This document shows positions 1 through 64,000 of a stretch of DNA of 64,000 nucleotides, in pieces; the first letter of the stretch is position 1, and each line of letters starts with the position of its first letter. The notes beneath the pieces are model-generated. The model was not told the DNA's origin. It did not search any database and saw nothing but the letters and a program-made list of their open reading frames with translations. Both the position numbers and the translations under genes were made by a program. Location: positions 1 to 64,000 of the forward strand of contig NZ_JNWV01000041.1 in NCBI RefSeq assembly GCF_000716535.1, written 5' to 3'. Source of the stretch: Streptomyces flaveolus (GTDB lineage: Bacteria; Actinomycetota; Actinomycetes; Streptomycetales; Streptomycetaceae).

Positions 1-236
1 CCCACACACCCCCCAATCCCCCAACCCCCCTCCGACTTCCGAATCACCCGTTCGTGGCACCGGAGACGGAACGATCTCCGCGCGTCGTTCGTCACACCGG
101 CGAGGAGATCGTCGTATCCGGCGGTGAGCGGGGGAATTCCGGTTTCCGACGGCCTCTGTCGCTTTGCGCGCGGCCGTGGCACGATCCCTCAGACGTCCGT
201 AAGTTACTGACGGTAAATCAGTTTGGGGGAAGAGGT
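1..236 (+). promoter_or_regulatory. 5' region of the NlpC/P60 gene
   Basis: This stretch has no gene. It holds two possible hairpins: GGAGA at 62-66 with TCTCC at 75-79, and TCACACCGG at 92-100 with CCGGCGGTGA at 118-127 (imperfect). The purine-rich GGGGGAAGAGGT directly before the ATG at 237 is the ribosome binding site. I looked for the c-di-AMP (ydaO) riboswitch often found before actinobacterial cell-wall hydrolases and could not recognise its conserved core. Confidence 0.3.
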
Positions 237-1322
237 ATGGGATCGGGCAAGCGCGGCCTGCTCACGGCCGCCCTGACCGTGATCTGCGCGGTGACCGTCC
301 TGTCGGCGCCCGGCACGGCGTTCGCGGCCGTCGAGCCCGCCCGCACCCCGCCGTCGACCCCCGCACCCACGGCGACTCCCGCGCCCAGCAAGGATCTTGA
401 GGAGGTCCGCGCGAAGCTCGACAAGCTCTACCACGACGCGGCCGTGGCCACCGACGCGTACAACGCGGCCGAGGAGAAGGCCAAGAAGCAGTCCGCCGAG
501 ATCGTGGCGCTGGCGAAGAAGATCGTCGAGGGCCGGCAGAAGCTGGAGAAGCTCAAGGACCAGGCGGGCGCCGCCGCCCGCGACCAGTACCGCACCGGCG
601 GCCTGTCCGACACGGTCCGGTTCCTGCTCAGCGACGACCCGGGCCGGTTCCTGGACGGCGCCGGCCGCATGCTCCAGGGCCAGCAGGCGGCGAAGAAGCT
701 GATGACGGAAAAGGCCCGCACCCAGCAGGAGTTGCAGCAGTACGCCGACGACGCCGCCGCCCGCTGGGAGGAGCTGGAGGCGAACCGCAAGGCCAAGGAC
801 GCCGCCAAGAAGAAGATCGAGAAGCAGATCGATGCGGCCGAGAAGCTGCAGTCCCGGCTGGAGAAGAAGGAGAAGGAGCGGCTCGCCGAGCTGGAGCGGG
901 AGGCCGCGGCGAAGGCGCAGACCGCCTGGCTGGACACCGGCGCCCTCCAGGGCGTCCACGGAAAGGCCTCGTCACGGGGCGAGATGGCCGTGAAGTACGC
1001 CACCCGGCAGCTCGGCAAGCCGTATGTGTGGGGCGCCGAGGGGCCGGACTCCTTCGACTGCTCGGGCCTGACCTCCCAGGCCTGGGCGGCGGCCGGCCAC
1101 CCCGTCCCGCGCACCTCGCAGGAGCAGTGGAAGCAGCTCCGGCGCGTCGACGTCAAGGACATGCGGCCCGGCGACCTCATCATCTACTTCGACGACGCCA
1201 GCCACGTCGGGATGTACATCGGCGACGGCGCGATCATCCACGCGCCGCGCCCCGGGCGGACGGTGACGATCGCGGGCGCCGGCTCGATGCCGATCCTCGG
1301 GGTCGTACGACCGGACGCGTGA
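237..1322 (+). CDS. Secreted NlpC/P60 peptidoglycan endopeptidase with coiled-coil N-terminus
   Basis: A 361-residue secreted cell-wall hydrolase predicted to cut within peptidoglycan stem peptides. The ATG at 237 follows a strong RBS and opens a typical signal peptide (MGSGKRGLLTAALTV, cleavage after AFA). A Pro/Thr-rich stretch is followed by a long Lys/Glu/Ala-rich coiled coil (about residues 50-235), as in RipA-type hydrolases, where it restrains or localises the enzyme. The C-terminal NlpC/P60 domain has its catalytic Cys in DCSG (about residue 275), His in SHVG (about 323) and a third polar residue in IIHAP. An in-frame upstream ATG at 54 lacks an RBS and would bury the signal peptide. 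Confidence 0.9.
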   Translation: MGSGKRGLLTAALTVICAVTVLSAPGTAFAAVEPARTPPSTPAPTATPAPSKDLEEVRAKLDKLYHDAAVATDAYNAAEEKAKKQSAEIVALAKKIVEGRQKLEKLKDQAGAAARDQYRTGGLSDTVRFLLSDDPGRFLDGAGRMLQGQQAAKKLMTEKARTQQELQQYADDAAARWEELEANRKAKDAAKKKIEKQIDAAEKLQSRLEKKEKERLAELEREAAAKAQTAWLDTGALQGVHGKASSRGEMAVKYATRQLGKPYVWGAEGPDSFDCSGLTSQAWAAAGHPVPRTSQEQWKQLRRVDVKDMRPGDLIIYFDDASHVGMYIGDGAIIHAPRPGRTVTIAGAGSMPILGVVRPDA

Positions 1323-1361
1323 CCGGCCGTCCACACGGTTCCGGGCGGCCCATGTCCCCGG

Positions 1362-1373
1362 TGACGTACGTCA
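1362..1373. promoter_or_regulatory. Perfect 12-bp palindrome upstream of the PP2C gene
   Basis: TGACGTACGTCA reads identically on both strands and lies 240 bp before the PP2C start, in the 290-bp gap after the NlpC/P60 gene. It could be an operator or chance; no partner copy was found nearby. The rest of the gap shows no gene. Confidence 0.25.
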
Positions 1374-1613
1374 TGTGACCCACCGCACGGCCTGTCACCC
1401 CCAAACTCACCCAGGACGTGAGCTTCGTCATCCCATCGGGGCCGTCGGCGTGTCCAACTGCGGTATGGAACGCGGCATATGACAGTGGCGGGCACCGGAG
1501 CGACGCGGCTCACACCATTCCGTCGGGGCGGTTCCAGCCGCTATGGTCCCGGTCGGTGGGTCGAGACCCTCGACGCCGCCGTGCCCTCGGGGGGAGGGAA
1601 GGAACCCAGGACA

Positions 1614-2915
1614 ATGCCCGTACCCGTACCGCGGCAGAGAGCGATCCCGGCCGTGGAGAGTGGTCAGGCGCAGGCCGCACGCGCAGTCGGCGGCCCCCTC
1701 AAGGAAGAGGCCCACCGCGACGCCACGCCCGTGAACGGCACCGGCGCCACTCTCACCCTGCTGCTGATCGAGGACGATCCGGCCGGCTCGCCGATCGTGC
1801 CCGACCTGCTGGACTCGGCCGGCAAGCCGATCCGCGTCCGCACCGCCCGCAACCTCACCGAGGCCGAGCGGCTGCTCACCGACGACGTCCACTGCATCCT
1901 GCTGGACCTGGCGCTCCCGGCGCCGGGCGGCAGCGACACCGACGACGAGCTGGCCGTGCTCAGGCACGTCCTCCGGCTCGCGCCCCGGCACGCCGTGCTC
2001 GCGCTGACCGCCTCCGGCGACGCCGAGCGCGGCGCCGAGGCCGTGCGCGTGGGCGCCCAGGACTACCTCTTCCGGGACGAGCTGGACGGCCGGCTGCTCA
2101 GCCGCGCCATCCGGTACGCGGTGGAGCGGAAGCGGTCCGACACCGCCGAGCGGCGACTCGCCGAGGGCAAGCTGCGCGCCCAGGAGAACCGCCGGCTGGA
2201 GCGCGGGCTGCTGCCCACGCCGCTGCTGGAGGGCTCCGCGCTGCGGTTCGCCGCGCGCTACCGCCCCGGCCGGTCCCGGGCACTGCTCGGCGGCGACTTC
2301 TACGACGCCGTCCGCACCCCCGACGGCACCGTGCACGCCATGATCGGCGACGTCTGCGGGCACGGCCCGGACGAGGCCGCGCTCGGCGTGGAGCTGCGCA
2401 TCGCCTGGCGGGCGCTGACCCTGGCCGGGCTGTGCGGGGACGAGCTGCTGAACACCCTCCAGCAGGTGCTGGAGCACGAGCGCGCCGACGAGGAGATCTT
2501 CGCGACGCTGTGCACGGTGGACATCGCGCCCGACGGCCGCCGGGCCGGTCTGTGCCTGGCCGGTCACCCGGCCCCGCTGATCGCCCGCCCCGGCCGGCCG
2601 GCGCGGCTGCTCCCCTACGAGAACAACGGCCCCGCCCTGGGCCTGCTGCCCGGCGCCCGCTGGCCGCGGATGCAGGTCGAGCTGGGTGCCGAGTGGAGCC
2701 TGATGCTCTACACCGACGGGCTGATCGAGGGCCGGGTCGGTGAGGACGGGGAGCGGCTCGGTCAGGACGGCATGCTGGAGATGATCCGCCGGCAGCTCTC
2801 CGAGGGGCTGCGGGGGGAGGAACTGCTGCGGGCCGCGGTGCATGAGGTGCGTGAGCTGAACGGGGGCGAGCTCACGGACGACGTGGCGGTGGTTCTGCTG
2901 GACCGGGCGCGGTAG
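1614..2915 (+). CDS. Response-regulator receiver fused to PP2C (SpoIIE-type) serine phosphatase
   Basis: A 433-residue cytoplasmic signalling phosphatase. The N-terminal receiver (about residues 45-165) has the acidic pair in LLLIEDD and a phospho-acceptor Asp in LLDLALPAP. After a short linker with coiled-coil character, a PPM/SpoIIE-type phosphatase domain (about 210-430) shows metal-binding aspartates in GGDFYDA and GDVCGHG. Such RsbU-like proteins usually dephosphorylate anti-sigma-factor antagonists. ATG at 1614 is preferred because GGAAGGAA lies just upstream; the frame stays open to an ATG at 1479 without such a site. No cognate histidine kinase, anti-sigma or antagonist gene is adjacent, so the input is unknown. 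Confidence 0.85.
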   Translation: MPVPVPRQRAIPAVESGQAQAARAVGGPLKEEAHRDATPVNGTGATLTLLLIEDDPAGSPIVPDLLDSAGKPIRVRTARNLTEAERLLTDDVHCILLDLALPAPGGSDTDDELAVLRHVLRLAPRHAVLALTASGDAERGAEAVRVGAQDYLFRDELDGRLLSRAIRYAVERKRSDTAERRLAEGKLRAQENRRLERGLLPTPLLEGSALRFAARYRPGRSRALLGGDFYDAVRTPDGTVHAMIGDVCGHGPDEAALGVELRIAWRALTLAGLCGDELLNTLQQVLEHERADEEIFATLCTVDIAPDGRRAGLCLAGHPAPLIARPGRPARLLPYENNGPALGLLPGARWPRMQVELGAEWSLMLYTDGLIEGRVGEDGERLGQDGMLEMIRRQLSEGLRGEELLRAAVHEVRELNGGELTDDVAVVLLDRAR

Positions 2916-3021
2916 GCGGGATCTCGCCGTAGGGGTTCCCCCCAGCGCCGGGTGCGGGCCGTTCCCGCCCGTGCGGCGCGGCAGGGAGACCAGGGGCCGC
3001 CCCCGCGCCGCTTCGGGCGCT

Positions 3022-3441
3022 TCAGCGGCCGCCGTTGTACGGGCCGTACGGGCCGTCGCTGCTGCTTCCGCCCCGGCGGCGGCCCCAGCCGCGCCCCCCG
3101 CCCCCCACCTGCTGGAGTGCGGGGCGGACGTCGACGATGTAGACGATGCTCGCCACCGCGCCGGCGATGGGGAGGATGGACAGGAGCGAGAACAGGTAGC
3201 TGACGACGAGGGCGATGCCGAGGATGATCAGCCAGAACACCTTGTTCTGCTTGTCGGCGGCGCGGAAGGCGTCCTCGCGCCGGAACGCGGCGTCGAACAG
3301 CCCGAACGCGGCCAGGGCCATCAGAACGATCTTCAAGATGCCCATGAAACCCGCGAAGCCCAACATCAGCATGCTGCCCACCGCCCGTTGATTCCCGATC
3401 CCTGCTACGCCGCCACCGTACCCATAGAACGGGCCGGACAC
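3022..3441 (-). CDS. DUF2516-family small membrane protein
   Basis: A 139-residue protein with two or three hydrophobic segments (LMLGFAGFMGILKIVLMAL, then WLIILGIALVVSYLFSLL and an Ala/Ile-rich segment) followed by a Gly/Arg-rich cytoplasmic tail. The central FGLFDAAFRREDAFRAADKQ resembles DUF2516, a widespread actinobacterial membrane family of unknown function. The annotated start is a GTG at 3441; an ATG at 3372 would begin directly at the first membrane helix and give the usual family length of about 115, so the true start is uncertain. It lies downstream of the coiled-coil protein and XRE regulator on the same strand and may share their transcript. Confidence 0.7.
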   Translation of the reverse strand: MSGPFYGYGGGVAGIGNQRAVGSMLMLGFAGFMGILKIVLMALAAFGLFDAAFRREDAFRAADKQNKVFWLIILGIALVVSYLFSLLSILPIAGAVASIVYIVDVRPALQQVGGGGRGWGRRRGGSSSDGPYGPYNGGR

Positions 3442-3481
3442 CCCAAAGGTGCCCGGCCCGGACCCGTCTCGTCGGCCATGG

Positions 3482-4093
3482 TCACTTGGCCGGCGGGGTG
3501 GTCTTCTTCGCCGTGGTGGTGGTGGTCGTGGTCTTGCGGGGGGCCGGGGCCTTCTTCGCCGCGGGCTTCCTGTCCGCGGCGAGGTCGGTCCTCGCCTCGG
3601 CCGGCTTCGGCCGGTCGTCCTTGACCTCGACCGGCTCGGGCTTGCCCTCGACCACGATCGCCAGGTCCTCGATCTCCTCGGCGGCCTCGCCGCGCCAGGT
3701 CTTCACGGCCTGCTCGCCGTGCTCGGCGACCCGCTCGTAGGTCTCGCGGGCCTTGACGGCGTACTCGGCGGCGACGCCGACGCTGCGCAGGGCGAGGTCC
3801 TGGGCGGTCTCGCCGAGCTTCTTGAGGTCGACGTCGATGGTGCCGATGAACTCGTTGACCTTGGCCTGAAGGGTCTCCTGCGCCTCCTTGGCGCGGGCGG
3901 TGGCCTTCTCCTGCACGGCCTTCGGGTCGGTGTTGCGCACGGCCTCGATGCGCGCCGGGGCCTCGGCGCGCAGCTGCTCGACCAGGGCCGGCACCTTCTT
4001 GGCCTGCTGAAGCGCCAGATCGGCGGTGCCGGCGGCGAAGTAGAACGGGGTCGGGTCGCTGAGGGTCTTGCGCAGGTCGTCGGTGATGGCCAT
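3482..4093 (-). CDS. Heparin-binding-hemagglutinin-like coiled-coil protein with Lys/Ala/Pro/Thr tail
   Basis: A 203-residue protein starting MAITDDLRKTLSDPTPFYFAAGTADLALQQAKKVP, the typical opening of actinobacterial HbhA-like proteins. Residues 10-155 are largely alpha-helical coiled coil, and the tail (about 170-203) is rich in Lys, Pro, Ala and a run of seven Thr, reminiscent of histone H1-like tails. In mycobacteria HbhA binds heparan sulfate and affects lipid inclusions; in Streptomyces the role is not established, and DNA or membrane binding are both possible. It sits directly downstream of the XRE regulator on the same strand, suggesting co-regulation. Confidence 0.75.
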   Translation of the reverse strand: MAITDDLRKTLSDPTPFYFAAGTADLALQQAKKVPALVEQLRAEAPARIEAVRNTDPKAVQEKATARAKEAQETLQAKVNEFIGTIDVDLKKLGETAQDLALRSVGVAAEYAVKARETYERVAEHGEQAVKTWRGEAAEEIEDLAIVVEGKPEPVEVKDDRPKPAEARTDLAADRKPAAKKAPAPRKTTTTTTTAKKTTPPAK

Positions 4094-4174
4094 GGTGAGG
4101 GTCCTCCCGGATCGGATTCGCGTTCGGCTGGGTTGGTGTGGTCCGCGGCGGGCGTCCGGAGCCCTGGTCCGGCG

Positions 4175-4663
4175 TCAGCCGGCCGTCCGCCGCGGGCCGG
4201 CGTCCGTCTCATTTCCGGCGGCATCGCCTGCGCCGGCCGTACGGCTGCCGCCGCCGGTCCCCTGGTCCACGGATCCGTCCCCGGGCCCTTCCTCCTCGGC
4301 GCGCTCGCCGATCCCGAAGCCGTTCTCCTTGCGGAAGGACTCGTAGATCTGGAGCAGCACCTGCTTCTGCCGCTCGTTGAGCGTGGGATCGGCGAGGATG
4401 ACGGCGCGCGTCTCGACCTCGTCCCGGTCCCGCTCGGCGTCGAGGATGCCGGCGCGGACGTACAGCGTCTCGGCGGAGATGCGCAGGGCCTTGGCGACCT
4501 GCTGGAGCACCTCCGCGCTGGGCTTGCGCAGCCCGCGCTCGATCTGGCTCAGGTACGGATTGGACACCCCGGCGGCGTCGGCGAGCTGCCGCAGCGAAAG
4601 CTGGGCGTTCCGCCGCTGTTCGCGCAGGTACTCACCGAGGTTGCCGACGTTCAGCGATGCCAT
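4175..4663 (-). CDS. XRE-family helix-turn-helix regulator
   Basis: A 162-residue DNA-binding protein. The HTH occupies about residues 8-65 (LREQRRNAQLSLRQLADAAG, then VSNPYLSQIERG as recognition helix). A short helical linker ends in a hydrophilic, low-complexity Gly/Asp tail. The ATG at 4663 is preceded by GGTGGAGG at good distance. The nearest upstream sequence carries a perfect inverted repeat overlapping the likely -35 element, suggesting autoregulation. It heads a three-gene same-strand group with the HbhA-like protein and DUF2516 protein. Confidence 0.85.
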   Translation of the reverse strand: MASLNVGNLGEYLREQRRNAQLSLRQLADAAGVSNPYLSQIERGLRKPSAEVLQQVAKALRISAETLYVRAGILDAERDRDEVETRAVILADPTLNERQKQVLLQIYESFRKENGFGIGERAEEEGPGDGSVDQGTGGGSRTAGAGDAAGNETDAGPRRTAG

Positions 4664-4693
4664 GCCTCCACCTTGCCCCACCCCCGCTAACAA

Positions 4694-4713
4694 TTGCAAG
4701 CACCCGCTTGCAA
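4694..4713 (-). promoter_or_regulatory. Operator/promoter of the XRE regulator
   Basis: TTGCAAGC and GCTTGCAA form a perfect 8-bp inverted repeat separated by ACCC. On the minus strand the first half contains a TTGCAA -35-like hexamer, with a 17-bp spacer to TTAGCG near the XRE start. A regulator bound here would block RNA polymerase. The assignment to the adjacent XRE protein is inference. Confidence 0.6.
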
Positions 4714-4737
4714 GAGTGTGTCGCGTCACGAGGACGC

Positions 4738-5856
4738 TCAGGCCGGCTGGACGTCGTCGAAGAGGGCGATGGCTTCGGCCGGGTCCGGGCTCACGAGGCG
4801 TTCCAGGCCGGCCGTCGTGATCTCCGCCCACCTGCCGACCCGTGCCCACATCCGTTCCTCGAAGGCGCGGACGACCTCGTCCGGATCTCCGAGGCCGGTG
4901 GCGAGGGACTCGGCGAGCTCGGCGCCGTCCAGCATCGCGAGGTTCGCGCCCGCCCCCAAGGGGGGCATCACGTGGGCGGCGTCGCCCAGCAGCGTCACCC
5001 CGGGTACGTGGGTCCAGGTGTGGGACACGGGCAGGACGTGGACGGGGCGGTGGACGAAGGCGGCGCCGTGGCGGAGGAGGTCGAGGACGGGAGCGGCCCA
5101 GCCGTCGAACAGGGCCAGCAGGCTCGATCGCACGGCCTCGGCGTCGGCCAGGTCCAGGTCCGCGTGCCAGTCCAGCGGCGCGCGGAACTTGGCGTACACC
5201 TTGACGTGGCCGCCGCTGTTGCGCTGGGCGACGAGGGAGCGGTTCACGCCGTACACGGCCACGGAACCGTCGCCGATCAACCGGGCGAGGCCGGGGTGGC
5301 GGGTGTCGACGTCGTCGAGGGAGGTCTCGACCGAGGTGACCCCGGTGTAGTGCGGCGTCACCCGCGAGACGGCCGGACGGATCCGGGACCAGGCGCCGTC
5401 CGCGCCGACCACGAGGTCGAACGTCTCCTGTCGGCCGTCCTCGCAATGGACCAGTACGCCGTCCGGGGTCCCCGGCACCACCCGCGTCACGCCCCGGCCC
5501 CACTGGACGTCGAGAGGGCCGAGCAGCAGGTCACGCAGTTGCCCGCGGTCGATCTCGGGATTGGCCCGGTCGTCCGGACGGGGGCGCCAGTCGCGCAGGA
5601 CGGTCCCGTCCGTGTCCAGGACACGCATGGCCTGCCCCTCGGGGCGGGACAGCGCCCGGAACTCCGCCAGCAGCCCCGCCTTGTCCAGCGCGCGCTGGCC
5701 CAGCCCTTCGTGCAGGTCCAGCGTGCCGCCCGGGGGACGGGCGTCGGGGGCGGGATCGCGTTCGAGGACGGCGACGGGGTGGCCGTGGCGGTGCAGGACG
5801 CGGGCGAAGGCGAGACCGGCGGGACCGGCTCCGACCACGGCGATACGATGTCTCAT
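4738..5856 (-). CDS. FAD-dependent monooxygenase (UbiH/TetX-like, class A)
   Basis: A 372-residue flavoprotein with all class-A hydroxylase motifs: the N-terminal Rossmann GAGPAG at residues 9-14, the DG motif in VVGADGAWSRIR, and GDAAHVMPPLGAGAN for FAD binding in the C-terminal half. The NAD(P)H-dependent family hydroxylates aromatic or polyketide-like substrates, and its TetX branch inactivates tetracyclines; the substrate here cannot be deduced. It is divergent from a TetR gene with an inverted repeat only 3 bp upstream of its ATG, so the mRNA is probably leaderless or nearly so. This regulator/enzyme pairing suggests induction by a small-molecule substrate. Confidence 0.85.
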   Translation of the reverse strand: MRHRIAVVGAGPAGLAFARVLHRHGHPVAVLERDPAPDARPPGGTLDLHEGLGQRALDKAGLLAEFRALSRPEGQAMRVLDTDGTVLRDWRPRPDDRANPEIDRGQLRDLLLGPLDVQWGRGVTRVVPGTPDGVLVHCEDGRQETFDLVVGADGAWSRIRPAVSRVTPHYTGVTSVETSLDDVDTRHPGLARLIGDGSVAVYGVNRSLVAQRNSGGHVKVYAKFRAPLDWHADLDLADAEAVRSSLLALFDGWAAPVLDLLRHGAAFVHRPVHVLPVSHTWTHVPGVTLLGDAAHVMPPLGAGANLAMLDGAELAESLATGLGDPDEVVRAFEERMWARVGRWAEITTAGLERLVSPDPAEAIALFDDVQPA

Positions 5857-5858
5857 GC

Positions 5859-5891
5859 CGATACACTGTATTTCTTCAATACGATGTATCG
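5859..5891. promoter_or_regulatory. TetR operator between monooxygenase and tetR
   Basis: Two 14-bp arms, CGATACACTGTATT (5859-5872) and AATACGATGTATCG (5878-5891), are inverted with 12 of 14 positions matching and a 5-bp spacer. The repeat fills most of the 47-bp divergent intergenic region, so one bound TetR dimer could repress both genes. Confidence 0.7.
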
Positions 5892-5903
5892 CAACGGAAC
5901 GGT

Positions 5904-6602
5904 GTGACCATGACTGTCTGGGACCGGCCGGAGCCGCCGGCTCGCCCCGTACCGCTCGACCGGGAGCGGATCGTCGCCGCCGCCATCGCGCTGGCCGACG
6001 AGGGCGGACTGGAGGCGGTGTCGTTGCGCAAGGTCGCCGCCCGGCTGAACGCCGGCCCGATGCGGCTGTACGGATACATCTCCACCAAGGAGGAACTGCT
6101 CGACCTCATGGTGGACGAGGTCCACGCCGAGATCCTCCCGGAGGAGCGGCCCGGCGACTGGCGGGAGGCGCTGCGCGTCCTCGCCCACCGCACCAGGCAG
6201 ACCGCCCTCCGGCACGAATGGCTGGCCGACCTGTTCGGCGGCCGCCCCACCCTGGGCCCGAACGGCCTCGCCGTGACCGAGGCCAAGCTGGCCGCCCTCG
6301 ACGGGCTCGCCGACGTCGACACCGTCATGCGCGCCGTGGAGACGGTCAGCGCCTACTGCACCGGAGCGATCAGGCGCGAGATCGCGGGCCTGCGGGCCGA
6401 GCGCACCACGGGCCTGTCCAAGCGCGAGTGGCAGCGCGCCTCCGGGCCGCATGTGACGAGGATGCTGGCCACGGGCCGCTTCCCGGCGCTGAGCAAGGCC
6501 GTGTACGACGGCACGGACGTGGACGCCGGGACGTCCTTCGCGACCGGCCTGGACTGGGTCCTCGACGCCGTGGCCGCCAGACTCACCCGGCCGCCGGCGT
6601 GA
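5904..6602 (+). CDS. TetR-family regulator of the adjacent monooxygenase
   Basis: A 232-residue regulator. The N-terminal HTH (about residues 20-65) reads ALADEGGLEAVSLRKVAARL followed by AGPMRLYGYISTKEELLDLM, matching TetR subfamilies with a TetR_C-type ligand domain that fills the rest. Either the GTG at 5904 or the ATG at 5910 can start translation; they differ by two residues. It is divergent from the FAD monooxygenase and separated by an imperfect inverted repeat that is the probable operator. Confidence 0.85.
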   Translation: MTMTVWDRPEPPARPVPLDRERIVAAAIALADEGGLEAVSLRKVAARLNAGPMRLYGYISTKEELLDLMVDEVHAEILPEERPGDWREALRVLAHRTRQTALRHEWLADLFGGRPTLGPNGLAVTEAKLAALDGLADVDTVMRAVETVSAYCTGAIRREIAGLRAERTTGLSKREWQRASGPHVTRMLATGRFPALSKAVYDGTDVDAGTSFATGLDWVLDAVAARLTRPPA

Positions 6603-6723
6603 GGCTCGGCCCTTGCCCGGGGCGAGCGCAAGCGCGGCTCGCGGACGCCTCACTCGTCCAGGTCGCGGAACGCGTCAGGAATGGAGAAGCGCCCGCCGCC
6701 GGGGCGCCGCTACGGTGGCCGGC

Positions 6724-9093
<2,370 letters not shown>

Positions 9094-9198
9094 CGCGCCG
9101 CGGGCCGGGCGTGCGGCGCGTCGCCGGACCACCGGCCACCGCCGGCCACGGCTGCGCCGTGGTGGGACAGCCGCGTGTCAGACACGGCCGCGCGCCCC

Positions 9199-9678
9199 TC
9201 AGGAGTGCACCGCCAGCCACTCCTCCAGCACCGCGAAGTCGGCTTCCGTCAGGCCGTACCGGTGGTCGACGCGGTGCAGGAGGGCCGGGGCCGGGTGGTG
9301 GGCGGCGATCCAGGCACGGTCGGCCCCGGTGATCTCGTCGTCCACCCAGACGAACGGGCGGCCCGCCGCCCATTCGGCCAGCGGCCGGGTCTTCCAGTGC
9401 GGCGGGCCCGGCCGCTCGTCCGCGTCGGGCCACCGCACGACCGGCAGCGGCGGCAGGCCGAGCCACGGCGCGAGGCAGTCGTTGGCGTCGTCCATCCACG
9501 TCGTGGCCCACACCAGTGCGCAGCCCAGTGCCGTCAGCCGGGGGCCCAGCGCGGGGTCGACCCGGGGCAGCAGCGGGTGGCCGGCGGAGGGCACCGGCGG
9601 GCCGTCGTACAGCGGGTAGGCGCGGTCCGCCGCGCCGAAGGGGACGAGCGGACCGTCGACGTCGAGGAAGAGCAGCAT
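9199..9678 (-). CDS. Small HAD-like domain protein
   Basis: About 159 residues from the ATG at 9678 ([15 protein letters not shown]). The opening DVDGPL matches HAD motif I, WATTW provides a motif II Thr, and [15 protein letters not shown] resembles motif IV. It lacks a large cap domain and belongs to the compact HAD-like proteins common in Actinobacteria; phosphatase activity is likely but the substrate is unknown. The frame extends upstream to an ATG at 9714, just after the helicase stop codon, so translational coupling to the helicase gene is possible. Confidence 0.7.
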
Positions 9679-9720
9679 CACCCAGCTTCGTCCCCGGAAG
9701 CACCGGTCGTCCATGGGCCC

Positions 9721-11751
9721 TCAGAACGGCAGCGGCCGGCTGTGCACGACGTCCAGCCGGGACACCGCCCGGGTCAGCACCACGTACAGCCGGTGGGCGC
9801 CCCGCTCCTCCGCCTCGGCCACGGCCGCCGGTTCGACGGCGACGACGTGGTCGTACTCCAGGCCCTTGACCACACCGGCGGGTACGACGGTCAGCCGGGC
9901 GCCGAGCGTGTCGGGGCCGGCCGGGTCGAGTCCGGCCCGGTCGAGCGCGGCCCGCACCCGGTCGGCGTCCGTGTCGGCCGTGACCACCCCGACCGACCCC
10001 TCCCGGGCCAGGGCGTCACGCACGGCGGTCACGGTGGTGCCGAGCAGGTCCTCGGTGGGCCGGAGGGTCAGCTCCCCGTCCGTGCGCAGCGAGGTGGCGG
10101 CGGGTACGGCGACGTCGAGGCGGGCGAGCAGCCGGTTGGCCAGTTCCAGGACGGCCGCCGGCACCCGGAACCCGGTGGTCAGCGGCACCACGGCCGCGTC
10201 CGGCCGGCCCAGGTGGCGAAGCTGGACGGACCAGTCGCGGGCGGCCCATGGGGTGGTGCCCTGGGCGAGGTCGCCGAGGACGGTCAGTGAGCCGAACACG
10301 GCCCGGCGGGCGATGGCCCGGCACTCCATCGGCGACAGGTCCTGCGCCTCGTCCACGACGAGGTGGCCGTAGCCCTCGGGGTGTTCGACGAGCCCGGCGA
10401 GTTCGTCGAGCAGGACCAGGTCGGCGGCCGACCAGCGGGCCGACTTGTACGAGCGCGGCGGGCGGGGCCAGAGCAGTGCCGCCTGCTCGTCCGGGTCCAG
10501 CAGGCCGTCGGCGGCCCGGGCCAACGCCCCGCCGTCGGTGAGGAGTTCGGTGAGGAGCTCCTCTGGGCGGACCTTCGGCCACACCGCGTCGAGCTGCTCG
10601 GTCAGCGGCCGGCAGCGCTCGATGCGCCGGACCCAGGAGGCGGGCAGCACCCCGGAGCGCCGTTCGGCCTGGTCGCGCAGCCGCCGCACCACCCGGGTGC
10701 GCACCCGCTCCCGTCCGACGGCGTACGGCGGTTCCTCGGCGCGCACCTCGGCCACGAGGTCCGCGAGTTCGCCGGCGGGGATCCGCCGGCGGTACGACCC
10801 GTCGGGCACGGTGAGGTCGCCGACGCCCGCGGTGCTCACCCGCGCGTACAGCGCCCGGCGCAGCACCTCGGCCATGCGCGGGTCGTGCTTGACCGACGCG
10901 GTCTTCAGCGGGTCGGTGCCGGTGACCGGGTGGCGGGCGATCTCGTCCAGCAGGGTCGACTGGCGGACGCCCGTCTCGCCGAGGGAGGGCAGCACCTCGG
11001 CGATGTAGCCGAGGAAGGTGCGGTTGGGGCCGAGGATCAGCAGGCCGGAGCGCCGGAGCCGCTTGGGGTGCGTGTAGAGCAGGTACGCGGCGCGGTGCAG
11101 GCCGACGGCGGTCTTGCCGGTGCCGGGGGCGCCCTGCACGCACACGGAGTCGGTGAGGGCGGCGCGGACGAGGTCGTCCTGCTCGGGCTGGATGGTCGCG
11201 GCGATGTCCCGCATGGGCCCGACGCGGGGCCGCTCGATCTCGCGGGCCACGATGTCGCTGGTGCGGGATTCGCCCCGGCCCAGGTGCTCGTCCTCCAGCC
11301 CGGTGAGGTCGGCGGAGTCGCCCCGGCTGCCGGGCGCCCAGCCGAACCGGCGCCGGACCGCCACGCCCTGCGGGTCGCGGGCGCTCGCCTGGTAGAAGGC
11401 GCGGGAGACGGGGGCCCGCCAGTCGACCACGAGTGGTGGTGCGGCCGGGTCCTCGGTGATCCGCACCCGGCCGACGTGGTAGCTCTGCCCGCCGTGCCCG
11501 GGGTCGCCGTCGGCGAAGTCGAGCCGGCCGAAGAACAGCGGGCCCGGCGGGAGTTCGCGCATGGCCTTGGCCTGGCTGCGCAGCCGGTGGCCGAGGACTT
11601 CGGCGTCGGCGCCGGAGGCGGAGACGTCCTCTCCGATGACGACCTGTTCGGCGGCGCCCTCGACCATCGCGGCGAGGGCCGTACGGCAGGTGTCGTGGTA
11701 GGCGCGCTCGGAGTTCAGGGTGTCCTTGAGAGCGGAGTCGAGTGACGTCAT
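9721..11751 (-). CDS. HelD/HelR-like superfamily 1 helicase-type ATPase
   Basis: A 676-residue UvrD/Rep-like protein. It has an N-terminal helical coiled coil (about 1-70), Walker A GAPGTGKT near residue 210, Walker B with DEAQDLSP, motif IV/V TTGFRVP, and a C-terminal UvrD-type segment YVVLTRAVSRLDVV. The overall pattern matches HelD, an RNA-polymerase-associated remodelling factor; in Streptomyces the related HelR displaces rifamycin-bound polymerase. I saw no rifamycin-associated palindrome upstream. It lies 50 bp behind a TetR gene on the same strand, and the gap contains a repeated ACCGAGT motif, so regulation by that TetR protein is likely. Confidence 0.8.
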   Translation of the reverse strand: MTSLDSALKDTLNSERAYHDTCRTALAAMVEGAAEQVVIGEDVSASGADAEVLGHRLRSQAKAMRELPPGPLFFGRLDFADGDPGHGGQSYHVGRVRITEDPAAPPLVVDWRAPVSRAFYQASARDPQGVAVRRRFGWAPGSRGDSADLTGLEDEHLGRGESRTSDIVAREIERPRVGPMRDIAATIQPEQDDLVRAALTDSVCVQGAPGTGKTAVGLHRAAYLLYTHPKRLRRSGLLILGPNRTFLGYIAEVLPSLGETGVRQSTLLDEIARHPVTGTDPLKTASVKHDPRMAEVLRRALYARVSTAGVGDLTVPDGSYRRRIPAGELADLVAEVRAEEPPYAVGRERVRTRVVRRLRDQAERRSGVLPASWVRRIERCRPLTEQLDAVWPKVRPEELLTELLTDGGALARAADGLLDPDEQAALLWPRPPRSYKSARWSAADLVLLDELAGLVEHPEGYGHLVVDEAQDLSPMECRAIARRAVFGSLTVLGDLAQGTTPWAARDWSVQLRHLGRPDAAVVPLTTGFRVPAAVLELANRLLARLDVAVPAATSLRTDGELTLRPTEDLLGTTVTAVRDALAREGSVGVVTADTDADRVRAALDRAGLDPAGPDTLGARLTVVPAGVVKGLEYDHVVAVEPAAVAEAEERGAHRLYVVLTRAVSRLDVVHSRPLPF

Positions 11752-11776
11752 GGCGCCAGCGTACCGCCAGAACGTT

Positions 11777-11800
11777 ACCGAGTTACATTTTTAACCGAGT
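11777..11800 (-). promoter_or_regulatory. Repeated ACCGAGT motif between tetR and helicase
   Basis: ACCGAGT occurs at 11777-11783 and 11794-11800, 17 bp apart, inside an unusually AT-rich 50-bp gap (it includes a run of five T). This suggests a promoter with TetR half-sites just before the helicase gene. Confidence 0.45.
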
Positions 11801-11801
11801 C

Positions 11802-12413
11802 TCATTCAGCGTGCCGCGGGAACAACCCCTCCCCCAGCCGCCGGAAGGCCCGCTCCGCCGCCGCCACCGCGTCCGGCGCCACCTCCGCCACCGGCTCCCC
11901 CGCCGCGATCCGCCGCCAGTTCTCCAGGGCGAGGACGCGCTGGACGGCGATGATCTGCCCGGCGGCCAGCCGCGCCTCCAGATCCCCGCCGAGCGCCTCG
12001 GCGAGCGCCGCCTCCGACCGCTCCTGGTGGGCGTAGGCCCGGGCCACCAGGGACGGGGTGCCGTAGAGCAGGCGGTGGAAGGCGAGCACGTCGGGGTGGT
12101 CGTTCAGCCCGGTGACCGGGTCGCGCCGCTCCAGGCCGGCGAGGAAGTGCCGGCGCAGCGCGTCCACCGGGTCGGCCGCCCCGGCGACCACCCGCGCGGC
12201 CTCCGTCTCGTGGTCCGCGATCCGGTGCAGGACCAGGTCCTCCTTGGCCGGGAAGTACCGGAAGAGGGTGGGCTTGGAGATCCCGGCCGCGGCGGCGACC
12301 TCCGCCACGGACACCGCGTCGAAGCCCCGCTCCAGGAACAGCCGTACGGCGATGTCCGACACGTCCTGGTACATCCGCTGCTTCTTGCGCTCGCGCAGGC
12401 CCATCTCACCCAT
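11802..12413 (-). CDS. TetR-family regulator upstream of the helicase
   Basis: A 203-residue protein with a TetR HTH (VRLFLERGFDAVSVAEVAAA, then GISKPTLFRYFPAKEDL) at about residues 20-68, and a ligand domain that contains a TetR_C-type helix bundle. It is transcribed towards the HelD-like helicase with a 50-bp gap. The most economical reading is that it controls itself and the helicase, linking the polymerase-remodelling factor to a small-molecule signal; the ligand is unknown. Confidence 0.8.
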   Translation of the reverse strand: MGEMGLRERKKQRMYQDVSDIAVRLFLERGFDAVSVAEVAAAAGISKPTLFRYFPAKEDLVLHRIADHETEAARVVAGAADPVDALRRHFLAGLERRDPVTGLNDHPDVLAFHRLLYGTPSLVARAYAHQERSEAALAEALGGDLEARLAAGQIIAVQRVLALENWRRIAAGEPVAEVAPDAVAAAERAFRRLGEGLFPRHAE

Positions 12414-12444
12414 GGGGGGAGCCTACGCAGCACCCGCCGACGCG

Positions 12445-13476
12445 TCAGTCGCCGGTCCGCGGCGCGGGGAGCGGATCGGCCGGGGCGGGGACCGGATCGG
12501 CAGGCGCGGGGACCGGATCAGCCGGGGCGGGCGCGGGGACCTTCAGGGGGTGGGCGAGGGTCCACAGGGTGTTGAAGAGGACCCGGCGGTCACGGACGGT
12601 CTCCGCCGCCCTCTGCCCGTCGTCCGAGTGCCAGCGAGTCAGCAGCCGCCTGTCGTCCATGACGAGGTCCAGCACCTCCCTGGAGGCCGCGGTCCGGTTC
12701 TGCCGGTCCGCGTTCTTCCTGGGCGTGTAGACGGCCTCGACCAGGCGGTCGGCGTTGATCAGGTACAGGTTGAGCATCGGCGACATGTGGAGCACCCGGA
12801 ATGCGAAGTCCAGCTTCCCCAGACCGTCGTGGCGCATCGAGATCTCCGCATCCCTCAGATGCTCCTGGGACGCGACGATCTTGCCCTTCAGCGCGGCGCG
12901 GAACGCGGGCGCGTCGGCGGCCTTGCCGTCCAGCACCCGCCCGGGAAGCTGGATCTCCTTGTCGAAGTCGGGGACGAGGTAACGGACGGTCACCTCGCGC
13001 TGTGTACTGGCGGGCAGCCGCTCAAGGGCCTTCTTGATCCGGAAGGCGGTGTTCTCCCCGGTGAATCCCATGACGTACAGCTCGACCTTGTCCTTGCCCT
13101 CCAGCTCCCTTTCGATCTCCGCCAGCAGTTGTTCCCTGGTGATGTCCACCCCGGACGCCGAACGCTGCGCCGAACCCAGTTCCACGATCCGCTCGCTCAG
13201 CACCCGGATGCCGTCCCGCAGGTCCTCCGTGGCCTCCCGCTGGGTTTCGTGGGCCGTGTTCAGCCGCTGCACCTCGCTGTAGAGCAGGAAACCGACCAGG
13301 CTCAGCAACGCGCCGCCGATGTAGACGTTGTCCTGCAGGGCGTCGCCGACCGGCCGCACGAACTGGGCGACCAGGTTCAGTCCGAAGACGGCCAGCAGCA
13401 CGATCTTCGAGACCGTGCCCTCGGCCCGCGACCAGCCGGCCGCCACCCTGCTTCTCAGCGTTCTCTCCGCCACCAA
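12445..13476 (-). CDS. Two-TM protein with a cytoplasmic domain related to that of the nearby GntR protein
   Basis: A 343-residue protein of no family I can name. Two hydrophobic helices (KIVLLAVFGLNLVAQFV and YIGGALLSLVGFLLY) lie at about residues 24-68, followed by a helical linker (QRLNTAHETQREATEDL) and a soluble alpha/beta domain (about 115-300). That domain shares an order of motifs with the C-terminal half of the GntR regulator at 15156-16025: a VxVRxLxP strand, FRxLxxxPxxxLYLxN, and a terminal F(N/D)xLW helix. The tail repeats PAPADPVPAPADP. The GTG at 13476 has AGGGGGA upstream. It may sense the same ligand at the membrane; this is inference. Confidence 0.65.
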   Translation of the reverse strand: MVAERTLRSRVAAGWSRAEGTVSKIVLLAVFGLNLVAQFVRPVGDALQDNVYIGGALLSLVGFLLYSEVQRLNTAHETQREATEDLRDGIRVLSERIVELGSAQRSASGVDITREQLLAEIERELEGKDKVELYVMGFTGENTAFRIKKALERLPASTQREVTVRYLVPDFDKEIQLPGRVLDGKAADAPAFRAALKGKIVASQEHLRDAEISMRHDGLGKLDFAFRVLHMSPMLNLYLINADRLVEAVYTPRKNADRQNRTAASREVLDLVMDDRRLLTRWHSDDGQRAAETVRDRRVLFNTLWTLAHPLKVPAPAPADPVPAPADPVPAPADPLPAPRTGD

Positions 13477-13565
13477 ATCCCCCTGTTGGCAGGCGCGTTG
13501 TCACCGTACCGCTCATGGTGCCCGGTCACGGGTCCGCTCAGGAAGAGGGGCGCACCGTACCGGGC

Positions 13566-14297
13566 TCAGCGCGGGATCAGACGCAACAGCCGGTCGTACG
13601 AGGCCAGCACGACCTTCGCCCCGGCGTCGCGCATCCGCTGCCGCTTCGCCGCAGTGCGTCCGATGCCGACGAACCGGACACCCGCCCGCTCGGCCGCCAT
13701 GAAGTCCGTCGGGGTGTCCCCGATCATCACGGCCTCGTCGGGCGGCAGGCCCAGGCCCCGCAGGGCACGATGAAGGACGTCCGGGTGCGGCTTCATCAGG
13801 TCGGGGTCGGCGGCACGGCCGTGCACGGCCTCGAAACTCTCCCGCAGGTTCCTGTCCCGCAGATAGTCGTCCGCCGCCACGGCCGCGTTGTTGGTGACGA
13901 CGGCCAGCCGGGTGCCCCGCCCGGCCAGCCACCTGACGAACTCCGCCGCGCCGGGAGTGGGCCACGCGGTCCGGGCGGCGGTCCGCTCGCCCTCGGTCAC
14001 CTGCTGCTCCAGCCGCGCCACCAGGTCGCCCACGTCATGGTCACGGCGGGCGCGATGCACGGCGCGCAACACCACGTGCGGGTCCTTGTCGGTGCGCTCG
14101 CCCTCGGACAGCACGCCTAGGAGGCCGGCGGCCTCCACGGTGGTCCGCAGGGCGTTCGCCACCGCCATGGAGCTGCCGTCGGGGAACAGTCGGCACAGCG
14201 GACCGTCGAAGTCGAACAACGCGCAGTCCGGGCCGGGCCCGGCGCTCAACAGCTCCCACGCCTCCTCGGCGTCGGCAGCGTCGTACTCAGCAGTCAT
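13566..14297 (-). CDS. HAD-family hydrolase (first of two paralogues)
   Basis: A 243-residue HAD phosphatase with all four motifs: FDFDGP (motif I), VVTNN (II), KPHPD (III) and GDTPTDFMAA (IV). A helical cap lies between motifs I and II. It shares the unusual segment DPHVVLRAV with the neighbouring HAD at 14401, showing that the two are paralogues. The fold suggests a phosphoglycolate-phosphatase-like enzyme acting on a small phosphate ester. ATG at 14297 is chosen because GTGGA precedes it; the frame remains open to 14387. It lies between the second HAD gene and the two-TM gene on the same strand. Confidence 0.8.
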   Translation of the reverse strand: MTAEYDAADAEEAWELLSAGPGPDCALFDFDGPLCRLFPDGSSMAVANALRTTVEAAGLLGVLSEGERTDKDPHVVLRAVHRARRDHDVGDLVARLEQQVTEGERTAARTAWPTPGAAEFVRWLAGRGTRLAVVTNNAAVAADDYLRDRNLRESFEAVHGRAADPDLMKPHPDVLHRALRGLGLPPDEAVMIGDTPTDFMAAERAGVRFVGIGRTAAKRQRMRDAGAKVVLASYDRLLRLIPR

Positions 14298-14400
14298 GCC
14301 GTTCCACCCGCTCCTCGGATCGGTCGCCCGCGCCGGGGACCGCGGACCAGCCTCGGCGGCGCCGGGGACCGGGGCAAGCCCCGACACACCGGTCGGCCGC

Positions 14401-15156
14401 TTATGGCCTACCGTACGGCCGGTGGTGGCGGACCGCGTTCAGCAGTGGCTCCAGCGACCGGACGACGTGCGCGGCGCCTGCCGCTCGCAGGCGTTTCTCC
14501 GCGGTCTCACCATGCGCGTACCCCAGGAACGGCACCCCTGTCTCGCGAGCCGCGGTCAGGTCCGAGACGGCGTCGCCGATCACCAGTGCGGCGGCGGGGA
14601 CGGCACCCATCGCGTGCAGGGCGCGGGTGAGGCAGTGCGGGTGCGGTTCGAGGTGGTGCAGGTCCTCGGTGCGGCCGTACACGTGAGGGGTGAAGCAGCC
14701 GGTGATGCCCCGGGAGTCGAGGTAGGTGCGGACGGCGAGGGGCGAGTTGTCGGTGGTGACGGCGAGGCGGGCGCCGACGGCCGTCCAGGTGCGGATCAGC
14801 GGGTCGGCGTAGGCGGTCGGCAGCGCGGAGGCCGCGGCCCGCACCTCCTCCTGGGTGAGCCGTTCCTCGAGTTCGGCGACGAGGTCGCTGCCGGGCCGCC
14901 GGCGGCCCACGGCCCGCAGGACGACGTGCGGGTCCGGCGTCTCCCGTTCGGTATCGGTGAGCAGCCCGCGCAGGCCGTGCCCCTCCAGCCAGTCCACCAG
15001 GTCGGCGGCCACCTGCTCGGCCCGGTGCCGGGCGAAGAGCCGGCAGATCGGCCCGTCGAAGTCCCACAGCACGAACCGGGCGGATGTGATCAGTTCCCGA
15101 AGCTTCTCGTTCTCGCTCGCAACAGTAGGCGCATCAGAAGTCGCATCAGAGGTCAC
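14401..15156 (-). CDS. HAD-family protein coupled to gntR, with an altered motif III
   Basis: A 251-residue paralogue of the HAD at 13566. Motif I (WDFDGP), motif II (TTDNS) and motif IV (GDAVSDLTAA) are present, but the motif III lysine is replaced: LEPHPH stands where the paralogue has MKPHPD. Activity may therefore be reduced or rely on another residue. Translation starts at a GTG (15156) overlapping the TAG stop of gntR (TAGTG), so the two genes are translationally coupled. This makes a functional link between regulator and HAD protein likely, for example the HAD consuming or producing the regulator's ligand. Confidence 0.75.
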   Translation of the reverse strand: MTSDATSDAPTVASENEKLRELITSARFVLWDFDGPICRLFARHRAEQVAADLVDWLEGHGLRGLLTDTERETPDPHVVLRAVGRRRPGSDLVAELEERLTQEEVRAAASALPTAYADPLIRTWTAVGARLAVTTDNSPLAVRTYLDSRGITGCFTPHVYGRTEDLHHLEPHPHCLTRALHAMGAVPAAALVIGDAVSDLTAARETGVPFLGYAHGETAEKRLRAAGAAHVVRSLEPLLNAVRHHRPYGRP

Positions 15157-16025
15157 TAGGAGAGTGTCAGGTTCGTCGGGATGGTTTCCCAGAGGGCGTC
15201 GAACCACTTCTGCGACTGCTCCACGAACGCCGCGTCCCGCTGCCCGGCCCGCCTCTCGAAGGAGAAGAGCAGGGATGCGGAGCCGAGGACGTCGTACATC
15301 TCCGGCGTCCCGCTGTCGGTGGGCTCCGCGCGGCTCGTGACCACGTAGTACGCGTGCAGCGCCTCCGCGCCGTTGAGCAGGTACAACTTCATCGGCGGGG
15401 TGAACGGCAGCGCACGGAAGGTGACGTGGACGTCGACGTCGTGGGTGCCGCGCAGGGCCTGGAGGTTGTGCCGGAGCACCTGCCCTTGGGCGTTGCGCAT
15501 CGCCAGCCACCGCTGGTGGACGACGTCGTCGCCGCCGGCGTCGACCGCGACCGGTAAGGCGAGGCTGATGTCCCGGGACGGCAGCAGGATGCGGACGTCG
15601 ATCCGCTCCGGTCGCAGCCGGCCCTCGTGGATCCGGCGCAGCGGCTCACCGAGGGCGAGCATCAGGCTCTCCGCGGTCAGGCAGACGGCGTCGATGCGCA
15701 CGTGCGGCGCGGCGAAGGCTTCGGTCAGCCGGGGCGCGAGGGCCACCATGGCCGGCTGCGGCTCCTCGCGCACGGGGCCCGGTTCGACGACCCGGGACGG
15801 GCTGCCCTTCCTGACGTCGCTGAGCAGACCGTCCTCCTGAAGCGCGCGCAGGGCCTGGCGTACGGCGCCCCGCTCCACGCCGAACTCCTCGGCCAGCTCG
15901 GCCTGGGTGGGCATCCGGTCACCGGCACGGAGGGCGCCGGACCGGATGCGTTCGCGCAGGATGTCGGCCACCTCCCGCGGAGTGAGCCGCCCGCCGCCGT
16001 GCGCTGCCGTCCGCTCCTCGGTCAC
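15156..16025 (-). CDS. GntR-type regulator with an uncharacterised C-terminal sensor domain (TTA codon)
   Basis: A 289-residue protein. The N-terminal winged helix (about 15-80) reads ADILRERIRSGALRAGDRMP then ELAEEFGVERGAVRQAL. The C-terminal domain (about 108-285) is not the usual FadR or UTRA type; it resembles the soluble domain of the two-TM protein at 12445. Codon 157 is TTA (forward 15555-15557), the only TTA in the gene, making translation dependent on the bldA tRNA and hence tied to development. The start is a GTG with no obvious SD, and CAACTA/TAGTTG inverted repeats lie just upstream. The stop overlaps the start of the following HAD gene. Confidence 0.75.
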   Translation of the reverse strand: MTEERTAAHGGGRLTPREVADILRERIRSGALRAGDRMPTQAELAEEFGVERGAVRQALRALQEDGLLSDVRKGSPSRVVEPGPVREEPQPAMVALAPRLTEAFAAPHVRIDAVCLTAESLMLALGEPLRRIHEGRLRPERIDVRILLPSRDISLALPVAVDAGGDDVVHQRWLAMRNAQGQVLRHNLQALRGTHDVDVHVTFRALPFTPPMKLYLLNGAEALHAYYVVTSRAEPTDSGTPEMYDVLGSASLLFSFERRAGQRDAAFVEQSQKWFDALWETIPTNLTLS

Positions 16026-16037
16026 GGACGAACGCTA

Positions 16038-16064
16038 CAACTACGGTCAGACAAGCGATAGTTG
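16038..16064. promoter_or_regulatory. Candidate operator upstream of gntR
   Basis: CAACTA (16038-16043) and TAGTTG (16059-16064) form a perfect 6-bp inverted repeat with a 15-bp spacer, 13 bp before the GTG start of the GntR gene. The position fits autoregulation. Confidence 0.4.
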
Positions 16065-16090
16065 CGATACGCGCTGCCCGCCTCCACCGG

Positions 16091-16693
16091 TCACATCAAC
16101 AGATCGTCCACCTGGGCCTCGCCCACCCGGTACCGGCGGGCGATCTCCCCGCTGCAGTCGTCGGCTGTACGCTGCAACCGCTGGCGGCGCCGCGAGACCT
16201 CCTGCTCGTAGCGGATCAACCGGCCCATGGCGGCGCTCAGTTCCAGATCCGTACGCGCCGTCAGGTCGGACAGCTCCACCTCGGCGAGCATCTCGGCGGC
16301 CAGTTGCCCGTACTCCTCGTTGTGCGGGGTGCCGAGCGTGACATGCCGGGCCGAGGAGCGCTGCCGGGCCGGGGCGTCCTTCAGGATCTCCGGGAGCCGG
16401 TCGACCACGGAGCCGTCCGCGGGCGCCGGAACGGACGCCCGGCCGCGCCGGCCCAGCTCCGCACGCAGGATGTCGATCCGCCCCTGGAGCAGCCGCCGCA
16501 CATAGCTCAGGTCCGCCTCGTCGCGCTGGGCGTCCCGGCGCAGGGTGCGCAGCTCGGGCAGGCTCAGCCGGGCCAGGTCGGGCTCCGGGGGCTCGACGGG
16601 CAGGGCGGGGCCCGTGGTGCCGTCGGCGCGCTGGGCGGGCGGCCGGTACGTCCCCTGCGTCCCCAGCCGCCCGCTGGTACTCGGTGTGCTCAT
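16091..16693 (-). CDS. rsiG: RsiG, c-di-GMP-dependent anti-sigma factor
   Basis: A 200-residue cytoplasmic protein. It carries both copies of the c-di-GMP-binding motif E(X)3S(X)2R(X)3Q(X)3D that defines RsiG: E59-S63-R66-Q70-D74 and E163-S167-R170-Q174-D178, each on a predicted long helix. In Streptomyces, RsiG loaded with a c-di-GMP dimer binds and holds the sporulation sigma factor WhiG, releasing it when the second messenger falls. The Pro/Gly-rich N-terminal 40 residues look disordered. The start is ATG 16693, 13 bp after GAGGGGA; the frame is open further to 16756 without support. No sigma gene is adjacent. Confidence 0.9.
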   Translation of the reverse strand: MSTPSTSGRLGTQGTYRPPAQRADGTTGPALPVEPPEPDLARLSLPELRTLRRDAQRDEADLSYVRRLLQGRIDILRAELGRRGRASVPAPADGSVVDRLPEILKDAPARQRSSARHVTLGTPHNEEYGQLAAEMLAEVELSDLTARTDLELSAAMGRLIRYEQEVSRRRQRLQRTADDCSGEIARRYRVGEAQVDDLLM

Positions 16694-16853
16694 CTGCTTG
16701 TGACCGTCCCCTCGACCGGCGTGGTGGAAGCATCGTGCCACCCCAACCGGCCGCAATGTGACCGAGTGCCCCCGAACATCCCCAGATGGGCGGTAAGAGA
16801 TCCATAGTGAACCCCGTGCGGGCTAGTGCGGGACACCGGGCATGATGGTCCGC

Positions 16854-17279
16854 ATGCGTGCGGTGGTGCAGAGGGTGGACGGCGCGAGCGTCGTCGTGGA
16901 CGGCGAGACGGTGGGCGCGATCGAGGGCGAGGGGCTGTGCGTCCTCGTCGGGGTGACCCATGAGGACACCAAGGAGAAGGCGGCCCAGCTCGCCCGCAAG
17001 CTGTGGACGATCCGGATGCTGCACGACGAGAAGTCGTGCAGCGACATCGCCGCCCCGCTCCTGGTGATCAGCCAGTTCACCCTTTACGGCGACGCCCGCA
17101 AGGGGCGCCGCCCCACCTGGAACGCGGCAGCCCCCGGCGACGTCGCCGAGCCCCTGGTCGACGAGGTGGTGGCCCAGCTCCGCGCCCTGGGAGCGACGGT
17201 GGCGACGGGCCGCTTCGGGGCCCGGATGAGGGTGTCACTGACGAACGACGGGCCCTTCACGGTGCTGCTGGAGATCTAG
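16854..17279 (+). CDS. dtd: D-aminoacyl-tRNA deacylase
   Basis: A 141-residue enzyme that hydrolyses D-amino acids mistakenly attached to tRNA. Full family length and signature motifs are present: MRAVVQRV at the start, SQFTLYGD containing the SQxT active-site segment (about residues 74-81), and the Gly-Pro motif NDGPFT near the C-terminus that excludes L-amino acids. The ATG at 16854 is chosen over 16842 because all homologues begin MRAVVQRV. It is divergent from rsiG and convergent with the DUF397 genes. Confidence 0.95.
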
Positions 17280-17479
17280 CGGGCGGCCCCCTTGACCCCG
17301 TCCACGAACCCCGCCCAAGCCTCCGGCCCGAAGACGAGGGTTCCACGGGCGGGGGCCTTGCTGTCGCGGACAGGGACGACGGAGGGGACGTTGTCGGCGA
17401 CTTCTATGCACTCGCCGCCGCTCGTGTTGCTGTAGCTGCTCTTGCGCCACGTCAGCTTGTTCAGGTCGATGGCTCGCAC
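17276..17479 (-). CDS. DUF397 protein (copy 1)
   Basis: A 67-residue protein with the DUF397 core [15 protein letters not shown] and PVRDSK(A)P. The GTG at 17479 is chosen because GGAGGAGG precedes it; a TTG at 17485 is the only longer option. It is highly similar to the gene immediately upstream, a tandem duplication. DUF397 genes travel with XRE/DUF5753 regulators and are required for or modulate their action, BldB/WhiJ-type pairs being the known model in Streptomyces development. The last bases overlap the end of dtd on the opposite strand. Confidence 0.85.
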
Positions 17480-17497
17480 GGGCAACCTCCTCCGAGA

Positions 17498-17701
17498 TCA
17501 GGCCGGTCGGCGCTTGACCCCGTCCACGAACGCCGCCCAGGCCTCCGGCCCGAAGACGACGGTTCCGCGGGCGGGGGCCTTGCTGTCGCGGACAGGGACG
17601 GCGGAGGGGACGTTGTCGGCGACTTCGACGCAGTTTCCGCCGTCCGAGTTGCTGTAGCTGCTCTTGCGCCACTTCACGTTGCTCAGGTCGATGGCTCGCA
17701 C
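17498..17701 (-). CDS. DUF397 protein (copy 2)
   Basis: A 67-residue paralogue of the downstream gene, with [17 protein letters not shown] and PVRDSKAP. It starts at a GTG preceded by GGAGGAA and overlaps the last 19 bases of the XRE regulator gene, so the regulator and this protein are translationally coupled. By analogy with WhiJ/DUF397 pairs it probably acts as partner or antagonist of that regulator. Confidence 0.85.
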   Translation of the reverse strand: MRAIDLSNVKWRKSSYSNSDGGNCVEVADNVPSAVPVRDSKAPARGTVVFGPEAWAAFVDGVKRRPA

Positions 17702-18525
17702 GGCACTTCCTCCAACATCCGCAGGATGAACTTGTGCGACTCCGCCGGGGAGAGGGCTAGGTCGCGCACCGCATCATATGTGCGGTGGAAGCGCTCAACC
17801 TGGCTTAGTTCCTCGATGAGTTCACCTCGTACGTCGTTCTCGACGTAGGCCACGGTACGACCGCCGAGCAGCCTCAGGAACATGACGTCGGTGCTGTCCA
17901 GGCCGTGCAGCCCGGAGCCGAACGGCAGCACGTGGAGGGTGATGTTCGGCTGTACCGCAGCCTCCGCCAAGCGCTCCAGTTGCCCCCTCCACTCCCGTGG
18001 GTTGCGCAGCGAGTTCCGTAGAACCGCTTCGGAGAGGAGGACGCGGAACGGGGGTGGGTCGCCCCCCTCCAGGACTTTCCGTCGTCCGGTGCGCGCCTCG
18101 ACCTGCTGGTCCAGCTCCTCCCCCCTGAGGCCGCCCGCAGCGAGCGCTTCGCGTGCGTACCCGGCTGTCTGAAGAAGTCCCGGCAGCCTGCTCACGGAGT
18201 ACTGCCACAAGCTGATCGCCTCGGCCTCCAGCACCATGTACCTCCGGTACTGCTCCTTGAACTGCGTCGGGTCGGCGACCGCCAGCTCCCACAGCGTGAC
18301 CAGCAACCCCGGCGTTCCGTAGAACTGGTCCAGCGCCTGGACGATCTCCGGACCGCCCAGCGTCTGCCCGCTCTCCATCTTGCTGAACTGGGACGCGTCC
18401 CAGCCGACCTCCTTCGCCAACTCCCGCAGGCTCAGCCCCCGTTCCACCCTCAGGCGCCGTAACTCCTCCGTGAACCGCGCCCTCGGCTCCTGGCTCCGCC
18501 CCGTGATCACCAACCGCTGCGGCAT
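17683..18525 (-). CDS. XRE regulator with DUF5753 domain (WhiJ-like; TTA codon)
   Basis: A 280-residue regulator. The HTH is at about residues 18-70 (LRRLRVERGLSLRELAKEVG then WDASQFSKMESG), and the rest is a DUF5753 domain with the family's SRLPGLLQT and NITLHVLPFGSG segments. Codon 22 is TTA (forward 18460-18462), so expression should depend on bldA. ATG at 18525 is chosen because AGGAG and GGAG lie just upstream; longer starts lack this. Three copies of GTTGAATTTG lie within 60 bp upstream. It is followed by two DUF397 genes and is divergent from a two-gene operon. Confidence 0.85.
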   Translation of the reverse strand: MPQRLVITGRSQEPRARFTEELRRLRVERGLSLRELAKEVGWDASQFSKMESGQTLGGPEIVQALDQFYGTPGLLVTLWELAVADPTQFKEQYRRYMVLEAEAISLWQYSVSRLPGLLQTAGYAREALAAGGLRGEELDQQVEARTGRRKVLEGGDPPPFRVLLSEAVLRNSLRNPREWRGQLERLAEAAVQPNITLHVLPFGSGLHGLDSTDVMFLRLLGGRTVAYVENDVRGELIEELSQVERFHRTYDAVRDLALSPAESHKFILRMLEEVPCEPST

Positions 18526-18540
18526 CGCGCTCCCGCTCCT

Positions 18541-18580
18541 GTTGAATTTGTTGAATTTGGCGGGCCCAGCGTTGAATTTG
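18541..18580. repeat. Three GTTGAATTTG repeats upstream of the XRE regulator
   Basis: The 10-mer occurs at 18541-18550, 18550-18559 and 18571-18580. The AT-rich copies stand out from the GC-rich surroundings and sit between the divergent XRE gene and the small-protein operon. They are good candidates for regulator binding sites. Confidence 0.6.
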
Positions 18581-18699
18581 GCCCGCTCACCAGCCCGGAC
18601 ACCGTTTCCATGCGCCATGCTCTTAGGCACCGCCCGAACACGCAGCGTAGCTGCCGCCTTGCGCTGCGCACACGCGTTCCTGGAAAGGAGCTGGCCGCG

Positions 18700-19101
18700 A
18701 TGACGACGAAGTCGGGGTCCCACGAGCCCGGACGCCTTCTCTACGACCCCGCCACCGACAGGGTCGGCGAGTACCGGGACAGAGCCGGCCCCTACGTGAT
18801 GCTGCGCCCCGTCGGCGGTGGAGTGGAGTGGGAGGCCGATCCGGAGAGGGTGCGCCCGGCCACGGACCGGGAGCGGCTCGGGGCGGGCGTGCGGGCCGCC
18901 AACCAGCGCGCCAGGACCCTTCCGGCACTGCCCCCGCCGCTCGACGACGCCGGCCGGCCGCCGCGTCCCGTCCCCGGCTGTGCCGTCTGCCTGGAGCTGG
19001 CGGAGCGGCGGGAGACGGCGCGGGTGGCGTACGACCGCAGCGCCGAGACCGACGCGAACGTCCTGCTGCGCCAGCACCAGCGGAAGGAGCACCGCGCATG
19101 A
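18700..19101 (+). CDS. Hypothetical protein associated with the XRE/DUF397 module
   Basis: A 133-residue hydrophilic protein starting MTTKSGSHEPGRLLYDPATDRVGEYRD, of a type commonly found next to XRE/DUF397 genes in Streptomyces. It has no membrane segment. A CxxC-like pair is seen in VPGCAVCLELAERRE, which could bind metal or form a disulfide. The RBS GGAAAGGAG lies 9 bp before the ATG. The stop overlaps the start of the next gene (ATGA), so the two form an operon divergent from the regulator. The function is unknown. Confidence 0.7.
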   Translation: MTTKSGSHEPGRLLYDPATDRVGEYRDRAGPYVMLRPVGGGVEWEADPERVRPATDRERLGAGVRAANQRARTLPALPPPLDDAGRPPRPVPGCAVCLELAERRETARVAYDRSAETDANVLLRQHQRKEHRA

Positions 19102-19415
19102 CGGCCGAGCGGGGCGGCCTGCCGTACGAGGAGTGCGAGCGGCGGCAGCGGGAGAACGCCGCCCCGCGGGACCGGACCATGACCCCGCCGGCCTACGCGC
19201 TCCCGCCGTTCCACCCCGCGTTCCATCCCGCGTCGCGTCCGGGGGCGCGTGGCGCTCCCGACGTACCCGGCCCTGACCCAGGTCCCCCGCCTCGCCCGGG
19301 ACGTCGTCCCAGGCGCCGCCTGCCCGAGGGGGCGGCCGTCAGCGGCTTCCTCGCCGCGCTCTGCGTCGGCGCGCTGCTCGCGGCGATCGGTCTCGCGGCC
19401 GTCCGGCGCTGCTGA
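19098..19415 (+). CDS. Small proline-rich single-TM protein
   Basis: A 105-residue protein overlapping the previous gene by 4 bp. The first 75 residues are hydrophilic and rich in Pro, Arg and Gly; a single C-terminal membrane helix (AAVSGFLAALCVGALLAAIG) ends in VRRC. This is a tail-anchored arrangement. I do not recognise a family. The operon context with a 133-residue protein and the divergent XRE regulator suggests the three work together. Confidence 0.65.
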   Translation: MTAERGGLPYEECERRQRENAAPRDRTMTPPAYALPPFHPAFHPASRPGARGAPDVPGPDPGPPPRPGRRPRRRLPEGAAVSGFLAALCVGALLAAIGLAAVRRC

Positions 19416-19437
19416 CGGAACCCCGGGAACAGCCGAA

Positions 19438-19480
19438 GGGCCGCACCCCCCACTGGCGTCCAACCCAGGGGATGCGGCCC
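19438..19480. terminator. Bidirectional terminator hairpin
   Basis: GGGCCGCA (19438-19445) pairs with TGCGGCCC (19473-19480), extended by CCCC/GGGG with one bulged A. It lies between convergent genes (ends at 19415 and 19517). It lacks a T-run, as is usual in Streptomyces. Confidence 0.65.
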
Positions 19481-19516
19481 TCAGCCGTCACTGTGCCCGC
19501 GCACGGGCGAGGTCGC

Positions 19517-19804
19517 TCAGACCGCGATGGCGACCTCGGCCAGTCCGCCCTGCTGGGCGACGACCGTGCGGTCGGCGGTCGCGCCCGGCACCAGCGCCCG
19601 TACCGTCCACGTGCCCTCGGCCGCGTAGAAGCGGAACTGGCCGGTCGCGGAGGTGGGCACCTCCGCGGTGAACTCGCCGGTCGAGTCGAGCAGTCGGACG
19701 TATCCGGCCACCGGCTCGCCGTCGCGCGTCACCTGGCCCTGGATCGTGGTCTCACCGGGCTTGATCGTCGAGGCGTCCGGGCCGCCGGCCTTCGCTCCAC
19801 ACAT
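19517..19804 (-). CDS. DUF1416 protein linked to cysA
   Basis: A 95-residue protein beginning MCGAKAGGPD with a Fn3/transthyretin-like beta-sandwich pattern (QGQVTRDGEPVAGYVRLLD, then FRFYAAEGTWTVRAL). DUF1416 genes almost always follow a thiosulfate sulfurtransferase gene in Actinobacteria, as here (46-bp gap), implying a role in sulfur transfer. The near-terminal Cys2 is invariant in such proteins and could carry sulfur; this is inference. Confidence 0.85.
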   Translation of the reverse strand: MCGAKAGGPDASTIKPGETTIQGQVTRDGEPVAGYVRLLDSTGEFTAEVPTSATGQFRFYAAEGTWTVRALVPGATADRTVVAQQGGLAEVAIAV

Positions 19805-19850
19805 GCATTTCTCCAGAGGGGTCTCGGTCTGACCAGAAGGTCGGTCGGGG

Positions 19851-20696
19851 TTACTTGGCGGCGCCGAGCTCGATCGGCACGCCGACGAGGGAGCCGTACT
19901 CGGTCCAGGAGCCGTCGTAGTTCTTGACGTTCTCCACGCCCAGCAGCTCGTGCAGCACGAACCAGGTCAGGGCCGAGCGCTCACCGATGCGGCAGTAGGC
20001 GATCGTGTCCTTGGCGAGGTCCACGTTCTCCTCGGTGTAGAGCTCCTTGAGCTCCTCGTCCGACTTGAAGGTGCCGTCGTCGTTGGCGTTCTTCGACCAC
20101 GGGATGTTCTTCGCGGTCGGCACGTGGCCCGGACGCTGCGACTGCTCCTGCGGCAGGTGCGCCGGGGCGAGCAGCTTGCCGGAGAACTCGTCGGGCGAGC
20201 GCACGTCGACGAGGTTCTGCGAGCCGATGGCCGCCACGACGTCGTCGCGGAAGGCGCGGATCGAGGTGTCCTGCGCCTTGGCCTTGTAGTCGGTCTTCGG
20301 GCGCTCCGGGACCTCGTCGCCGGCGACCAGCTCGCGGGCGTCCAGCTCCCACTTCTTCCGGCCGCCGTCGAGGAGCTTGACGTTCTCGTGGCCGTACAGC
20401 TTGAAGTACCAGTAGGCGTACGACGCGAACCAGTTGTTGTTACCGCCGTAGAGGATCACCGTGTGGTCGTTGGCGATGCCCTTCTCCGACAGGAGCTTCT
20501 CGAAGCCCTCCTGGTCGATGAAGTCACGGCGGACCGGGTCCTGCAGATCCTTGGTCCAGTCGATGCGGATCGCGTTCTTGATGTGGTTCTTGTCGTAGGC
20601 GGACGTGTCCTCGTCCACCTCGACGATCGCGATGGTCGGGTCGTCCAGGTGCTCCTGGAGCCAGTCGGCGTCGACCAGGACGTCGCTGCGGCTCAT
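19851..20696 (-). CDS. cysA: Thiosulfate sulfurtransferase (rhodanese)
   Basis: A 281-residue two-domain rhodanese. It transfers a sulfane sulfur from thiosulfate to an acceptor through a persulfide on Cys235, in the active-site loop CRIGERS of the C-terminal domain. The N-terminal domain is the inactive structural copy (ILYGGNNNWFASYAYW region). The ATG at 20696 follows CCGGAGGAGA. Upstream is a short cysteine-containing leader ORF with its own promoter, and DUF1416 follows downstream, so the unit reads leader-cysA-DUF1416. Translation of the leader probably senses cysteine supply. Confidence 0.95.
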   Translation of the reverse strand: MSRSDVLVDADWLQEHLDDPTIAIVEVDEDTSAYDKNHIKNAIRIDWTKDLQDPVRRDFIDQEGFEKLLSEKGIANDHTVILYGGNNNWFASYAYWYFKLYGHENVKLLDGGRKKWELDARELVAGDEVPERPKTDYKAKAQDTSIRAFRDDVVAAIGSQNLVDVRSPDEFSGKLLAPAHLPQEQSQRPGHVPTAKNIPWSKNANDDGTFKSDEELKELYTEENVDLAKDTIAYCRIGERSALTWFVLHELLGVENVKNYDGSWTEYGSLVGVPIELGAAK

Positions 20697-20818
20697 GCTC
20701 TTCTCCTCCGGGGCAGTCGCGGCGGGGCGTGCGAGTAGAGAGGGGCGCGCTCGGTGCCGAGCGGCGCACGGATGCCCTGGCAGCAGGGCTGGTGAGACGC
20801 GGGAGCCGGGGCTTCCGC

Positions 20819-20899
20819 TCAGAAGGGGCGACAGAGCATGGCGGCAACGCGGCACAGGTCCACTGCCCGCCGCTTCGTGAGATCCGCCTGTCGCTTCAT
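20819..20899 (-). CDS. 26-residue cysteine-containing leader peptide of cysA
   Basis: The short ORF encodes MKRQADLTKRRAV followed by DLCRVAAMLCRPF, with two LCR triplets at Cys16 and Cys23 near its end. Such leader peptides precede sulfur-assimilation genes in Streptomyces and mycobacteria, and ribosome stalling at Cys codons is thought to link downstream expression to cysteine level. The start lies about 7 bp downstream of a good -10, so the mRNA is leaderless or nearly so. About 120 bp separate its stop from the cysA start, room for an attenuating structure. Confidence 0.8.
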   Translation of the reverse strand: MKRQADLTKRRAVDLCRVAAMLCRPF

Positions 20900-20906
20900 G
20901 TGCTCG

Positions 20907-20935
20907 ATCGTAGGGACGTACGGGCGGGCGTGTCA
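20907..20935 (-). promoter_or_regulatory. Promoter of the leader-cysA operon
   Basis: On the minus strand, TGACAC (20935-20930) and TACGAT (20912-20907) are separated by 17 bp. Transcription would start at or just before the leader-peptide ATG at 20899. Confidence 0.7.
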
Positions 20936-21117
20936 CCGGTGTGTCACATGGTGAGACGGGATCGTCCGAATGGCGGGACACACAATGCGCCCGGAGGCCG
21001 TCCGACGGCCTCCGGGCGCTCGCTCCGTTCCACGCATCTGCGCTACGGACGTGGTCGTCTCGCCAGTCGGACAGGGCGGGTCCGCTCCCGGTCCCCGGCC
21101 CACCGGCGTCCGTCTCC

Positions 21118-21855
21118 CTACCCCGCCAGCCTGACGTCCGAACCCTTCACGCTGATCTGCACGCCCTTCGGCGCGGCCTCCACCTTGTCCAGCTTGATGC
21201 CGCCGGGCAGTTGGTCGATGACCTGCTGGAAGTCGGTGATCTGGCGGATGCGGTCCTCGGCGATCGCTGCGGCGCCCAGCTTCGGCAGGGAGTCCGCGCG
21301 CACCTCGACCTTGTTGTTCACCACGGCCACCGAGCTGAGCACGGACACCGTCTGCTTGATCCCGAGGGACGAGACGGTCCCCTCCACCGCCACCTTGATC
21401 TTCCCGTTGCCGCCGTCGGAGAGGCCGACGACCCGCGCCATGACGCCGGGAGCCACCTCGGTCGGCTCGGACTCGGCCGTCTTCAGCAGCTCGGCGTAGG
21501 AGATCGACGCCGTGCCGGTCGCGGTGGCCGCGGTGGCCGAGCTGTAGTCACCGGAGAACTCGACGCCCTTCATGTCGGCCTTCAGGTCGTCGATCCGGAT
21601 GGTCTGGCCGGGCTTGCCAGTGGCCGCCTCGTAGTCCTCGATGCCGACCTCGACGTCGTCCAGCGAGCCGCCCGCGACCTGCGTGAGGAACGGGAAGCCC
21701 TTGATGTCCACGTCCGGGGTCGAGGACAGGTTCTCGGTCGCCTTCAGCTTGTCCGCGGCCTCGCCCTCGGCGAAGTGCACGGCCACCCGGTCCACGATCA
21801 CGAAGAGTCCGCCCAGGATCACGACGAGGATCAGGAGTATTCGCAGGGCGCGCAT
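21118..21855 (-). CDS. DUF2993 secreted/anchored lipid-binding-type protein
   Basis: A 245-residue protein with an N-terminal membrane anchor or signal (LRILLILVVILGGLFVIVD) followed by a DUF2993 domain, recognisable from the EGEAADKLKATENLSSTPDVD and FPFLTQVAGG pattern. The family resembles tubular lipid-binding (LEA/YceB-like) folds and is exported; a lipid ligand is suspected but not shown. ATG at 21855 follows GGGGGAACCACC. It is divergent from the DUF3099 gene. Confidence 0.8.
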   Translation of the reverse strand: MRALRILLILVVILGGLFVIVDRVAVHFAEGEAADKLKATENLSSTPDVDIKGFPFLTQVAGGSLDDVEVGIEDYEAATGKPGQTIRIDDLKADMKGVEFSGDYSSATAATATGTASISYAELLKTAESEPTEVAPGVMARVVGLSDGGNGKIKVAVEGTVSSLGIKQTVSVLSSVAVVNNKVEVRADSLPKLGAAAIAEDRIRQITDFQQVIDQLPGGIKLDKVEAAPKGVQISVKGSDVRLAG

Positions 21856-21953
21856 GTGGTGGTTCCCCCGGGTCGGCGGCGGTGTTCGAAAATCCGGTTC
21901 GGATAGGTCACGGTAACCCCGCCGGGCCCGGTCGCCGGGAATTTGTGGATCAG

Positions 21954-21981
21954 TTGTGACAGGCCTTGCCGGACCTACAGT
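21954..21981 (+). promoter_or_regulatory. Leaderless promoter of the DUF3099 gene
   Basis: TTGTGA (21954-21959) and TACAGT (21976-21981) have a 16-bp spacer. The ATG at 21988 sits 6 bp after the -10, where transcription should start, so the mRNA would be leaderless; no SD sequence is present. Confidence 0.65.
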
Positions 21982-21987
21982 GGACGT

Positions 21988-22248
21988 ATGTACGCCCGGC
22001 GTCGGCACATCTACTTCGCCATGATGGGGACCTGCATCGGCCTCTTCGTCCTGGCCTGGGGAGTCATACGCATCTGGTCGGTGCCGGCGGCCGTCGGCAT
22101 GTGCGTGGTGGCCATGGTCATCCCGCCGGTCGCCGCGATGATCGCCAACCGCCGGGGCCCGGAGGACCGCTGGTGGGACGATCCCTCCGGCGACCCGCAG
22201 TCCGACGAGTGGTGGGACGAGCTGGACGGCAAGAAACGCCCGCGGTAG
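21988..22248 (+). CDS. DUF3099 small membrane protein
   Basis: An 86-residue protein with two membrane helices (IYFAMMGTCIGLFVLAWGVI and SVPAAVGMCVVAMVIPPVAA) and an acidic, Trp-rich C-terminal tail (DDRWW-like EDRWWDDPSGDP, DEWWDEL). The pattern is DUF3099, a conserved actinobacterial family of unknown function. The leaderless promoter fixes the start at 21988. The next gene (VOC) starts 10 bp after its stop and probably shares the transcript. Confidence 0.8.
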   Translation: MYARRRHIYFAMMGTCIGLFVLAWGVIRIWSVPAAVGMCVVAMVIPPVAAMIANRRGPEDRWWDDPSGDPQSDEWWDELDGKKRPR

Positions 22249-22258
22249 GAAGACGGGC

Positions 22259-22660
22259 ATGGCGACCGTCAGGCTCTCCACCGTGGTGCTGGACGCGCAC
22301 GACGCTCATGAACTGGCCGGCTTCTACCGGCGGCTGCTCGGCTACGAGGTGCGCGCCGAGGAACCCGACTGGGTGCTCATCGGCCCGCCGCCCGGCACCG
22401 ACGGCGTCGCGCTGGCCTTCGAGACCGAGCGGGACTACGCCCGTCCCGTCTGGCCCACCCGGAACCCCGGCGACCAGCAGATGATGCTGCACCTCGACAT
22501 CGAGGTCGACGACCTGACGGACGGGACGGCGCGGGCCCTGGCGGAGGGTGCCACCCTCGCGGAGCACCAGCCCCAGGACGACGTACGCGTGCTGTTCGAC
22601 CCGTCCGGACACCCCTTCTGCCTCTGGACGCGGGGGCAGCTCGGCGCCCCGGCTCAGTAG
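22259..22660 (+). CDS. VOC-family (glyoxalase/bleomycin-resistance fold) protein
   Basis: A 133-residue single-module VOC protein with the paired beta-alpha-beta-beta-beta pattern (VRLSTVVLDAHDAHELAGFY and MMLHLDIEVDDL) and a terminal DPSGHPFCLW. A His in the second half (LHLDIE) and Glu/Asp residues could form the metal site. The substrate is unknown. Its last 7 bases overlap the end of the convergent DsrE gene. Confidence 0.85.
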   Translation: MATVRLSTVVLDAHDAHELAGFYRRLLGYEVRAEEPDWVLIGPPPGTDGVALAFETERDYARPVWPTRNPGDQQMMLHLDIEVDDLTDGTARALAEGATLAEHQPQDDVRVLFDPSGHPFCLWTRGQLGAPAQ

Positions 22661-23016
22661 ACGAGCGCCTGGGTCTCGTCCGCCAGGGACTCCTGCACGA
22701 AGACCTGCGCGCCCGCGATCCGTACGCCCTCGATGACGTCCTTCTCCGTGATCTCCCGGCGGGCGGCGCACTGCGTGCACAGCGTGACGCGTCCCGCGGC
22801 GAGGACCGACTCCAGCAGATCGGGCAGCGGCGCGGCGTGCGGCAGCTCGAACTCGGCGGCCCGCCCCGGCAGCGCGAACCAGGAGGACTCCCCGGTCAGC
22901 CACAGCGACACCTCGACCCCGCTGGCCACGGCCACCGCGGCCACCGTGAACGCCTGCGAGCACCGCTCGGGGGCGTCCGCCCCGGCCGTCACCTTGATCA
23001 CGAGCTTCTTCGCCAT
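22654..23016 (-). CDS. DsrE-family protein
   Basis: A 120-residue DsrE/DsrF-like fold protein (MAKKLVIKVTAGADAPERC, GVEVSLWLTGES). Two Cys in VTLCTQCAARR (about residues 80 and 83) could carry sulfur, as DsrE Cys does in sulfur relay. The neighbourhood includes cysA but no dsr operon, so a general sulfur-carrier or nucleotide-binding role is all that can be proposed. It converges with and slightly overlaps the VOC gene. Confidence 0.8.
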   Translation of the reverse strand: MAKKLVIKVTAGADAPERCSQAFTVAAVAVASGVEVSLWLTGESSWFALPGRAAEFELPHAAPLPDLLESVLAAGRVTLCTQCAARREITEKDVIEGVRIAGAQVFVQESLADETQALVY

Positions 23017-23127
23017 GCCGGAAGCGTAGCCCTCGGCGCCGCCGCCCCTCGCAAGGAGCGCCCCGGCCCGGCCGCGTAAGCTGGGCTGCGGCTCTGTCGT
23101 CCGCTCACCCCCGCTCAAGGAGCACCC

Positions 23128-23226
23128 GTGGAGACGTTCTTCGAAATCCTGCTGGTCCTGGTCTGCGTCGGCGTGCTCGCCTTCGCCGGTCTGACCGTGA
23201 AGAAGCTGTACCAGGGCCAGCGCTGA
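23128..23226 (+). CDS. 32-residue single-TM peptide
   Basis: A small ORF starting at a GTG with AAGGAG 5 bp upstream encodes METFFEILLVLVCVGVLAF followed by a short basic tail (TVKKLYQGQR). The hydrophobic core and basic C-terminus fit an inner-membrane micropeptide. It ends 25 bp before the nitrobindin-like gene and may be cotranscribed with it. No function is known. Confidence 0.6.
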   Translation: METFFEILLVLVCVGVLAFAGLTVKKLYQGQR

Positions 23227-23251
23227 TCCACACCCACGAAGGCTTCCGCTC

Positions 23252-23827
23252 ATGATCGAAATCCCGTCCGACCTGCACAAGGACCTCGTCCCGCTCGCCT
23301 TCCTGCTCGGCAACTGGGCCGGCGCGGGCGTGCACGACTTCCCCGGCGCCGAGAAGTGCAACTTCGGGCAGGAGGTCAGCTTCACCCACGACGGCCGGGA
23401 CTTCCTGGAGTACCGCTCCCGCACCTGGGTGCTCGACCAGGACGGCAACAAGGTCCGCCCGCTGGAGTCGGAGTCCGGTTTCTGGCGGATCCGCCCCGAC
23501 CGCAAGGTCGAGGTCACGATGACCCGCGACGACGGCGTGATCGAGATCTGGTACGGCGAGATGGCCGACAAGAAGCCGCAGATCGACCTGGTGACGGACG
23601 CCGTCGCCCGCACCGCGGACTCCCGGCCGTACAGCGGCGGCAAGCGGCTCTACGGCTACGTCAAGAGCGACCTGATGTGGGTGGGCGAGAAGCAGACCCC
23701 CGAGGTCCCGCTGCGCCCCTACATGTCGGCCCAGCTCAAGAAGGTCGTCACCCCCGAGGACGTCGAGCGCTGGGCGAAGGCCCTCCCCGACGACCTCCCG
23801 GACGACGGCATCGCCTTCTTCAAGTAG
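23252..23827 (+). CDS. Nitrobindin-like FABP-fold protein lacking the heme His
   Basis: A 191-residue beta-barrel protein with the family motif LLGNWAGAGVHDFPG near residue 20 (GxWxGxG). True nitrobindins hold ferric heme through a His in a C-terminal HLxxxL segment; here the equivalent reads PYMSAQLKK, with Tyr in place of His. The protein therefore may not bind heme in the same way, a variant already known in Actinobacteria. It precedes nur by 32 bp. Confidence 0.85.
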   Translation: MIEIPSDLHKDLVPLAFLLGNWAGAGVHDFPGAEKCNFGQEVSFTHDGRDFLEYRSRTWVLDQDGNKVRPLESESGFWRIRPDRKVEVTMTRDDGVIEIWYGEMADKKPQIDLVTDAVARTADSRPYSGGKRLYGYVKSDLMWVGEKQTPEVPLRPYMSAQLKKVVTPEDVERWAKALPDDLPDDGIAFFK

Positions 23828-23859
23828 GCCCTGCGCCCGGTGGCTCTAGACTCGTCGGT

Positions 23860-24297
23860 GTGGTGAGCACCGACTGGAAGAGCGACCTCAGGCAGCGCGG
23901 CTACCGGCTGACGCCGCAGCGGCAGCTTGTCCTGGAAGCCGTGGACACCCTTGAGCACGCGACCCCCGACGACATCCTCGTGGAAGTGAGGAAGACGGCG
24001 TCGGGGGTCAACATTTCCACCGTCTACCGCACGCTGGAACTCCTGGAGGAGCTGGGCCTGGTCAGCCACGCCCACCTCGGGCACGGTGCCCCGACCTACC
24101 ACCTCGCCGACCGCCACCACCATCTGCACCTGGTGTGCCGGGACTGCGACAACGTCATCGAGGCGGACGTGGACGTCGCCGCGGAGTTCACGGACAAGCT
24201 GCGCCGGCAGTTCGGCTTCGACACCGACATGAAGCACTTCGCGATCTTCGGCCGGTGCCAGGACTGTTCCCTGAAGGGTTCAAGTACCACGTCGTAG
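23860..24297 (+). CDS. nur: Nur, nickel-responsive Fur-family repressor
   Basis: A 145-residue Fur-family metalloregulator. Numbering from the tandem GTG start, His33, His70, His72, His86, His88, His90 and His126 fall exactly at positions reported as metal ligands in Streptomyces coelicolor Nur, and two CxxC pairs (Cys93/96 and CQDC) form the structural zinc site. Nur-Ni represses nickel uptake and the iron superoxide dismutase while allowing nickel SOD. A TAGACT -10-like element at 23846-23851 lies 8 bp before the GTG, so the mRNA is probably leaderless. Confidence 0.92.
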   Translation: MVSTDWKSDLRQRGYRLTPQRQLVLEAVDTLEHATPDDILVEVRKTASGVNISTVYRTLELLEELGLVSHAHLGHGAPTYHLADRHHHLHLVCRDCDNVIEADVDVAAEFTDKLRRQFGFDTDMKHFAIFGRCQDCSLKGSSTTS

Positions 24298-24306
24298 GCT
24301 TGCGGT

Positions 24307-25272
24307 ATGAAGAGCCCCCTGCTGTCCCTGCCCGGCGCCGTCCCCGCCGAGGGTGTGGACGAAGGTGTCGCCGCCCACTACGGCGACCTGTTCCGCGAGC
24401 AGCGTGCCCTCGCCGACGGCACCGGTTTCGTCGACCTCTCGCACCGCGGGGTCGTCACCGTCAGCGGCGAGGACCGGCTGAGCTGGCTGCACCTGCTGCT
24501 CACCCAGCACGTCAGCGATCTCCCCGCGGGTCAGGCCACCGAGGCGCTGATCCTCTCCGCGCACGGGCACATCGAGCACGCCCTGTATCTGGTGGACGAC
24601 GGCACGACCGTCTGGGCCCATGTGGAGCCCGGCACCCAGGACGCGCTGATCGCGTACCTGGAGTCGATGAAGTTCTTCTACCGGGTGGAGGTCGCCGACC
24701 GCACCGCCGACACCGCCGTGGTGCACCTGCCGGCCGGTTCGATCGCCGACGTCCCGGACGGGGCCGTCGTACGCGAGACGCCGTACGGCCGTGACGTCTT
24801 CCTGCCCCGGGCCGACCTGGAGGAGTTCGCCGCCTCCCACGGCCCCGCCGCCGGGCTCCTCGCCTACGAGGCGCTGCGCGTCGAGCAGCACAGGCCCCGG
24901 CTGGGCTTCGAGACCGACCACCGCACCATCCCGCACGAACTGGGCTGGATCGGCACGGCCGTGCACCTCCAGAAGGGCTGCTACCGGGGTCAGGAGACCG
25001 TCGCCCGGGTGCAGAACCTGGGCAAGCCGCCGCGCCGGCTGGTCTTCCTGCACCTGGACGGCAGCGACGTCCATCTCCCGGTGCCCGGCACGGAGATCCG
25101 CGTCGCCGACGAGGGCCCGGAGGGCCGCAAGATCGGTTTCGTGACGACGTCGGTACGGCACCACGAGCTGGGGCCGGTCGCGCTGGCACTGGTGAAGCGG
25201 AACGTCCCGGTCGACGCGCGTCTCCTGGCCGGGGAGACGGCGGCGGCCCAGGAGGTCGTGGTCGAGCCGTAG
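24307..25272 (+). CDS. ygfZ: Folate-binding protein YgfZ
   Basis: A 321-residue GcvT-like protein that uses tetrahydrofolate in repair or assembly of certain Fe-S clusters. The diagnostic KGCYxGQE motif is present as QKGCYRGQETVAR near residue 225, with the conserved Cys. An N-terminal GcvT-like fold spans about 30-200. ATG at 24307 follows nur by 9 bp, suggesting a nur-ygfZ transcript. Confidence 0.9.
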   Translation: MKSPLLSLPGAVPAEGVDEGVAAHYGDLFREQRALADGTGFVDLSHRGVVTVSGEDRLSWLHLLLTQHVSDLPAGQATEALILSAHGHIEHALYLVDDGTTVWAHVEPGTQDALIAYLESMKFFYRVEVADRTADTAVVHLPAGSIADVPDGAVVRETPYGRDVFLPRADLEEFAASHGPAAGLLAYEALRVEQHRPRLGFETDHRTIPHELGWIGTAVHLQKGCYRGQETVARVQNLGKPPRRLVFLHLDGSDVHLPVPGTEIRVADEGPEGRKIGFVTTSVRHHELGPVALALVKRNVPVDARLLAGETAAAQEVVVEP

Positions 25273-25326
25273 CCCTGCGGGGCGGCGCCGCGCACCGGTC
25301 CCCCCGTCCCGCGGCGCTGCCCGTGC

Positions 25327-26511
25327 TCAGGCGGTGAGCACGTCGACCACCCGGTTGATCATGTCCTCCCCCGCGTTCAGCGCGGTCGGCGTGTAGGAGA
25401 GCACGAAGCGGGTGCTCAGGTCGCGGGTGGCGAAGACCCGGGTGCGGTAGCCGTAGGTCTCCCCGGTCTTCCCCCAGAAGGTCGTGCCGCGCACCGTGGC
25501 CGTCTGAAGGCCCATGCTGTAGCGGGCCGGGCTGCCGTCCAGCATGCGCACGACGGGCGGGGGCAGAGTGACCATCCTCGTCAGTGCCCGCTCCGGCAGC
25601 AGCTCCCCGGTGAACAGGGCCTCCTGGAAACGGAAGAGGTCGTCCGCAGTCGAGACCAGCTCTCCCTCGCCCCAGGAGGCGGACTGGTCGTAGACCGTGA
25701 CATCGCGCAGGCTGCCGTCCGTCATGCGCAGGCTGCCGTGGACGTGCGGGCCGTGCAGGCGGGGGTCGTCGCCCGGTATCCGCGTGCCGCCCAGCCCCAG
25801 GGGCCGCAGGATCCGGGACGCGATCACCTCGCCGTAGGGGCGCCCCGTCAGTTCCTCGATCAGGAGGGCGAGGAACACGTAGTTGATGCCCCGGTACTCC
25901 TGTGCGCAGCCGGGCGTGAACTTGAGGCGGTCCCGCGTCACCGTGGCGACCAGGGCCCGTGGTGTCCAGTGGTCGAAGCGGTGGCGCAGGACCGCCTCCG
26001 GTGTGCCGAGGTCCGGCAGGCCCCGGTGGTCGGGCAGCCCGCTGGTGTGCTGGAGCAGGTGCGCCACCGTGACGCGGTCGAAGCGGGAGGGCAGGGCGAG
26101 GCCGGGAAGGCAGTGCGCGATCGGGGCGCCGAGATCCACCCGGCCCTCTGCCCAGAGCTGTAGGACGACCGTCGCCACGAAGGCCTTCGTCACGCTGCCC
26201 GCGCGGAAGCGGTCGTCCGCCCGCACGGGCCGGCCGCTCGCCGGGGCGGCCGTGCCCGCGGTGCCGTACCAACGGCTGCCCCGCCACTCCACGAGCAGCT
26301 GCGAGGCGGTCGCCTCCGGATGGGAGAGATCGCCGATCGCGGCGCGTAAGGCGGCGGGGTCGACAGCGCCGGGGTCCGAGGCGCCAGGGTCCGGGGCGCT
26401 GGGGTCCGCGATCGGCGCGGCCGTCGCCCGGGCGGCAAGGCCGGTGGTGGTCAGCGTGAGGGCGGCGGCTGCGCCCATGCCCGTGAAGGCGCGTCGGGAG
26501 AGGGAAGTCAT
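25327..26511 (-). CDS. Tat-exported beta-lactamase/DD-peptidase-fold serine hydrolase (TTA codon)
   Basis: A 394-residue exported hydrolase. The N-terminus MTSLSRRAFTGMG has a twin-arginine SRRAFTG motif before a hydrophobic stretch ending ATAAP. The catalytic SxxK reads SVTK (about residue 95), a YxN-type element is in YRGINYVF, and the third motif is KTG in WGKTGETYG. This fits class C beta-lactamase, esterase or D-alanyl-D-alanine carboxypeptidase-like enzymes. Codon 55 is TTA (forward 26347-26349), so expression should depend on bldA. The start has AGAAGGA 8 bp upstream. Confidence 0.85.
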   Translation of the reverse strand: MTSLSRRAFTGMGAAAALTLTTTGLAARATAAPIADPSAPDPGASDPGAVDPAALRAAIGDLSHPEATASQLLVEWRGSRWYGTAGTAAPASGRPVRADDRFRAGSVTKAFVATVVLQLWAEGRVDLGAPIAHCLPGLALPSRFDRVTVAHLLQHTSGLPDHRGLPDLGTPEAVLRHRFDHWTPRALVATVTRDRLKFTPGCAQEYRGINYVFLALLIEELTGRPYGEVIASRILRPLGLGGTRIPGDDPRLHGPHVHGSLRMTDGSLRDVTVYDQSASWGEGELVSTADDLFRFQEALFTGELLPERALTRMVTLPPPVVRMLDGSPARYSMGLQTATVRGTTFWGKTGETYGYRTRVFATRDLSTRFVLSYTPTALNAGEDMINRVVDVLTA

Positions 26512-26586
26512 GTGATCGATCCTTCTCCCGCCCGCGCGCCGGGACATCCGGGATGCCCCCGACAGGACCCTGGCCCGCCCCCGACC

Positions 26587-27903
26587 TCAGCCCAGGGCGC
26601 GCCCCAGCACCCACACCACCGGTGCCGCCGCCGACAGGGGCAGGGCCACGCCGGCCGTGAAGTGGACGAAGCGGGACGGGTAGTCGTAGCTGGCCACCCG
26701 GTGGCCGATCAGGGCGCACACCCCGGCGGCGGCGCCCAGCAGGGCCCCCTTCGTGCCGAAGCCGGTCATGCCGCCCACGGCGATCCCCGCGCCCGCCGCC
26801 GCCAGCACGGCGACCGCGACCGACACCGGGGTCGGCAGGGGCAGGGCGCGGGCCAGCACGGCCACCGCGACCGCCGCCGCGCCGACCGAGACCGCGTGCG
26901 GGTCGGCGGCCAGGTACCCGGTGGCCAGGACCGCCAGCGCCGCCGAGGCGATCGTCGCCATCAGGCCGTGCATCCGCTCGTCCGGCGAGGCGTGCGAGCG
27001 GAGCTGGAGGACGAGGGAGAGCAGGACCCACAGGCCGAGCGGGCCGAGGATGGCCACCAAGGCGTGGTCGCGGCCGGCCGCCAGGACCGCCACGTCGGAG
27101 GTCAGCGCGCCCGCGAAGGCCAGCGCGATGCCCTGCCGGGCGGGCCACATGCCGTTCAGCCGGAACCAGCCCGCGGCCGTCACCGCCTGGAGCACCACCA
27201 GCGGCACGACCAGGGCGTACGAGGCGACGGGTGCCGCCGCGGCGAGGAGCAGGCCCAGCGCGGCGGTGAGCAGCGCCGGCTGCATGCCGGGCTCGATGAT
27301 CGGGGAACGGCCCTCCAGCCGGGCCCGCTGGGCGTCGGTGATCCGCGCGTTGCCGGCGAGGGTGGCGGGGCCGTAGGCCGGCCCGGCCTCCGGGTCGTCC
27401 GGAGACGCCGGCGCGGGTGCGGCCGGGGCCGACGCGGGCGCGGCTGCGGGTGCCGGTTCGGGGTTCGGCGCGGGCGCGTACGTTCCCGCCCCCGCGTGCG
27501 TCCCGCCGTACGTCCCCGTGTGCGTCCCGCCGTACGTCCCCGTGTGCGTCCCGCCGTACGTCCCCGCGTACGGCTCGGCATACGGCTCCGCGTACTGCTG
27601 CTGGGGCTGCTGGTACTGCGGCTCCTGGTAAGAGGGCTGCTGATACCCCGCCTGCTGATACCCCGGCTGCTGGTACCCGGCCTGCTGGTACCCCGCCTGC
27701 TGCTGCTCCTGCCGTGGCAGATACGCCGTCTCCGCCGCCTGCACCGGCGCGTGCGTCTGCGTCTCCCAGGTCTGGCCCTGCCACTGCTGGGTGAGCTCAG
27801 GATCGTGGCCGGGCTGCCCGTGGTGCGGGTCCTGCGCGGGCCACTGCTGCTGATAGGGGTCGTAGCCCCCGTACGGGCCGCCCTGATACGGCTGGTTGGT
27901 CAT
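26587..27903 (-). CDS. Multi-TM protein with long repeat-rich N-terminal arm
   Basis: A 438-residue protein. The first 170 residues are low complexity and disordered: Gln/Tyr/Pro repeats built on AGYQQPGYQQ (residues 70-105), then GTYGGTHT repeated three times (about 113-138), then Ala/Pro. The second half has about seven hydrophobic segments without a recognised transporter signature. It lies 3 bp after the MoaD-like gene on the same strand, so they form an operon downstream of the alpha/beta hydrolase. Confidence 0.75.
   Translation of the reverse strand: MTNQPYQGGPYGGYDPYQQQWPAQDPHHGQPGHDPELTQQWQGQTWETQTHAPVQAAETAYLPRQEQQQAGYQQAGYQQPGYQQAGYQQPSYQEPQYQQPQQQYAEPYAEPYAGTYGGTHTGTYGGTHTGTYGGTHAGAGTYAPAPNPEPAPAAAPASAPAAPAPASPDDPEAGPAYGPATLAGNARITDAQRARLEGRSPIIEPGMQPALLTAALGLLLAAAAPVASYALVVPLVVLQAVTAAGWFRLNGMWPARQGIALAFAGALTSDVAVLAAGRDHALVAILGPLGLWVLLSLVLQLRSHASPDERMHGLMATIASAALAVLATGYLAADPHAVSVGAAAVAVAVLARALPLPTPVSVAVAVLAAAGAGIAVGGMTGFGTKGALLGAAAGVCALIGHRVASYDYPSRFVHFTAGVALPLSAAAPVVWVLGRALG
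27477..27577. repeat. 24-bp coding tandem repeat
   Basis: About four units of a 24-bp sequence (forward form GTACGTCCCCGTGTGCGTCC plus CGCC) encode the GTYGGTHT peptide repeats. A separate 15-bp Gln/Tyr repeat (GYQQA/P) follows at about 27640-27700. Both are prone to copy-number change. Confidence 0.75.
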
Positions 27904-27906
27904 CGC

Positions 27907-28161
27907 TCACCCTCCTGCGAACGGCGGGAGCACCTCGACCGTGCCGCCCTCGGCCAGCCGTACCGTCTCATGCGCGCGGGTCCCGACAGGGTCGCCGTCG
28001 ACGAGGAAGGAGCATCGCTGCAGCACGCGGGTGAGTTCGCCGGGGTGTCGCGTACGCACGGCGGCCAGCGCGTCGGCCAGCGTGTCCGCCTCGTACGGCT
28101 CCTCGGCGACCTGGGCCGCGGCCTTGGCGGCGGCCCAGTAGCGCACCGTGACCTTGGGCAT
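27907..28161 (-). CDS. MoaD/ThiS-family sulfur-carrier protein
   Basis: An 84-residue ubiquitin-fold protein ending in the diagnostic PPFAGG Gly-Gly, which is adenylated and thiocarboxylated in sulfur carriers. The first strand is MPKVTVRYWAAAK. ATG at 28161 follows GAGGATTCAG; an ATG four codons earlier is less likely. No MoaE or MoeB gene is adjacent, so it may serve molybdopterin, thiamine or another sulfur transfer pathway. Confidence 0.8.
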   Translation of the reverse strand: MPKVTVRYWAAAKAAAQVAEEPYEADTLADALAAVRTRHPGELTRVLQRCSFLVDGDPVGTRAHETVRLAEGGTVEVLPPFAGG

Positions 28162-28218
28162 CTGAATCCTCAATCGACGGCAGGGACAGGAAAAAGATTA
28201 AAGACAGTGTGGGTCAGG

Positions 28219-29067
28219 CTAGCCCGCCGCCGACACCGACCAGTTCCCGATCCGGGCCATCAGGGCGTCGTCCGCCGCGTGCTCGGCGTGGCCCATGCCC
28301 GGTTCGACCCAGAGGTCGCCGTGCTCGCCGGCCGCCTCGGCGAGCATCCGAGGGTGGTCGAGCGGGAAGTAACCGTCGCGGTCGCCGTGGACGATGAGGA
28401 GCGGGGTCGGGGCGATCTTCGGGACCGCCTGCACCGGGGAGAGCGGGACCGGGTCCCAGTCCCGGTGGTGGATGCGCGTACGCAGGCCGTAGCGGCCGAC
28501 CAGGCGGCCCTCGGGGCGGGTGACCAGCCAGTGCAGACGGCGCATGGGGGCCGTGCCCCGGTAGTACCAGCGGGCCGGTGCGCTGACGGAGACGACGGCG
28601 TCCGTGCCGCCGTGCAGCGCCGCGTGCCGCAGGACCACCGAGCCGCCCATGGAGAAGCCGACGGTCACCACGCGCGCGTGCCCGAGGCCGCGGGTCCACT
28701 CCACGGCGGCGGCGAGGTCCAGCACCTCCTTGTCGCCGACCGTGGACCGCCCGCCGGAGCGGCCGTGGCCGCGGAAGGAGAAGGTGACGACGGCGCCGTA
28801 GCCGCGCAGGACGCCCGCCACCCGGCGCACGTGCGGGCGGTCCACGTCCCCGGTGAAGCCGTGCGCGATGACGAACGCCAGGTCACCGGAGGCCGTCCGG
28901 GAGGTGTCCGGACGGGAGTCGTATACGGCGGGGGGCGGATCGTATACGGAATCGATCGGAATTCCGTCGGCCGTGCGCAGAAAGGTCCTGATAGGGCCCC
29001 GTCTGCCCGTCTCGCAATTCGGACGAACGGTGGAACGTGCCCCATGACCTGCCGGACGGTTGCTCAT
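28219..29067 (-). CDS. Alpha/beta hydrolase
   Basis: A 282-residue enzyme of the alpha/beta hydrolase fold. The nucleophile elbow is GFSMGG near residue 140, the acidic residue lies in HGDRDGYFP and the catalytic His in GMGHAEHA. An oxyanion HG pair is in IAHGFTGD. ATG at 29067 has no clear SD and may be leaderless. It is divergent from glnR. A monoacylglycerol-lipase or esterase role is typical but unproven. Confidence 0.85.
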   Translation of the reverse strand: MSNRPAGHGARSTVRPNCETGRRGPIRTFLRTADGIPIDSVYDPPPAVYDSRPDTSRTASGDLAFVIAHGFTGDVDRPHVRRVAGVLRGYGAVVTFSFRGHGRSGGRSTVGDKEVLDLAAAVEWTRGLGHARVVTVGFSMGGSVVLRHAALHGGTDAVVSVSAPARWYYRGTAPMRRLHWLVTRPEGRLVGRYGLRTRIHHRDWDPVPLSPVQAVPKIAPTPLLIVHGDRDGYFPLDHPRMLAEAAGEHGDLWVEPGMGHAEHAADDALMARIGNWSVSAAG

Positions 29068-29247
29068 GTGGGCTATTCTGCTGGGCAGAGGACTCGGGCA
29101 GCGTAGCCCCCGGGTCCTTTTGTGCTTTCGGAAGCGTTGTATACACAGCGGGAAACCTCGGGTGACCGCCGGTGTACGGGGCCTTCGGGAACGCAGAGCA
29201 GTACCCGTCCGCACTGTCCTCGCAGGGACCGAGGAGGAACCAGACGT

Positions 29248-30027
29248 ATGAGTTCTCTGCTGCTCCTGACCAACGCCCTCCAGCCGTCGACGGAGGTGCT
29301 CCCGGCCCTCGGCCTGCTCCTGCACAACGTGCGGGTCGCCCCGGCGGAGGGACCCGCACTGGTCGACACCCCGGGCGCCGACGTCATCCTCGTCGACGGC
29401 CGGCGCGATCTGCCCCAGGTGCGCAGCCTCTGCCAGCTGCTGCGGTCCACCGGCCCCGGCTGTCCGCTGCTCCTCGTCGTCACCGAGGGCGGCCTGGCCG
29501 CCGTCACCGCCGACTGGGGCATCGACGACGTGCTCCTGGACACCGCCGGCCCGGCGGAGGTCGAGGCGCGGCTGCGGCTCGCCATGGGCCGCCAGCAGAT
29601 CGTCAACGACGACTCGCCGATGGAGATCCGCAACGGCGACCTCTCGGTGGACGAGGCGACCTACAGCGCCAAGCTCAAGGGACGGGTCCTGGACCTGACC
29701 TTCAAGGAGTTCGAGCTGCTCAAATACCTCGCCCAGCACCCAGGCCGCGTCTTCACCCGCGCCCAGCTGCTCCAGGAGGTGTGGGGCTACGACTACTTCG
29801 GCGGCACCCGTACGGTCGACGTGCACGTACGACGGCTGCGCGCCAAGCTCGGCCCGGAGCACGAGTCACTGATCGGAACCGTCCGGAACGTCGGTTATCG
29901 ATTCGTTACGCCGGAGAAGACCGACCGGTCCGCCGACGAGGCCAAGGCCAAGGCCGGCCGGGCAAAGCCGGAGGATGCGGACGCAACCGCCGTCCTGGAC
30001 GGCACCGAGGTACACGCCGAGGCGTAG
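29248..30027 (+). CDS. glnR: GlnR, global nitrogen regulator
   Basis: A 259-residue atypical OmpR-family regulator controlling ammonium uptake and assimilation genes. The N-terminal receiver opens [19 protein letters not shown] and retains Asp50 (LVDGRR) but lacks the usual acidic pair, matching GlnR, which acts without a partner kinase. The C-terminal winged helix (about 125-225) reads [20 protein letters not shown], then [15 protein letters not shown] strong RBS (GAGGAGGAAC) precedes the ATG at 29248. The C-terminal 35 residues are charged and disordered. No kinase gene is adjacent. Confidence 0.93.
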
Positions 30028-30123
30028 CCGGCCCACAGCGGACGCATGAGCGGCGCCCGGGCGGGGCATCGTCCTCGCACAGCCGCCATGTGATACGCCC
30101 TGCCCAGAGCCGGTCAATCCGCG

Positions 30124-30129
30124 TAGACT
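30124..30129 (+). promoter_or_regulatory. -10 element of the lacI-type gene (leaderless)
   Basis: TAGACT lies 6 bp before the GTG start at 30136, so transcription should begin at the start codon. A weak -35 (TGCCCA, 30101-30106) is 17 bp upstream. Confidence 0.5.
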
Positions 30130-30135
30130 CCGCGC

Positions 30136-31158
30136 GTGGCCAAGGTGACTCGGGATGACGTGGCACGGCTGGCGGGAACCTCCACAGCCGTCGTCAGTTA
30201 TGTCATCAACAACGGACCCCGGCCGGTCGCCCCGGCAACGCGCGAGCGTGTCCTCGCCGCGATCAAGGAACTGGGGTACCGGCCCGACCGGGTCGCCCAG
30301 GCGATGGCCTCCCGGCGCACCGACCTCATAGGCCTCATCATCCCCGACGCCCGCCAGCCCTTCTTCGGCGAGATGGCACACGCGGTCGAGCAGGCCGCCT
30401 CGGAGCGCGGGAAGATGGTCCTGGTCGGCAACACCGACTACATCGGCGAGCGCGAGGTCCACTATCTGCGCGCCTTCCTCGGCATGCGCGTCTCGGGCCT
30501 GATCCTCGTCTCGCACGCCCTGAACGACCTGGCCGCCGCCGAGATCGACGCCTGGGACGCCCGGGTGGTGCTGCTGCACGAGCGTCCGGAGGCCATCGAC
30601 GACGTCGCCGTGGTGACGGACGACCTGGGCGGCGCCCAGCTCGCCGTGCGCCACCTGCTGGAACACGGCTACGAGTACGTCGCCTGCATGGGCGGTACGG
30701 CGCAGACCCCGGCCGTCGGCGACCCGGTCTCCGACCACGTCGAGGGCTGGAAGCGGGCCATGGCCGAGGCGGGCCTCACCACCGAGGGCCGGCTGTTCGA
30801 GGCGCCGTACAACCGTTACGACGCCTACCGGGTGGCCCTGGACGTCCTCTCCGGCCCCCACCGGCCGCCCGCGATCTTCTGCTCCACCGACGACCAGGCC
30901 ATCGGCCTGCTGCGGGCGGCGCGCGAGCTGCGCATCGACGTGCCCGGGCAACTGGCGGTGGCCGGCTTCGACGACATCAAGGAGGCCGCGCTCGCCGACC
31001 CGCCGCTGACCACGGTCGCCTCCGACCGCTCCGCGATGGCCCGGTCGGCGGTCGACCTGGTGCTGGACGACGGCCTGCGGATCGCCGGGTCCCGGCGCGA
31101 GCGGCTGAAGACGTTCCCCTCGCGGCTGGTGGTGCGCACGAGCTGCGGCTGCGGCTGA
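30136..31158 (+). CDS. LacI-family transcriptional regulator
   Basis: A 340-residue repressor. The HTH (residues 1-50) reads [20 protein letters not shown] followed by the hinge helix segment [15 protein letters not shown]. The periplasmic-binding-protein-like ligand domain spans about 62-335. No sugar operon is adjacent; it is followed by a terminator, so targets lie elsewhere. A GTG start without SD suits the leaderless promoter. Confidence 0.85.
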
Positions 31159-31162
31159 CCTC

Positions 31163-31187
31163 GGGGCCCCTTCGGAAGAGGCCCCCG
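31163..31187 (+). terminator. Terminator after the lacI-type gene
   Basis: GGGGCC and GGCCCC enclose a smaller CTT-CGG-AAG hairpin; the sequence GACCCGTCTTTAT follows. It ends the LacI transcript before the protease operon. Confidence 0.55.
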
Positions 31188-31252
31188 ACCCGTCTTTATA
31201 TGGGGCAAACGAGGTTCTGCCGGGCTTCTCAGCCGGCACTCAGGAAGCTCTC

Positions 31253-32275
31253 ATGGTCACGGGGGACTCTTCTGTCATGACCGAGAGCCAGGGCACCTAC
31301 GAGCAGCCACAGCAGCCGCACTCCTACTCCGCTCCCGTGAACCCCGAGTGGCCGCCCCCGCCGCCGTACCAGCCGGCGGTCGCGGCCCCCGGGCCCGAGA
31401 AGAAGCGCCCCCGGGGGCCGATGGCCCTGCTCGCGGCGGTCGCGATCGTCGCGGCGGCGGTCGGCGGCGGCACGGCGTACGCCTTCCAGGAGCTGACCGG
31501 CAAGGACACGGTCGCCACCGCCGGCAGCACCACCACCGTGGTGCCGTCGAGCAAGAAGGGCGACGTCGCCGCCATCGCCGCCGCGGTCAGCCCGAGCGTG
31601 GTCGAGATCAACGCGACGCTCCCGAACGGCTCCTCCACCGGGTCCGGCGTGATCATCACGTCGAACGGCGAGATCGTCACCAACAACCACGTCGTCTCCG
31701 GCGCCACCTCGGTCAAGGTGCGCACGAGCAGCGGCAAGAGCTACACCGCCGAGGTCGTCGGCACCGACAGCTCCAAGGACCTCGCGCTGATCAAGCTGAA
31801 GGGCGCCTCCGGCCTGAAGGCGGCGGCGCTCGGTGACTCGAGCAGCGTCCAGGTCGGCGACACGGTCGTCGCGATCGGCTCCCCCGAGGGCCTGACCGGA
31901 ACCGTCACCAGCGGCATCGTCTCCGCCCTGAACCGGGACGTCACCGTCTCCACCGACGAGAACCAGGGGCAGGGCCAGGACGGCGAGGGCCAGTGGCCCT
32001 TCCAGTTCGGCGGCCGTGAGTTCAACGGCGACACCGGCTCGTCCACCACCACCTACAAGGCCATCCAGACCGACGCGTCCCTCAACCCCGGCAACTCCGG
32101 CGGCGCGCTGATCGACGCGAGCGGTCACGTCATAGGCATCAACTCCGCGATGTACTCCTCCGCCTCGCAGGCGTCCTCGTCCTCGGACGCGGGCAGCATC
32201 GGCCTCGGCTTCGCCATCCCCGTCGACACGGTGAAGTCCGACCTGGCCAAGCTGCGGGCGGGCTCCGACAGCTAG
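31253..32275 (+). CDS. HtrA/PepD-like membrane-anchored serine protease
   Basis: A 340-residue S1C protease. A cytoplasmic Pro/Tyr-rich segment (about 1-55) precedes one membrane helix (MALLAAVAIVAAAVGGG), then an extracytoplasmic trypsin-like domain with His in NNHVV, Asp in KDLALI and Ser in NPGNSGGAL. No PDZ domain follows, unlike most HtrA proteins. ATG at 31253 has AGGAAG upstream; the ATG at 31277 is an alternative. A two-component system lies downstream on the same strand, the arrangement of mycobacterial PepD-MprAB envelope-stress systems. Confidence 0.85.
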   Translation: MVTGDSSVMTESQGTYEQPQQPHSYSAPVNPEWPPPPPYQPAVAAPGPEKKRPRGPMALLAAVAIVAAAVGGGTAYAFQELTGKDTVATAGSTTTVVPSSKKGDVAAIAAAVSPSVVEINATLPNGSSTGSGVIITSNGEIVTNNHVVSGATSVKVRTSSGKSYTAEVVGTDSSKDLALIKLKGASGLKAAALGDSSSVQVGDTVVAIGSPEGLTGTVTSGIVSALNRDVTVSTDENQGQGQDGEGQWPFQFGGREFNGDTGSSTTTYKAIQTDASLNPGNSGGALIDASGHVIGINSAMYSSASQASSSSDAGSIGLGFAIPVDTVKSDLAKLRAGSDS

Positions 32276-32300
32276 CAACACCAAGTGCAAGGAGCAGGTC

Positions 32301-32525
32301 ATGATCAAGCACGTCCCCCACCGGTTCAGCGAGCGTGGTCCGGCCGGTCTCACCCTGGCCCTGTCCATCGTGTCCGAGCTGCACGTGCCCGTCCCGGCGC
32401 CCCGGGCTCCCGAGGTGGCCGCACCCGTGACGCCGGTCCCCCAGCTGATGGGCCTGCGCACCTCCGCCGCCCGTCCGCACCGCCGCAAGGTCCCGCTGCA
32501 CCGCCTGAACACGGTCCGGGTCTGA
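32301..32525 (+). CDS. 74-residue hypothetical protein
   Basis: A short ORF starting MIKHVPHRFSERGPAGLTLAL, with AAGGAG 6 bp before the ATG. It is hydrophilic and rich in Pro, Arg and Val. It lies between the protease gene and the response-regulator gene, and could be part of the same transcript. I do not recognise it; the strong RBS is the main evidence. Confidence 0.5.
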   Translation: MIKHVPHRFSERGPAGLTLALSIVSELHVPVPAPRAPEVAAPVTPVPQLMGLRTSAARPHRRKVPLHRLNTVRV

Positions 32526-32652
32526 CCGGCGCGCGTGTCCCCGGGCCCCCGACATGGGACGCTGAGAGACACCGACCACGGCCGGGAGGCCCCCACCCCC
32601 GGCCGGAAGACTCCGACCACCCCGCCCACCGCACCCCGAGGAAACGCGAGCG

Positions 32653-33387
32653 ATGAGTCCCGCCGAAGGCGACCGTGACCCCCAGCGCATCCTGATCGTC
32701 GACGACGAGCCGGCCGTACGCGAGGCCCTCCAGCGCAGCCTCGCCTTCGAGGGGTACGACACCGAGGTCGCCGTCGACGGCGCGGACGCCCTGGAGAAGG
32801 CCACGGCCTACCAGCCGGACCTGGTCGTGCTGGACATCCAGATGCCGCGCATGGACGGGCTGACCGCGGCCCGCCGCATCCGGGGTGCGGGGGACACCAC
32901 CCCGATCCTGATGCTCACCGCCCGCGACACGGTCGGCGACCGGGTCACCGGCCTGGACGCGGGCGCCGACGACTACCTGGTCAAGCCGTTCGAGCTGGAC
33001 GAGCTCTTCGCCCGCATCCGCGCTCTGCTGCGCCGCAGCTCCTACGCGGTGGCGGTGTCCGCCGAGGCCCAGGCGGACGAGGCGCTCACCTTCGCCGACC
33101 TGCGCATGGACCTCGCCACCCGGGAGGTCACGCGTGGCGGCCGGCCCGTCGAACTGACCCGCACGGAGTTCACCCTGCTGGAGATGTTCATGGCACATCC
33201 GCGCCAGGTGCTCACCCGTGAGCAGATCCTGAAGGCGGTGTGGGGCTTCGACTTCGAGCCGTCCTCCAACTCGCTCGACGTCTACGTCATGTACCTGCGC
33301 CGCAAGACCGAGGCCGGCGGCGAGCCGCGCCTGGTGCACACCGTGCGCGGGGTGGGCTACGTCCTGCGGCAGGGCGGCGCCGAGTGA
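32653..33387 (+). CDS. OmpR-family response regulator (MprA-like)
   Basis: A 244-residue regulator with a full receiver: DDE acidic pair at about residues 17-19, phospho-acceptor Asp in [12 protein letters not shown], Thr in LTARD and Lys in VKPFE. The winged helix (about 150-240) reads [18 protein letters not shown] and [12 protein letters not shown]. Its stop overlaps the start of the histidine-kinase gene by 4 bp. With the protease it resembles MprAB-PepD, which answers cell-envelope stress. Confidence 0.9.
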
Positions 33388-34838
33388 GGCAGCTCGCGCG
33401 CCGGTACCGGGCGCTGCCACTGCGGGCGCGACTGGCGATGCTGGTCGCGGCCGCGGTGGCGTTCGCGGTGGCGGCGGTCTCGGTGACCTGCTGGTTCCTC
33501 GTCGAGCGGAAGCTGTACGACCAGCTCGACGAGGATCTGCAGAAGTCCCTGCGGAACACGACGCAGACGGACCAGTTGCAGTTCACCCTCGACAACTGCA
33601 CCGACACCCCGCAGGCCAACAGCTTCCTGCTGCGCGACCGGTACTCCCAGCTCGTCACGGAGGACGGCAAGGTCTGTCTGTTCGGGGCCGCCTCGGGCAA
33701 GATCAAGGTCACGCAGGCCGACAAGACCGAGATCAAGAACCTCGACCCCAGCATCCTGTACTTCCGCAACGGGAGCGACGACGAGGGCAACGAGCTGCGG
33801 GTGCTCACCAAGCCCATCAGCCCCACGGCGACCGCGAGCGGCGGGCCCGGCCCCAACGTCGGCGTGCTCATCGCCGTACCCCTCAAGAGCACGCAGAAGA
33901 CCCTCAACGACCTCGCCCTGGTCCTCCTCCTCGTCTCCGCCGTCGGTGTCGTCGGCGCCGGTGCGGCCGGCCTCGCCGTGGCACGGGCCGGGCTGCGCCC
34001 CGTCGACAAGCTCACCGAGGCCGTGGAGCACGTGGCCCGCACGGAGGACCTGACCATCCGCATCCCCGTGGAGGACGTCAGCGAGGACGAGGTGGCCCGG
34101 CTGTCGAGGTCGTTCAACTCGATGACCGCCTCGCTGGCCAGCTCCCGCGACCTCCAGCAGCAACTGATCGCGGACGCCGGCCATGAACTGCGTACGCCCC
34201 TGACCTCGCTCAGGACGAACATCGAACTGCTCACCCGCAGCGAGGAGACCGGCCGCCCGATCCCGCCCGAGGACCGCAAGGCGCTGCTCGCCTCGGTGAA
34301 GGCGCAGGTGACCGAACTGGCCGCGCTGATCGGTGACCTCCAGGAGCTGTCCCGCTCGGAGGGGCAGCACGGCGAACGCGTCCAGGTGGTCGCCCTCCAG
34401 GACACCGTCGAGGCGGCGCTGCGCCGGGCCCGGCTGCGCGGCCCCGAGCTGTCGATCACGGCGGACCTGGAGCCCTGGTTCGTCCGGGCGGAGCCCTCCG
34501 CGCTGGAGCGGGCGATCGTCAACGTCCTGGACAACGCGGTGAAGTTCAGCCCCGAGGGCGGCACGGTCGAGGTGCGGCTCACCGAGGGCGTGCTGACGGT
34601 CCGTGATCACGGTCCCGGCATCGCCGAGGACGAACTCCCGCACGTCTTCGACCGGTTCTGGCGCTCCCCCAGCGCCCGTGCCCTGCCGGGTTCGGGCCTC
34701 GGCCTGTCCATCGTCGCCCGTACGGTGAAGCAGGCGGGCGGCGAGGTCGCCCTGGCCCCCGCGGAGGGCGGCGGCACGGTGGCGACGGTACGGCTGCCGG
34801 GCGCGCCGATCCCGCCACCGGAGGCGCCGGCCGGCTGA
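33384..34838 (+). CDS. Sensor histidine kinase (MprB-like)
   Basis: A 484-residue membrane kinase. Two membrane helices ([19 protein letters not shown] and [19 protein letters not shown]) flank an extracytoplasmic sensor of about 150 residues with two Cys (NCTD and VCLF) that may form a disulfide. HAMP, then the H-box [10 protein letters not shown]-box [11 protein letters not shown] and G-boxes DHGPGIAE and GSGLGLSIV follow. The GTG at 33384 overlaps the regulator stop, so the two are co-translated. Confidence 0.92.
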
Positions 34839-34846
34839 CCCGGCCC

Positions 34847-35335
34847 TCAGTCCGGCCGGGGCATGGCGCGCAGGCGCTCGATCTGGGTGTGGCTGAGGTC
34901 GTGGGCCCGGCGCATGTGCCGGGTGATCGCCCTCAGCTCGTCCTCACTGTGGTCGTCCAGGAGGGTCTGCCAGGTCCGGCCGAGGTCGTCCCACAGCGCG
35001 GTGACGCGGGCGAGGCGCTCCGGCACGGGGGTGACCAGCACACGTCGGCGGTCCTGCCGGTCGGGGGTGCGGGTGACGTAGCCGTCGCGTTCCAGCCGGT
35101 CCACGAGACGGGTGGCCGAGCCGGTGGTGAGACCGGTGCGGTCGGCGATCTGCCTGACGGTGAGCGGTTCCGGCTCGGCGGTCAGCAGGCTCAGGCACTG
35201 CACGTCGGTCGGGTGCAGGCCGAGGTGGTCGGCGACGGCCTGGTTGAACAGCACGTAGGCGGCCAGGTAGCGCCGGGACTCCAGGGCCAGCTCCTCGTAC
35301 AGGCGGGCCCGGTCGGGGTCGGTCACGTCCGTCAC
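34847..35335 (-). CDS. MarR-family regulator
   Basis: A 162-residue winged-helix repressor (TVRQIADRTGLTTGSATRLV, then RLERDGYVTRTPDRQDRRRV). The GTG at 35335 is preceded by GGCAAGGAGA. It is divergent from an NmrA-type oxidoreductase gene, with two short palindromes in between, a common arrangement in which the regulator responds to a toxic or redox-active compound. Confidence 0.85.
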   Translation of the reverse strand: MTDVTDPDRARLYEELALESRRYLAAYVLFNQAVADHLGLHPTDVQCLSLLTAEPEPLTVRQIADRTGLTTGSATRLVDRLERDGYVTRTPDRQDRRRVLVTPVPERLARVTALWDDLGRTWQTLLDDHSEDELRAITRHMRRAHDLSHTQIERLRAMPRPD

Positions 35336-35354
35336 GGGGATCTCCTTGCCGAAA

Positions 35355-35403
35355 TTACTGCGCGGCGCAGTAAGTCTTGCCCTAGTCTGCTGCGTGACGC
35401 AGC
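35355..35403. promoter_or_regulatory. Two palindromic operators between marR and the NmrA gene
   Basis: TTACTGCGC-G-GCGCAGTAA (35355-35373) and GCTGCGT-G-ACGCAGC (35389-35403) are both perfect inverted repeats with one central base and share the core CTGCG/CGCAG. Their spacing and position fit MarR binding to control both divergent genes. Confidence 0.7.
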
Positions 35404-35445
35404 CAATGTGCCACACAGCAATCGTATCGATCCCGGGGGGGACCC

Positions 35446-36318
35446 ATGCTCATCATCGCCGTCACCGGCGCCACCGGCGCCCAGGGCGGGGCCACCGCCC
35501 GCGCCCTGCTGGGCGCCGGCCACCAGGTCCGCGCCCTGACCCGGCGCCCCGGCGCACCCGCCGCCGAGGCACTGCGCGGCCTGGGCGTCGAGGTCCGCCA
35601 CGCCGACTTCGACGACCCCGGCTCGCTCACCGCGGCCCTCGCCGGCGCCGACGCGCTCTTCGCGGTGACCACCCCGTTCGGCACCGACACCCGGACCGAG
35701 ATCCGGCAGGGCACGGCCCTCGTGGACGCGGCGGCCGGGGCCCGCCTCGGCCATGTGGTCCTCACCTCCGCCGCCCATGCCGACCGCGGCACCGGCGTCC
35801 CGCACTTCGAGAGCAAGTGGGCGGTCGAACAGCACCTGCGCGCCTCCGGCCTGCCCTGGACGGTGATCGCCCCGGCCGCGTTCATGGACAACTACACGAG
35901 CGGCTGGACCCTCGACGCGCTGCGCAACGGCGTCTTCGCCTGGCCCATGCCGGCCGACCGGCCGCTCACGCTCATCCCGGCCACCGACATCGGCGCGTTC
36001 GCCGCGCTGGCCCTCCAGCGCCGGGACGACTTCGCGGGCCACCGCGTCGACATCGCCTCCGACACGTGCACCCCGGCGCAGATCGCGGCCACCCTCACCA
36101 CCGCCCTGGCCCGCCCGGTCGCCCACGAGCAGCCGCCCCTCGGCCAGGTCCGCACCCACTCCCCCGACCTGGCGGCGATGTTCGCCTACTTCACCGACAC
36201 GGGCCTCGACGTCGACGTCACCGGCCTGCGCCACGCCCACCCCGAGATCGCCTGGCACACGTTCGCGGACTGGGCCGGCGAGCAGAACTGGGCGGCCCTG
36301 CTGGGTCGTCAGCCGTAG
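35446..36318 (+). CDS. NmrA-family NAD(P)-binding oxidoreductase
   Basis: A 290-residue SDR-superfamily protein with the glycine motif VTGATGAQG at residues 6-14 and a dinucleotide-preference Arg pair (LTRRPG). The catalytic Tyr of classical SDRs is missing, as in NmrA/quinone-reductase-2-like members. The RBS GGGGGGGA lies before the ATG. Divergent from marR, it is probably induced by a quinone-like compound. Confidence 0.85.
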   Translation: MLIIAVTGATGAQGGATARALLGAGHQVRALTRRPGAPAAEALRGLGVEVRHADFDDPGSLTAALAGADALFAVTTPFGTDTRTEIRQGTALVDAAAGARLGHVVLTSAAHADRGTGVPHFESKWAVEQHLRASGLPWTVIAPAAFMDNYTSGWTLDALRNGVFAWPMPADRPLTLIPATDIGAFAALALQRRDDFAGHRVDIASDTCTPAQIAATLTTALARPVAHEQPPLGQVRTHSPDLAAMFAYFTDTGLDVDVTGLRHAHPEIAWHTFADWAGEQNWAALLGRQP

Positions 36319-36422
36319 GGCTGCCACCCCGGCAACGCCGAAGGGCACACCCCGGCAACCTTCCCCCGCTCCACGGCGACTCCGGTGGAGCACCCCACCC
36401 GGACGACCAACTGGAGTCGTCC

Positions 36423-36927
36423 GTGAGCCCCACATCCCCCGGCGCGACCGCCACCGCGGGAGCCGTACGGCACCGGCGCTCGGGCTACCGCTCGCGCTCG
36501 CCGCCTGCGGCGCCCTCGGCTGTCGGTCATCCCCCTCGAGAAGCGCCGGGACGGCAGCTCCGCCGGCTATGTCACGGCCCCCAGCACCGCGGCCGGCCGC
36601 AAGGGCATCCTGATCGCCAACTCGGCCGTCACCGGCGGCGTCTCCGACCGCACCTTCTACCTGGGCCGGCCCTGGCACGCCGGCGGCGACGCCACGCTCG
36701 ACCCGCAGGCCACCGTCCGCGACACCACTGTGAGCGCCGCGCTCAGGACCGCCCCCCGGACCGGCATGAGCGGCTTCTCCTGGAAGGACGACCGCTTCGC
36801 CGAGTTCCGCGACACCGGCCCCCGCGCGGGCCCGGCGAGCCCCGGCCGCCCCCAGCTCACCGACGCCCAGGCCGCGACCCAGGAGATCGCGGCCTGGCTG
36901 GGGGACTGGACACCGACCGCGTCCTGA
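36423..36927 (+). pseudogene. Pectinesterase relic
   Basis: Translation from about 36520 to the stop at 36925-36927 gives the C-terminal third of a carbohydrate-esterase-8 pectinesterase: GYVTAPSTAAGRKGILIANS, then FYLGRPWH with the conserved Arg-Pro-Trp and TGMSGFSWKDDRFAEF. The N-terminal catalytic domain is missing. Just upstream, in another frame, the GTG at 36423 opens a segment that reads as a lipoprotein-like signal (ALGLPLALAACGALG). This suggests an internal deletion joined a signal peptide to the C-terminus out of frame. Confidence 0.75.
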
Positions 36928-36946
36928 CGGCGCGCGCCGACAACTC

Positions 36947-36966
36947 TTTTCCACAGCTGTGGACAA
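36947..36966. other. Head-to-head DnaA-box pair
   Basis: TTTTCCACA (36947-36955) and TGTGGACAA (36958-36966) are inverted with a 2-bp spacer. TTGTCCACA is the Streptomyces DnaA box. Isolated pairs can be chance, but this one is perfectly arranged in non-coding DNA beside the pectinesterase relic. Confidence 0.5.
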
Positions 36967-37046
36967 CGGCGGGAGGCGGCCGGTGCTCGCCTCCCGCGAA
37001 GCGTCGCCTCCCGCCGCCCCCACCAGTGGGGCCGGTCCTGCCGGTG

Positions 37047-38831
37047 CTACTGCACGACCGTGATCCGGTCCGCCTTCGGCGGTGTGATCGGGGACGTGGC
37101 CGACGAGTTGGCCGTCAGGTACTTCTCCAGGGCCGTCAGGTCGTCCGCGCCGACCAGGTCGCCGGTGCCCTGTGCCAGCGTCGGGAAGCCGTCGCCGCCG
37201 CCCGCGAGGAAGCTGTTGGTGGCGACCCGGTAGGTGGCCGACGGGTCGATCGGGGCGCCGTTCAGGCGGATGGAGTCGGTGACCACGCGGTCCGCGCCGG
37301 ACTTGGTGAGGTCCAGGGTGTAGGTGAGGCCCGCGGACGGCTGGAGGATCTTCGGAGCCGCCGCGTTGGCGCCGCTGACCTGCTCCTTGAGGACCTGGAC
37401 GAGCTGGGCGCCGGTGAAGTCCTGGAGGTTCACGGTGTTGGCGAACGGCTGGACCGTGAAGCCCTCGGCGTAGGTGACCACGCCGTCGCCCTCGGCGCCC
37501 TTGGCCGCGTAGGTGAGGCCGGCCCGGACCCCGCCCGGGTTCATCAGCGCGAGGCTGGTCCTCGGGTCCAGCTCACGGCCGTGGGCGAGCTGGGCATCGG
37601 CGATCAGGTCGCCCATGGGGGACTCGGTGCCGCTGTTGTTGACGTCGGCGGAGATGTAGCCGATGGGGCGGTTGCCGATCGGGGCGGCCAGGGTGTTCCA
37701 GCGCGAGATCAGGTCGGTCATGTCCGCCGCCTTGGGCACGTCCCGGGTGACCACGTGGTTCGCGGACTTCACCGCCGTACGCGCGATGTCGCCGGTGCGG
37801 CGGTCGTAGGTCAGCGTGGTGTCCGTGTAGAGGCGGCCGAAGGAGGACGCCGAGGTGACCATGCGGGGGCGGCCGGACGGGTCCGGGACCGTGCAGACGT
37901 ACGCCTGGTGGGTGTGGCCGGTGACCAGGGCGTCCACCGCCGGGGTCACGCTCTTGGCGATGTCCACGATCGGGCCGGAGATGCCGCTGCCGGCGCCCGG
38001 GGAGTCGCAGTCGTAGTTGTAGGAGCCGGAGGCCGGGAAGCCGCCCTCGTGGATCAGGGCCACGATCGACTGCACGCCCTGGCGCTGGAGCACCTTGGCG
38101 TACTTGTTGATGGTCTCGGCCTCGTCCTTGAAGGACAGGCCCTTGACGCCGTCGGCGGAGACGATGCCCGGCGTGCCTTCCAGGGTGACCCCGATGAAGC
38201 CGATCCTGACGTCCTTCTTCTTCCAGACCCAGTACGGCTTCAGGATCGGCTTGCCGGTCTTTTCGTCCAGGACGTTCGCGGCCAGGTACGGGAAGTCGGC
38301 GCCCTGGAACTCCTGGTCCGTGTAGCAGCCGTCCGTGGGGTGGCAGCCGCCGTTCTGCAGGCGGGCCAGTTCCCGCGCGCCCTCGTCGAACTCGTGGTTG
38401 CCGACCGAGGTGACGTCCAGGTCCAGCTTGTTGAGCGCCTCGACGGTGGGCTCGTCGTGGAAGAGGCCCGAGAGCAGCGGGGAGGCGCCGACCATGTCGC
38501 CGCCGGCCGCGGTGATCGAGTACGGGTGGCCCGTGCGGGCCTGGCGGAGGTGGGTCGCGAGGTACTCGACACCGCCCGCGTCGACCGTCTTCGTCGTGCC
38601 GTCCGGCTGGAGTTCGGTGACCCGGCCGGAGGAGCCGGACGGGGGTTCCAGGTTCCCGTGCAGGTCGTTGAAGGAGAGGAGCTGGACGTCCTGGTAGCGG
38701 CCCGGCCGGTGGTGGCTCTCGTGCGCGTCCGCCGGCAGGGCGGCGGTCAGCGCCGCGGCCGTGGCGAGAGTGGCTGCGCTCGCGAGAAGGGCGTACGTAC
38801 GACGTCTGGTGCGCCGGGGCGCGGCTGGCAT
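37047..38831 (-). CDS. Secreted bifunctional 5'-nucleotidase/2',3'-cyclic phosphodiesterase (UshA-like)
   Basis: A 594-residue secreted metallophosphatase. After a Tat- or Sec-type signal (RRTRRRTYALLASAATLATA) the metallophosphatase domain has SFNDLHGN, GGDMVG, GNHEFD and GHTHQA, the four metal-binding blocks. The C-terminal 5'-nucleotidase substrate domain includes the GGDGFP and NSFLAGG segments. It releases phosphate from nucleotides outside the cell. The RBS GGGGGG is 4 bp before the ATG. Its place next to the phosphate block fits PhoP control, although I could not identify a PHO box in its promoter. Confidence 0.9.
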   Translation of the reverse strand: MPAAPRRTRRRTYALLASAATLATAAALTAALPADAHESHHRPGRYQDVQLLSFNDLHGNLEPPSGSSGRVTELQPDGTTKTVDAGGVEYLATHLRQARTGHPYSITAAGGDMVGASPLLSGLFHDEPTVEALNKLDLDVTSVGNHEFDEGARELARLQNGGCHPTDGCYTDQEFQGADFPYLAANVLDEKTGKPILKPYWVWKKKDVRIGFIGVTLEGTPGIVSADGVKGLSFKDEAETINKYAKVLQRQGVQSIVALIHEGGFPASGSYNYDCDSPGAGSGISGPIVDIAKSVTPAVDALVTGHTHQAYVCTVPDPSGRPRMVTSASSFGRLYTDTTLTYDRRTGDIARTAVKSANHVVTRDVPKAADMTDLISRWNTLAAPIGNRPIGYISADVNNSGTESPMGDLIADAQLAHGRELDPRTSLALMNPGGVRAGLTYAAKGAEGDGVVTYAEGFTVQPFANTVNLQDFTGAQLVQVLKEQVSGANAAAPKILQPSAGLTYTLDLTKSGADRVVTDSIRLNGAPIDPSATYRVATNSFLAGGGDGFPTLAQGTGDLVGADDLTALEKYLTANSSATSPITPPKADRITVVQ

Positions 38832-39006
38832 GGGACCCCCCTGTGGGTCGGCTGTGGTGGCTCGGCGCAGCCTAAAGTCAACGCGCGTAGCACGACAGGG
38901 GGTTCATGGTTACATCCTGGTTTCCCTTTGCCGGTGCCTTTACCGGGGCTCCCGCCGTGGCCGATGTGCCGGGAATTCGCCCCGGCCGCCCCGTACCCTC
39001 GTACGC

Positions 39007-39933
39007 ATGAGCAGCGACGACACCGTACGGGGCTTCCCCGCCCGCTCCATCGAGACCTACTCCGCGCTGACTCCGGACCGGGCCGAGGCCGTACTGCGCC
39101 TGCTCGGCGAGGCCGTCCGGGTCGACGGCCAGCAGCCGGTGTCCGAGCAGGGCCGGCTGCAACTGCGCGGCGGGGCCCGCGAGGGCGTCTCGCACCTGCT
39201 GCTGACCATCGACGGCGAACTCGTCGGCTACGCCCAGCTCGAGGACACCGACCCGGTGGAGGCGCCGGCCGCCGAACTGGTCGTGCATCCCGCGCACCGC
39301 GGGCACGGTCACGGCCGGGCGCTCGGCTCGGCCCTGCTCGCCGCCTCCGGCAAGCGGCTGCGGGTGTGGGCGCACGGCGGGCACCCCGCCGCCCGGCACC
39401 TCGCCCAGGTGCTCGGCCTGACCCTGTTCCGCGAACTGCGCCAGATGCGGCGGTCGTTGACCGATCTGGAGCTGCCCGAGCCGACGCTGCCGGAGGGCGT
39501 GACCGTGCGCACCTTCGTGCCCGGCAAGGACGACACGGCCTGGCTCGCCGTGAACGCCGCCGCCTTCGCCCACCATCCGGAACAGGGCTCGCTGACCCAG
39601 CGGGACCTGGACGACCGCAAGGCCGAACCGTGGTTCGACCCGGCCGGTTTCTTCCTCGCCGAACGGCGCGGTGAGCTGGTCGGCTTCCACTGGACGAAGG
39701 TGCACGCCGAGGAGGGGCTGGGCGAGGTGTACGTCCTCGGGGTCCGGCCCGGCGAACAGGGCGGCGGCCTCGGCAAGGCCCTGACCACGTTCGGGCTGCG
39801 CCACCTGGCCGCCCAGCAACTGCCGACCGCGATGCTCTACGTCGACGCCGACAACAAGGCGGCGGTGTCGGTGTACGAGCGCCTGGGCTTCACGGTCCAC
39901 GAGACGGACCTGATGTACCGCACGGAGACCTGA
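39007..39933 (+). CDS. mshD: Mycothiol synthase
   Basis: A 308-residue protein with two tandem GNAT domains that acetylates cysteinyl-glucosaminyl-inositol with acetyl-CoA, the last step of mycothiol synthesis. The CoA-binding motifs read VVHPAHRGHGHGRALG in the N-terminal copy and LGVRPGEQGGGLGKAL in the C-terminal copy. TACCCT at 38994-38999 lies 7 bp before the ATG, so the mRNA is probably leaderless. A terminator follows immediately. Confidence 0.93.
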   Translation: MSSDDTVRGFPARSIETYSALTPDRAEAVLRLLGEAVRVDGQQPVSEQGRLQLRGGAREGVSHLLLTIDGELVGYAQLEDTDPVEAPAAELVVHPAHRGHGHGRALGSALLAASGKRLRVWAHGGHPAARHLAQVLGLTLFRELRQMRRSLTDLELPEPTLPEGVTVRTFVPGKDDTAWLAVNAAAFAHHPEQGSLTQRDLDDRKAEPWFDPAGFFLAERRGELVGFHWTKVHAEEGLGEVYVLGVRPGEQGGGLGKALTTFGLRHLAAQQLPTAMLYVDADNKAAVSVYERLGFTVHETDLMYRTET

Positions 39934-39946
39934 CATCTCCCCACGT

Positions 39947-39980
39947 GAGGGGCGGTCGTCTTGACGGCCGCCCCTCTTTT
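39947..39980 (+). terminator. Terminator after mshD
   Basis: GAGGGGCGGTCGTC pairs with GACGGCCGCCCCTC with one wobble pair and a very short loop, followed by TTTT, 14 bp after the mshD stop. Confidence 0.8.
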
Positions 39981-39982
39981 GC

Positions 39983-40018
39983 ACCACCCTTTCACTACTC
40001 AATTAGTGAAAGGGTGGT
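39983..40018. promoter_or_regulatory. Operator of the YtrA-type regulator (perfect 15-bp inverted repeat)
   Basis: ACCACCCTTTCACTA (39983-39997) and TAGTGAAAGGGTGGT (40004-40018) are perfect inverted repeats with a 6-bp spacer, ending 7 bp before the regulator ATG. The position is ideal for autorepression of the whole transporter operon. Confidence 0.8.
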
Positions 40019-40025
40019 TGTACCG

Positions 40026-40412
40026 ATGGTCGAGTACCGCATCGACCGGCACAGCGGCGTCGCCACCTACGTGCAGATCGTCCAGCAGACCAAACAGGCC
40101 CTCCGCCTGGGCCTGCTGCGGCCGGGCGACCGGCTGCCCACCGCACGCGAGGTGGTGGAGGCCACCGCCATCAACCCCAACACCGTCCTGAAGGCGTACC
40201 GCGAACTGGAACGCGAGGGCCTGGTGGAGGCGAGGCGCGGCCTCGGCACCTTCGTCCGGCGGTCCCTGGGCACCACCCCCGCCGACTCGCCCCTGCGCGG
40301 GGAGCTGGAGCAGTGGGCGGACCGCGCCCGCGCCGCCGGGCTGGAGCGGGACGACGTGGCCGCACTCTTCACTGCCGTACTCGACACGCACTTCCAGGGG
40401 GACCCGACATGA
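40026..40412 (+). CDS. GntR-family regulator, YtrA subfamily
   Basis: A 128-residue regulator with the winged helix at about 12-80 (QIVQQTKQALRLGLLRPGDR, ATAINPNTVLKAYRELEREG) and a short C-terminal dimerisation segment typical of YtrA. The start codon follows the operator repeat. The stop overlaps the ATPase start (ATGA). YtrA regulators respond to cell-envelope or peptide-antibiotic signals and control the linked ABC transporter. Confidence 0.88.
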   Translation: MVEYRIDRHSGVATYVQIVQQTKQALRLGLLRPGDRLPTAREVVEATAINPNTVLKAYRELEREGLVEARRGLGTFVRRSLGTTPADSPLRGELEQWADRARAAGLERDDVAALFTAVLDTHFQGDPT

Positions 40413-41302
40413 GCAGCGACACGGCGTTGAGGGCCGAAGCTCTGGGGAAACGGTTCGGCCTCCGTGCGGGCTGGGCGCTGCGGGACTGCTCGTTCCGGCT
40501 GCCCACCGGGCGCGTGTGCGCGGTCGTCGGCCCCAACGGCGCCGGCAAGTCCACCCTGCTGGCCCTGGCCGCCGGGCTCACCGCGGCCACCGAGGGCAGC
40601 CTGACCGTCCTCGGCACCACACCGGCCGCCGCCCGCCCCCGGGTCGGCTTCGTCGCCCAGGACAAGCCGCTGTACCCGCAGCTCACCGTCGCCGAGACGC
40701 TGCGCATGGGCGCCGACCTGAACCCCGGCCGCTGGGACGCGGCCGGCGCCGAGCGGATCGTCGCGGGCGGCGGCCTGGACCCCGAGGCACGCGTCCGCTC
40801 CCTCTCCGGCGGCCAGCGCACCCGCGTCGCGCTCGCCCTCGCCCTCGGCAAGCGGCCCGAACTGCTGCTCCTGGACGAGCCGATGGCCGACCTGGACCCC
40901 CTGGCCCGGCACGAACTGATGGGCACGCTGATGGGGCAGGCCGCCCGGTACGGCACCACCATCGTGATGTCCTCGCACGTCGTCGCCGAGCTGGAGGACT
41001 CCTGCGACCACCTGCTGCTCGTCGGCGACGGCCGGATCCGGCTGTCCGGCGAGATCGACGACCTGCTCGCCGCCCACCGGAGGGTGAGCGGCGCCGCCGG
41101 GGCGACCCCGCTGGACGCGCACACCGTGGTCGAGTCCCGGGTCACCGGCCGGCAGCTCACCGCGCTGATCCGCCCGGCCGGACCGCTCCCCGGCGACTGG
41201 CGCACCGCGACGCCGTCCCTGGAGGAACTGGTCCTCGCCCACCTGCGCAACCCCGCCGCCCCCGCCCTGACCCCGGCCGACAACGAGGAGCACGCCACGT
41301 GA
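40409..41302 (+). CDS. ABC transporter ATPase of the YtrA operon
   Basis: A 297-residue ATPase with Walker A GPNGAGKST (residues 42-50), signature LSGGQ, Walker B LLLLDEPMADLDP and the switch His in SSHVV. It overlaps its neighbours by 4 bp on both sides. It powers export through the permease encoded next. Confidence 0.9.
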   Translation: MSSDTALRAEALGKRFGLRAGWALRDCSFRLPTGRVCAVVGPNGAGKSTLLALAAGLTAATEGSLTVLGTTPAAARPRVGFVAQDKPLYPQLTVAETLRMGADLNPGRWDAAGAERIVAGGGLDPEARVRSLSGGQRTRVALALALGKRPELLLLDEPMADLDPLARHELMGTLMGQAARYGTTIVMSSHVVAELEDSCDHLLLVGDGRIRLSGEIDDLLAAHRRVSGAAGATPLDAHTVVESRVTGRQLTALIRPAGPLPGDWRTATPSLEELVLAHLRNPAAPALTPADNEEHAT

Positions 41303-42348
41303 CCGCCACCCTGAGCGCACCCGCCCCGGTGACCCCCGCCCCGCGCCAGACCCGCTGGCTGCTGCGCCTGCACCGGCCCGCCCTGTACGCCTGGGCGGTC
41401 CTGGTCGTGGGCGCGGCCGGCGCGCTGCTGTGGCTGTGGGGCCCGCTCACCGACGCGGCCGTGGAGGCCTGGCGCGACTACGACGCCACCTGCGCGCGCG
41501 GCCGCGCCTGCCGGTACGACCAGGACGCGATCCTGCGCTACAAGGACGTCTACCAGTACACGACCCTCGCCGTCCTCGCGGTCCCGTTCCTCGTCGCGGC
41601 CTGGGCGGGCGCCGCGCTGACCGGCCGCGAGATGGAGACCGGCACGGCACGGCTCGCCTGGACCCAGGGCGTCTCGCCGCTGCGCTGGCTGACCGCGCGG
41701 CTCGCGGTCCCGGCCCTCCTGGTCACCGCGGGCACCGGCCTGCTGGCGCTGCTGCACCACATGGCGTGGTCGGCGGGCGCGGGCCGGATCGACACCGCCA
41801 AGCCCTGGGAGGACGTGCCCACCTTCTACTCGGGCGGCCCGCTGATCGCGGCGCTCGCACTGACCGGCCTGGCCGTCGGCGCCCTCGTCGGGCTGCTGCT
41901 CGGCCGCTCGCTGGTCGCGCTGTGCACCTCCGCGCTCACCGTGGCCGCGCTGTGGATCGGCGTCCACATGAGCCTGCCGCACCTGTGGCCGACCGTCACC
42001 GGCGTCACCGGCCGCCGGAACTTCCCGGCGTACTCGGGGATCAAGGTCGAGGAGGGCATCGTCACCCCGTCCGGCGCCCACGTGCCCGCCTCGACCTGCG
42101 TCTCCGACACCACCACCGGGTGCCAGCGCCTCAACGACCAGCGGCACGCCGTCGGCTTCTACGTCGACTACCACCCCTACTCCCACTACTGGCCGCTGCA
42201 CCTGGCCTCGACGGGGGTCCTCCTCGCCCTCACCGCCGTACTGACAGCGCTCGCCTTCTGGCTGGTACGACGCCGGACCACCGGCGCCCCCACCCGCACG
42301 AAGGCGGCCCACGTCACCGAGGCCGCCCCCGGCGAAGCCGCCGCCTGA
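41299..42348 (+). CDS. ABC transporter permease of the YtrA operon
   Basis: A 349-residue membrane protein with about six hydrophobic segments and a large extracellular loop between the fifth and sixth (about 225-295) with two Cys (STCVSD, TGCQRL) that may form a disulfide. The cytoplasmic GREMETGTARLAWTQGVS element typical of ABC-2 permeases lies near residue 115. The GTG start overlaps the ATPase stop. Confidence 0.85.
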   Translation: MTATLSAPAPVTPAPRQTRWLLRLHRPALYAWAVLVVGAAGALLWLWGPLTDAAVEAWRDYDATCARGRACRYDQDAILRYKDVYQYTTLAVLAVPFLVAAWAGAALTGREMETGTARLAWTQGVSPLRWLTARLAVPALLVTAGTGLLALLHHMAWSAGAGRIDTAKPWEDVPTFYSGGPLIAALALTGLAVGALVGLLLGRSLVALCTSALTVAALWIGVHMSLPHLWPTVTGVTGRRNFPAYSGIKVEEGIVTPSGAHVPASTCVSDTTTGCQRLNDQRHAVGFYVDYHPYSHYWPLHLASTGVLLALTAVLTALAFWLVRRRTTGAPTRTKAAHVTEAAPGEAAA

Positions 42349-42404
42349 CGTCCCCGTCGGCCGCGGCCCTGACCGGCTTCCGGCCCCTGCGCCCGACGGC
42401 CCCG

Positions 42405-42457
42405 GCCGGTGCGGTACGTCCCTGGCGCGGGCGAGAGACGTACCGCACCGGCGTTTT
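42405..42457 (+). terminator. Terminator after the YtrA transporter operon
   Basis: Perfect 16-bp arms (42405-42420 and 42437-42452) enclose a 16-base loop and are followed by GTTTTC. The rest of the 42349-42672 gap holds the ppk promoter region and shows no other gene. Confidence 0.7.
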
Positions 42458-42672
42458 CACGGCCGGGAACCCCTTCGGGCCGCCCCCCGCTATCCCGCAC
42501 GTCATGTCGCCGTAACCATTGATTCAGCCGGGCTTGCGACGCTCGGCCAATGAAGCCCGCCGTGCCAGAGCCTTCGCCGCCCCCCGAGGGGCCCGCGGGG
42601 AACGGGGCCGTCATGCTCCCGCCCGCACGTTCCGACGCGCCTGTGTCACCCGTTGCGCGGAAGAATGGGTTC

Positions 42673-44910
42673 ATGAGCCAGCAAGACACCCAGGCAGAGG
42701 TACAGCACCCCCAGCCCTCCGTGGGCTCCATCGCCGCGCACCGCCAGCACGCCGTGGCCGCCGTGGTCTCCGACCTGGAACCCGATCTCGACGCGGGTCT
42801 CGACACCTACGAGGAGGCGCCGACCGACGGCGCGCCCCTGCCCCAGGGCCGCTTCCTCGACCGGGAACGCAGCTGGCTCGCCTTCAACGAGCGCGTCCTG
42901 GAGCTGGCCGAGGACCCGAACACGCCGTTGCTGGAGCGCGCGAACTTCCTCGCGATCTTCGCCAGCAACCTGGACGAGTTCTTCATGGTCCGGGTGGCCG
43001 GTCTGAAGCGCCGCATCGCCACCGGCGTCGCCACCCGCTCCGCCTCCGGCCTCCAGCCGCGCGAGGTACTGGAGATGATCTGGGCCCGCTCCCGCGAGCT
43101 GATGGCCCGGCACGCCGCCTGCTACCACGAGGACGTCGCCCCCGCGCTCGCGGACGAGGGCATCCACCTGGTCCGCTGGTCGGAGCTGACCGACAAGGAA
43201 CAGGCCCGGCTATTCACCCTCTTCCGGCACCAGATCTTCCCGGTCCTCACGCCCCTGGCCGTCGACCCCGCGCACCCCTTCCCGTACATCTCCGGCCTCT
43301 CCCTGAACCTGGCCGTCGTGGTGCGGAACCCGGTCAGCGGCCACAAGCACTTCGCGCGCGTGAAGGTGCCGCCGCTGCTGTCCCGCTTCCTGGAGGCCTC
43401 CCCCGGCCGCTACGTCCCCATCGAGGACGTCATCGCGGCCCCCAACCACCTGGAAGAGCTGTTCCCGGGCATGGAGATCCTGGAGCACCACGCCTTCCGG
43501 ATCACCCGCAACGAGGACCTGGAGGTCGAGGAGGACGACGCCGAGAACCTCCTCCAGGCCCTGGAGAAGGAACTCATGCGGCGCCGCTTCGGCCCGCCGG
43601 TGCGCCTGGAGGTCGAGGAGTCCATCGACCGCGAGGTGCTGGACCTGCTGGTGCGCGAGCTGAAGATCTCCGAGGCCGAGGTGTACCCGCTGCCCGGCCC
43701 GCTCGACCTCACCGGCCTCTTCCGCATCCACAGCCTCGACCGGCCGGAGCTGAAGTACCCGAAGTTCATCGCCGGCACCCACCGCGACCTCGCCGAGGTC
43801 GAGTCGGCGTCCGCGCCCGACATCTTCGCGGCGCTGCGCGCCCGGGACGTGCTCCTGCACCACCCGTACGACAGCTTCTCCACCTCGGTGCAGGCGTTCC
43901 TGGAGCAGGCGGCGGCCGACCCGGACGTCCTCGCCATCAAGCAGACCCTGTACCGCACCTCCGGCGACTCCCCGATAGTCGACGCGCTCATCGACGCCGC
44001 CGAGTCCGGCAAGCAGGTCCTCGTCCTGGTCGAGATCAAGGCCCGCTTCGACGAGCACGCCAACATCAAGTGGGCGCGCAAGCTGGAGGAGGCCGGCTGC
44101 CACGTCGTCTACGGCCTGGTCGGCCTGAAGACACACTGCAAGCTGTCGCTGGTGGTCCGCCAGGAGGGCGAGACCCTGCGCCGCTACAGCCACGTCGGCA
44201 CCGGCAACTACCACCCGAAGACCGCCCGTCTGTACGAGGACCTCGGTCTGCTCACCGCCGACCCGCAGGTCGGCGCGGACCTCTCCGACCTCTTCAACCG
44301 GCTGTCCGGCTACTCGCGCCGCGAGACCTACCGCCGGCTGCTGGTCGCGCCCAAGTCCCTGCGGGACGGCCTGATCTCGCGGATCGACAAGGAGGTCCAG
44401 CACCACCGTGCGGGCCGTCCGGCCTTCGTCCGCATCAAGGTCAACTCGATGGTGGACGAGGCGGTCATCGACGCCCTCTACCGGGCCTCCCAGGCCGGCG
44501 TGCCGGTCGACATCTGGGTGCGGGGCATCTGCGCCGTCCGCCCCGGCGTCACGGGCCTCTCGGAGAACATACGGGTCCGCTCGATCCTCGGCCGCTTCCT
44601 CGAACACTCCCGGGTGTTCGCCTTCGGCAACGGCGGCGAACCCGAGGTGTGGATCGGCAGCGCCGACATGATGCACCGCAACCTCGACCGCCGGATAGAG
44701 GCCCTGGTCCGGGTGGTCGACCCCGGCCACCGCGCAGCCCTCAACCGGCTGCTGGACACCGGCATGTCCGACAGCACCGCCTCCTGGCACCTCGGCCCGG
44801 ACGGCGAGTGGACGCGGCACGCGACCGACGCGGACGGCCAACCCCTGCGCAACGTCCAGGAGATGCTCATAGACGCCCGGAGGCGCCGGCGTGGCACAGC
44901 AACACCTTGA
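42673..44910 (+). CDS. ppk: Polyphosphate kinase
   Basis: A 745-residue (from 42673) PPK1 enzyme that reversibly makes polyphosphate from ATP. The N-terminal domain opens [20 protein letters not shown]; the catalytic core has the autophosphorylated His in [14 protein letters not shown], and a phospholipase-D-like C-terminal domain ends in [17 protein letters not shown]. The frame also opens at 42550 (MKPAVPEPS), which some annotations may use; I prefer 42673 because GGAAG lies upstream and the first 41 residues are low complexity. The CHAD gene overlaps its end by 20 bp. It belongs to the phosphate block and is under PhoP control in Streptomyces. Confidence 0.92.
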
Positions 44911-46003
44911 CCCGACGGACCCCACGGCCGAGGCGGTGACGGGCACCGCCCTCGCGGACTACCTGCGCGCCCAGGCCACGGAGTTCCTCCGCGCCCTGCG
45001 CCTGCACCGGGAGACGGGCGGGGCCACGGCGAACGGCGCGGAGGAGTTCGACGCGGCCCGCCTCCTGCGCCGCTCGGCCCGCCGCATCAGCGCCAGCCTG
45101 CACACCTTCCGCCCCCTCCTCGACACCGACTGGTCGGAGGAGATGCGCCCGGAACTGGCCTGGCTGTCCGGCACGCTGGGCCTGGAACACGCCTGCGAGG
45201 CCCGCCTGGAACGCCTGTTGCTGGCGTTGCACCGGCTGTCGGGGGCGACCGTCCTGCCCGCGCAGGCGGTCGACGTCGCCGTGGCCGCGGGCGCCCGCGC
45301 CGCCGGAGCGGGACGGGTGCGGGAGGCAGCGCCGGAAGCCACCGGCGGCCCGGCCGGCGCGACGGCGACGACAGAGCGCGGCAACCTCACCGTCGGCGCG
45401 GCGAAGGCGGGCGCCCTGCTCGACCGCCAGCTCACCCTCGCCCGGACGAGGGCCCACTCCACGGCGCTCCAGGCCCTCGGCTCCTCCCGCTTCCACGCCG
45501 TGGCCGACAAGGTCGCCGTACTCGCCAGCGAGGTCCCCCTCACCCCCACCGCCCCCACCACCGACCTGCGCCCCTTGGCCGCCGCGGCCGAGGAACGCCT
45601 CACGGACGCCGTCACCGCGCTCCCCCTGGTCACCGCCGGCCACCCCTACAACGCGGCGGCCCTGGTCCACGGCCTGTCCCCGGACCCGTCCCCGCACCCC
45701 CAGGACGGCCCCTGGCACCAGGTCCGCCTGCTGCTGCGCCTGCACCGGTACGCCCGCGAGGTGCTGCACGGCGGCAACGCCCCCGTGGACGTACGGCTGC
45801 TGACGGCGGGCCAGGCGCTCAACCGGCACCGGGACGCCTCGGAGGCGGCGGCCGCGGCGGCGCAGGCGGCGCGCACCCCCCGGATCACCCCGGCGACGGC
45901 GTACGCGCTCGGTGTGCTCCACGCCGACCAGCGGCACGAGGTGGAGGCGGCCCGGTTCGCGTTCCAGCAGGCGTGGCAGAAGCAGACCGTCCACGCGCCC
46001 TGA
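44891..46003 (+). CDS. CHAD-domain protein (polyphosphate-binding)
   Basis: A 370-residue helical protein of the CHAD family, whose conserved histidines and arginines bind polyphosphate. Two helical repeats are visible: [20 protein letters not shown] and [19 protein letters not shown] with many Arg/His on one face. Overlap with ppk (44891-44910) signals translational coupling, so it most likely binds or localises the polymer made by Ppk. Confidence 0.85.
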
Positions 46004-46020
46004 CCCCACGAGGAGGCGGT

Positions 46021-46434
46021 GTGAACGACACCGTGGTCCAGGCGGCCGGCTGTGTGCTGTGGCGCCGCTCACCGGTCTCCGGCGACCTGGAGATCTGTCT
46101 GGTCCACCGGCCGAAGTACGACGACTGGTCCCACCCCAAGGGCAAGTTGAAGCGGGGCGAGGACCCGCTCGCCGGTGCGCTGCGCGAGGTCGCGGAGGAG
46201 ACCGGGTACACCGCGGACCCGGGCGGCGAGCTGCCGACCCTGCACTATTCGGCCAACGGCCGCCCGAAGCGGGTGCGGTACTGGGCCGCGGAGGCGGTTT
46301 CCGGCCACTTCACGCCGAACGACGAGGTGGACCGCATCCTGTGGCTGGCCCCGGCGACGGCCCGGGCCCGGCTGACCCAGCCGCGCGACGGGGACCTGGT
46401 GGAGGCGCTCCTGCGGGCCCTGGAGCGCCGGTGA
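46021..46434 (+). CDS. Nudix hydrolase (MutT1-type)
   Basis: A 137-residue Nudix protein with a full Nudix box GKLKRGEDPLAGALREVAEE followed by TGY. The family removes a pyrophosphate unit from nucleoside diphosphate derivatives. In mycobacteria, a MutT1 fused to a histidine phosphatase also follows ppk; here only the Nudix domain is present. The GTG at 46021 has GAGGAGG upstream, so the longer frame from 45973 is less likely. Confidence 0.9.
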   Translation: MNDTVVQAAGCVLWRRSPVSGDLEICLVHRPKYDDWSHPKGKLKRGEDPLAGALREVAEETGYTADPGGELPTLHYSANGRPKRVRYWAAEAVSGHFTPNDEVDRILWLAPATARARLTQPRDGDLVEALLRALERR

Positions 46435-46438
46435 CGGC

Positions 46439-46642
46439 TCACGGGCCCGTCGCGTGCCCCTCGGCGTCCGTGCGGGCCTGACTGCGGGCCCGGCGGGCGG
46501 GGCCGCGCCAGCCACAGCTGCATCTGGCCACGCAGAAGGGGCCCTGCTCGGTGGTCGTCGTGAGATGTTCCTGCCCGGACCGGGCACGCTCCGGCCCGTC
46601 CTCCGATACCGCGGTGACTGCCACGCCGTCAACAGTACCCAT
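46439..46642 (-). CDS. Small CxC-type protein
   Basis: A 67-residue protein with a CSCGWRGPARRARSQARTDA segment that looks like a half zinc finger. The gene is opposite the phosphate operon and converges with the Nudix gene (4-bp gap). It is conserved-looking but I do not know a function. The ATG at 46642 lacks a clear SD. Confidence 0.6.
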   Translation of the reverse strand: MGTVDGVAVTAVSEDGPERARSGQEHLTTTTEQGPFCVARCSCGWRGPARRARSQARTDAEGHATGP

Positions 46643-46829
46643 ACCGGGTTAAAGAGTTGGTCTCGCTCCCCTCGGCCTCGGTCCCGCTCGCTTCGGCGTC
46701 GGTCCCGCCCCCGTCGGCCCGACGCGGCCCCGCCGCCGCTCCCGGCGGCGCGTGACGGCACCCCCCACCCGTCGTTATCCGGACGACAGGGGGCCCGTGA
46801 CGGACACACCGGCTGGGGGTAGGCAGGCC

Positions 46830-47693
46830 ATGGAGCGGCGGCAGCACAGGCGCGCGGGCGGGACGGTCGTCGCGGTGGGCATCCTCCTCGCCCTCGGGAC
46901 GGGCGCCACGGGCTGTTCCGGCAGCGGGGCCGCCGCCGAGGACGTCAAGGGCGCCGGCGACCCCGTCACCACCCTGCACCGGGCCGCCGACGCGCTGCGG
47001 GCCGCGGGCAGTTCCAAGGCCGGCACCTCGATGGAGATGGCCACGGGCGGCACCCGGGTCACCATCCGCGGCAAGGGGGTCTACGACTACCGGCGCCGCC
47101 TCGGCCGGCTCACGGTGGTGCTGCCCGAGGACCCCACGGGCACCTCCGAACACCGGCCCATCACGGAACTCCTCGCCCCGGGGGCGCTGTTCATGAAGAA
47201 CCGGGGCGCGGGCGTGCCCGCCGACAAGTGGGTGCGGGTGGAGACCGCGACGCTGTCCGACGGCAATCTGGTCACCGGCGGCGCGACCGACCCGTTCGCG
47301 GCGGCCGAGGTGCTGCGCGGGACGCGGGAGGCGGTCTTCGTCGGCAGGACCGAGGTCGCCGGGACGGCGGTGCGGCACTACCGGGGCACCGCCGACCTGA
47401 GCCGCGCGGCCCGGTACGCCTCCGCCGCGAACAGGGCGGCCCTGGCCTCGGCGGCGAAAGGCTTCGCCACGACCGAGGTGCCGTTCGACGCGTACCTGGA
47501 CGACCAGGGCCGCATCCGCAAGCTGCGGCAGCGCTTCAGCTTCGTCAACGGCCGCCAGAAGGCCACCGTGGCGGTCGCCTCCACCCTGCTGCTGTACGAC
47601 TTCGGCGCCCCCGCCGACGTACGGCTGCCGGCCCCGGCGGACATCTACGCGGGCCGGATCGCCGAGGAGGGCAGGACCCGTGGCGGGGCCTGA
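46830..47693 (+). CDS. LppX-like lipoprotein
   Basis: A 287-residue lipoprotein: signal MERRQHRRAGGTVVAVGILL with lipobox TGCS, Cys29 being the lipidated residue. The remainder is a mixed alpha/beta domain with TSMEMATGGTRVTIRGKGVYD and YDFGAPADVRLPAPAD, resembling LppX/LprG or LolA-like lipid carriers. The ATG at 46830 is preferred since it gives a normal signal length; 46797 (GTG) is possible. A role in lipid or lipoprotein transport is inference. Confidence 0.75.
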   Translation: MERRQHRRAGGTVVAVGILLALGTGATGCSGSGAAAEDVKGAGDPVTTLHRAADALRAAGSSKAGTSMEMATGGTRVTIRGKGVYDYRRRLGRLTVVLPEDPTGTSEHRPITELLAPGALFMKNRGAGVPADKWVRVETATLSDGNLVTGGATDPFAAAEVLRGTREAVFVGRTEVAGTAVRHYRGTADLSRAARYASAANRAALASAAKGFATTEVPFDAYLDDQGRIRKLRQRFSFVNGRQKATVAVASTLLLYDFGAPADVRLPAPADIYAGRIAEEGRTRGGA

Positions 47694-47810
47694 AACCGGC
47701 CGGTCACTAGTCCGGGACGCCACCCCGTAAGTAGCCCGTCCGTGCCATGCGCGGTGTGTGGAGCGCTGCCTACTCTAGGGAGCGGTGACGGCTGAGAAGA
47801 GGTGAGGCGG

Positions 47811-47972
47811 GTGGCTGCGGTCGGCGGCACGGCGGTTCAGGACCACGTGGCCCTCGCCGAGATCGAGCTGTGCGGAGAGCTGATCATCGCGGCCTCGGCC
47901 GCCGAGGACCGGCTCAGCCTGGAGAGCATCGACGAGGTGCTGCGGGTGGCCGAGGAGCGGAACGCGGCCTGA
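47811..47972 (+). CDS. 53-residue conserved small protein
   Basis: The ORF starts at a GTG with GGTGAGG upstream and encodes an amphipathic helical protein (HVALAEIELCGELIIAASAA, then EDRLSLESIDEVLRVAEE). A TACTCT -10-like element lies at 47771-47776. It converges with csoR. No function is known. Confidence 0.65.
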   Translation: MAAVGGTAVQDHVALAEIELCGELIIAASAAEDRLSLESIDEVLRVAEERNAA

Positions 47973-47977
47973 GCGGC

Positions 47978-48286
47978 TCAGCTCCGCAGCAGCCGGCCGA
48001 TCGCCTTCGTCGCCTCGTCCACCTTCTCGTCGATCGCGTCACCGCCCTGCACGGCCGCGTCCGCGACGCAGTGCCGCAGGTGCTCCTCCAGCAGCTGGAG
48101 CGCGAAGGACTGCAGGGCCTTGGTGGAGGCGGAGACCTGCGTGAGTATGTCGATGCAGTACGTGTCCTCCTCCACCATCCGCTGCAGGCCGCGGATCTGG
48201 CCCTCGATCCGGCGCAGCCGCTTGAGGTGCTCGTCCTTCCGCTTGTGGTAGCCGTGCGTGGCGCCGGCCTCGGTCGTCGTCGTCAT
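47978..48286 (-). CDS. csoR: CsoR copper-sensing repressor
   Basis: A 102-residue all-helical repressor. The Cu(I) ligands Cys44, His69 and Cys73 have exactly the spacing of Mycobacterium tuberculosis CsoR (Cys36, His61, Cys65). The ATG at 48286 follows GGAGG. An ATACCC/GGGTAT palindrome upstream is the probable operator, so the gene is autoregulated. Copper binding releases the DNA. Confidence 0.92.
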   Translation of the reverse strand: MTTTTEAGATHGYHKRKDEHLKRLRRIEGQIRGLQRMVEEDTYCIDILTQVSASTKALQSFALQLLEEHLRHCVADAAVQGGDAIDEKVDEATKAIGRLLRS

Positions 48287-48328
48287 CGCGGCCTCCGTCT
48301 CGGGACGAGCTGGGGACAAAAGGGACAC

Positions 48329-48345
48329 ATACCCCTACTGGGTAT
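48329..48345. promoter_or_regulatory. CsoR operator
   Basis: ATACCC (48329-48334) and GGGTAT (48340-48345) are perfect inverted repeats around CTACT, 43 bp upstream of the csoR ATG, like the G/C-tract operators of CsoR proteins. Confidence 0.75.
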
Positions 48346-48500
48346 ATGGTAACGAACTTTCCGGGGTAGAGGGCCCTTCGTCCGCCCCCGTGCTGACCAC
48401 TCTGCCCGATGGGCGACACTGGGATGCGGCCCGATAGCCGTGGCCGGATGATGCGCCTAGCATCAGCCTGACCGAAACCGAAGCACCCCGAGGACCCCAC

Positions 48501-49121
48501 GTGCGCTTTCGTCTGACCCCCAGGGAGACGAGCTTCTACGACATGTTCGCCGCGTCCGCGGACAACATCGTCACCGGCTCGAAACTCCTGATGGAACTGC
48601 TCGGGGCGGACTCCTCCGCCCGGGCCGAGATCGCAGAGCGTATGCGGGCCGCGGAACACGCAGGTGACGACGCCACGCACGCGATCTTCCACCAGCTGAA
48701 CTCCTCCTTCATCACGCCGTTCGACCGGGAGGACATCTACGCCCTCGCCGGTTCCCTGGACGACATCATGGACTTCATGGAGGAGGCCGTCGACCTGGTC
48801 GTCCTCTACAACGTCGAGGAACTGCCCAAGGGCGTCGAGCAGCAGATCGAGGTCCTGGCCAGGGCGGCGGAGCTGACGGCAGAGGCCATGCCGAACCTCC
48901 GCACCATGGACAACCTCACCGAGTACTGGATCGAGGTCAACCGGCTGGAGAACCAGGCCGACCAGATCCACCGCAAGCTGCTCGCCCACCTCTTCAACGG
49001 CAAGTACGACGCGATCGAGGTGCTGAAGCTCAAGCAGATCGTGGACGTCCTGGAAGAGGCGGCGGACGCGTTCGAACACGTGGCGAACACGGTGGAGACC
49101 ATCGCCGTCAAGGAGTCCTGA
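48501..49121 (+). CDS. PhoU-like (DUF47) regulator of Pit
   Basis: A 206-residue helical protein (RFRLTPRETSFYDMFAASAD; EHAGDDATHAIFHQL) of the DUF47 family that accompanies PitA-type transporters. The conserved acidic/His residues (HAGDDATH) could bind metal. The GTG at 48501 follows GAGGA; its stop is 8 bp before pit, so they form an operon. Confidence 0.88.
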   Translation: MRFRLTPRETSFYDMFAASADNIVTGSKLLMELLGADSSARAEIAERMRAAEHAGDDATHAIFHQLNSSFITPFDREDIYALAGSLDDIMDFMEEAVDLVVLYNVEELPKGVEQQIEVLARAAELTAEAMPNLRTMDNLTEYWIEVNRLENQADQIHRKLLAHLFNGKYDAIEVLKLKQIVDVLEEAADAFEHVANTVETIAVKES

Positions 49122-49128
49122 GGCGTCG

Positions 49129-50127
49129 ATGGACACCTTCGCCCTGGTCGTGACCATCGCGGTCGCGCTCTTCTTCACGTACACGAACGGTTTCCACGAC
49201 TCGGCGAACGCGATCGCGACGTCCGTGTCGACGCGGGCGCTGACCCCGCGGGCGGCCCTCGCCATGGCGGCCGTGATGAACCTCGCCGGTGCCTTCCTGG
49301 GCTCCGGCGTCGCCAAGACGGTCAGCGAGGGCCTGATCGAGACGCCCCGGGGCTCGACCGGCATGGGGATCCTCTTCGCCGCCCTGCTCGGCGCGATCGT
49401 CTGGAACCTGGTCACCTGGTACTTCGGCCTGCCGTCCTCCTCCTCGCACGCCCTGTTCGGCGGCCTGGTGGGCGCGGCGCTGGCGGGCGGTACGACGGTG
49501 ATCTGGCACGGGGTGGTCGAGAAGGTCATCATCCCGATGTTCGTGTCCCCGGTCGTGGGCCTGATCGTCGGCTACCTGGTCATGACGGCGATCCTGTGGA
49601 TCTTCCGCCGGGCCAACCCGCACAAGGCCAAGCGCGGCTTCCGCATAGCCCAGACGGTCTCGGCCGCCGGCATGGCGCTGGGCCACGGCCTCCAGGACGC
49701 CCAGAAGACGATGGGCGTCGTCGTCATGGCACTGGTGATTTCCGGCCATGAGACGTACGGCGACCCGATCCCGGTCTGGGTGAAGATCGTCTGCGCGATC
49801 ATGCTGTCCCTCGGCACCTACGCGGGCGGCTGGCGCATCATGCGCACCCTGGGCCGCAAGATCATCGAGCTGGACCCGCCGCAGGGCTTCGCCGCCGAGA
49901 CGACCGGCGCGTCGATCATGTTCACCACGGCGTTCCTCTTCAAGGCGCCGATCTCCACGACCCACGTCATCACCTCGGCCATCATGGGCGTGGGCGCGAC
50001 CAAGCGCGTCAACGCCGTCCGCTGGGGCGTGGCCAAGAACATCATCCTCGGCTGGTTCATCACGATGCCGGCGGCGGCCCTGGTCGCCGCCCTGGCCTTC
50101 GGGGTGGTCAAGCTGGTGGCGCTGTAA
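49129..50127 (+). CDS. pit: Low-affinity inorganic phosphate transporter Pit
   Basis: A 332-residue PiT/PHO4-family carrier with about ten membrane segments. The two family repeats are visible: TNGFHDSANAIATSVSTRAL with the Asn-Asp pair in the first, and GASIMFTTAFLFKAPISTTH in the second. It takes up metal-phosphate by proton symport. It is convergent with pstSCAB, separated by a strong hairpin. Confidence 0.92.
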   Translation: MDTFALVVTIAVALFFTYTNGFHDSANAIATSVSTRALTPRAALAMAAVMNLAGAFLGSGVAKTVSEGLIETPRGSTGMGILFAALLGAIVWNLVTWYFGLPSSSSHALFGGLVGAALAGGTTVIWHGVVEKVIIPMFVSPVVGLIVGYLVMTAILWIFRRANPHKAKRGFRIAQTVSAAGMALGHGLQDAQKTMGVVVMALVISGHETYGDPIPVWVKIVCAIMLSLGTYAGGWRIMRTLGRKIIELDPPQGFAAETTGASIMFTTAFLFKAPISTTHVITSAIMGVGATKRVNAVRWGVAKNIILGWFITMPAAALVAALAFGVVKLVAL

Positions 50128-50170
50128 CGACGGGCACGGCGCCCTAAGCCGTACGCAGTGACAACGCAGT

Positions 50171-50204
50171 GGGCCCGCCCCCGGGAGCCGGGGGCGGGCC
50201 CTTT
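50171..50204. terminator. Bidirectional terminator between pit and pstB
   Basis: GGGCCCGCCCCCGG (50171-50184) and CCGGGGGCGGGCCC (50188-50201) form a perfect 14-bp stem with a GAG loop and TTT after it, serving both convergent operons. Confidence 0.85.
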
Positions 50205-50253
50205 GCGTCCTCGCGGTGGCACCGCCATGCAGCACCGCGAGGGGATCGTGGGA

Positions 50254-51030
50254 TCAGCCGAAGCGGCCGGAGATGTAGTCCTCCGTGGCCTGGACCGACG
50301 GGTTGGAGAAGATCCGCTCCGTGTCGTCGATCTCGATCAGCCGGCCGGGCTGTCCGACCGCCGCGAGGTTGAAGAAGGCCGTACGGTCCGAGACACGCGC
50401 CGCCTGCTGCATGTTGTGCGTCACGATGACGATCGTGAACCGCTCCTTGAGCTCACCGATCAGGTCCTCGATGGCGAGGGTGGAGATCGGGTCCAGGGCG
50501 GAGCAGGGCTCGTCCATGAGGAGCACCTTCGGCTCGACCGCGATGGCGCGGGCGATGCACAGACGCTGCTGCTGACCACCGGACAGGCCGGAGCCCGGCT
50601 TGTTCAGGCGGTCCTTCACCTCGTTCCAGAGGTTCGCGCCCTTGAGGGACTTCTCGACGACGTCGTTCAGTTCCGACTTCTTGTAGTTGCCGTTCAGCCG
50701 CAGGCCCGCCGCCACGTTGTCGAAGATCGACATCGTGGGGAACGGGTTCGGGCGCTGGAAGACCATGCCCACCTCACGGCGGACGGACACCGGGTCGACC
50801 CCGGCGCCGTACAGGTCCTCATCGTCGAGGAGCACCTTGCCCTCGACGCGGCCACCGGGGGTGACCTCGTGCATACGGTTCAGCGTGCGCAGGAACGTCG
50901 ACTTGCCGCAGCCGGAGGGGCCGATGAACGCCGTCACCGACCGCGGCTCCACGGTCATCGAAATGTCCTCGATCGCCTTGTGGGAGCCGTAGAAGGCGGT
51001 GAGGCCGCTTACGTCGATTCGCTTGGCCAT
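50254..51030 (-). CDS. pstB: Phosphate ABC transporter ATPase PstB
   Basis: A 258-residue ATPase with Walker [10 protein letters not shown] (36-44), signature LSGGQQQRL, Walker [14 protein letters not shown] and the switch His in VTHNMQQA. It drives high-affinity phosphate import by PstSCA. Last gene of pstSCAB. Confidence 0.96.
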
Positions 51031-51102
51031 GTCTGCTTCACTTCCAGAAATTCAAGCTCGGTCGCTGTGTGGCCCCGCCCGGCGGAGCCGGAAATAGTCG
51101 CC

Positions 51103-52164
51103 TCAGCGACCGGTCTTCGGGGCCTTCCAGCGGGCGATGCCGCGGGCCACCAGGTTGAGGATCATCACGAAGGCGATCAGCGTGAGGGCCGCCGCCCACG
51201 CGCGGTCGTACGCCGCACCGGAGCCCGCGCTGTTGGCGAACTGCTGGTAGATGAACAGCGGCAGCGACGCCTGCGCGCCCTCGAAGGGGTTGTTGTTGAT
51301 GAACGGGTTGCCGAACACCAGCAGCAGCACCGGCGCGGTCTCACCGGCGATACGGGCGACCGCCAGCATGATGCCGGTGGTGATACCGCCGATGGAGGTC
51401 GGCAGGACCACCTTCAGGATGGTCCGCCACTTGGGCACGCCGAGCGCCAGTGACGCCTCGCGCAGCTCGTTCGGGACGAGCTTGAGCATCTCCTCGGTGG
51501 AGCGGACGACGACCGGCATCATCAGGATGGCCAGGGCCAGCGAACCGGCGAAGCCGAACGGCTGCATCTCGAAGATGAGCATCAGGCTGAGGATGAACAG
51601 ACCCGCGACGATCGACGGGATGCCCGTCATGACGTCGACGAAGAAGGTGACGGCCTTGGCGAGCCGGCCCCGGCCGTACTCGACCAGGTAGATCGCGGTG
51701 AGCACGCCGATCGGGGCGCCGATGAGGGTGGCGAGGCCGACCTGCTCCAGGCTGCCGATGATGGCGTGGTAGATGCCGCCGCCGGGCTCGGTGTCGGCGA
51801 CGACCCCCATCGAGTGGGTCAGGAAGTAGACGTCGAGGACCTTCACACCGCGCGCCGCGGTCACCCAGATCAGGGAGACCAGCGGCACCACGGCGAGCAG
51901 GAAGGCCACCCAGACGAGGCTGGTGGCGACACGGTCCTTGGCCTGGCGGCGGCCCTCGACGCGCGCGGCGATGCCGAAGGTGCCGAGGACGAAGAGGACG
52001 GCGGCGATCAGACCCCACTGGACCTTGCTGTCCAGGCCGGCGGCCAGGCTGATGACGATGCCCAGGACGAGGGAGCCGGCGGCGATCGCCCACGGCGTCC
52101 ACCGGGGCAGGCTCGCGGCGCGCAGCGTGCTGTGCCGCTTGTCGGTGACGGCTGCGGTGCTCAT
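51103..52164 (-). CDS. pstA: Phosphate ABC transporter permease PstA
   Basis: A 353-residue permease with about eight membrane segments (longer N-terminus than the Escherichia coli protein) and the EAA-type loop LREASLALGVPKWRTILKV. Its ATG overlaps pstC by 4 bp. Confidence 0.95.
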   Translation of the reverse strand: MSTAAVTDKRHSTLRAASLPRWTPWAIAAGSLVLGIVISLAAGLDSKVQWGLIAAVLFVLGTFGIAARVEGRRQAKDRVATSLVWVAFLLAVVPLVSLIWVTAARGVKVLDVYFLTHSMGVVADTEPGGGIYHAIIGSLEQVGLATLIGAPIGVLTAIYLVEYGRGRLAKAVTFFVDVMTGIPSIVAGLFILSLMLIFEMQPFGFAGSLALAILMMPVVVRSTEEMLKLVPNELREASLALGVPKWRTILKVVLPTSIGGITTGIMLAVARIAGETAPVLLLVFGNPFINNNPFEGAQASLPLFIYQQFANSAGSGAAYDRAWAAALTLIAFVMILNLVARGIARWKAPKTGR

Positions 52165-53165
52165 GCGTTGGCCCCCGAGTACTCCGCGCGCCGGGTGATG
52201 ATCAGCCGGGCGGCGCCGTTGACGAGCAGGGTGATGACGAACAGGACCAGACCGGAGGCGATGAGCGCGTCCCGGCCGAACTCGTTCGCCTCGCTGAACT
52301 TGCTGGCGATGTTCTGGGCGAAGGTGCCGCCGCCCGGGTTGAGCAGGCTGGCCTGGATGTCGAAGGACGGCGAGAGCACGGTGGCGACGGCGATCGTCTC
52401 GCCGAGCGCGCGCCCGAGGCCGAGCATGGACGCGGAGATCACACCGGAGCGGCCGAAGGGCAGCACGGACATGCGAACGACCTCCCAGCGCGTGGCGCCG
52501 AGGGCTAGGGCCGCTTCCTCGTGCATCTGCGGGACCTGGCGGAAGACCTCACGGCTCACGTTGGTGATGATCGGCAGGATCATGATCGCGAGCAGGATGC
52601 CGACGGTGAGCATCGAGCGCGGCGCGCCCTGGTCCCAGGAGAAGACGCCGGTCCAGCCGAAGAACTCGTTGAGCCAGCCGAACAGGCCGTTCATGTGCGG
52701 GACGAGCACGAGGGCGCCCCACAGGCCGTACACGATGGACGGCACGGCGGCGAGCAGGTCGATCACGTAGGCGACCGGGCCGGACATGCGGCGCGGGGCG
52801 TAGTGCGTGATGAACAGCGCGATGGCGACCGCGACCGGGACCGCGATGACCATGGCGATGACCGAGGAGACGAGCGTGCCGAAGACCAGGACCGCGATGC
52901 CGAACTTCGGTTCGAGGACGTTGGTGTTCCACTCGAACGTGGTCAGGAAGTTCGCGTGGTCCTTGCTGATCGCGAGGACGGCACGGTAGGTGAGGAAGAC
53001 CGCGATGGCGGCCATGATCGCCAGCAGGAGGATGCCGGAGCCTCGGGACAGCCCGAGGAAGATGCGGTCACCGGGGCGGGTGGCGCCACGGGCCGCGCGC
53101 TTCTGCTCGGCGATGGTGGGCTGGGGGGCGGGCGGAGGTACGTCGGTTGTCGTCGATATGTCCAT
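52161..53165 (-). CDS. pstC: Phosphate ABC transporter permease PstC
   Basis: A 334-residue permease with six or more membrane helices and the EAA-type loop EAALALGATRWEVVRMS. It is separated from pstS by 114 bp with a strong hairpin. Confidence 0.95.
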   Translation of the reverse strand: MDISTTTDVPPPAPQPTIAEQKRAARGATRPGDRIFLGLSRGSGILLLAIMAAIAVFLTYRAVLAISKDHANFLTTFEWNTNVLEPKFGIAVLVFGTLVSSVIAMVIAVPVAVAIALFITHYAPRRMSGPVAYVIDLLAAVPSIVYGLWGALVLVPHMNGLFGWLNEFFGWTGVFSWDQGAPRSMLTVGILLAIMILPIITNVSREVFRQVPQMHEEAALALGATRWEVVRMSVLPFGRSGVISASMLGLGRALGETIAVATVLSPSFDIQASLLNPGGGTFAQNIASKFSEANEFGRDALIASGLVLFVITLLVNGAARLIITRRAEYSGANA

Positions 53166-53233
53166 CGGGTTCTCCGGTCTGCGGAGCCGTACCCCCAGGG
53201 GGGCGGCGGCTCATGGCGGCGGTGCACCGGACG

Positions 53234-53267
53234 GTGCGGCCCGGCCCTGTCGGGTACCGGGCCGCAC
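53234..53267 (-). terminator. Hairpin between pstS and pstC
   Basis: GTGCGGCCCGG (53234-53244) and CCGGGCCGCAC (53257-53267) form a perfect 11-bp stem with a 12-base loop, directly after the pstS stop and without a T-run. It may stop most transcripts or protect a pstS-only mRNA, giving excess binding protein over permease. Confidence 0.65.
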
Positions 53268-53279
53268 ACTCGGATCAGT

Positions 53280-54413
53280 TCAGCTCAGGCCCTCGATGGT
53301 CGTGCGGACCTTGGAGATGATGTCGGCGGGCACGGGCGCGTAGCCGATGCTCGGGAGGATCTTCTGGCCGTCCTCGCTGGCGATGTAGCGCAGGAAGGCC
53401 TTGGTGGCGGGCAGGGTGTCCGCCTTGTTGCCCTTGTCACACACGATCTCGTAGGTGACCAGGGTGATCGGGTAGGCGCCCTCGGCCTTGGTCTTGTAGT
53501 CCAGCTTCAGCGAGAGGTCCTGGCCGGTGCCGACGACCTTCGCGGCGGCGATGTCGGCGGTGGCGCTCTCGGAGCTGGGCGCGACCGGCTTGCTGGCGCC
53601 GGTGTCGATGGACACGGCCTTGAGACCGTCCTTGACGTAGGACAGCTCGAAGTAGCCGATGGCGCCGGAGGTCTGCTTCACCTGCTGGGCCACACCCGCG
53701 GACTGCGGAGCGGACTGGCCGCCCTTGGCCTGCCAGGCCTTGCCGCCGGAGTACTTCCAGTTGTCCGGGGTGGTGGCGATCAGGTACTTGGTGAAGTTGT
53801 CCGTGGTGCCGGACTCGTCCGAGCGGTGGAAGGCCTGAATCTTCAGGTCGGGGAGCTTCACGCCCTTGTTCAGGGCGGCGATCGCCGGGTCGTTCCACTT
53901 GGTGATCTTGCTGTCGAAGATCTTGGCGAGGGTCGGGGCGTCCAGGACCAGGTTGTCGACACCCGGGACGTTGTAACCGATGGCGATCGGGCCGCCGACC
54001 ATCGGCAGGTCGATGCCCTGGCCGCCCTTGCAGACCTGCTTGGAGGCGGTGACCTCTTCGGGCTTCAGCGCCGAGTCGGAACCGGCGAACGCGACCTGGC
54101 CCTGCGTGAACGCGGTGACGCCGGCACCGGAGCCGCCGCCCTTGTAGTTGATCTGCACGCCACAGGCTTGGGAGAAGGCCTTGACCCAGGCGTCGATCGC
54201 GTTCTTCTGCGCGGAGGAGCCGTCTGCGAGGAGCTGACCCTTGGCGTCGTCGCACTTGATCGAGCTGGCGTTGGCGGCCGTGGACGGGTTGCCCGACGCA
54301 CTGCCGCCGCCGCCGTTGTCGTCGGAGCCGCACGCCGTCAGGGCCAGGGCGCCGGTGACGGCGACAGCACCGAGAGAAAGGGCGCGCAGCCGGTTCTTGC
54401 GCTGAAGCTTCAC
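53280..54413 (-). CDS. pstS: Phosphate-binding lipoprotein PstS
   Basis: A 377-residue lipoprotein with signal and lipobox LTACG (Cys28), a Gly/Ser linker and a phosphate-binding domain whose ligand segments include GSGAGVTAF, SDS and ESGTTDNF-like SDESGTTD. It captures extracellular phosphate for PstCAB. A PHO box lies about 110-155 bp upstream of its start. Confidence 0.96.
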   Translation of the reverse strand: MKLQRKNRLRALSLGAVAVTGALALTACGSDDNGGGGSASGNPSTAANASSIKCDDAKGQLLADGSSAQKNAIDAWVKAFSQACGVQINYKGGGSGAGVTAFTQGQVAFAGSDSALKPEEVTASKQVCKGGQGIDLPMVGGPIAIGYNVPGVDNLVLDAPTLAKIFDSKITKWNDPAIAALNKGVKLPDLKIQAFHRSDESGTTDNFTKYLIATTPDNWKYSGGKAWQAKGGQSAPQSAGVAQQVKQTSGAIGYFELSYVKDGLKAVSIDTGASKPVAPSSESATADIAAAKVVGTGQDLSLKLDYKTKAEGAYPITLVTYEIVCDKGNKADTLPATKAFLRYIASEDGQKILPSIGYAPVPADIISKVRTTIEGLS

Positions 54414-54524
54414 TTTCGGGAGTTCCTTCCAGGAGCCGCCGCTGTCGGCGGCGCGCGAGGTAGTAGAGGTGCGTGAGGGCGTTCATGGCCGCACTCGGCA
54501 CCCGGTAAGGCCGAAATTAGGCAG

Positions 54525-54568
54525 ATCAGGTGAAGCCGCCGATGGCCGGAAGTGAACGGGGGGTGAAC
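54525..54568 (-). promoter_or_regulatory. PHO box (PhoP operator) of pstS
   Basis: On the minus strand, consecutive 11-bp units read GTTCACCCCCC (54568-54558) and GTTCACTTCCG (54557-54547); after one degenerate unit, CTTCACCTGAT (54535-54525) is in the same phase. This matches the Streptomyces PHO-box pattern of 11-bp repeats beginning GTTCACC. The other parts of the 54414-54735 gap hold the pstS leader and show no gene. Confidence 0.85.
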
Positions 54569-54735
54569 CCCTGCCGTCGGCCCGGTGAGGTCACGGAATG
54601 CTCACGGGGAGAGCACGCAAAGGTTCCGACGACCGGGTTGCGCGGACATGTCTTCGATGTTCGTCACCCGGCCGGGGGAACTCCGCGGCCCGGCCCTTCG
54701 TCTGGTTCCACGACAGCCGAGGAAAGGCGACGGAC

Positions 54736-56304
54736 ATGGAACGGCGTACGTTCATCTCGGGCGGCGCGGCCGCCCTGGCGACCGCACTGACCGCGTGCAG
54801 TGCGGGCGGAGGGTCGTCCGCCCCCGCGGCGGACCACCCCGGTACGCCGTCGCGCTCATCCTCGCTCGGCACGCTGAAGACCACCAGCGCGACCGCCGCC
54901 GCGAACTGGGCGGCCCTCGCCCGTGACCTGGACGGCACCCTGGTGCGGCCCGGCGACGCGAGCTGGACGACCGCCCACCAGCTCTACAACACCCGCTTCG
55001 ACGGACTGAAGCCCGCCGCGGTGGCCTATGTCGCGCACGCCGCCGACATCCGCACCACCCTCGCCTACGCCCACGCGCACGGCGTGAAGGTCTCCATCCG
55101 CAACGGCGGCCACTCCTACGCCGGCTACTCCTCCGGCGACAACCGGCTGATCGTCGACGTGTCCCGGCTGAACCGGGTCCGGGCGAGCGGCGGCCAGGCC
55201 GTCGTCGGCGCGGGCGCCAAGCTGATCGACGTCTACCGCGCGCTGGCCGCGAAGGGCGTGACCATACCGGCGGGCTCCTGCCCCACCGTCGGCGTCTCCG
55301 GCCTGGTGCTCGGCGGCGGCCACGGCGTCGCCTCCCGCGCCTACGGCCTGACCTGCGACAGCCTCACCCAGGCCACCCTGATCACCGCGGACGGCAAGCA
55401 GCTCACGGCGAACGCGACCACCAACAAGGACCTGTTCTGGGCGCTGCGCGGCGCCGGCAACGGCAACTTCGGCGTCGTCACCGAGCTGCAGTTCAAGACC
55501 CATGCCGCGCCCCAGGCCGTGACCGCCTACCTGACCTGGCCGTGGGCCAAGGCCGCCAAGGTGCTGGGGGCCTGGCAGGAGTGGGGCCCGAGCCAGCCCG
55601 ACGAGATCTGGTCCTCCCTGCACCTGGCGTGCTCCCCGGGCGGCACCCCGAGCATCTCCGTGGCCTGCTTCTCCCTCGGCACCTACGGCGAACTCCAGAA
55701 CGCCGTGGACCACCTGGCCCACCTGGCGGGCGCCGACGCCTCCTCCGTCTCCCTGCGCCGCCGGGGCTACGAGGAGGCCATGGAGATCTACGCCGGCTGC
55801 TCCTCCTTCTCCACCGACGCCCAGTGCCATCTGCCCGGCTCCACCCCGGGCCGCTCCCCGCAGGGCAAGCTCGGCCGCGAGACGTACGCGGCCCGCTCCG
55901 ACTTCTTCGACCGCTCGCTGTCCGCGGCCGGCGTCCAGACCGTGCTGAAGCAGATCGCGGCGGTGCGCGGCGGCGCGGGAAGCATCGCGTTCACCGCGCT
56001 CGGCGGCGCCGTCAACCGGGTCTCCCCGACCGCGACGGCCTTCGTCCACCGCCGCTCGCGGATGCTGGCGCAGTACATCGCCTCCTGGGGCGCGGGGGCC
56101 TCCGGCTCCACCGCCCAGTCCTGGCTCACCTCCGCGCACCAGGCGATGCAGCCGTACGCCTCGGGCGCCGCCTACCAGAACTACACCGACCCGACGCTGA
56201 AGGACTGGAAGAAGGCGTACTACGGGGACGCGGCGGCCCGGCTGGCCAAGGTGAAGAAGCAGTACGACCCGCAGCGGTTCTTCTCCTCCCCGCAGGGGCT
56301 GTAG
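54736..56304 (+). CDS. Tat-exported BBE-family flavoprotein lipoprotein
   Basis: A 522-residue FAD oxidase. The N-terminus MERRTFISGG carries a twin-arginine motif and the signal ends in lipobox TACS, so the folded flavoprotein is probably a membrane-tethered lipoprotein. The FAD domain has NGGHSYAGYSSG, whose His can bind FAD covalently, and AGSCPTVGVSG, whose Cys can bind it too, indicating bicovalent flavin as in glucooligosaccharide oxidase. A C-terminal BBE segment (YQNYTDPTLKDWKKAYYGD) completes it. The substrate is unknown; sugars or secondary metabolites are usual. Confidence 0.88.
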   Translation: MERRTFISGGAAALATALTACSAGGGSSAPAADHPGTPSRSSSLGTLKTTSATAAANWAALARDLDGTLVRPGDASWTTAHQLYNTRFDGLKPAAVAYVAHAADIRTTLAYAHAHGVKVSIRNGGHSYAGYSSGDNRLIVDVSRLNRVRASGGQAVVGAGAKLIDVYRALAAKGVTIPAGSCPTVGVSGLVLGGGHGVASRAYGLTCDSLTQATLITADGKQLTANATTNKDLFWALRGAGNGNFGVVTELQFKTHAAPQAVTAYLTWPWAKAAKVLGAWQEWGPSQPDEIWSSLHLACSPGGTPSISVACFSLGTYGELQNAVDHLAHLAGADASSVSLRRRGYEEAMEIYAGCSSFSTDAQCHLPGSTPGRSPQGKLGRETYAARSDFFDRSLSAAGVQTVLKQIAAVRGGAGSIAFTALGGAVNRVSPTATAFVHRRSRMLAQYIASWGAGASGSTAQSWLTSAHQAMQPYASGAAYQNYTDPTLKDWKKAYYGDAAARLAKVKKQYDPQRFFSSPQGL

Positions 56305-56468
56305 CGGGCGGGGCCGCATGACCGCCGGCGGCCTTCGGGGGTGCGGCCAGGCCCTGTCGTCTGGATCAGGCCGGCTACGAGGAGCGGTGCCGTCGAGCCG
56401 AGCCGAGCCGAGCGGGGTCTGGTGCGTGCAGCCGCAAGGCGGAGGAGGGCGACAACGCGATGGGGGTC

Positions 56469-56498
56469 CCCCCGCGCGAGCGCAGCCGAGCGCGGGGG
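56469..56498. repeat. Intergenic palindrome typical of Streptomyces
   Basis: CCCCCGCGC (56469-56477) and GCGCGGGGG (56490-56498) enclose GAGCGCAGCCGA. This type of GC-rich palindrome recurs between Streptomyces genes and here may end transcription of the BBE and PAP2 genes, which converge in this 269-bp gap. Confidence 0.5.
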
Positions 56499-56574
56499 AG
56501 GTTGACAACCGACGACAACGCGGCAGACGCGCGTGCCAGACCCCGCGACTCCGGGATGAGCCGGACGCCAGGGC

Positions 56575-57282
56575 CTAGGCCGCGAGGTCCCGCTCCTCGG
56601 TCCCCAGGGGGGTGCGGGCACCGGGCAGCAGGGTGTTGTCCCGGCCGCTGTCCGCCGCCGAGCGCCGCCGCACGAGCCGGCCGGCGCGCGGCGAGCGCTC
56701 CACGGCCCGCATCAGCGGGGTGAGCAGGGCCGTGGCCGGAGGGGACAGCAGCAGGACGACCGCCGTACCGAGGGCGAAGCCGCCGACGACGTCCGTCGGG
56801 TAGTGCACGCCCATGTAGACCCGGCAGAAACCCTCCAGCAGGGCCAGGCCGATGCCGGCGAGGCCGAAGCGGCGGTGGGCGACGAAGAGTCCCACGCCGA
56901 GCGCCATCGTGATCGTCGCGTGGTCGCTGACGAAGGAGAAGTCGGTCTTCCCGGAGACGAGGACGTCCAGGCCCCGGTGGTCCACGAAGGGGCGGGGGCG
57001 CTCCACGAAACCCCGTATCGGCACGTTCACCAGCACCGCGAGGCCGGCCGCGAGCGGCGCCCACACCAGCGCGGCGACCGAGGACGCGGCGTCCTCGCCG
57101 CCCCGGCGCCGCACGGACCACCAGCACCACAGGATCAGCAGCACCATGGCGAGCAGCAGGCCGTACTCACCGACGAACTCCATGACCCGGTCGAACCAGT
57201 GCGGCGCGTCCTTGGCCAGGCCGTTGATGTCGTAGAGCAGGTCGACGTCGGGGTTCGATCCGGATTCGGCGAGTACAGCCAT
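56575..57282 (-). CDS. PAP2-family membrane phosphatase
   Basis: A 235-residue membrane phosphatase with five or six helices. The PAP2 motifs are VERPRPF (from KxxxxxxRP), VSDHATIT (SGH-type) and CRVYMGVHYPTDVVGG (SRxxxxxHxxxD). Relatives of this size act as undecaprenyl-diphosphate or phosphatidate phosphatases. ATG at 57282 follows GAAGGGG. A possible PHO box lies about 220 bp upstream, which fits with the nearby phosphate genes. Confidence 0.85.
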   Translation of the reverse strand: MAVLAESGSNPDVDLLYDINGLAKDAPHWFDRVMEFVGEYGLLLAMVLLILWCWWSVRRRGGEDAASSVAALVWAPLAAGLAVLVNVPIRGFVERPRPFVDHRGLDVLVSGKTDFSFVSDHATITMALGVGLFVAHRRFGLAGIGLALLEGFCRVYMGVHYPTDVVGGFALGTAVVLLLSPPATALLTPLMRAVERSPRAGRLVRRRSAADSGRDNTLLPGARTPLGTEERDLAA

Positions 57283-57499
57283 CGTGCTGCGGCCCCTTCG
57301 TCGTCTTCCCGGACGCACCTCGTGTGCGTCTCTCCTGCCCCCCGTGGTTCGTAGATCCGCTTCCGCTGCACTCCCGCACTGACGTCCGCTCGGCTACGTC
57401 AACAGGAACGCACGCCCACCGTCAATACGTTCCACTCTCCACTGAATGATCACGCAGACGTTATCGAAGAGAGACTCATCACCGCAGCTCAGGGGGTGG

Positions 57500-57521
57500 G
57501 TTCACGCTCGGTTCACACCGC
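57500..57521 (+). promoter_or_regulatory. PHO-box-like direct repeat
   Basis: GTTCACGCTCG (57500-57510) and GTTCACACCGC (57511-57521) are two 11-bp units beginning GTTCAC, the pattern of PhoP operators. They overlap the stop codon of the transglycosylase gene, 218 bp before the PAP2 start, on the strand opposite to PAP2. The 57283-57512 gap otherwise shows no gene. Confidence 0.45.
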
Positions 57522-58514
57522 GGTGGGGAGTGCTTTTGCGCCATCTTCGGTGACCCGGGTGGCGCCGAAGTAGTCGGGGGTGTCGATGGGGTCGAACCGG
57601 ATGACGGCGTTCGTACGCGGGGCGTCGATCATGTATCCGCCGCCGACGTAGATGCCGACGTGCCGGATGGCCCGGGAGTCGGTCAGGTCGTCGGAGAAGA
57701 ACACCAGGTCACCCGGGAGCAACTGGTCCCGCGAGGGGTGCGGCCCGGCGTTGTACTGGTCGTTGGCCACGCGCGGCAGGGTGATCCCGACCTTCTCGTA
57801 CGCGGCCTTGGTCAGCCCCGAGCAGTCGAAGCGTCCGCCCTGGTCGGCGGTGCCGTTGCCGCCCCACAGGTACGGCGTGCCGAGCTTGCTCTGCGCGAAG
57901 GCGATGGCGCCGGCGGCCTGCCGGGTGGGGTCGATCCGGGTGACCGGAGCGGCGAAGCTCTTCTCCAGGCTGCGGATGCGCTGGACGTAGTTCTGCGTCT
58001 CGCTGATGGCCGGAACCCCGCCCGCCCTGATGACGCGGTAGGCGCCGGCGTTGTAGGCGGCGAGCATGTTGTCGGAGACGTTCCCCGGCACGTCCTTCAC
58101 GTACTTCGCCAGCTCGCAGTCGTACGAAGCCGCCGACGGGATCGCGTCGTTCGGGTCCCAGATGTCCCGCCTGCCGTCCCCGTTGCCGTCGATCCCGTGG
58201 GTCGCCCACGTGCTCGGGATGAACTGCGCGATCCCGCGGGCGTCGGCCGGACTGACGACGGTCGGGTTCCAGCCGCTCTCCTGGTAGAGCTGCGCGGCGA
58301 GCAGCGCGGGACTGAGCGCCGGGCACAGGTTGCCCCACTTCTGCACCAGCGACTTGTAGGCGGCCGGAACGGCCCCCTTGGCCAGCCCCCGGCTCCCCGA
58401 GGCCACCCCGCCCACCAGGTTCCCGGCCACGAGATACACCCCGACGACGAGCAGCATGACGAAGCCCATGCCGAGCCCGACGGCCGCCCCACCGATCACC
58501 CATACCTTCCGCAC
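57513..58514 (-). CDS. Lytic transglycosylase fused to NlpC/P60 endopeptidase
   Basis: A 333-residue bifunctional peptidoglycan hydrolase with an N-terminal membrane anchor (WVIGGAAVGLGMGFVMLLVV). The SLT domain (about 50-185) has the catalytic Glu in YQESGWNP and AYNAGAYRV. The NlpC/P60 domain (about 200-325) has Cys in DCSG and His in RHVGIYVGG. The pairing cuts both glycan and peptide bonds, as in phage tail and conjugation hydrolases and in Streptomyces cell-wall enzymes. Confidence 0.9.
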   Translation of the reverse strand: MRKVWVIGGAAVGLGMGFVMLLVVGVYLVAGNLVGGVASGSRGLAKGAVPAAYKSLVQKWGNLCPALSPALLAAQLYQESGWNPTVVSPADARGIAQFIPSTWATHGIDGNGDGRRDIWDPNDAIPSAASYDCELAKYVKDVPGNVSDNMLAAYNAGAYRVIRAGGVPAISETQNYVQRIRSLEKSFAAPVTRIDPTRQAAGAIAFAQSKLGTPYLWGGNGTADQGGRFDCSGLTKAAYEKVGITLPRVANDQYNAGPHPSRDQLLPGDLVFFSDDLTDSRAIRHVGIYVGGGYMIDAPRTNAVIRFDPIDTPDYFGATRVTEDGAKALPTAV

Positions 58515-58615
58515 GGTTCAACTTTCCCCCATGCGGACGCGGTTCAAGGCCATTTGTGCGCGAAGTGGCGCCATTTCACGGGTGGCCGGGCCGGAGTGAC
58601 GCTCCCTCAGCCCGT

Positions 58616-59386
58616 TCAGCGACCGGCCGTGGCGTCCCGGTACAGCTCCGCCGCCTCGCTCCCCAGGACCACGCTGTACGACGTGTCCGCCGTCGAGCCG
58701 CCCTGTTCATGGCCGCCGAGTACACCGACGACCTGTCCGTCACCGTTGACCCAGGGGCTGCCGCTGGTGCCGCTGGTGAAGTCCGGGCAGTCGATGCGCT
58801 GTTGGGTACGGCTGTGCGGGACCGGCTTGTTGGTGCAACTGATGGGCACCTCACGGGAGTCGGGGTAGCCGGTGACGGTGACCGCGGTGGCGCCGGTGGC
58901 CACCCCGGTCGCGAACCGGTTGGCGCCTGCCACGTCCTCCAGCCGCTCGCCGTGCCGCCCGGTGACGGCGGCGAAGGCGACGTCGCTGTCCTCGTCCCGC
59001 CCCTTGGCCCACCCGTCCGGCAGGAACCGCCGCGTCACCTTCCACTCCCCGTACGGCGCCCGCCCGTCCCGGTAGCCCGGCACGAACACCAGATCGGCGT
59101 CGACACCGGCCACGCAGTGCGCGGCGGTGACGATCAGGTCGCCCTGCGGGCTGTGCACCACGGAGGCGGTGCAGAAGTGGCCGCCGGCGAGCCTGCCCGC
59201 GCGGTCCGCCTCGAACAGCGCGCCCACCCGTGCGCTGTGCCGGGTCGCGACGGTGTCGGCGGTGACCCCGAGGGGTCCCCGCCCGTCGTCCGCGGTGGCC
59301 ACGGAGGCCGACGTCACCGCGAGCAGCACCACAGCGCCGAGCAACGCGGGCCGTGAGGTGACCGAGATGCGTGAGGTGCGCTTCAT
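58616..59386 (-). CDS. Secreted trypsin-like serine protease
   Basis: A 256-residue S1 protease with a signal peptide (SRPALLGAVVLLAVTSASVATA). The triad is His in TAAHC, Asp in EDSDVAF and Ser in GTSGSPW, with two Cys pairs (CTASVV/AHC and SCTN/DCPD). It resembles V8/glutamyl-endopeptidase-like secreted proteases. The ATG at 59386 follows GAGTGGGG. Confidence 0.88.
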   Translation of the reverse strand: MKRTSRISVTSRPALLGAVVLLAVTSASVATADDGRGPLGVTADTVATRHSARVGALFEADRAGRLAGGHFCTASVVHSPQGDLIVTAAHCVAGVDADLVFVPGYRDGRAPYGEWKVTRRFLPDGWAKGRDEDSDVAFAAVTGRHGERLEDVAGANRFATGVATGATAVTVTGYPDSREVPISCTNKPVPHSRTQQRIDCPDFTSGTSGSPWVNGDGQVVGVLGGHEQGGSTADTSYSVVLGSEAAELYRDATAGR

Positions 59387-59503
59387 CAGACCCCACTCTG
59401 TCCGAGGAAGGTGAGAATCCCGTTCCGACTTCGCCGAGATTTTCCTGTGAAACCTCCGCTTCCCCGTGAGGCGGCGATCAGAACGTCGTCGTCGGCAAGA
59501 GCT

Positions 59504-59990
59504 GGGCCCGAGGTCCGCCGCCGGCGCCCGGAACAGACCGTCGAGACCCGCCTCCGCGGTGGCGTAGCCGATGTCCCCGCTGCGGCGGAGCCGGCCCACG
59601 CCCGAGAAGACGCTGACGATACGGCCCCTGACACCCCGCACGGCCCGCCCCCGCGCAACGAGCCGGCTCAGGGCGCACGCCGAGGTCAGACGGGTGTCCA
59701 GCGGCGCGGCCGGCTCGCCCGGCGCCATCTCGGCCAGGCCCGGCCGGTCCCGGTGGCCGGCGTTGGCGACGTTAACGGCGTTAACGACGTTGGCGACGTT
59801 GGCGACGTTGGCGATGAGGCCGTCGAACCCGCCCGGCTTCGCGCAGCCGGGTCGCGGTCCCTCCAGAGCGACCGGGGCGGCGGCCGTTCAGCACCACGTG
59901 CGCCCCGGCCGCGGCCGGCCCCACCCGATCTCCAGCCACGGCCCGCGCGCCGAGCGGGCGACCGGAGTGGTGCGACCGGTCCCCCGGAAG
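59504..59990 (-). pseudogene. Decayed short-chain dehydrogenase
   Basis: Reading the minus strand, N-terminal remnants (AAAGAHVVLNGRRP) are out of frame with a later part: GFDGLIANVANV, NVANAGHRDRPGLAEM, RGRIVSVFSGVG and GDIGYATAEAGLDGLF, ending at AADLGP. The NNAG motif region contains an expanded 9-bp repeat, the catalytic YxxxK reads YATAE (Lys lost), and the C-terminus is missing. These three defects indicate a dead gene. It fills most of the 716-bp gap between the protease and the intact SDR gene, to which it is related. Confidence 0.7.
59761..59814. repeat. 9-bp tandem repeat inside the SDR relic
   Basis: Units of ACGTTGGCG and variant ACGTTAACG (minus-strand sense Val-Ala-Asn/Val-Asn-Ala) are repeated about six times, inserted at the NNAG motif of the SDR relic. 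The number of copies may vary between strains. Confidence 0.75.
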
Positions 59991-60103
59991 CCCACGGGGC
60001 CGGGGCCGGTCATCGCTCGCGCTCCCCGGGGCCGCGGCCCGGTCGGTCCGTGCCGCTCGGCACGCTCGGTGGGCCCGTGGATCGGTGGAAGCGACCCTTC
60101 CGG

Positions 60104-61030
60104 TCACCGCACCGTCGCCGTGAGCGGCCACTCCACGCCCGTCAGCTCCTCCGAGAGCGTCCACAGCCGCCGGGCCGCGGCCGGATCGCTCGCCGCCGCG
60201 CTGCGGCCGACCAGGGCCGGGGCGCCGCGCATCTCGGCGGGACCGTCGGGGCCGACGTAGGACGCGCCGGGCAGGTCCTGGGTGGCCGCGTAGAGCGTGG
60301 GCAGGGCTCCGGCCTTGTCGTCCTGCGCGAGGAAGCGGTTGCCGGCCCGCATGAACACACGGGCGAACGGGTTGGCGGTGTGGCTCTGGAGGTTGGTCGC
60401 CGCCCAGCCGGGGTGCGCCGCCAGGGCCCGTACGGCCGACCCGGCCTCCGTCAGGCGCCGCTGGAGCTCCAGGGTGAAGAGCAGGTTGGCCAGCTTGGAC
60501 TGGGCGTAGGCGCGGGTGGGGCTGTAGTTCCCGCGCAGGTTCACGTCCTCGAAGTGGATCGTCCGGTCGCCCATGCGGTGCGCGCCGGACGACACGGTCA
60601 CCACCCGGTCCGTGATCCGGGGCAGCAGCAGGTTGGTCAGCGCGAAGTGCCCCAGGTGGTTGGTGCCGAACTGCAGCTCGAAGCCCTGCTCGGTGCGCCG
60701 CTCCGGGACCATCATCACGCCCGCGTTGTTGATCAGCAGGTCCAGCGGGCGGTCCCAGCCGACGGCGAACTCCTGCACCGAGTCCAGATCCGCGAGGTCC
60801 AGCCGGCGCACCTCGGTGCTGCCGGCCACCCGTGCGGCCGCGGCACCGCCCCGGGCGAGGTCCCGTACGGCGAACACCACGTGCGCCCCGGCGCCGGCCA
60901 GCGCCTGGGCCGCGGTGAAGCCGATGCCGCTGTTGGCGCCGGTGACGACGGCCGTACGGCCGGTCAGGTCGGGGAGACGGGTCGCGTTCCACTTGCCGCG
61001 CTTGCCGCGCGCTTCGGTCGTATCAGCCAT
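60104..61030 (-). CDS. Short-chain dehydrogenase/reductase
   Basis: A 308-residue SDR of the retinol-dehydrogenase/WWOX-like type. The cofactor motif is TGANSGIG (about 30-37), NNAG is present in INNAGVM, and the catalytic Ser and YxxxK read VSSGAH and YAQSK. The start is fixed by a consensus leaderless promoter. It is divergent from a TetR gene with two tandem operator-like repeats between. Confidence 0.9.
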
Positions 61031-61036
61031 GGCTTC

Positions 61037-61065
61037 AATGTAGGCAGCGCCAACAATGCTGTCAA
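61037..61065 (-). promoter_or_regulatory. Consensus promoter of the SDR gene (leaderless)
   Basis: On the minus strand TTGACA (61065-61060) and TACATT (61042-61037) have a 17-bp spacer. The ATG at 61030 is 6 bp after the -10, so the mRNA should start at the start codon. Confidence 0.8.
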
Positions 61066-61109
61066 TGACAACAATGATGGCGTCGCCAACAAAGCTGGCG
61101 TTGACAACA
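61048..61109. promoter_or_regulatory. Two 26-bp operator copies between SDR and tetR
   Basis: The segments 61048-61073 and 61084-61109 match at about 21 of 26 positions, both beginning CGCCAACAA and ending TGACAACA, at a 36-bp offset. The first copy covers the SDR -35 hexamer; a bound TetR would block it. Confidence 0.65.
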
Positions 61110-61128
61110 TCGAGATACGATGGCGGGC

Positions 61129-61722
61129 ATGCCCACACCCCGCCCCTACCACCACGGAGACCTGCGCGCCGCCCTGCTCAAGAGCGCCGAGCGCACTCTG
61201 CGCGACAAGGGGGTCGGCGCGCTCTCACTGCGCGAACTGGCCCGGGACGTGGGCGTGAGCCACGCCGCCCCCGGCCGCCACTTCAAGGACAAGCAGGCCC
61301 TGCTCGACGCCCTGGCGCTGGACGGATACGAGCGCCTGAACCAGGCCCTGGCCACCGCCGACCGCCCCGACCGGCCCTTCGAGGAGCGGATGACCGCCCT
61401 CGCCCGCGCCTACCTCGGCTTCGCCGTCGACAACCCGGAACTGCTGGAGCTGATGTTCGCGCGCAAGCACGACCCCGACAGCTCCGTCCAGCTCGCGGCG
61501 GCCGTCGACCGCTCCCTCGGCACCTTCACCCGGCTGGTCGCGGACGCCCAGGAACAGGGCGAGATCGTCCATGGCGACCCCGAGCGCCTCACCACGGTCG
61601 CTGCCGCGAGCCTGCACGGCCTGGCCGCCCTGATCGCCGGCTGCGCGCTCGACGCGGAGGAGACCCTGGCCGGCCTGGACACCCACGTCCGCCTGCTGCT
61701 GCACGGCCTGCGCCCGCGCTAG
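61129..61722 (+). CDS. TetR-family regulator of the SDR gene
   Basis: A 197-residue regulator with HTH at about 8-55 ([20 protein letters not shown], then [20 protein letters not shown]) and a TetR ligand domain. The ATG at 61129 lies 7 bp after TACGAT (61116-61121), suggesting a leaderless mRNA; the alternative ATG at 61120 overlaps this hexamer. It probably represses the divergent SDR gene and itself. Confidence 0.85.
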
Positions 61723-61951
61723 CCGGCTCCGGCGGCCACGCCCGCCCCACGCGGCTGTGCGCTTCCTGTGCGCCCGGTCAAGCGCCGCCCACCCCCGAGC
61801 CATCCCCCGCCCATCGGCCGGTAAGCCCCACCTCCGCTTCAGTAACGCGGACGTCAGGATTCCGAAAGCCTCTTGTTGTCGCGTACTCAACAAGCCATGG
61901 TCGTCGCGGGCCGCCGCCCCCACCGGTCACCACCTCCCAGGAGGCTCCACC

Positions 61952-63277
61952 GTGCGTACGACCGCACCCAAGTCCCCCCACATATCCGGCAGATGGCGCC
62001 GGGTCGGCTCGGCAGCCGCGGCCACCGCCGCGCTCCTGTTCGCCGGGCTGGGCACCGCAGCCCACGCGGACGCCGCCACCCCGGCCAAGTCCGCGGCACC
62101 GGACGTGACCTGGACCGCCACCCCCTGTGCCACCCCGAAGCACAAGGGCGAACTGGCCTGCCACTCCTTCCGCGTCACCGGCGGTGTCACCGCCTTCGAG
62201 AAGGCCCAGGCCCGGCGGACCGGCACGACCGCCCGCATCACCCCCGAGGCCGCCGCCGCGAGCCCCACCGGCTACGGCCCCTCCGACCTCCAGGACGCCT
62301 ACGGCCTCACCTCCGCCGCCGCCTCCAACGGCTCCGGCGAGACCATCGCCATCGTCGACGCCTACGACGACCCCCACGCCGAGGCGGACCTCGCCCAGTA
62401 CCGCTCCACCTACGGCCTGCCCTCCTGCACCACCGCCAACGGCTGCTTCAAGAAGGTCGGCCAGACCGGCTCCACCACCTCCCTCCCCACCGCCGACAGC
62501 GGCTGGGCCGAGGAGGAGTCCCTGGACCTGGACATGGCCTCCGCCGTCTGCCCGAACTGCCACATCCTGCTCGTCGAGGCCAAGTCCGCGACCATGACCA
62601 ACCTGGGCACCGCGGTGAACGAGGCCGTCAAACTCGGCGCGAAGTACGTCTCCAACAGCTACGGCGGCTCGGAGTCCTCCGCCGACTCGACGTACGACTC
62701 CTCCTACTTCAACCACCCGGGCGTCGCCCTCACCGTCTCCGCCGGCGACGAGGGCTACGGCGCCGAGTACCCGGCCGCCTCCAAGTACGTCACCGCGGTC
62801 GGCGGCACCGCCCTGAAGACCTCCTCCACCACCCGGGGCTGGACCGAGACCGTCTGGAACACCTCCAGCACCGAGGGCACCGGCTCCGGCTGCTCCGCCT
62901 ACGACGCCAAGCCCACCTGGCAGACCGACACCGGCTGTGCCAGGCACACGATTTCGGACGTCTCCGCGGTGGCCGACCCCGCGACCGGCGTCTCCGTCTA
63001 CGACTCCTACGGCGTCACCGCCGGCTGGTACACCTTCGGCGGCACCAGCGCCTCCGCCCCGATCATCGCCGGCGTCTACGCCCTGGCCGGCACCCCGTCA
63101 AGCGGCAGCTACCCGGCCGAGTTCCCGTACGCGGCCGCCGGCACCCCCGCCCTGAACGACGTCACCAGCGGCAGCAACGGCACCTGCTCCACCGGCTACC
63201 TCTGCACCGCCAGGTCCGGCTACGACGGCCCCACCGGCCTGGGCACCCCCGAGGGCACGGACGCCTTCACCGGCTGA
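61952..63277 (+). CDS. Secreted S53-type (sedolisin-like) serine protease
   Basis: A 441-residue secreted protease. The GTG at 61952 follows AGGAGG; the signal ends at AHADA. The catalytic Ser lies in the family motif GGTSASAP, the Glu/Asp pair in EEESLDLDMAS and the oxyanion Asp in SAGDEG, matching sedolisins rather than subtilisins. A short propeptide-like region precedes. A strong terminator follows. The 229 bp before it hold no other gene. Confidence 0.88.
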   Translation: MRTTAPKSPHISGRWRRVGSAAAATAALLFAGLGTAAHADAATPAKSAAPDVTWTATPCATPKHKGELACHSFRVTGGVTAFEKAQARRTGTTARITPEAAAASPTGYGPSDLQDAYGLTSAAASNGSGETIAIVDAYDDPHAEADLAQYRSTYGLPSCTTANGCFKKVGQTGSTTSLPTADSGWAEEESLDLDMASAVCPNCHILLVEAKSATMTNLGTAVNEAVKLGAKYVSNSYGGSESSADSTYDSSYFNHPGVALTVSAGDEGYGAEYPAASKYVTAVGGTALKTSSTTRGWTETVWNTSSTEGTGSGCSAYDAKPTWQTDTGCARHTISDVSAVADPATGVSVYDSYGVTAGWYTFGGTSASAPIIAGVYALAGTPSSGSYPAEFPYAAAGTPALNDVTSGSNGTCSTGYLCTARSGYDGPTGLGTPEGTDAFTG

Positions 63278-63296
63278 GCACCCACCGCGGAACGGG

Positions 63297-63327
63297 CGGG
63301 CCACGGCACCCAGCCGTGGCCCGTTTT
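63297..63327 (+). terminator. Terminator after the S53 protease gene
   Basis: CGGGCCACGG (63297-63306) and CCGTGGCCCG (63314-63323) form a perfect 10-bp stem with a 7-base loop, then TTTT. Confidence 0.85.
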
Positions 63328-63485
63328 CGCGTCCCCGTGAGAACATCGACGCGACGCCTCACCCGACCGCTTCCACTCCGACCTCGTTGCCCGGCGTGAC
63401 CTGCCGTGATACACAGAGTGACCGAACGGGCTATTCGTACGAAACCCGCCAGTCAATGACGCCAAGTCGACATACGTTGGCGACG

Positions 63486-63498
63486 TTGTCGGCGACAA
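63486..63498. promoter_or_regulatory. TTGTCG-G-CGACAA palindrome before the last operon
   Basis: A perfect 6-bp inverted repeat with one central base, about 65 bp upstream of the two-TM protein gene. It may be an operator of the cluster that begins there. The remaining 63278-63563 gap holds the terminator and weak promoter-like hexamers. Confidence 0.45.
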
Positions 63499-63563
63499 TG
63501 AGGCCTGACCTCTGCACACCGCAGGGGCACTCACGGAACTACCCACCAGGGGCGGTGACTTAC

Positions 63564-63872
63564 ATGCTCTTTGCGGCCGACAAGGGAGACATCAACACCA
63601 TCATCGGCGGGATCGCTCCGGACTGGGGCCCCTTCGGCAGCCTGGGCAACGAGGCCAAGGTGATGATCGAGGTGGTCATGGCCGTGGCCATCCTCCTCTG
63701 CCTCGGCATCGCGGTGTGGGGCGCGGCGAAGCAGCGCATCGGCGCCACGGCCCTCCGGGACACCTTCAGCGCCGAACAGGGCAAGGGCCTCATCATCGCC
63801 GGGCTCACCGGGGTGTTCATCATCGGGTCCCTCGGCACACTGTTCACGATCGTGTACGGCATGGCGGTCTAG
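63564..63872 (+). CDS. Small two-TM protein, pilin-like (VirB2/TrbC-like topology)
   Basis: A 102-residue protein: short N-terminus (MLFAADKGDINTIIGGIAPD), two membrane helices (VVMAVAILLCLGIAVWGAA and GLIIAGLTGVFIIGSLGTLF) joined by a basic loop. The size and topology resemble VirB2/TrbC pilins of type IV secretion systems, and in Streptomyces this region contains the cmd cluster of membrane proteins plus an ATPase. The AGGGGCGGTG region before the ATG serves as RBS. A second gene follows 58 bp later. Confidence 0.65.
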   Translation: MLFAADKGDINTIIGGIAPDWGPFGSLGNEAKVMIEVVMAVAILLCLGIAVWGAAKQRIGATALRDTFSAEQGKGLIIAGLTGVFIIGSLGTLFTIVYGMAV

Positions 63873-63930
63873 CCCGTCCCCTCCACCCCACCCACCCGTC
63901 GTGCCCACCGGCTGAGGTTGCGTCTCCCTG

Positions 63931-64000
63931 ATGTCGAGTCACCACACCGCGCCCCCGCGGGAACCAGCACGGCTACCGTCGTATGTCTACGAGGGTGAGG
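63931..64000 (+). CDS. Start of the next gene (cut by window end)
   Basis: An open frame from the ATG at 63931 (MSSHHTAPPREPARLPSYVY) runs to the window edge with no stop. It follows the small two-TM gene on the same strand and is likely the second gene of that cluster. Function cannot be judged from 23 residues. Confidence 0.5.
   Translation, partial: MSSHHTAPPREPARLPSYVYEGE

Follow-up and report, generated by a model that had tools for sequence, protein, structure and literature searches.

The locus described here lies in a window of 64,000 nucleotides from Streptomyces flaveolus, the whole stretch of DNA that was analysed, and its features are collected in Table 1. All four open reading frames proposed by a sequence-only reading of this DNA are present at the coordinates it gave and on the minus strand: a GntR regulator, two HAD proteins, and a protein with two transmembrane helices (the two-TM protein). 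The coupling it proposed between HAD2 and the GntR gene is also there, with the TAG stop (15158–15156) and the GTG start (15156–15154) having one base in common, and the two HAD proteins are paralogous as suggested, with 40% identity over 236 amino acid residues. The two-TM reading frame is open as proposed, with its start moved, probably from a TTG at 13476 to a GTG at 13473, where a 342-residue database record begins. HAD1 begins with ATG, with a GTG at 14387 as a possible alternative. An Rfam search and scans for promoters and terminators found nothing.

Table 1. Features of the devA locus in the window, with coordinates and supporting evidence.
Feature	Coordinates	Strand	Evidence
TetR regulator, conserved flank	11802..12413	-	PF00440, E 4.2e-17
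Two-TM protein with DevA-type domain, 342 aa	12445..13473	-	ORF and database record
Two-TM predicted pseudo-phospholipase-D domain, residues 110-312	12541..13149	-	
Membrane hairpin of two-TM protein, ~residues 21-70	13267..13416	-	helices in model
HAD1, second HAD, motifs intact	13566..14297	-	PF13419, E 3.9e-21
HAD2, DevB orthologue	14401..15156	-	PF00702, E 3.7e-12; start overlaps GntR stop
GntR regulator, DevA orthologue, 289 aa	15156..16025	-	PF00392, E 4.3e-17, residues 17-74
DevA C-terminal predicted pseudo-phospholipase-D domain, residues 96-281	15183..15740	-	homology to two-TM domain; AF2 model
Operator-like inverted repeat CAACT-N17-AGTTG	16038..16064	-	just upstream of DevA start
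rsiG, anti-sigma gene, conserved flank	16091..16756	-	PF22802, E 1.7e-33

Judged by sequence, the GntR protein is an orthologue of DevA and the coupled HAD is DevB, so that the description of the locus as undescribed fails for this half. The regulator has a GntR winged helix-turn-helix followed by a DevA-type C-terminal domain, and is 69% identical to the GntA protein of locus L038, whose upstream DNA is that of the published S. coelicolor devA at 40 of 40 nucleotides; the 3′ end of the window devA itself matches S. coelicolor devA over 32 of 32 nucleotides. In a tree it falls among the DevA-type proteins (support 69/30 for the DevA branch, and 100/99 for DevA and DevE together), and the stop/start overlap and HAD family membership of the gene downstream are those expected of a devB phosphatase. 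The 2011 paper on S. coelicolor describes DevA as a sporulation regulator and DevB as a putative phosphatase, and reports negative autoregulation and developmental phenotypes for devA/devB (PMC3187754).

The window nonetheless contains a reduced version of the locus, with no devE, no match to the kinase found in its relatives (see below), and a DevB lacking the motif-III lysine. Only a single DevA-like GntR protein is encoded. HAD2 keeps motifs I, II and IV and thus not the full set of four, with glutamate replacing a lysine that is present in 76 of 77 aligned HAD proteins, HAD2 being the one departure; HAD1 has all of catalytic motifs I–IV, and a HAD gene directly precedes the two-TM gene in L036, L037, L041, L149 and L151 as well. 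Among the 53 of 74 loci that could be classed by gene content (21 were left out for missing flanks or genes), just two, the window and L036, have a HAD and a two-TM gene without a kinase between devB and tetR. L149, outside the 53, also has this set, and both L036 and L149 contain devE, unlike the window.

The proposal that the GntR C-terminal domain and the soluble domain of the two-TM protein are one unnamed domain is well supported. The order of motifs is common to both (VTVRYLVP and VDVRILLP, FRVLHMSPMLNLYLIN and FRALPFTPPMKLYLLN, and a terminal LW), BLASTP aligns the two proteins at 26% identity over 179 residues (E=1e-7), and hhalign, given a family alignment built independently for each domain, pairs 191 columns (E=1e-24, probability 99.6). 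The predicted models of the two domains agree in the order of their main elements, the two-TM model having three additional short strands. Across 22 domains of both kinds, Arg 145 of DevA never varies and Arg 204 shows conservation of at least 90%. However, because the two window domains are only 22–26% identical, their ligands may differ; in the tree the two-TM and GntR domains lie on separate sides of a branch with support 100/99. No Pfam or NCBIfam family covers DevA beyond the helix-turn-helix, and no Pfam, NCBIfam or PADLOC family matches the two-TM protein. Against solved structures, the two-TM sequence gives no match up to E 5 and its profile a single one (E 0.86); matches to the GntR sequence centre on the helix-turn-helix with none beyond residue 133, and the best 60 of 86 matches to the GntR profile end by profile position 121.

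The models indicate what this domain may be, namely a predicted phospholipase D (PLD) fold without the catalytic histidine, an assignment that is new here. Both predicted models show this fold, and a Foldseek search with the DevA model returns, among mostly helix-turn-helix matches, TrmBL2 (4.7e-5), SauUSI (1.4e-4) and MITD1 (8.9e-4). For the two models, whole-model Foldseek TM-scores are low (0.19–0.31) and rmsd values mostly above 6 Å; in the case of the GntR model, the VIA table bears on the helix-turn-helix alone. A pseudo-HKD pattern is present in 49 of 50 two-TM and 159 of 178 GntR proteins, one and 19 proteins respectively not fitting it. Within the pattern the lysine is found in 45/49 two-TM and all 159 GntR domains, the place of the aspartate is taken by asparagine in 44/49 and 157/159, and no domain of either kind has a histidine two residues before the lysine, so that HxKx4D does not occur in them. 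The active site is degenerate, with the lysine kept, the histidine not found, and the aspartate replaced by asparagine; the window two-TM protein has asparagine in place of the lysine also. PF11495, the TrmB effector domain of Pfam (PMC4158304), is absent from the Pfam matches of both proteins up to E 1.

A search with the two-TM domain as a single sequence finds 2 proteins and one with its family alignment finds 217, and the latter number led us to reject the idea of a domain all but confined to this strain. Among the 120 of these 217 matches listed there is no Pfam domain, and the visible names are 'hypothetical protein', 'ATP/GTP-binding protein' and 'uncharacterized membrane protein'. Among 246 genomes from the genus, 27 (the source strain included) encode relatives of the hairpin, a distribution first described here. 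The association of membrane gene and regulator recurs elsewhere, with devA/devE-type GntR genes in 46 of 53 named two-TM loci, which is also new here and bears out the co-occurrence that the sequence-only reading had named as a check; the other seven stretches have a two-TM gene without devA, two of them (L040 and L076) reaching less than 2 kb upstream. Because the two-TM gene is patchy in its distribution and occurs without devA in these seven, DevA does not need the two-TM protein.

A further newly found component is a kinase of the APH fold, encoded in 45 of 46 loci containing both two-TM and devA genes and in all 19 of the fetched devA loci that lack the membrane gene, so that 64 of 65 related devA loci have a kinase gene next to that of the DevB phosphatase. 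HxDxxxxN is present in 68 of 70 kinase reading frames, and a kinase query gave no match in the source genome. The sequence-only reading had linked the locus to a phosphorylated ligand, which is plausible, and the link is stronger than that reading could know because the kinase is absent from the window and present in the relatives. The flanks are also conserved: of 66 loci, 54 have rsiG no more than 6.5 kb upstream of devA/E and the sequence of the remaining 12 breaks off there, and a TetR gene, usually with HelD, follows the cassette in loci that extend so far. Neighbours were labelled solely by homology to the window genes and the kinases.

The membrane hairpin is the best conserved part of the two-TM protein, as the comparison with L149 shows: residues 1–80 are 91% identical and the domain 43%, with Nei-Gojobori dN/dS values of 0.19 for the hairpin, 1.32 for the domain, and 0.23–0.43 for six neighbouring genes (HAD1 0.43). 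Several considerations temper the domain value. First, pS saturates near 0.55 in the two-TM family and GC3 bias lowers pS, and a two-state correction for this bias (by hand arithmetic) brings the domain ratio down to about 1; positive selection is thus not accepted as the sole reading, and recombination that replaced the domain would account for the divergence as well. Secondly, in the two-TM protein 23 of 72 four-fold sites differ from residue 101 onwards, compared to 8/42 in residues 1–75 and 26/122 in TetR. Thirdly, domain pN/pS is 0.17–0.58 in further pairs of close relatives that share a two-TM type, so that the excess is special to the branch of the window and to comparisons between types. 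In one such comparison, L041 has flanks similar to those of L050, L063, L066 and L069 (pS 0.24–0.31 in GntA and 0.25–0.26 in HelD) and a different two-TM type (domain pS 0.44–0.54).

A fast-changing sensor on a fixed hairpin, in a protein carried by a mobile cassette beside devA and acting on the membrane when triggered, would suit a module of defence or competition. CBASS-like defence includes nucleotide-triggered two-TM effectors, which like the window protein combine two transmembrane helices with a sensor domain, and the exchange of two-TM types between similar flanks, the patchy spread, and a putative transposase reading frame within about 2 kb in two of six stand-alone two-TM loci inspected (L076 and L077) are in keeping with this. 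However, PADLOC gives no credible match for the four window proteins (four matches for GntR, the best at E 0.0018, one for HAD2 at 0.046, and none for the other two), the identified neighbours are kinase, phosphatase and regulators with no cyclase among them, the usual address is a developmental locus, and both the corrected ratio and recombination offer other accounts of the divergence. The analogy with defence drawn from the sequence is therefore unsupported, and we regard such a role as quite unlikely. We think it equally doubtful that the unit is decaying in the window, with the two-TM domain under relaxed constraint and the membrane part having no present function. The lone DevA-like regulator, the missing kinase match, the lysine to glutamate change in DevB, and the domain dN/dS of about 1 or above would fit decay, but all four frames are open, the hairpin and HAD1 are constrained, the domain keeps the conserved Arg, Pro, Tyr, Asp and Trp, and two relatives, L036 and L149, retain the form without a kinase.

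The constraint on the hairpin would also fit another arrangement, in which the two-TM protein serves as a membrane anchor, its domain pairing with that of DevA or DevE so as to keep the repressor at the membrane, whether or not ligand is present. Single-lobe PLD proteins of the Nuc type act as dimers, and the presence of one domain in two proteins of the same locus would allow such pairing. Against it are the two-TM genes without devA, the branch that separates the two kinds of domain, and an identity that does not suggest a mixed interface has been kept, and we consider an anchor improbable.

The sequence upstream of devA suggests how the regulator may act on its own gene. An operator-like inverted repeat, AACT-N17-AGTT, is present at 121 of 131 devA/devE starts, a finding new to this work. 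The copy in the window agrees in its arms and their spacing with the published DNA upstream of S. coelicolor devA, and its right arm runs into TAGCGT. The repeat is present at none of 55 two-TM starts and none of 70 kinase starts, and because of the former there is no obvious sign that DevA controls the two-TM gene. In the source genome CAACT-N17-AGTTG occurs 40 times compared to 2 for the reversed pattern, a real excess, with 7 occurrences at a spacing of 18 and 2 at a spacing of 20. Of the 40 sites we fetched 10 besides that of the window, and eight of them lie within a frame with GC3 of at least 0.90. Because seven of these eight read QL-x5-(E/Q)L, a leucine-heptad coding effect explains most sites examined, and we rejected the use of the repeat to mark a regulon across the genome; it is informative only together with its position.

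Taken together, these observations favour, to about the same degree as they leave room for doubt, a DevA/DevB locus joined by a membrane-anchored relative of the DevA effector domain in a single ligand system. DevA, from its sequence and model, is a GntR winged helix with a predicted PLD-fold domain, and the two-TM protein, on similar grounds, is a conserved membrane hairpin, a helix and a DevA-type domain. Most likely a single phospho-ligand is read by DevA in the cytoplasm and by the two-TM protein at the membrane, where we infer both the ligand and the membrane action. The domain would no longer cleave, and its former active site would bind a small ligand, either phosphorylated or anionic, by analogy with sugar binding by the PLD-fold domain of TrmB. 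In most relatives the adjoining APH-fold kinase would make this ligand and the HAD phosphatases remove it; DevA, bound to CAACT-N17-AGTTG over its own promoter, would repress devAB according to the ligand; and the two-TM protein would read the same ligand at the inner membrane face and relay the signal, either by assembling with itself or by pairing with DevA. With kinase and devE missing and DevB apparently impaired, this branch would be reduced in the source strain, HAD1 being the HAD with intact motifs. More tentatively, we speculate that the devA locus is an unrecognised signalling module, in which an APH-fold kinase and HAD phosphatases would control how much there is of a phospho-signal read by one pseudo-PLD domain on the repressor and one on the membrane hairpin. 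Its part from devB to TetR/HelD would be an exchangeable cassette that shuffles kinases, HADs, a third GntR and three types of membrane reader, and the sensor domain of its membrane reader could diverge far more quickly than the hairpin, in the way expected if diversifying selection acted on specificity for ligand or partner.

The closest known system, DevA/DevB/DevE of S. coelicolor, has the same order of a GntR orthologue and a coupled HAD, and the window differs by lacking devE and containing the extra HAD and the two-TM gene. A word search of the 2011 paper finds no mention of a kinase, phosphotransferase, membrane or operator, and its accessible text gives no fold for the DevA C-terminal domain and leaves open what DevA and DevE sense (PMC3187754). 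A literature search by titles and the beginnings of abstracts, covering few subscription papers, found none on the DevA-domain fold, the APH kinase or the two-TM protein. A PLD fold without its active site, a kinase and a membrane form would narrow the search for the ligand to small compounds, phosphorylated or phosphodiester-like, and the kinase and DevB phosphatase genes would provide named enzymes to make and destroy the candidate signal. The DevA-type domains differ from the single-lobe PLD nucleases Nuc and NucT in having no catalytic histidine (49 and 159 domains), and are predicted to share their fold with the PLD-like domains of MITD1 and FAM83. The latter are non-catalytic and eukaryotic, and we know of no fusion of them to such a DNA-binding domain or membrane hairpin. 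From TrmB and TrmBL2, archaeal regulators with a PLD-fold effector domain, DevA differs in its GntR DNA-binding part, and the window locus in its membrane-anchored form and in having no match to the Pfam TrmB effector domain; if our interpretation is true, it adds a sub-type of GntR regulator with a TrmB-like effector domain, and a membrane reader that no library searched names.

The four genes of the window locus occupy the positions and minus-strand orientation proposed in the sequence-only reading, in DNA of 71–73% G+C. Its proposals that the two HAD proteins are paralogues and that GntR and HAD2 are translationally coupled also hold, the HADs sharing 40% amino acid identity and the GntR stop sharing one base with the HAD2 start. 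Its central claim, a domain common to the C-terminus of the GntR regulator and the soluble part of the two-TM protein, is borne out by a single comparison (179 residues aligned, 26% identity, E = 1e-7), and by comparison of family profiles built independently from 51 two-TM proteins and 64 GntRs, with 191 aligned columns at E = 1e-24 and a probability of 99.6. The domains are homologous, and neither the two-TM protein nor the window GntR outside its HTH has a credible family in Pfam, NCBIfam or PADLOC. This DevA-type domain has a predicted phospholipase D fold and lacks the catalytic histidine. In an unrooted tree of 69 domains, a branch with support of 100/99 separates the two-TM domains from the GntR domains, and, as the tool warns, long branches meet there; this well-supported branch does not contradict a single origin of the two-TM domains.

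The window GntR is the orthologue of DevA. The methods of PMC3187754 give a deletion oligonucleotide that contains the 5′ and the 3′ end of devA from S. coelicolor. The 3′ part of this oligonucleotide is identical to the window at 32/32 nucleotides, and a 40-nucleotide piece of its 5′ part matches 40/40 upstream of the DevA-type gene of locus L038 (Streptomyces sp. AC512_CC834) and 24/40 in the window. The window GntR shares 69% identity with the L038 DevA-type protein and 60% with the adjoining DevE-type protein. In the domain tree it groups with the DevA-type proteins; the DevA branch is weak (69/30) and the joint DevA and DevE branch firm (100/99). It is the only DevA-like GntR among 31 matches sorted in the window genome, the others being the two-TM gene and 29 matches confined to residues 8–111, the HTH end.

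Searching named genomes with the two-TM alignment yielded 53 loci; the record titles name Streptomyces for 52 of them and 'Actinobacteria bacterium OK074' for the remaining one. GntRs of the devA/devE type accompany the two-TM gene in 46; the fetched stretches of the other seven contain none, two of them (L040 and L076) being short upstream. The usual gene order is rsiG, devE, devA, devB, (third GntR), kinase, two-TM, tetR, helD. The kinase is an APH-fold protein (PF01636) that in L046 contains two APH stretches. It occurs in 45 of these 46 loci, and the third GntR in 33. A further 20 comparison stretches came from genomes with listed GntR-type matches. Nineteen of these are loci of the devA type that lack a two-TM gene within the stretch, and every one of the 19 has the kinase; thus the core is GntR, HAD and kinase, with the two-TM gene optional. 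The twentieth (L133) has a different GntR type and no kinase. This second type carries the same DevA-type domain (L029–L031, L034, L035, L153), with a DevB-like HAD next in L034 and L153; L133 is the sole larger locus checked for the kinase among L029–L031, L034 and L035. Two loci (L116, L122) have three devA/devE-type GntR genes in tandem, and in two others the kinase and a HAD are fused in one ORF, a polypeptide potentially capable of both phosphate addition and phosphate removal. In 54 of 66 loci the upstream neighbourhood of devA/devE includes rsiG, whose product is described as a c-di-GMP-dependent anti-sigma factor, the other 12 loci ending before that point; two developmental control genes are kept together here.

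The window locus is a reduced version of the devA locus, with devE, the third GntR and the kinase all absent. The kinase query matches three control genomes and finds no counterpart in the window genome, in G242 or in the L036 genome (G484); L036 and L149 likewise have no kinase, yet retain devE. All HAD motifs are intact in HAD1. The window DevB is alone among 77 HADs in its motif-III substitution, the other 76 having Lys, and from its sequence the enzyme is probably impaired or altered. The window two-TM protein has Asn at the Lys position of the pseudo-HKD motif.

Coordinates of features in the window and in related loci
Feature	Location	Strand	Remark
DevB orthologue (HAD2)	window, 14401-15156	-	Glu at motif-III Lys position
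CAACT-N17-AGTTG repeat	window, 16038-16064		
rsiG	window, 16091-16756	-	upstream of devA/devE
Third-type two-TM protein	L160:8535-9590		transcribed against devA
Third-type two-TM protein	L161:8427-9494		transcribed against devA
Third-type two-TM protein	L162:5518-6507		transcribed against devA
APH kinase/HAD fusion	L044:7754-9889		
APH kinase/HAD fusion	L043:8076-9926		

Most devA/devE ORF starts have AGTTGTAGCGTT, with at most two changes, no more than about 20 bases away; this sequence forms the right arm of an inverted repeat, CAACT-N17-AGTTG, at the promoter. The most frequent spacing is 17, with 89 exact cases across the 74 loci, and spacings of 6, 7, 27 and 28 also recur. AACT-N17-AGTT is found at 121 of 131 devA/devE starts, 4 of 47 third-GntR starts, 7 of 77 HAD starts (probably ORFs extending upstream across devA), and none of the 70 kinase or 55 two-TM starts. 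The S. coelicolor devA upstream DNA, as given in the PMC3187754 oligonucleotide, has identical arms and spacing, and the repeat is consistent with the devA autoregulation published there. Genome-wide, CAACT-N17-AGTTG is about 20-fold above its reversed control in the window genome. Because QL-x5-(E/Q)L is encoded in a high-GC3 frame at 7 of the 10 sites fetched, leucine-heptad coding seems, as judged on these sites, the main cause of this excess.

In the two-TM proteins of the window and L149, residues 1–80 are 91% identical (dN/dS 0.19), and residues 111–312 are 43% identical with dN/dS of 1.32, a value whose true level may approach 1 because G+C bias holds down synonymous change. Corresponding values are 78% (0.38) for GntR, 71 and 76% (0.35 and 0.43) for the two HADs, 83% (0.38) for RsiG, and 93% and 86% (0.23 each) for TetR and HelD. 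Replacement by recombination may also explain the divergence of residues 111–312. L041, for example, has flanks like those of L050, L063, L066 and L069 and an unlike two-TM type, and the devB–tetR interval has many forms of gene content across loci; this stretch therefore behaves as an exchangeable cassette.

In a phylum sample, the DevA-type domain profile matches 8 of 246 genomes, seven of the window's genus and one outside it (G294), with a GntR in two pieces beside a HAD. When only the membrane hairpin is modelled, matches are found in 27 of 246 genomes from the window's genus, a count that includes broken copies, since some matches sit in short frames; the hairpin model matches 4 of 296 genomes of the class, all four of that genus. 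Three of the 27 (G016, G216, G219) have a divergent third two-TM type, each gene lying inside the devA locus behind a HAD gene. In L076 and L077, stand-alone two-TM genes are within about 2 kb of ORFs read as transposases, which suggests mobility outside the devA locus.

We propose that DevA-type domains would bind a phosphorylated ligand on which the kinase and HAD would act, and which the two-TM protein would read at the membrane; the charges of basic residues preceding its first helix suggest an N-in/C-in topology. Whether DevA and the two-TM protein have one ligand in common we regard as evenly balanced. The fold, conserved kinase, membrane reader and repeat were not found in the titles and abstract openings of the papers retrieved by literature searches, and 'kinase', 'membrane' and 'operator' are absent from PMC3187754 by word search. 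The GntR regulator and the DevB phosphatase are already known by genetics: in PMC3187754, devA (SCO4190) encodes a GntR repressor of its own gene and devB, the devB product is described as a putative phosphatase and devE as a duplicate, and mutants of all three have developmental defects.
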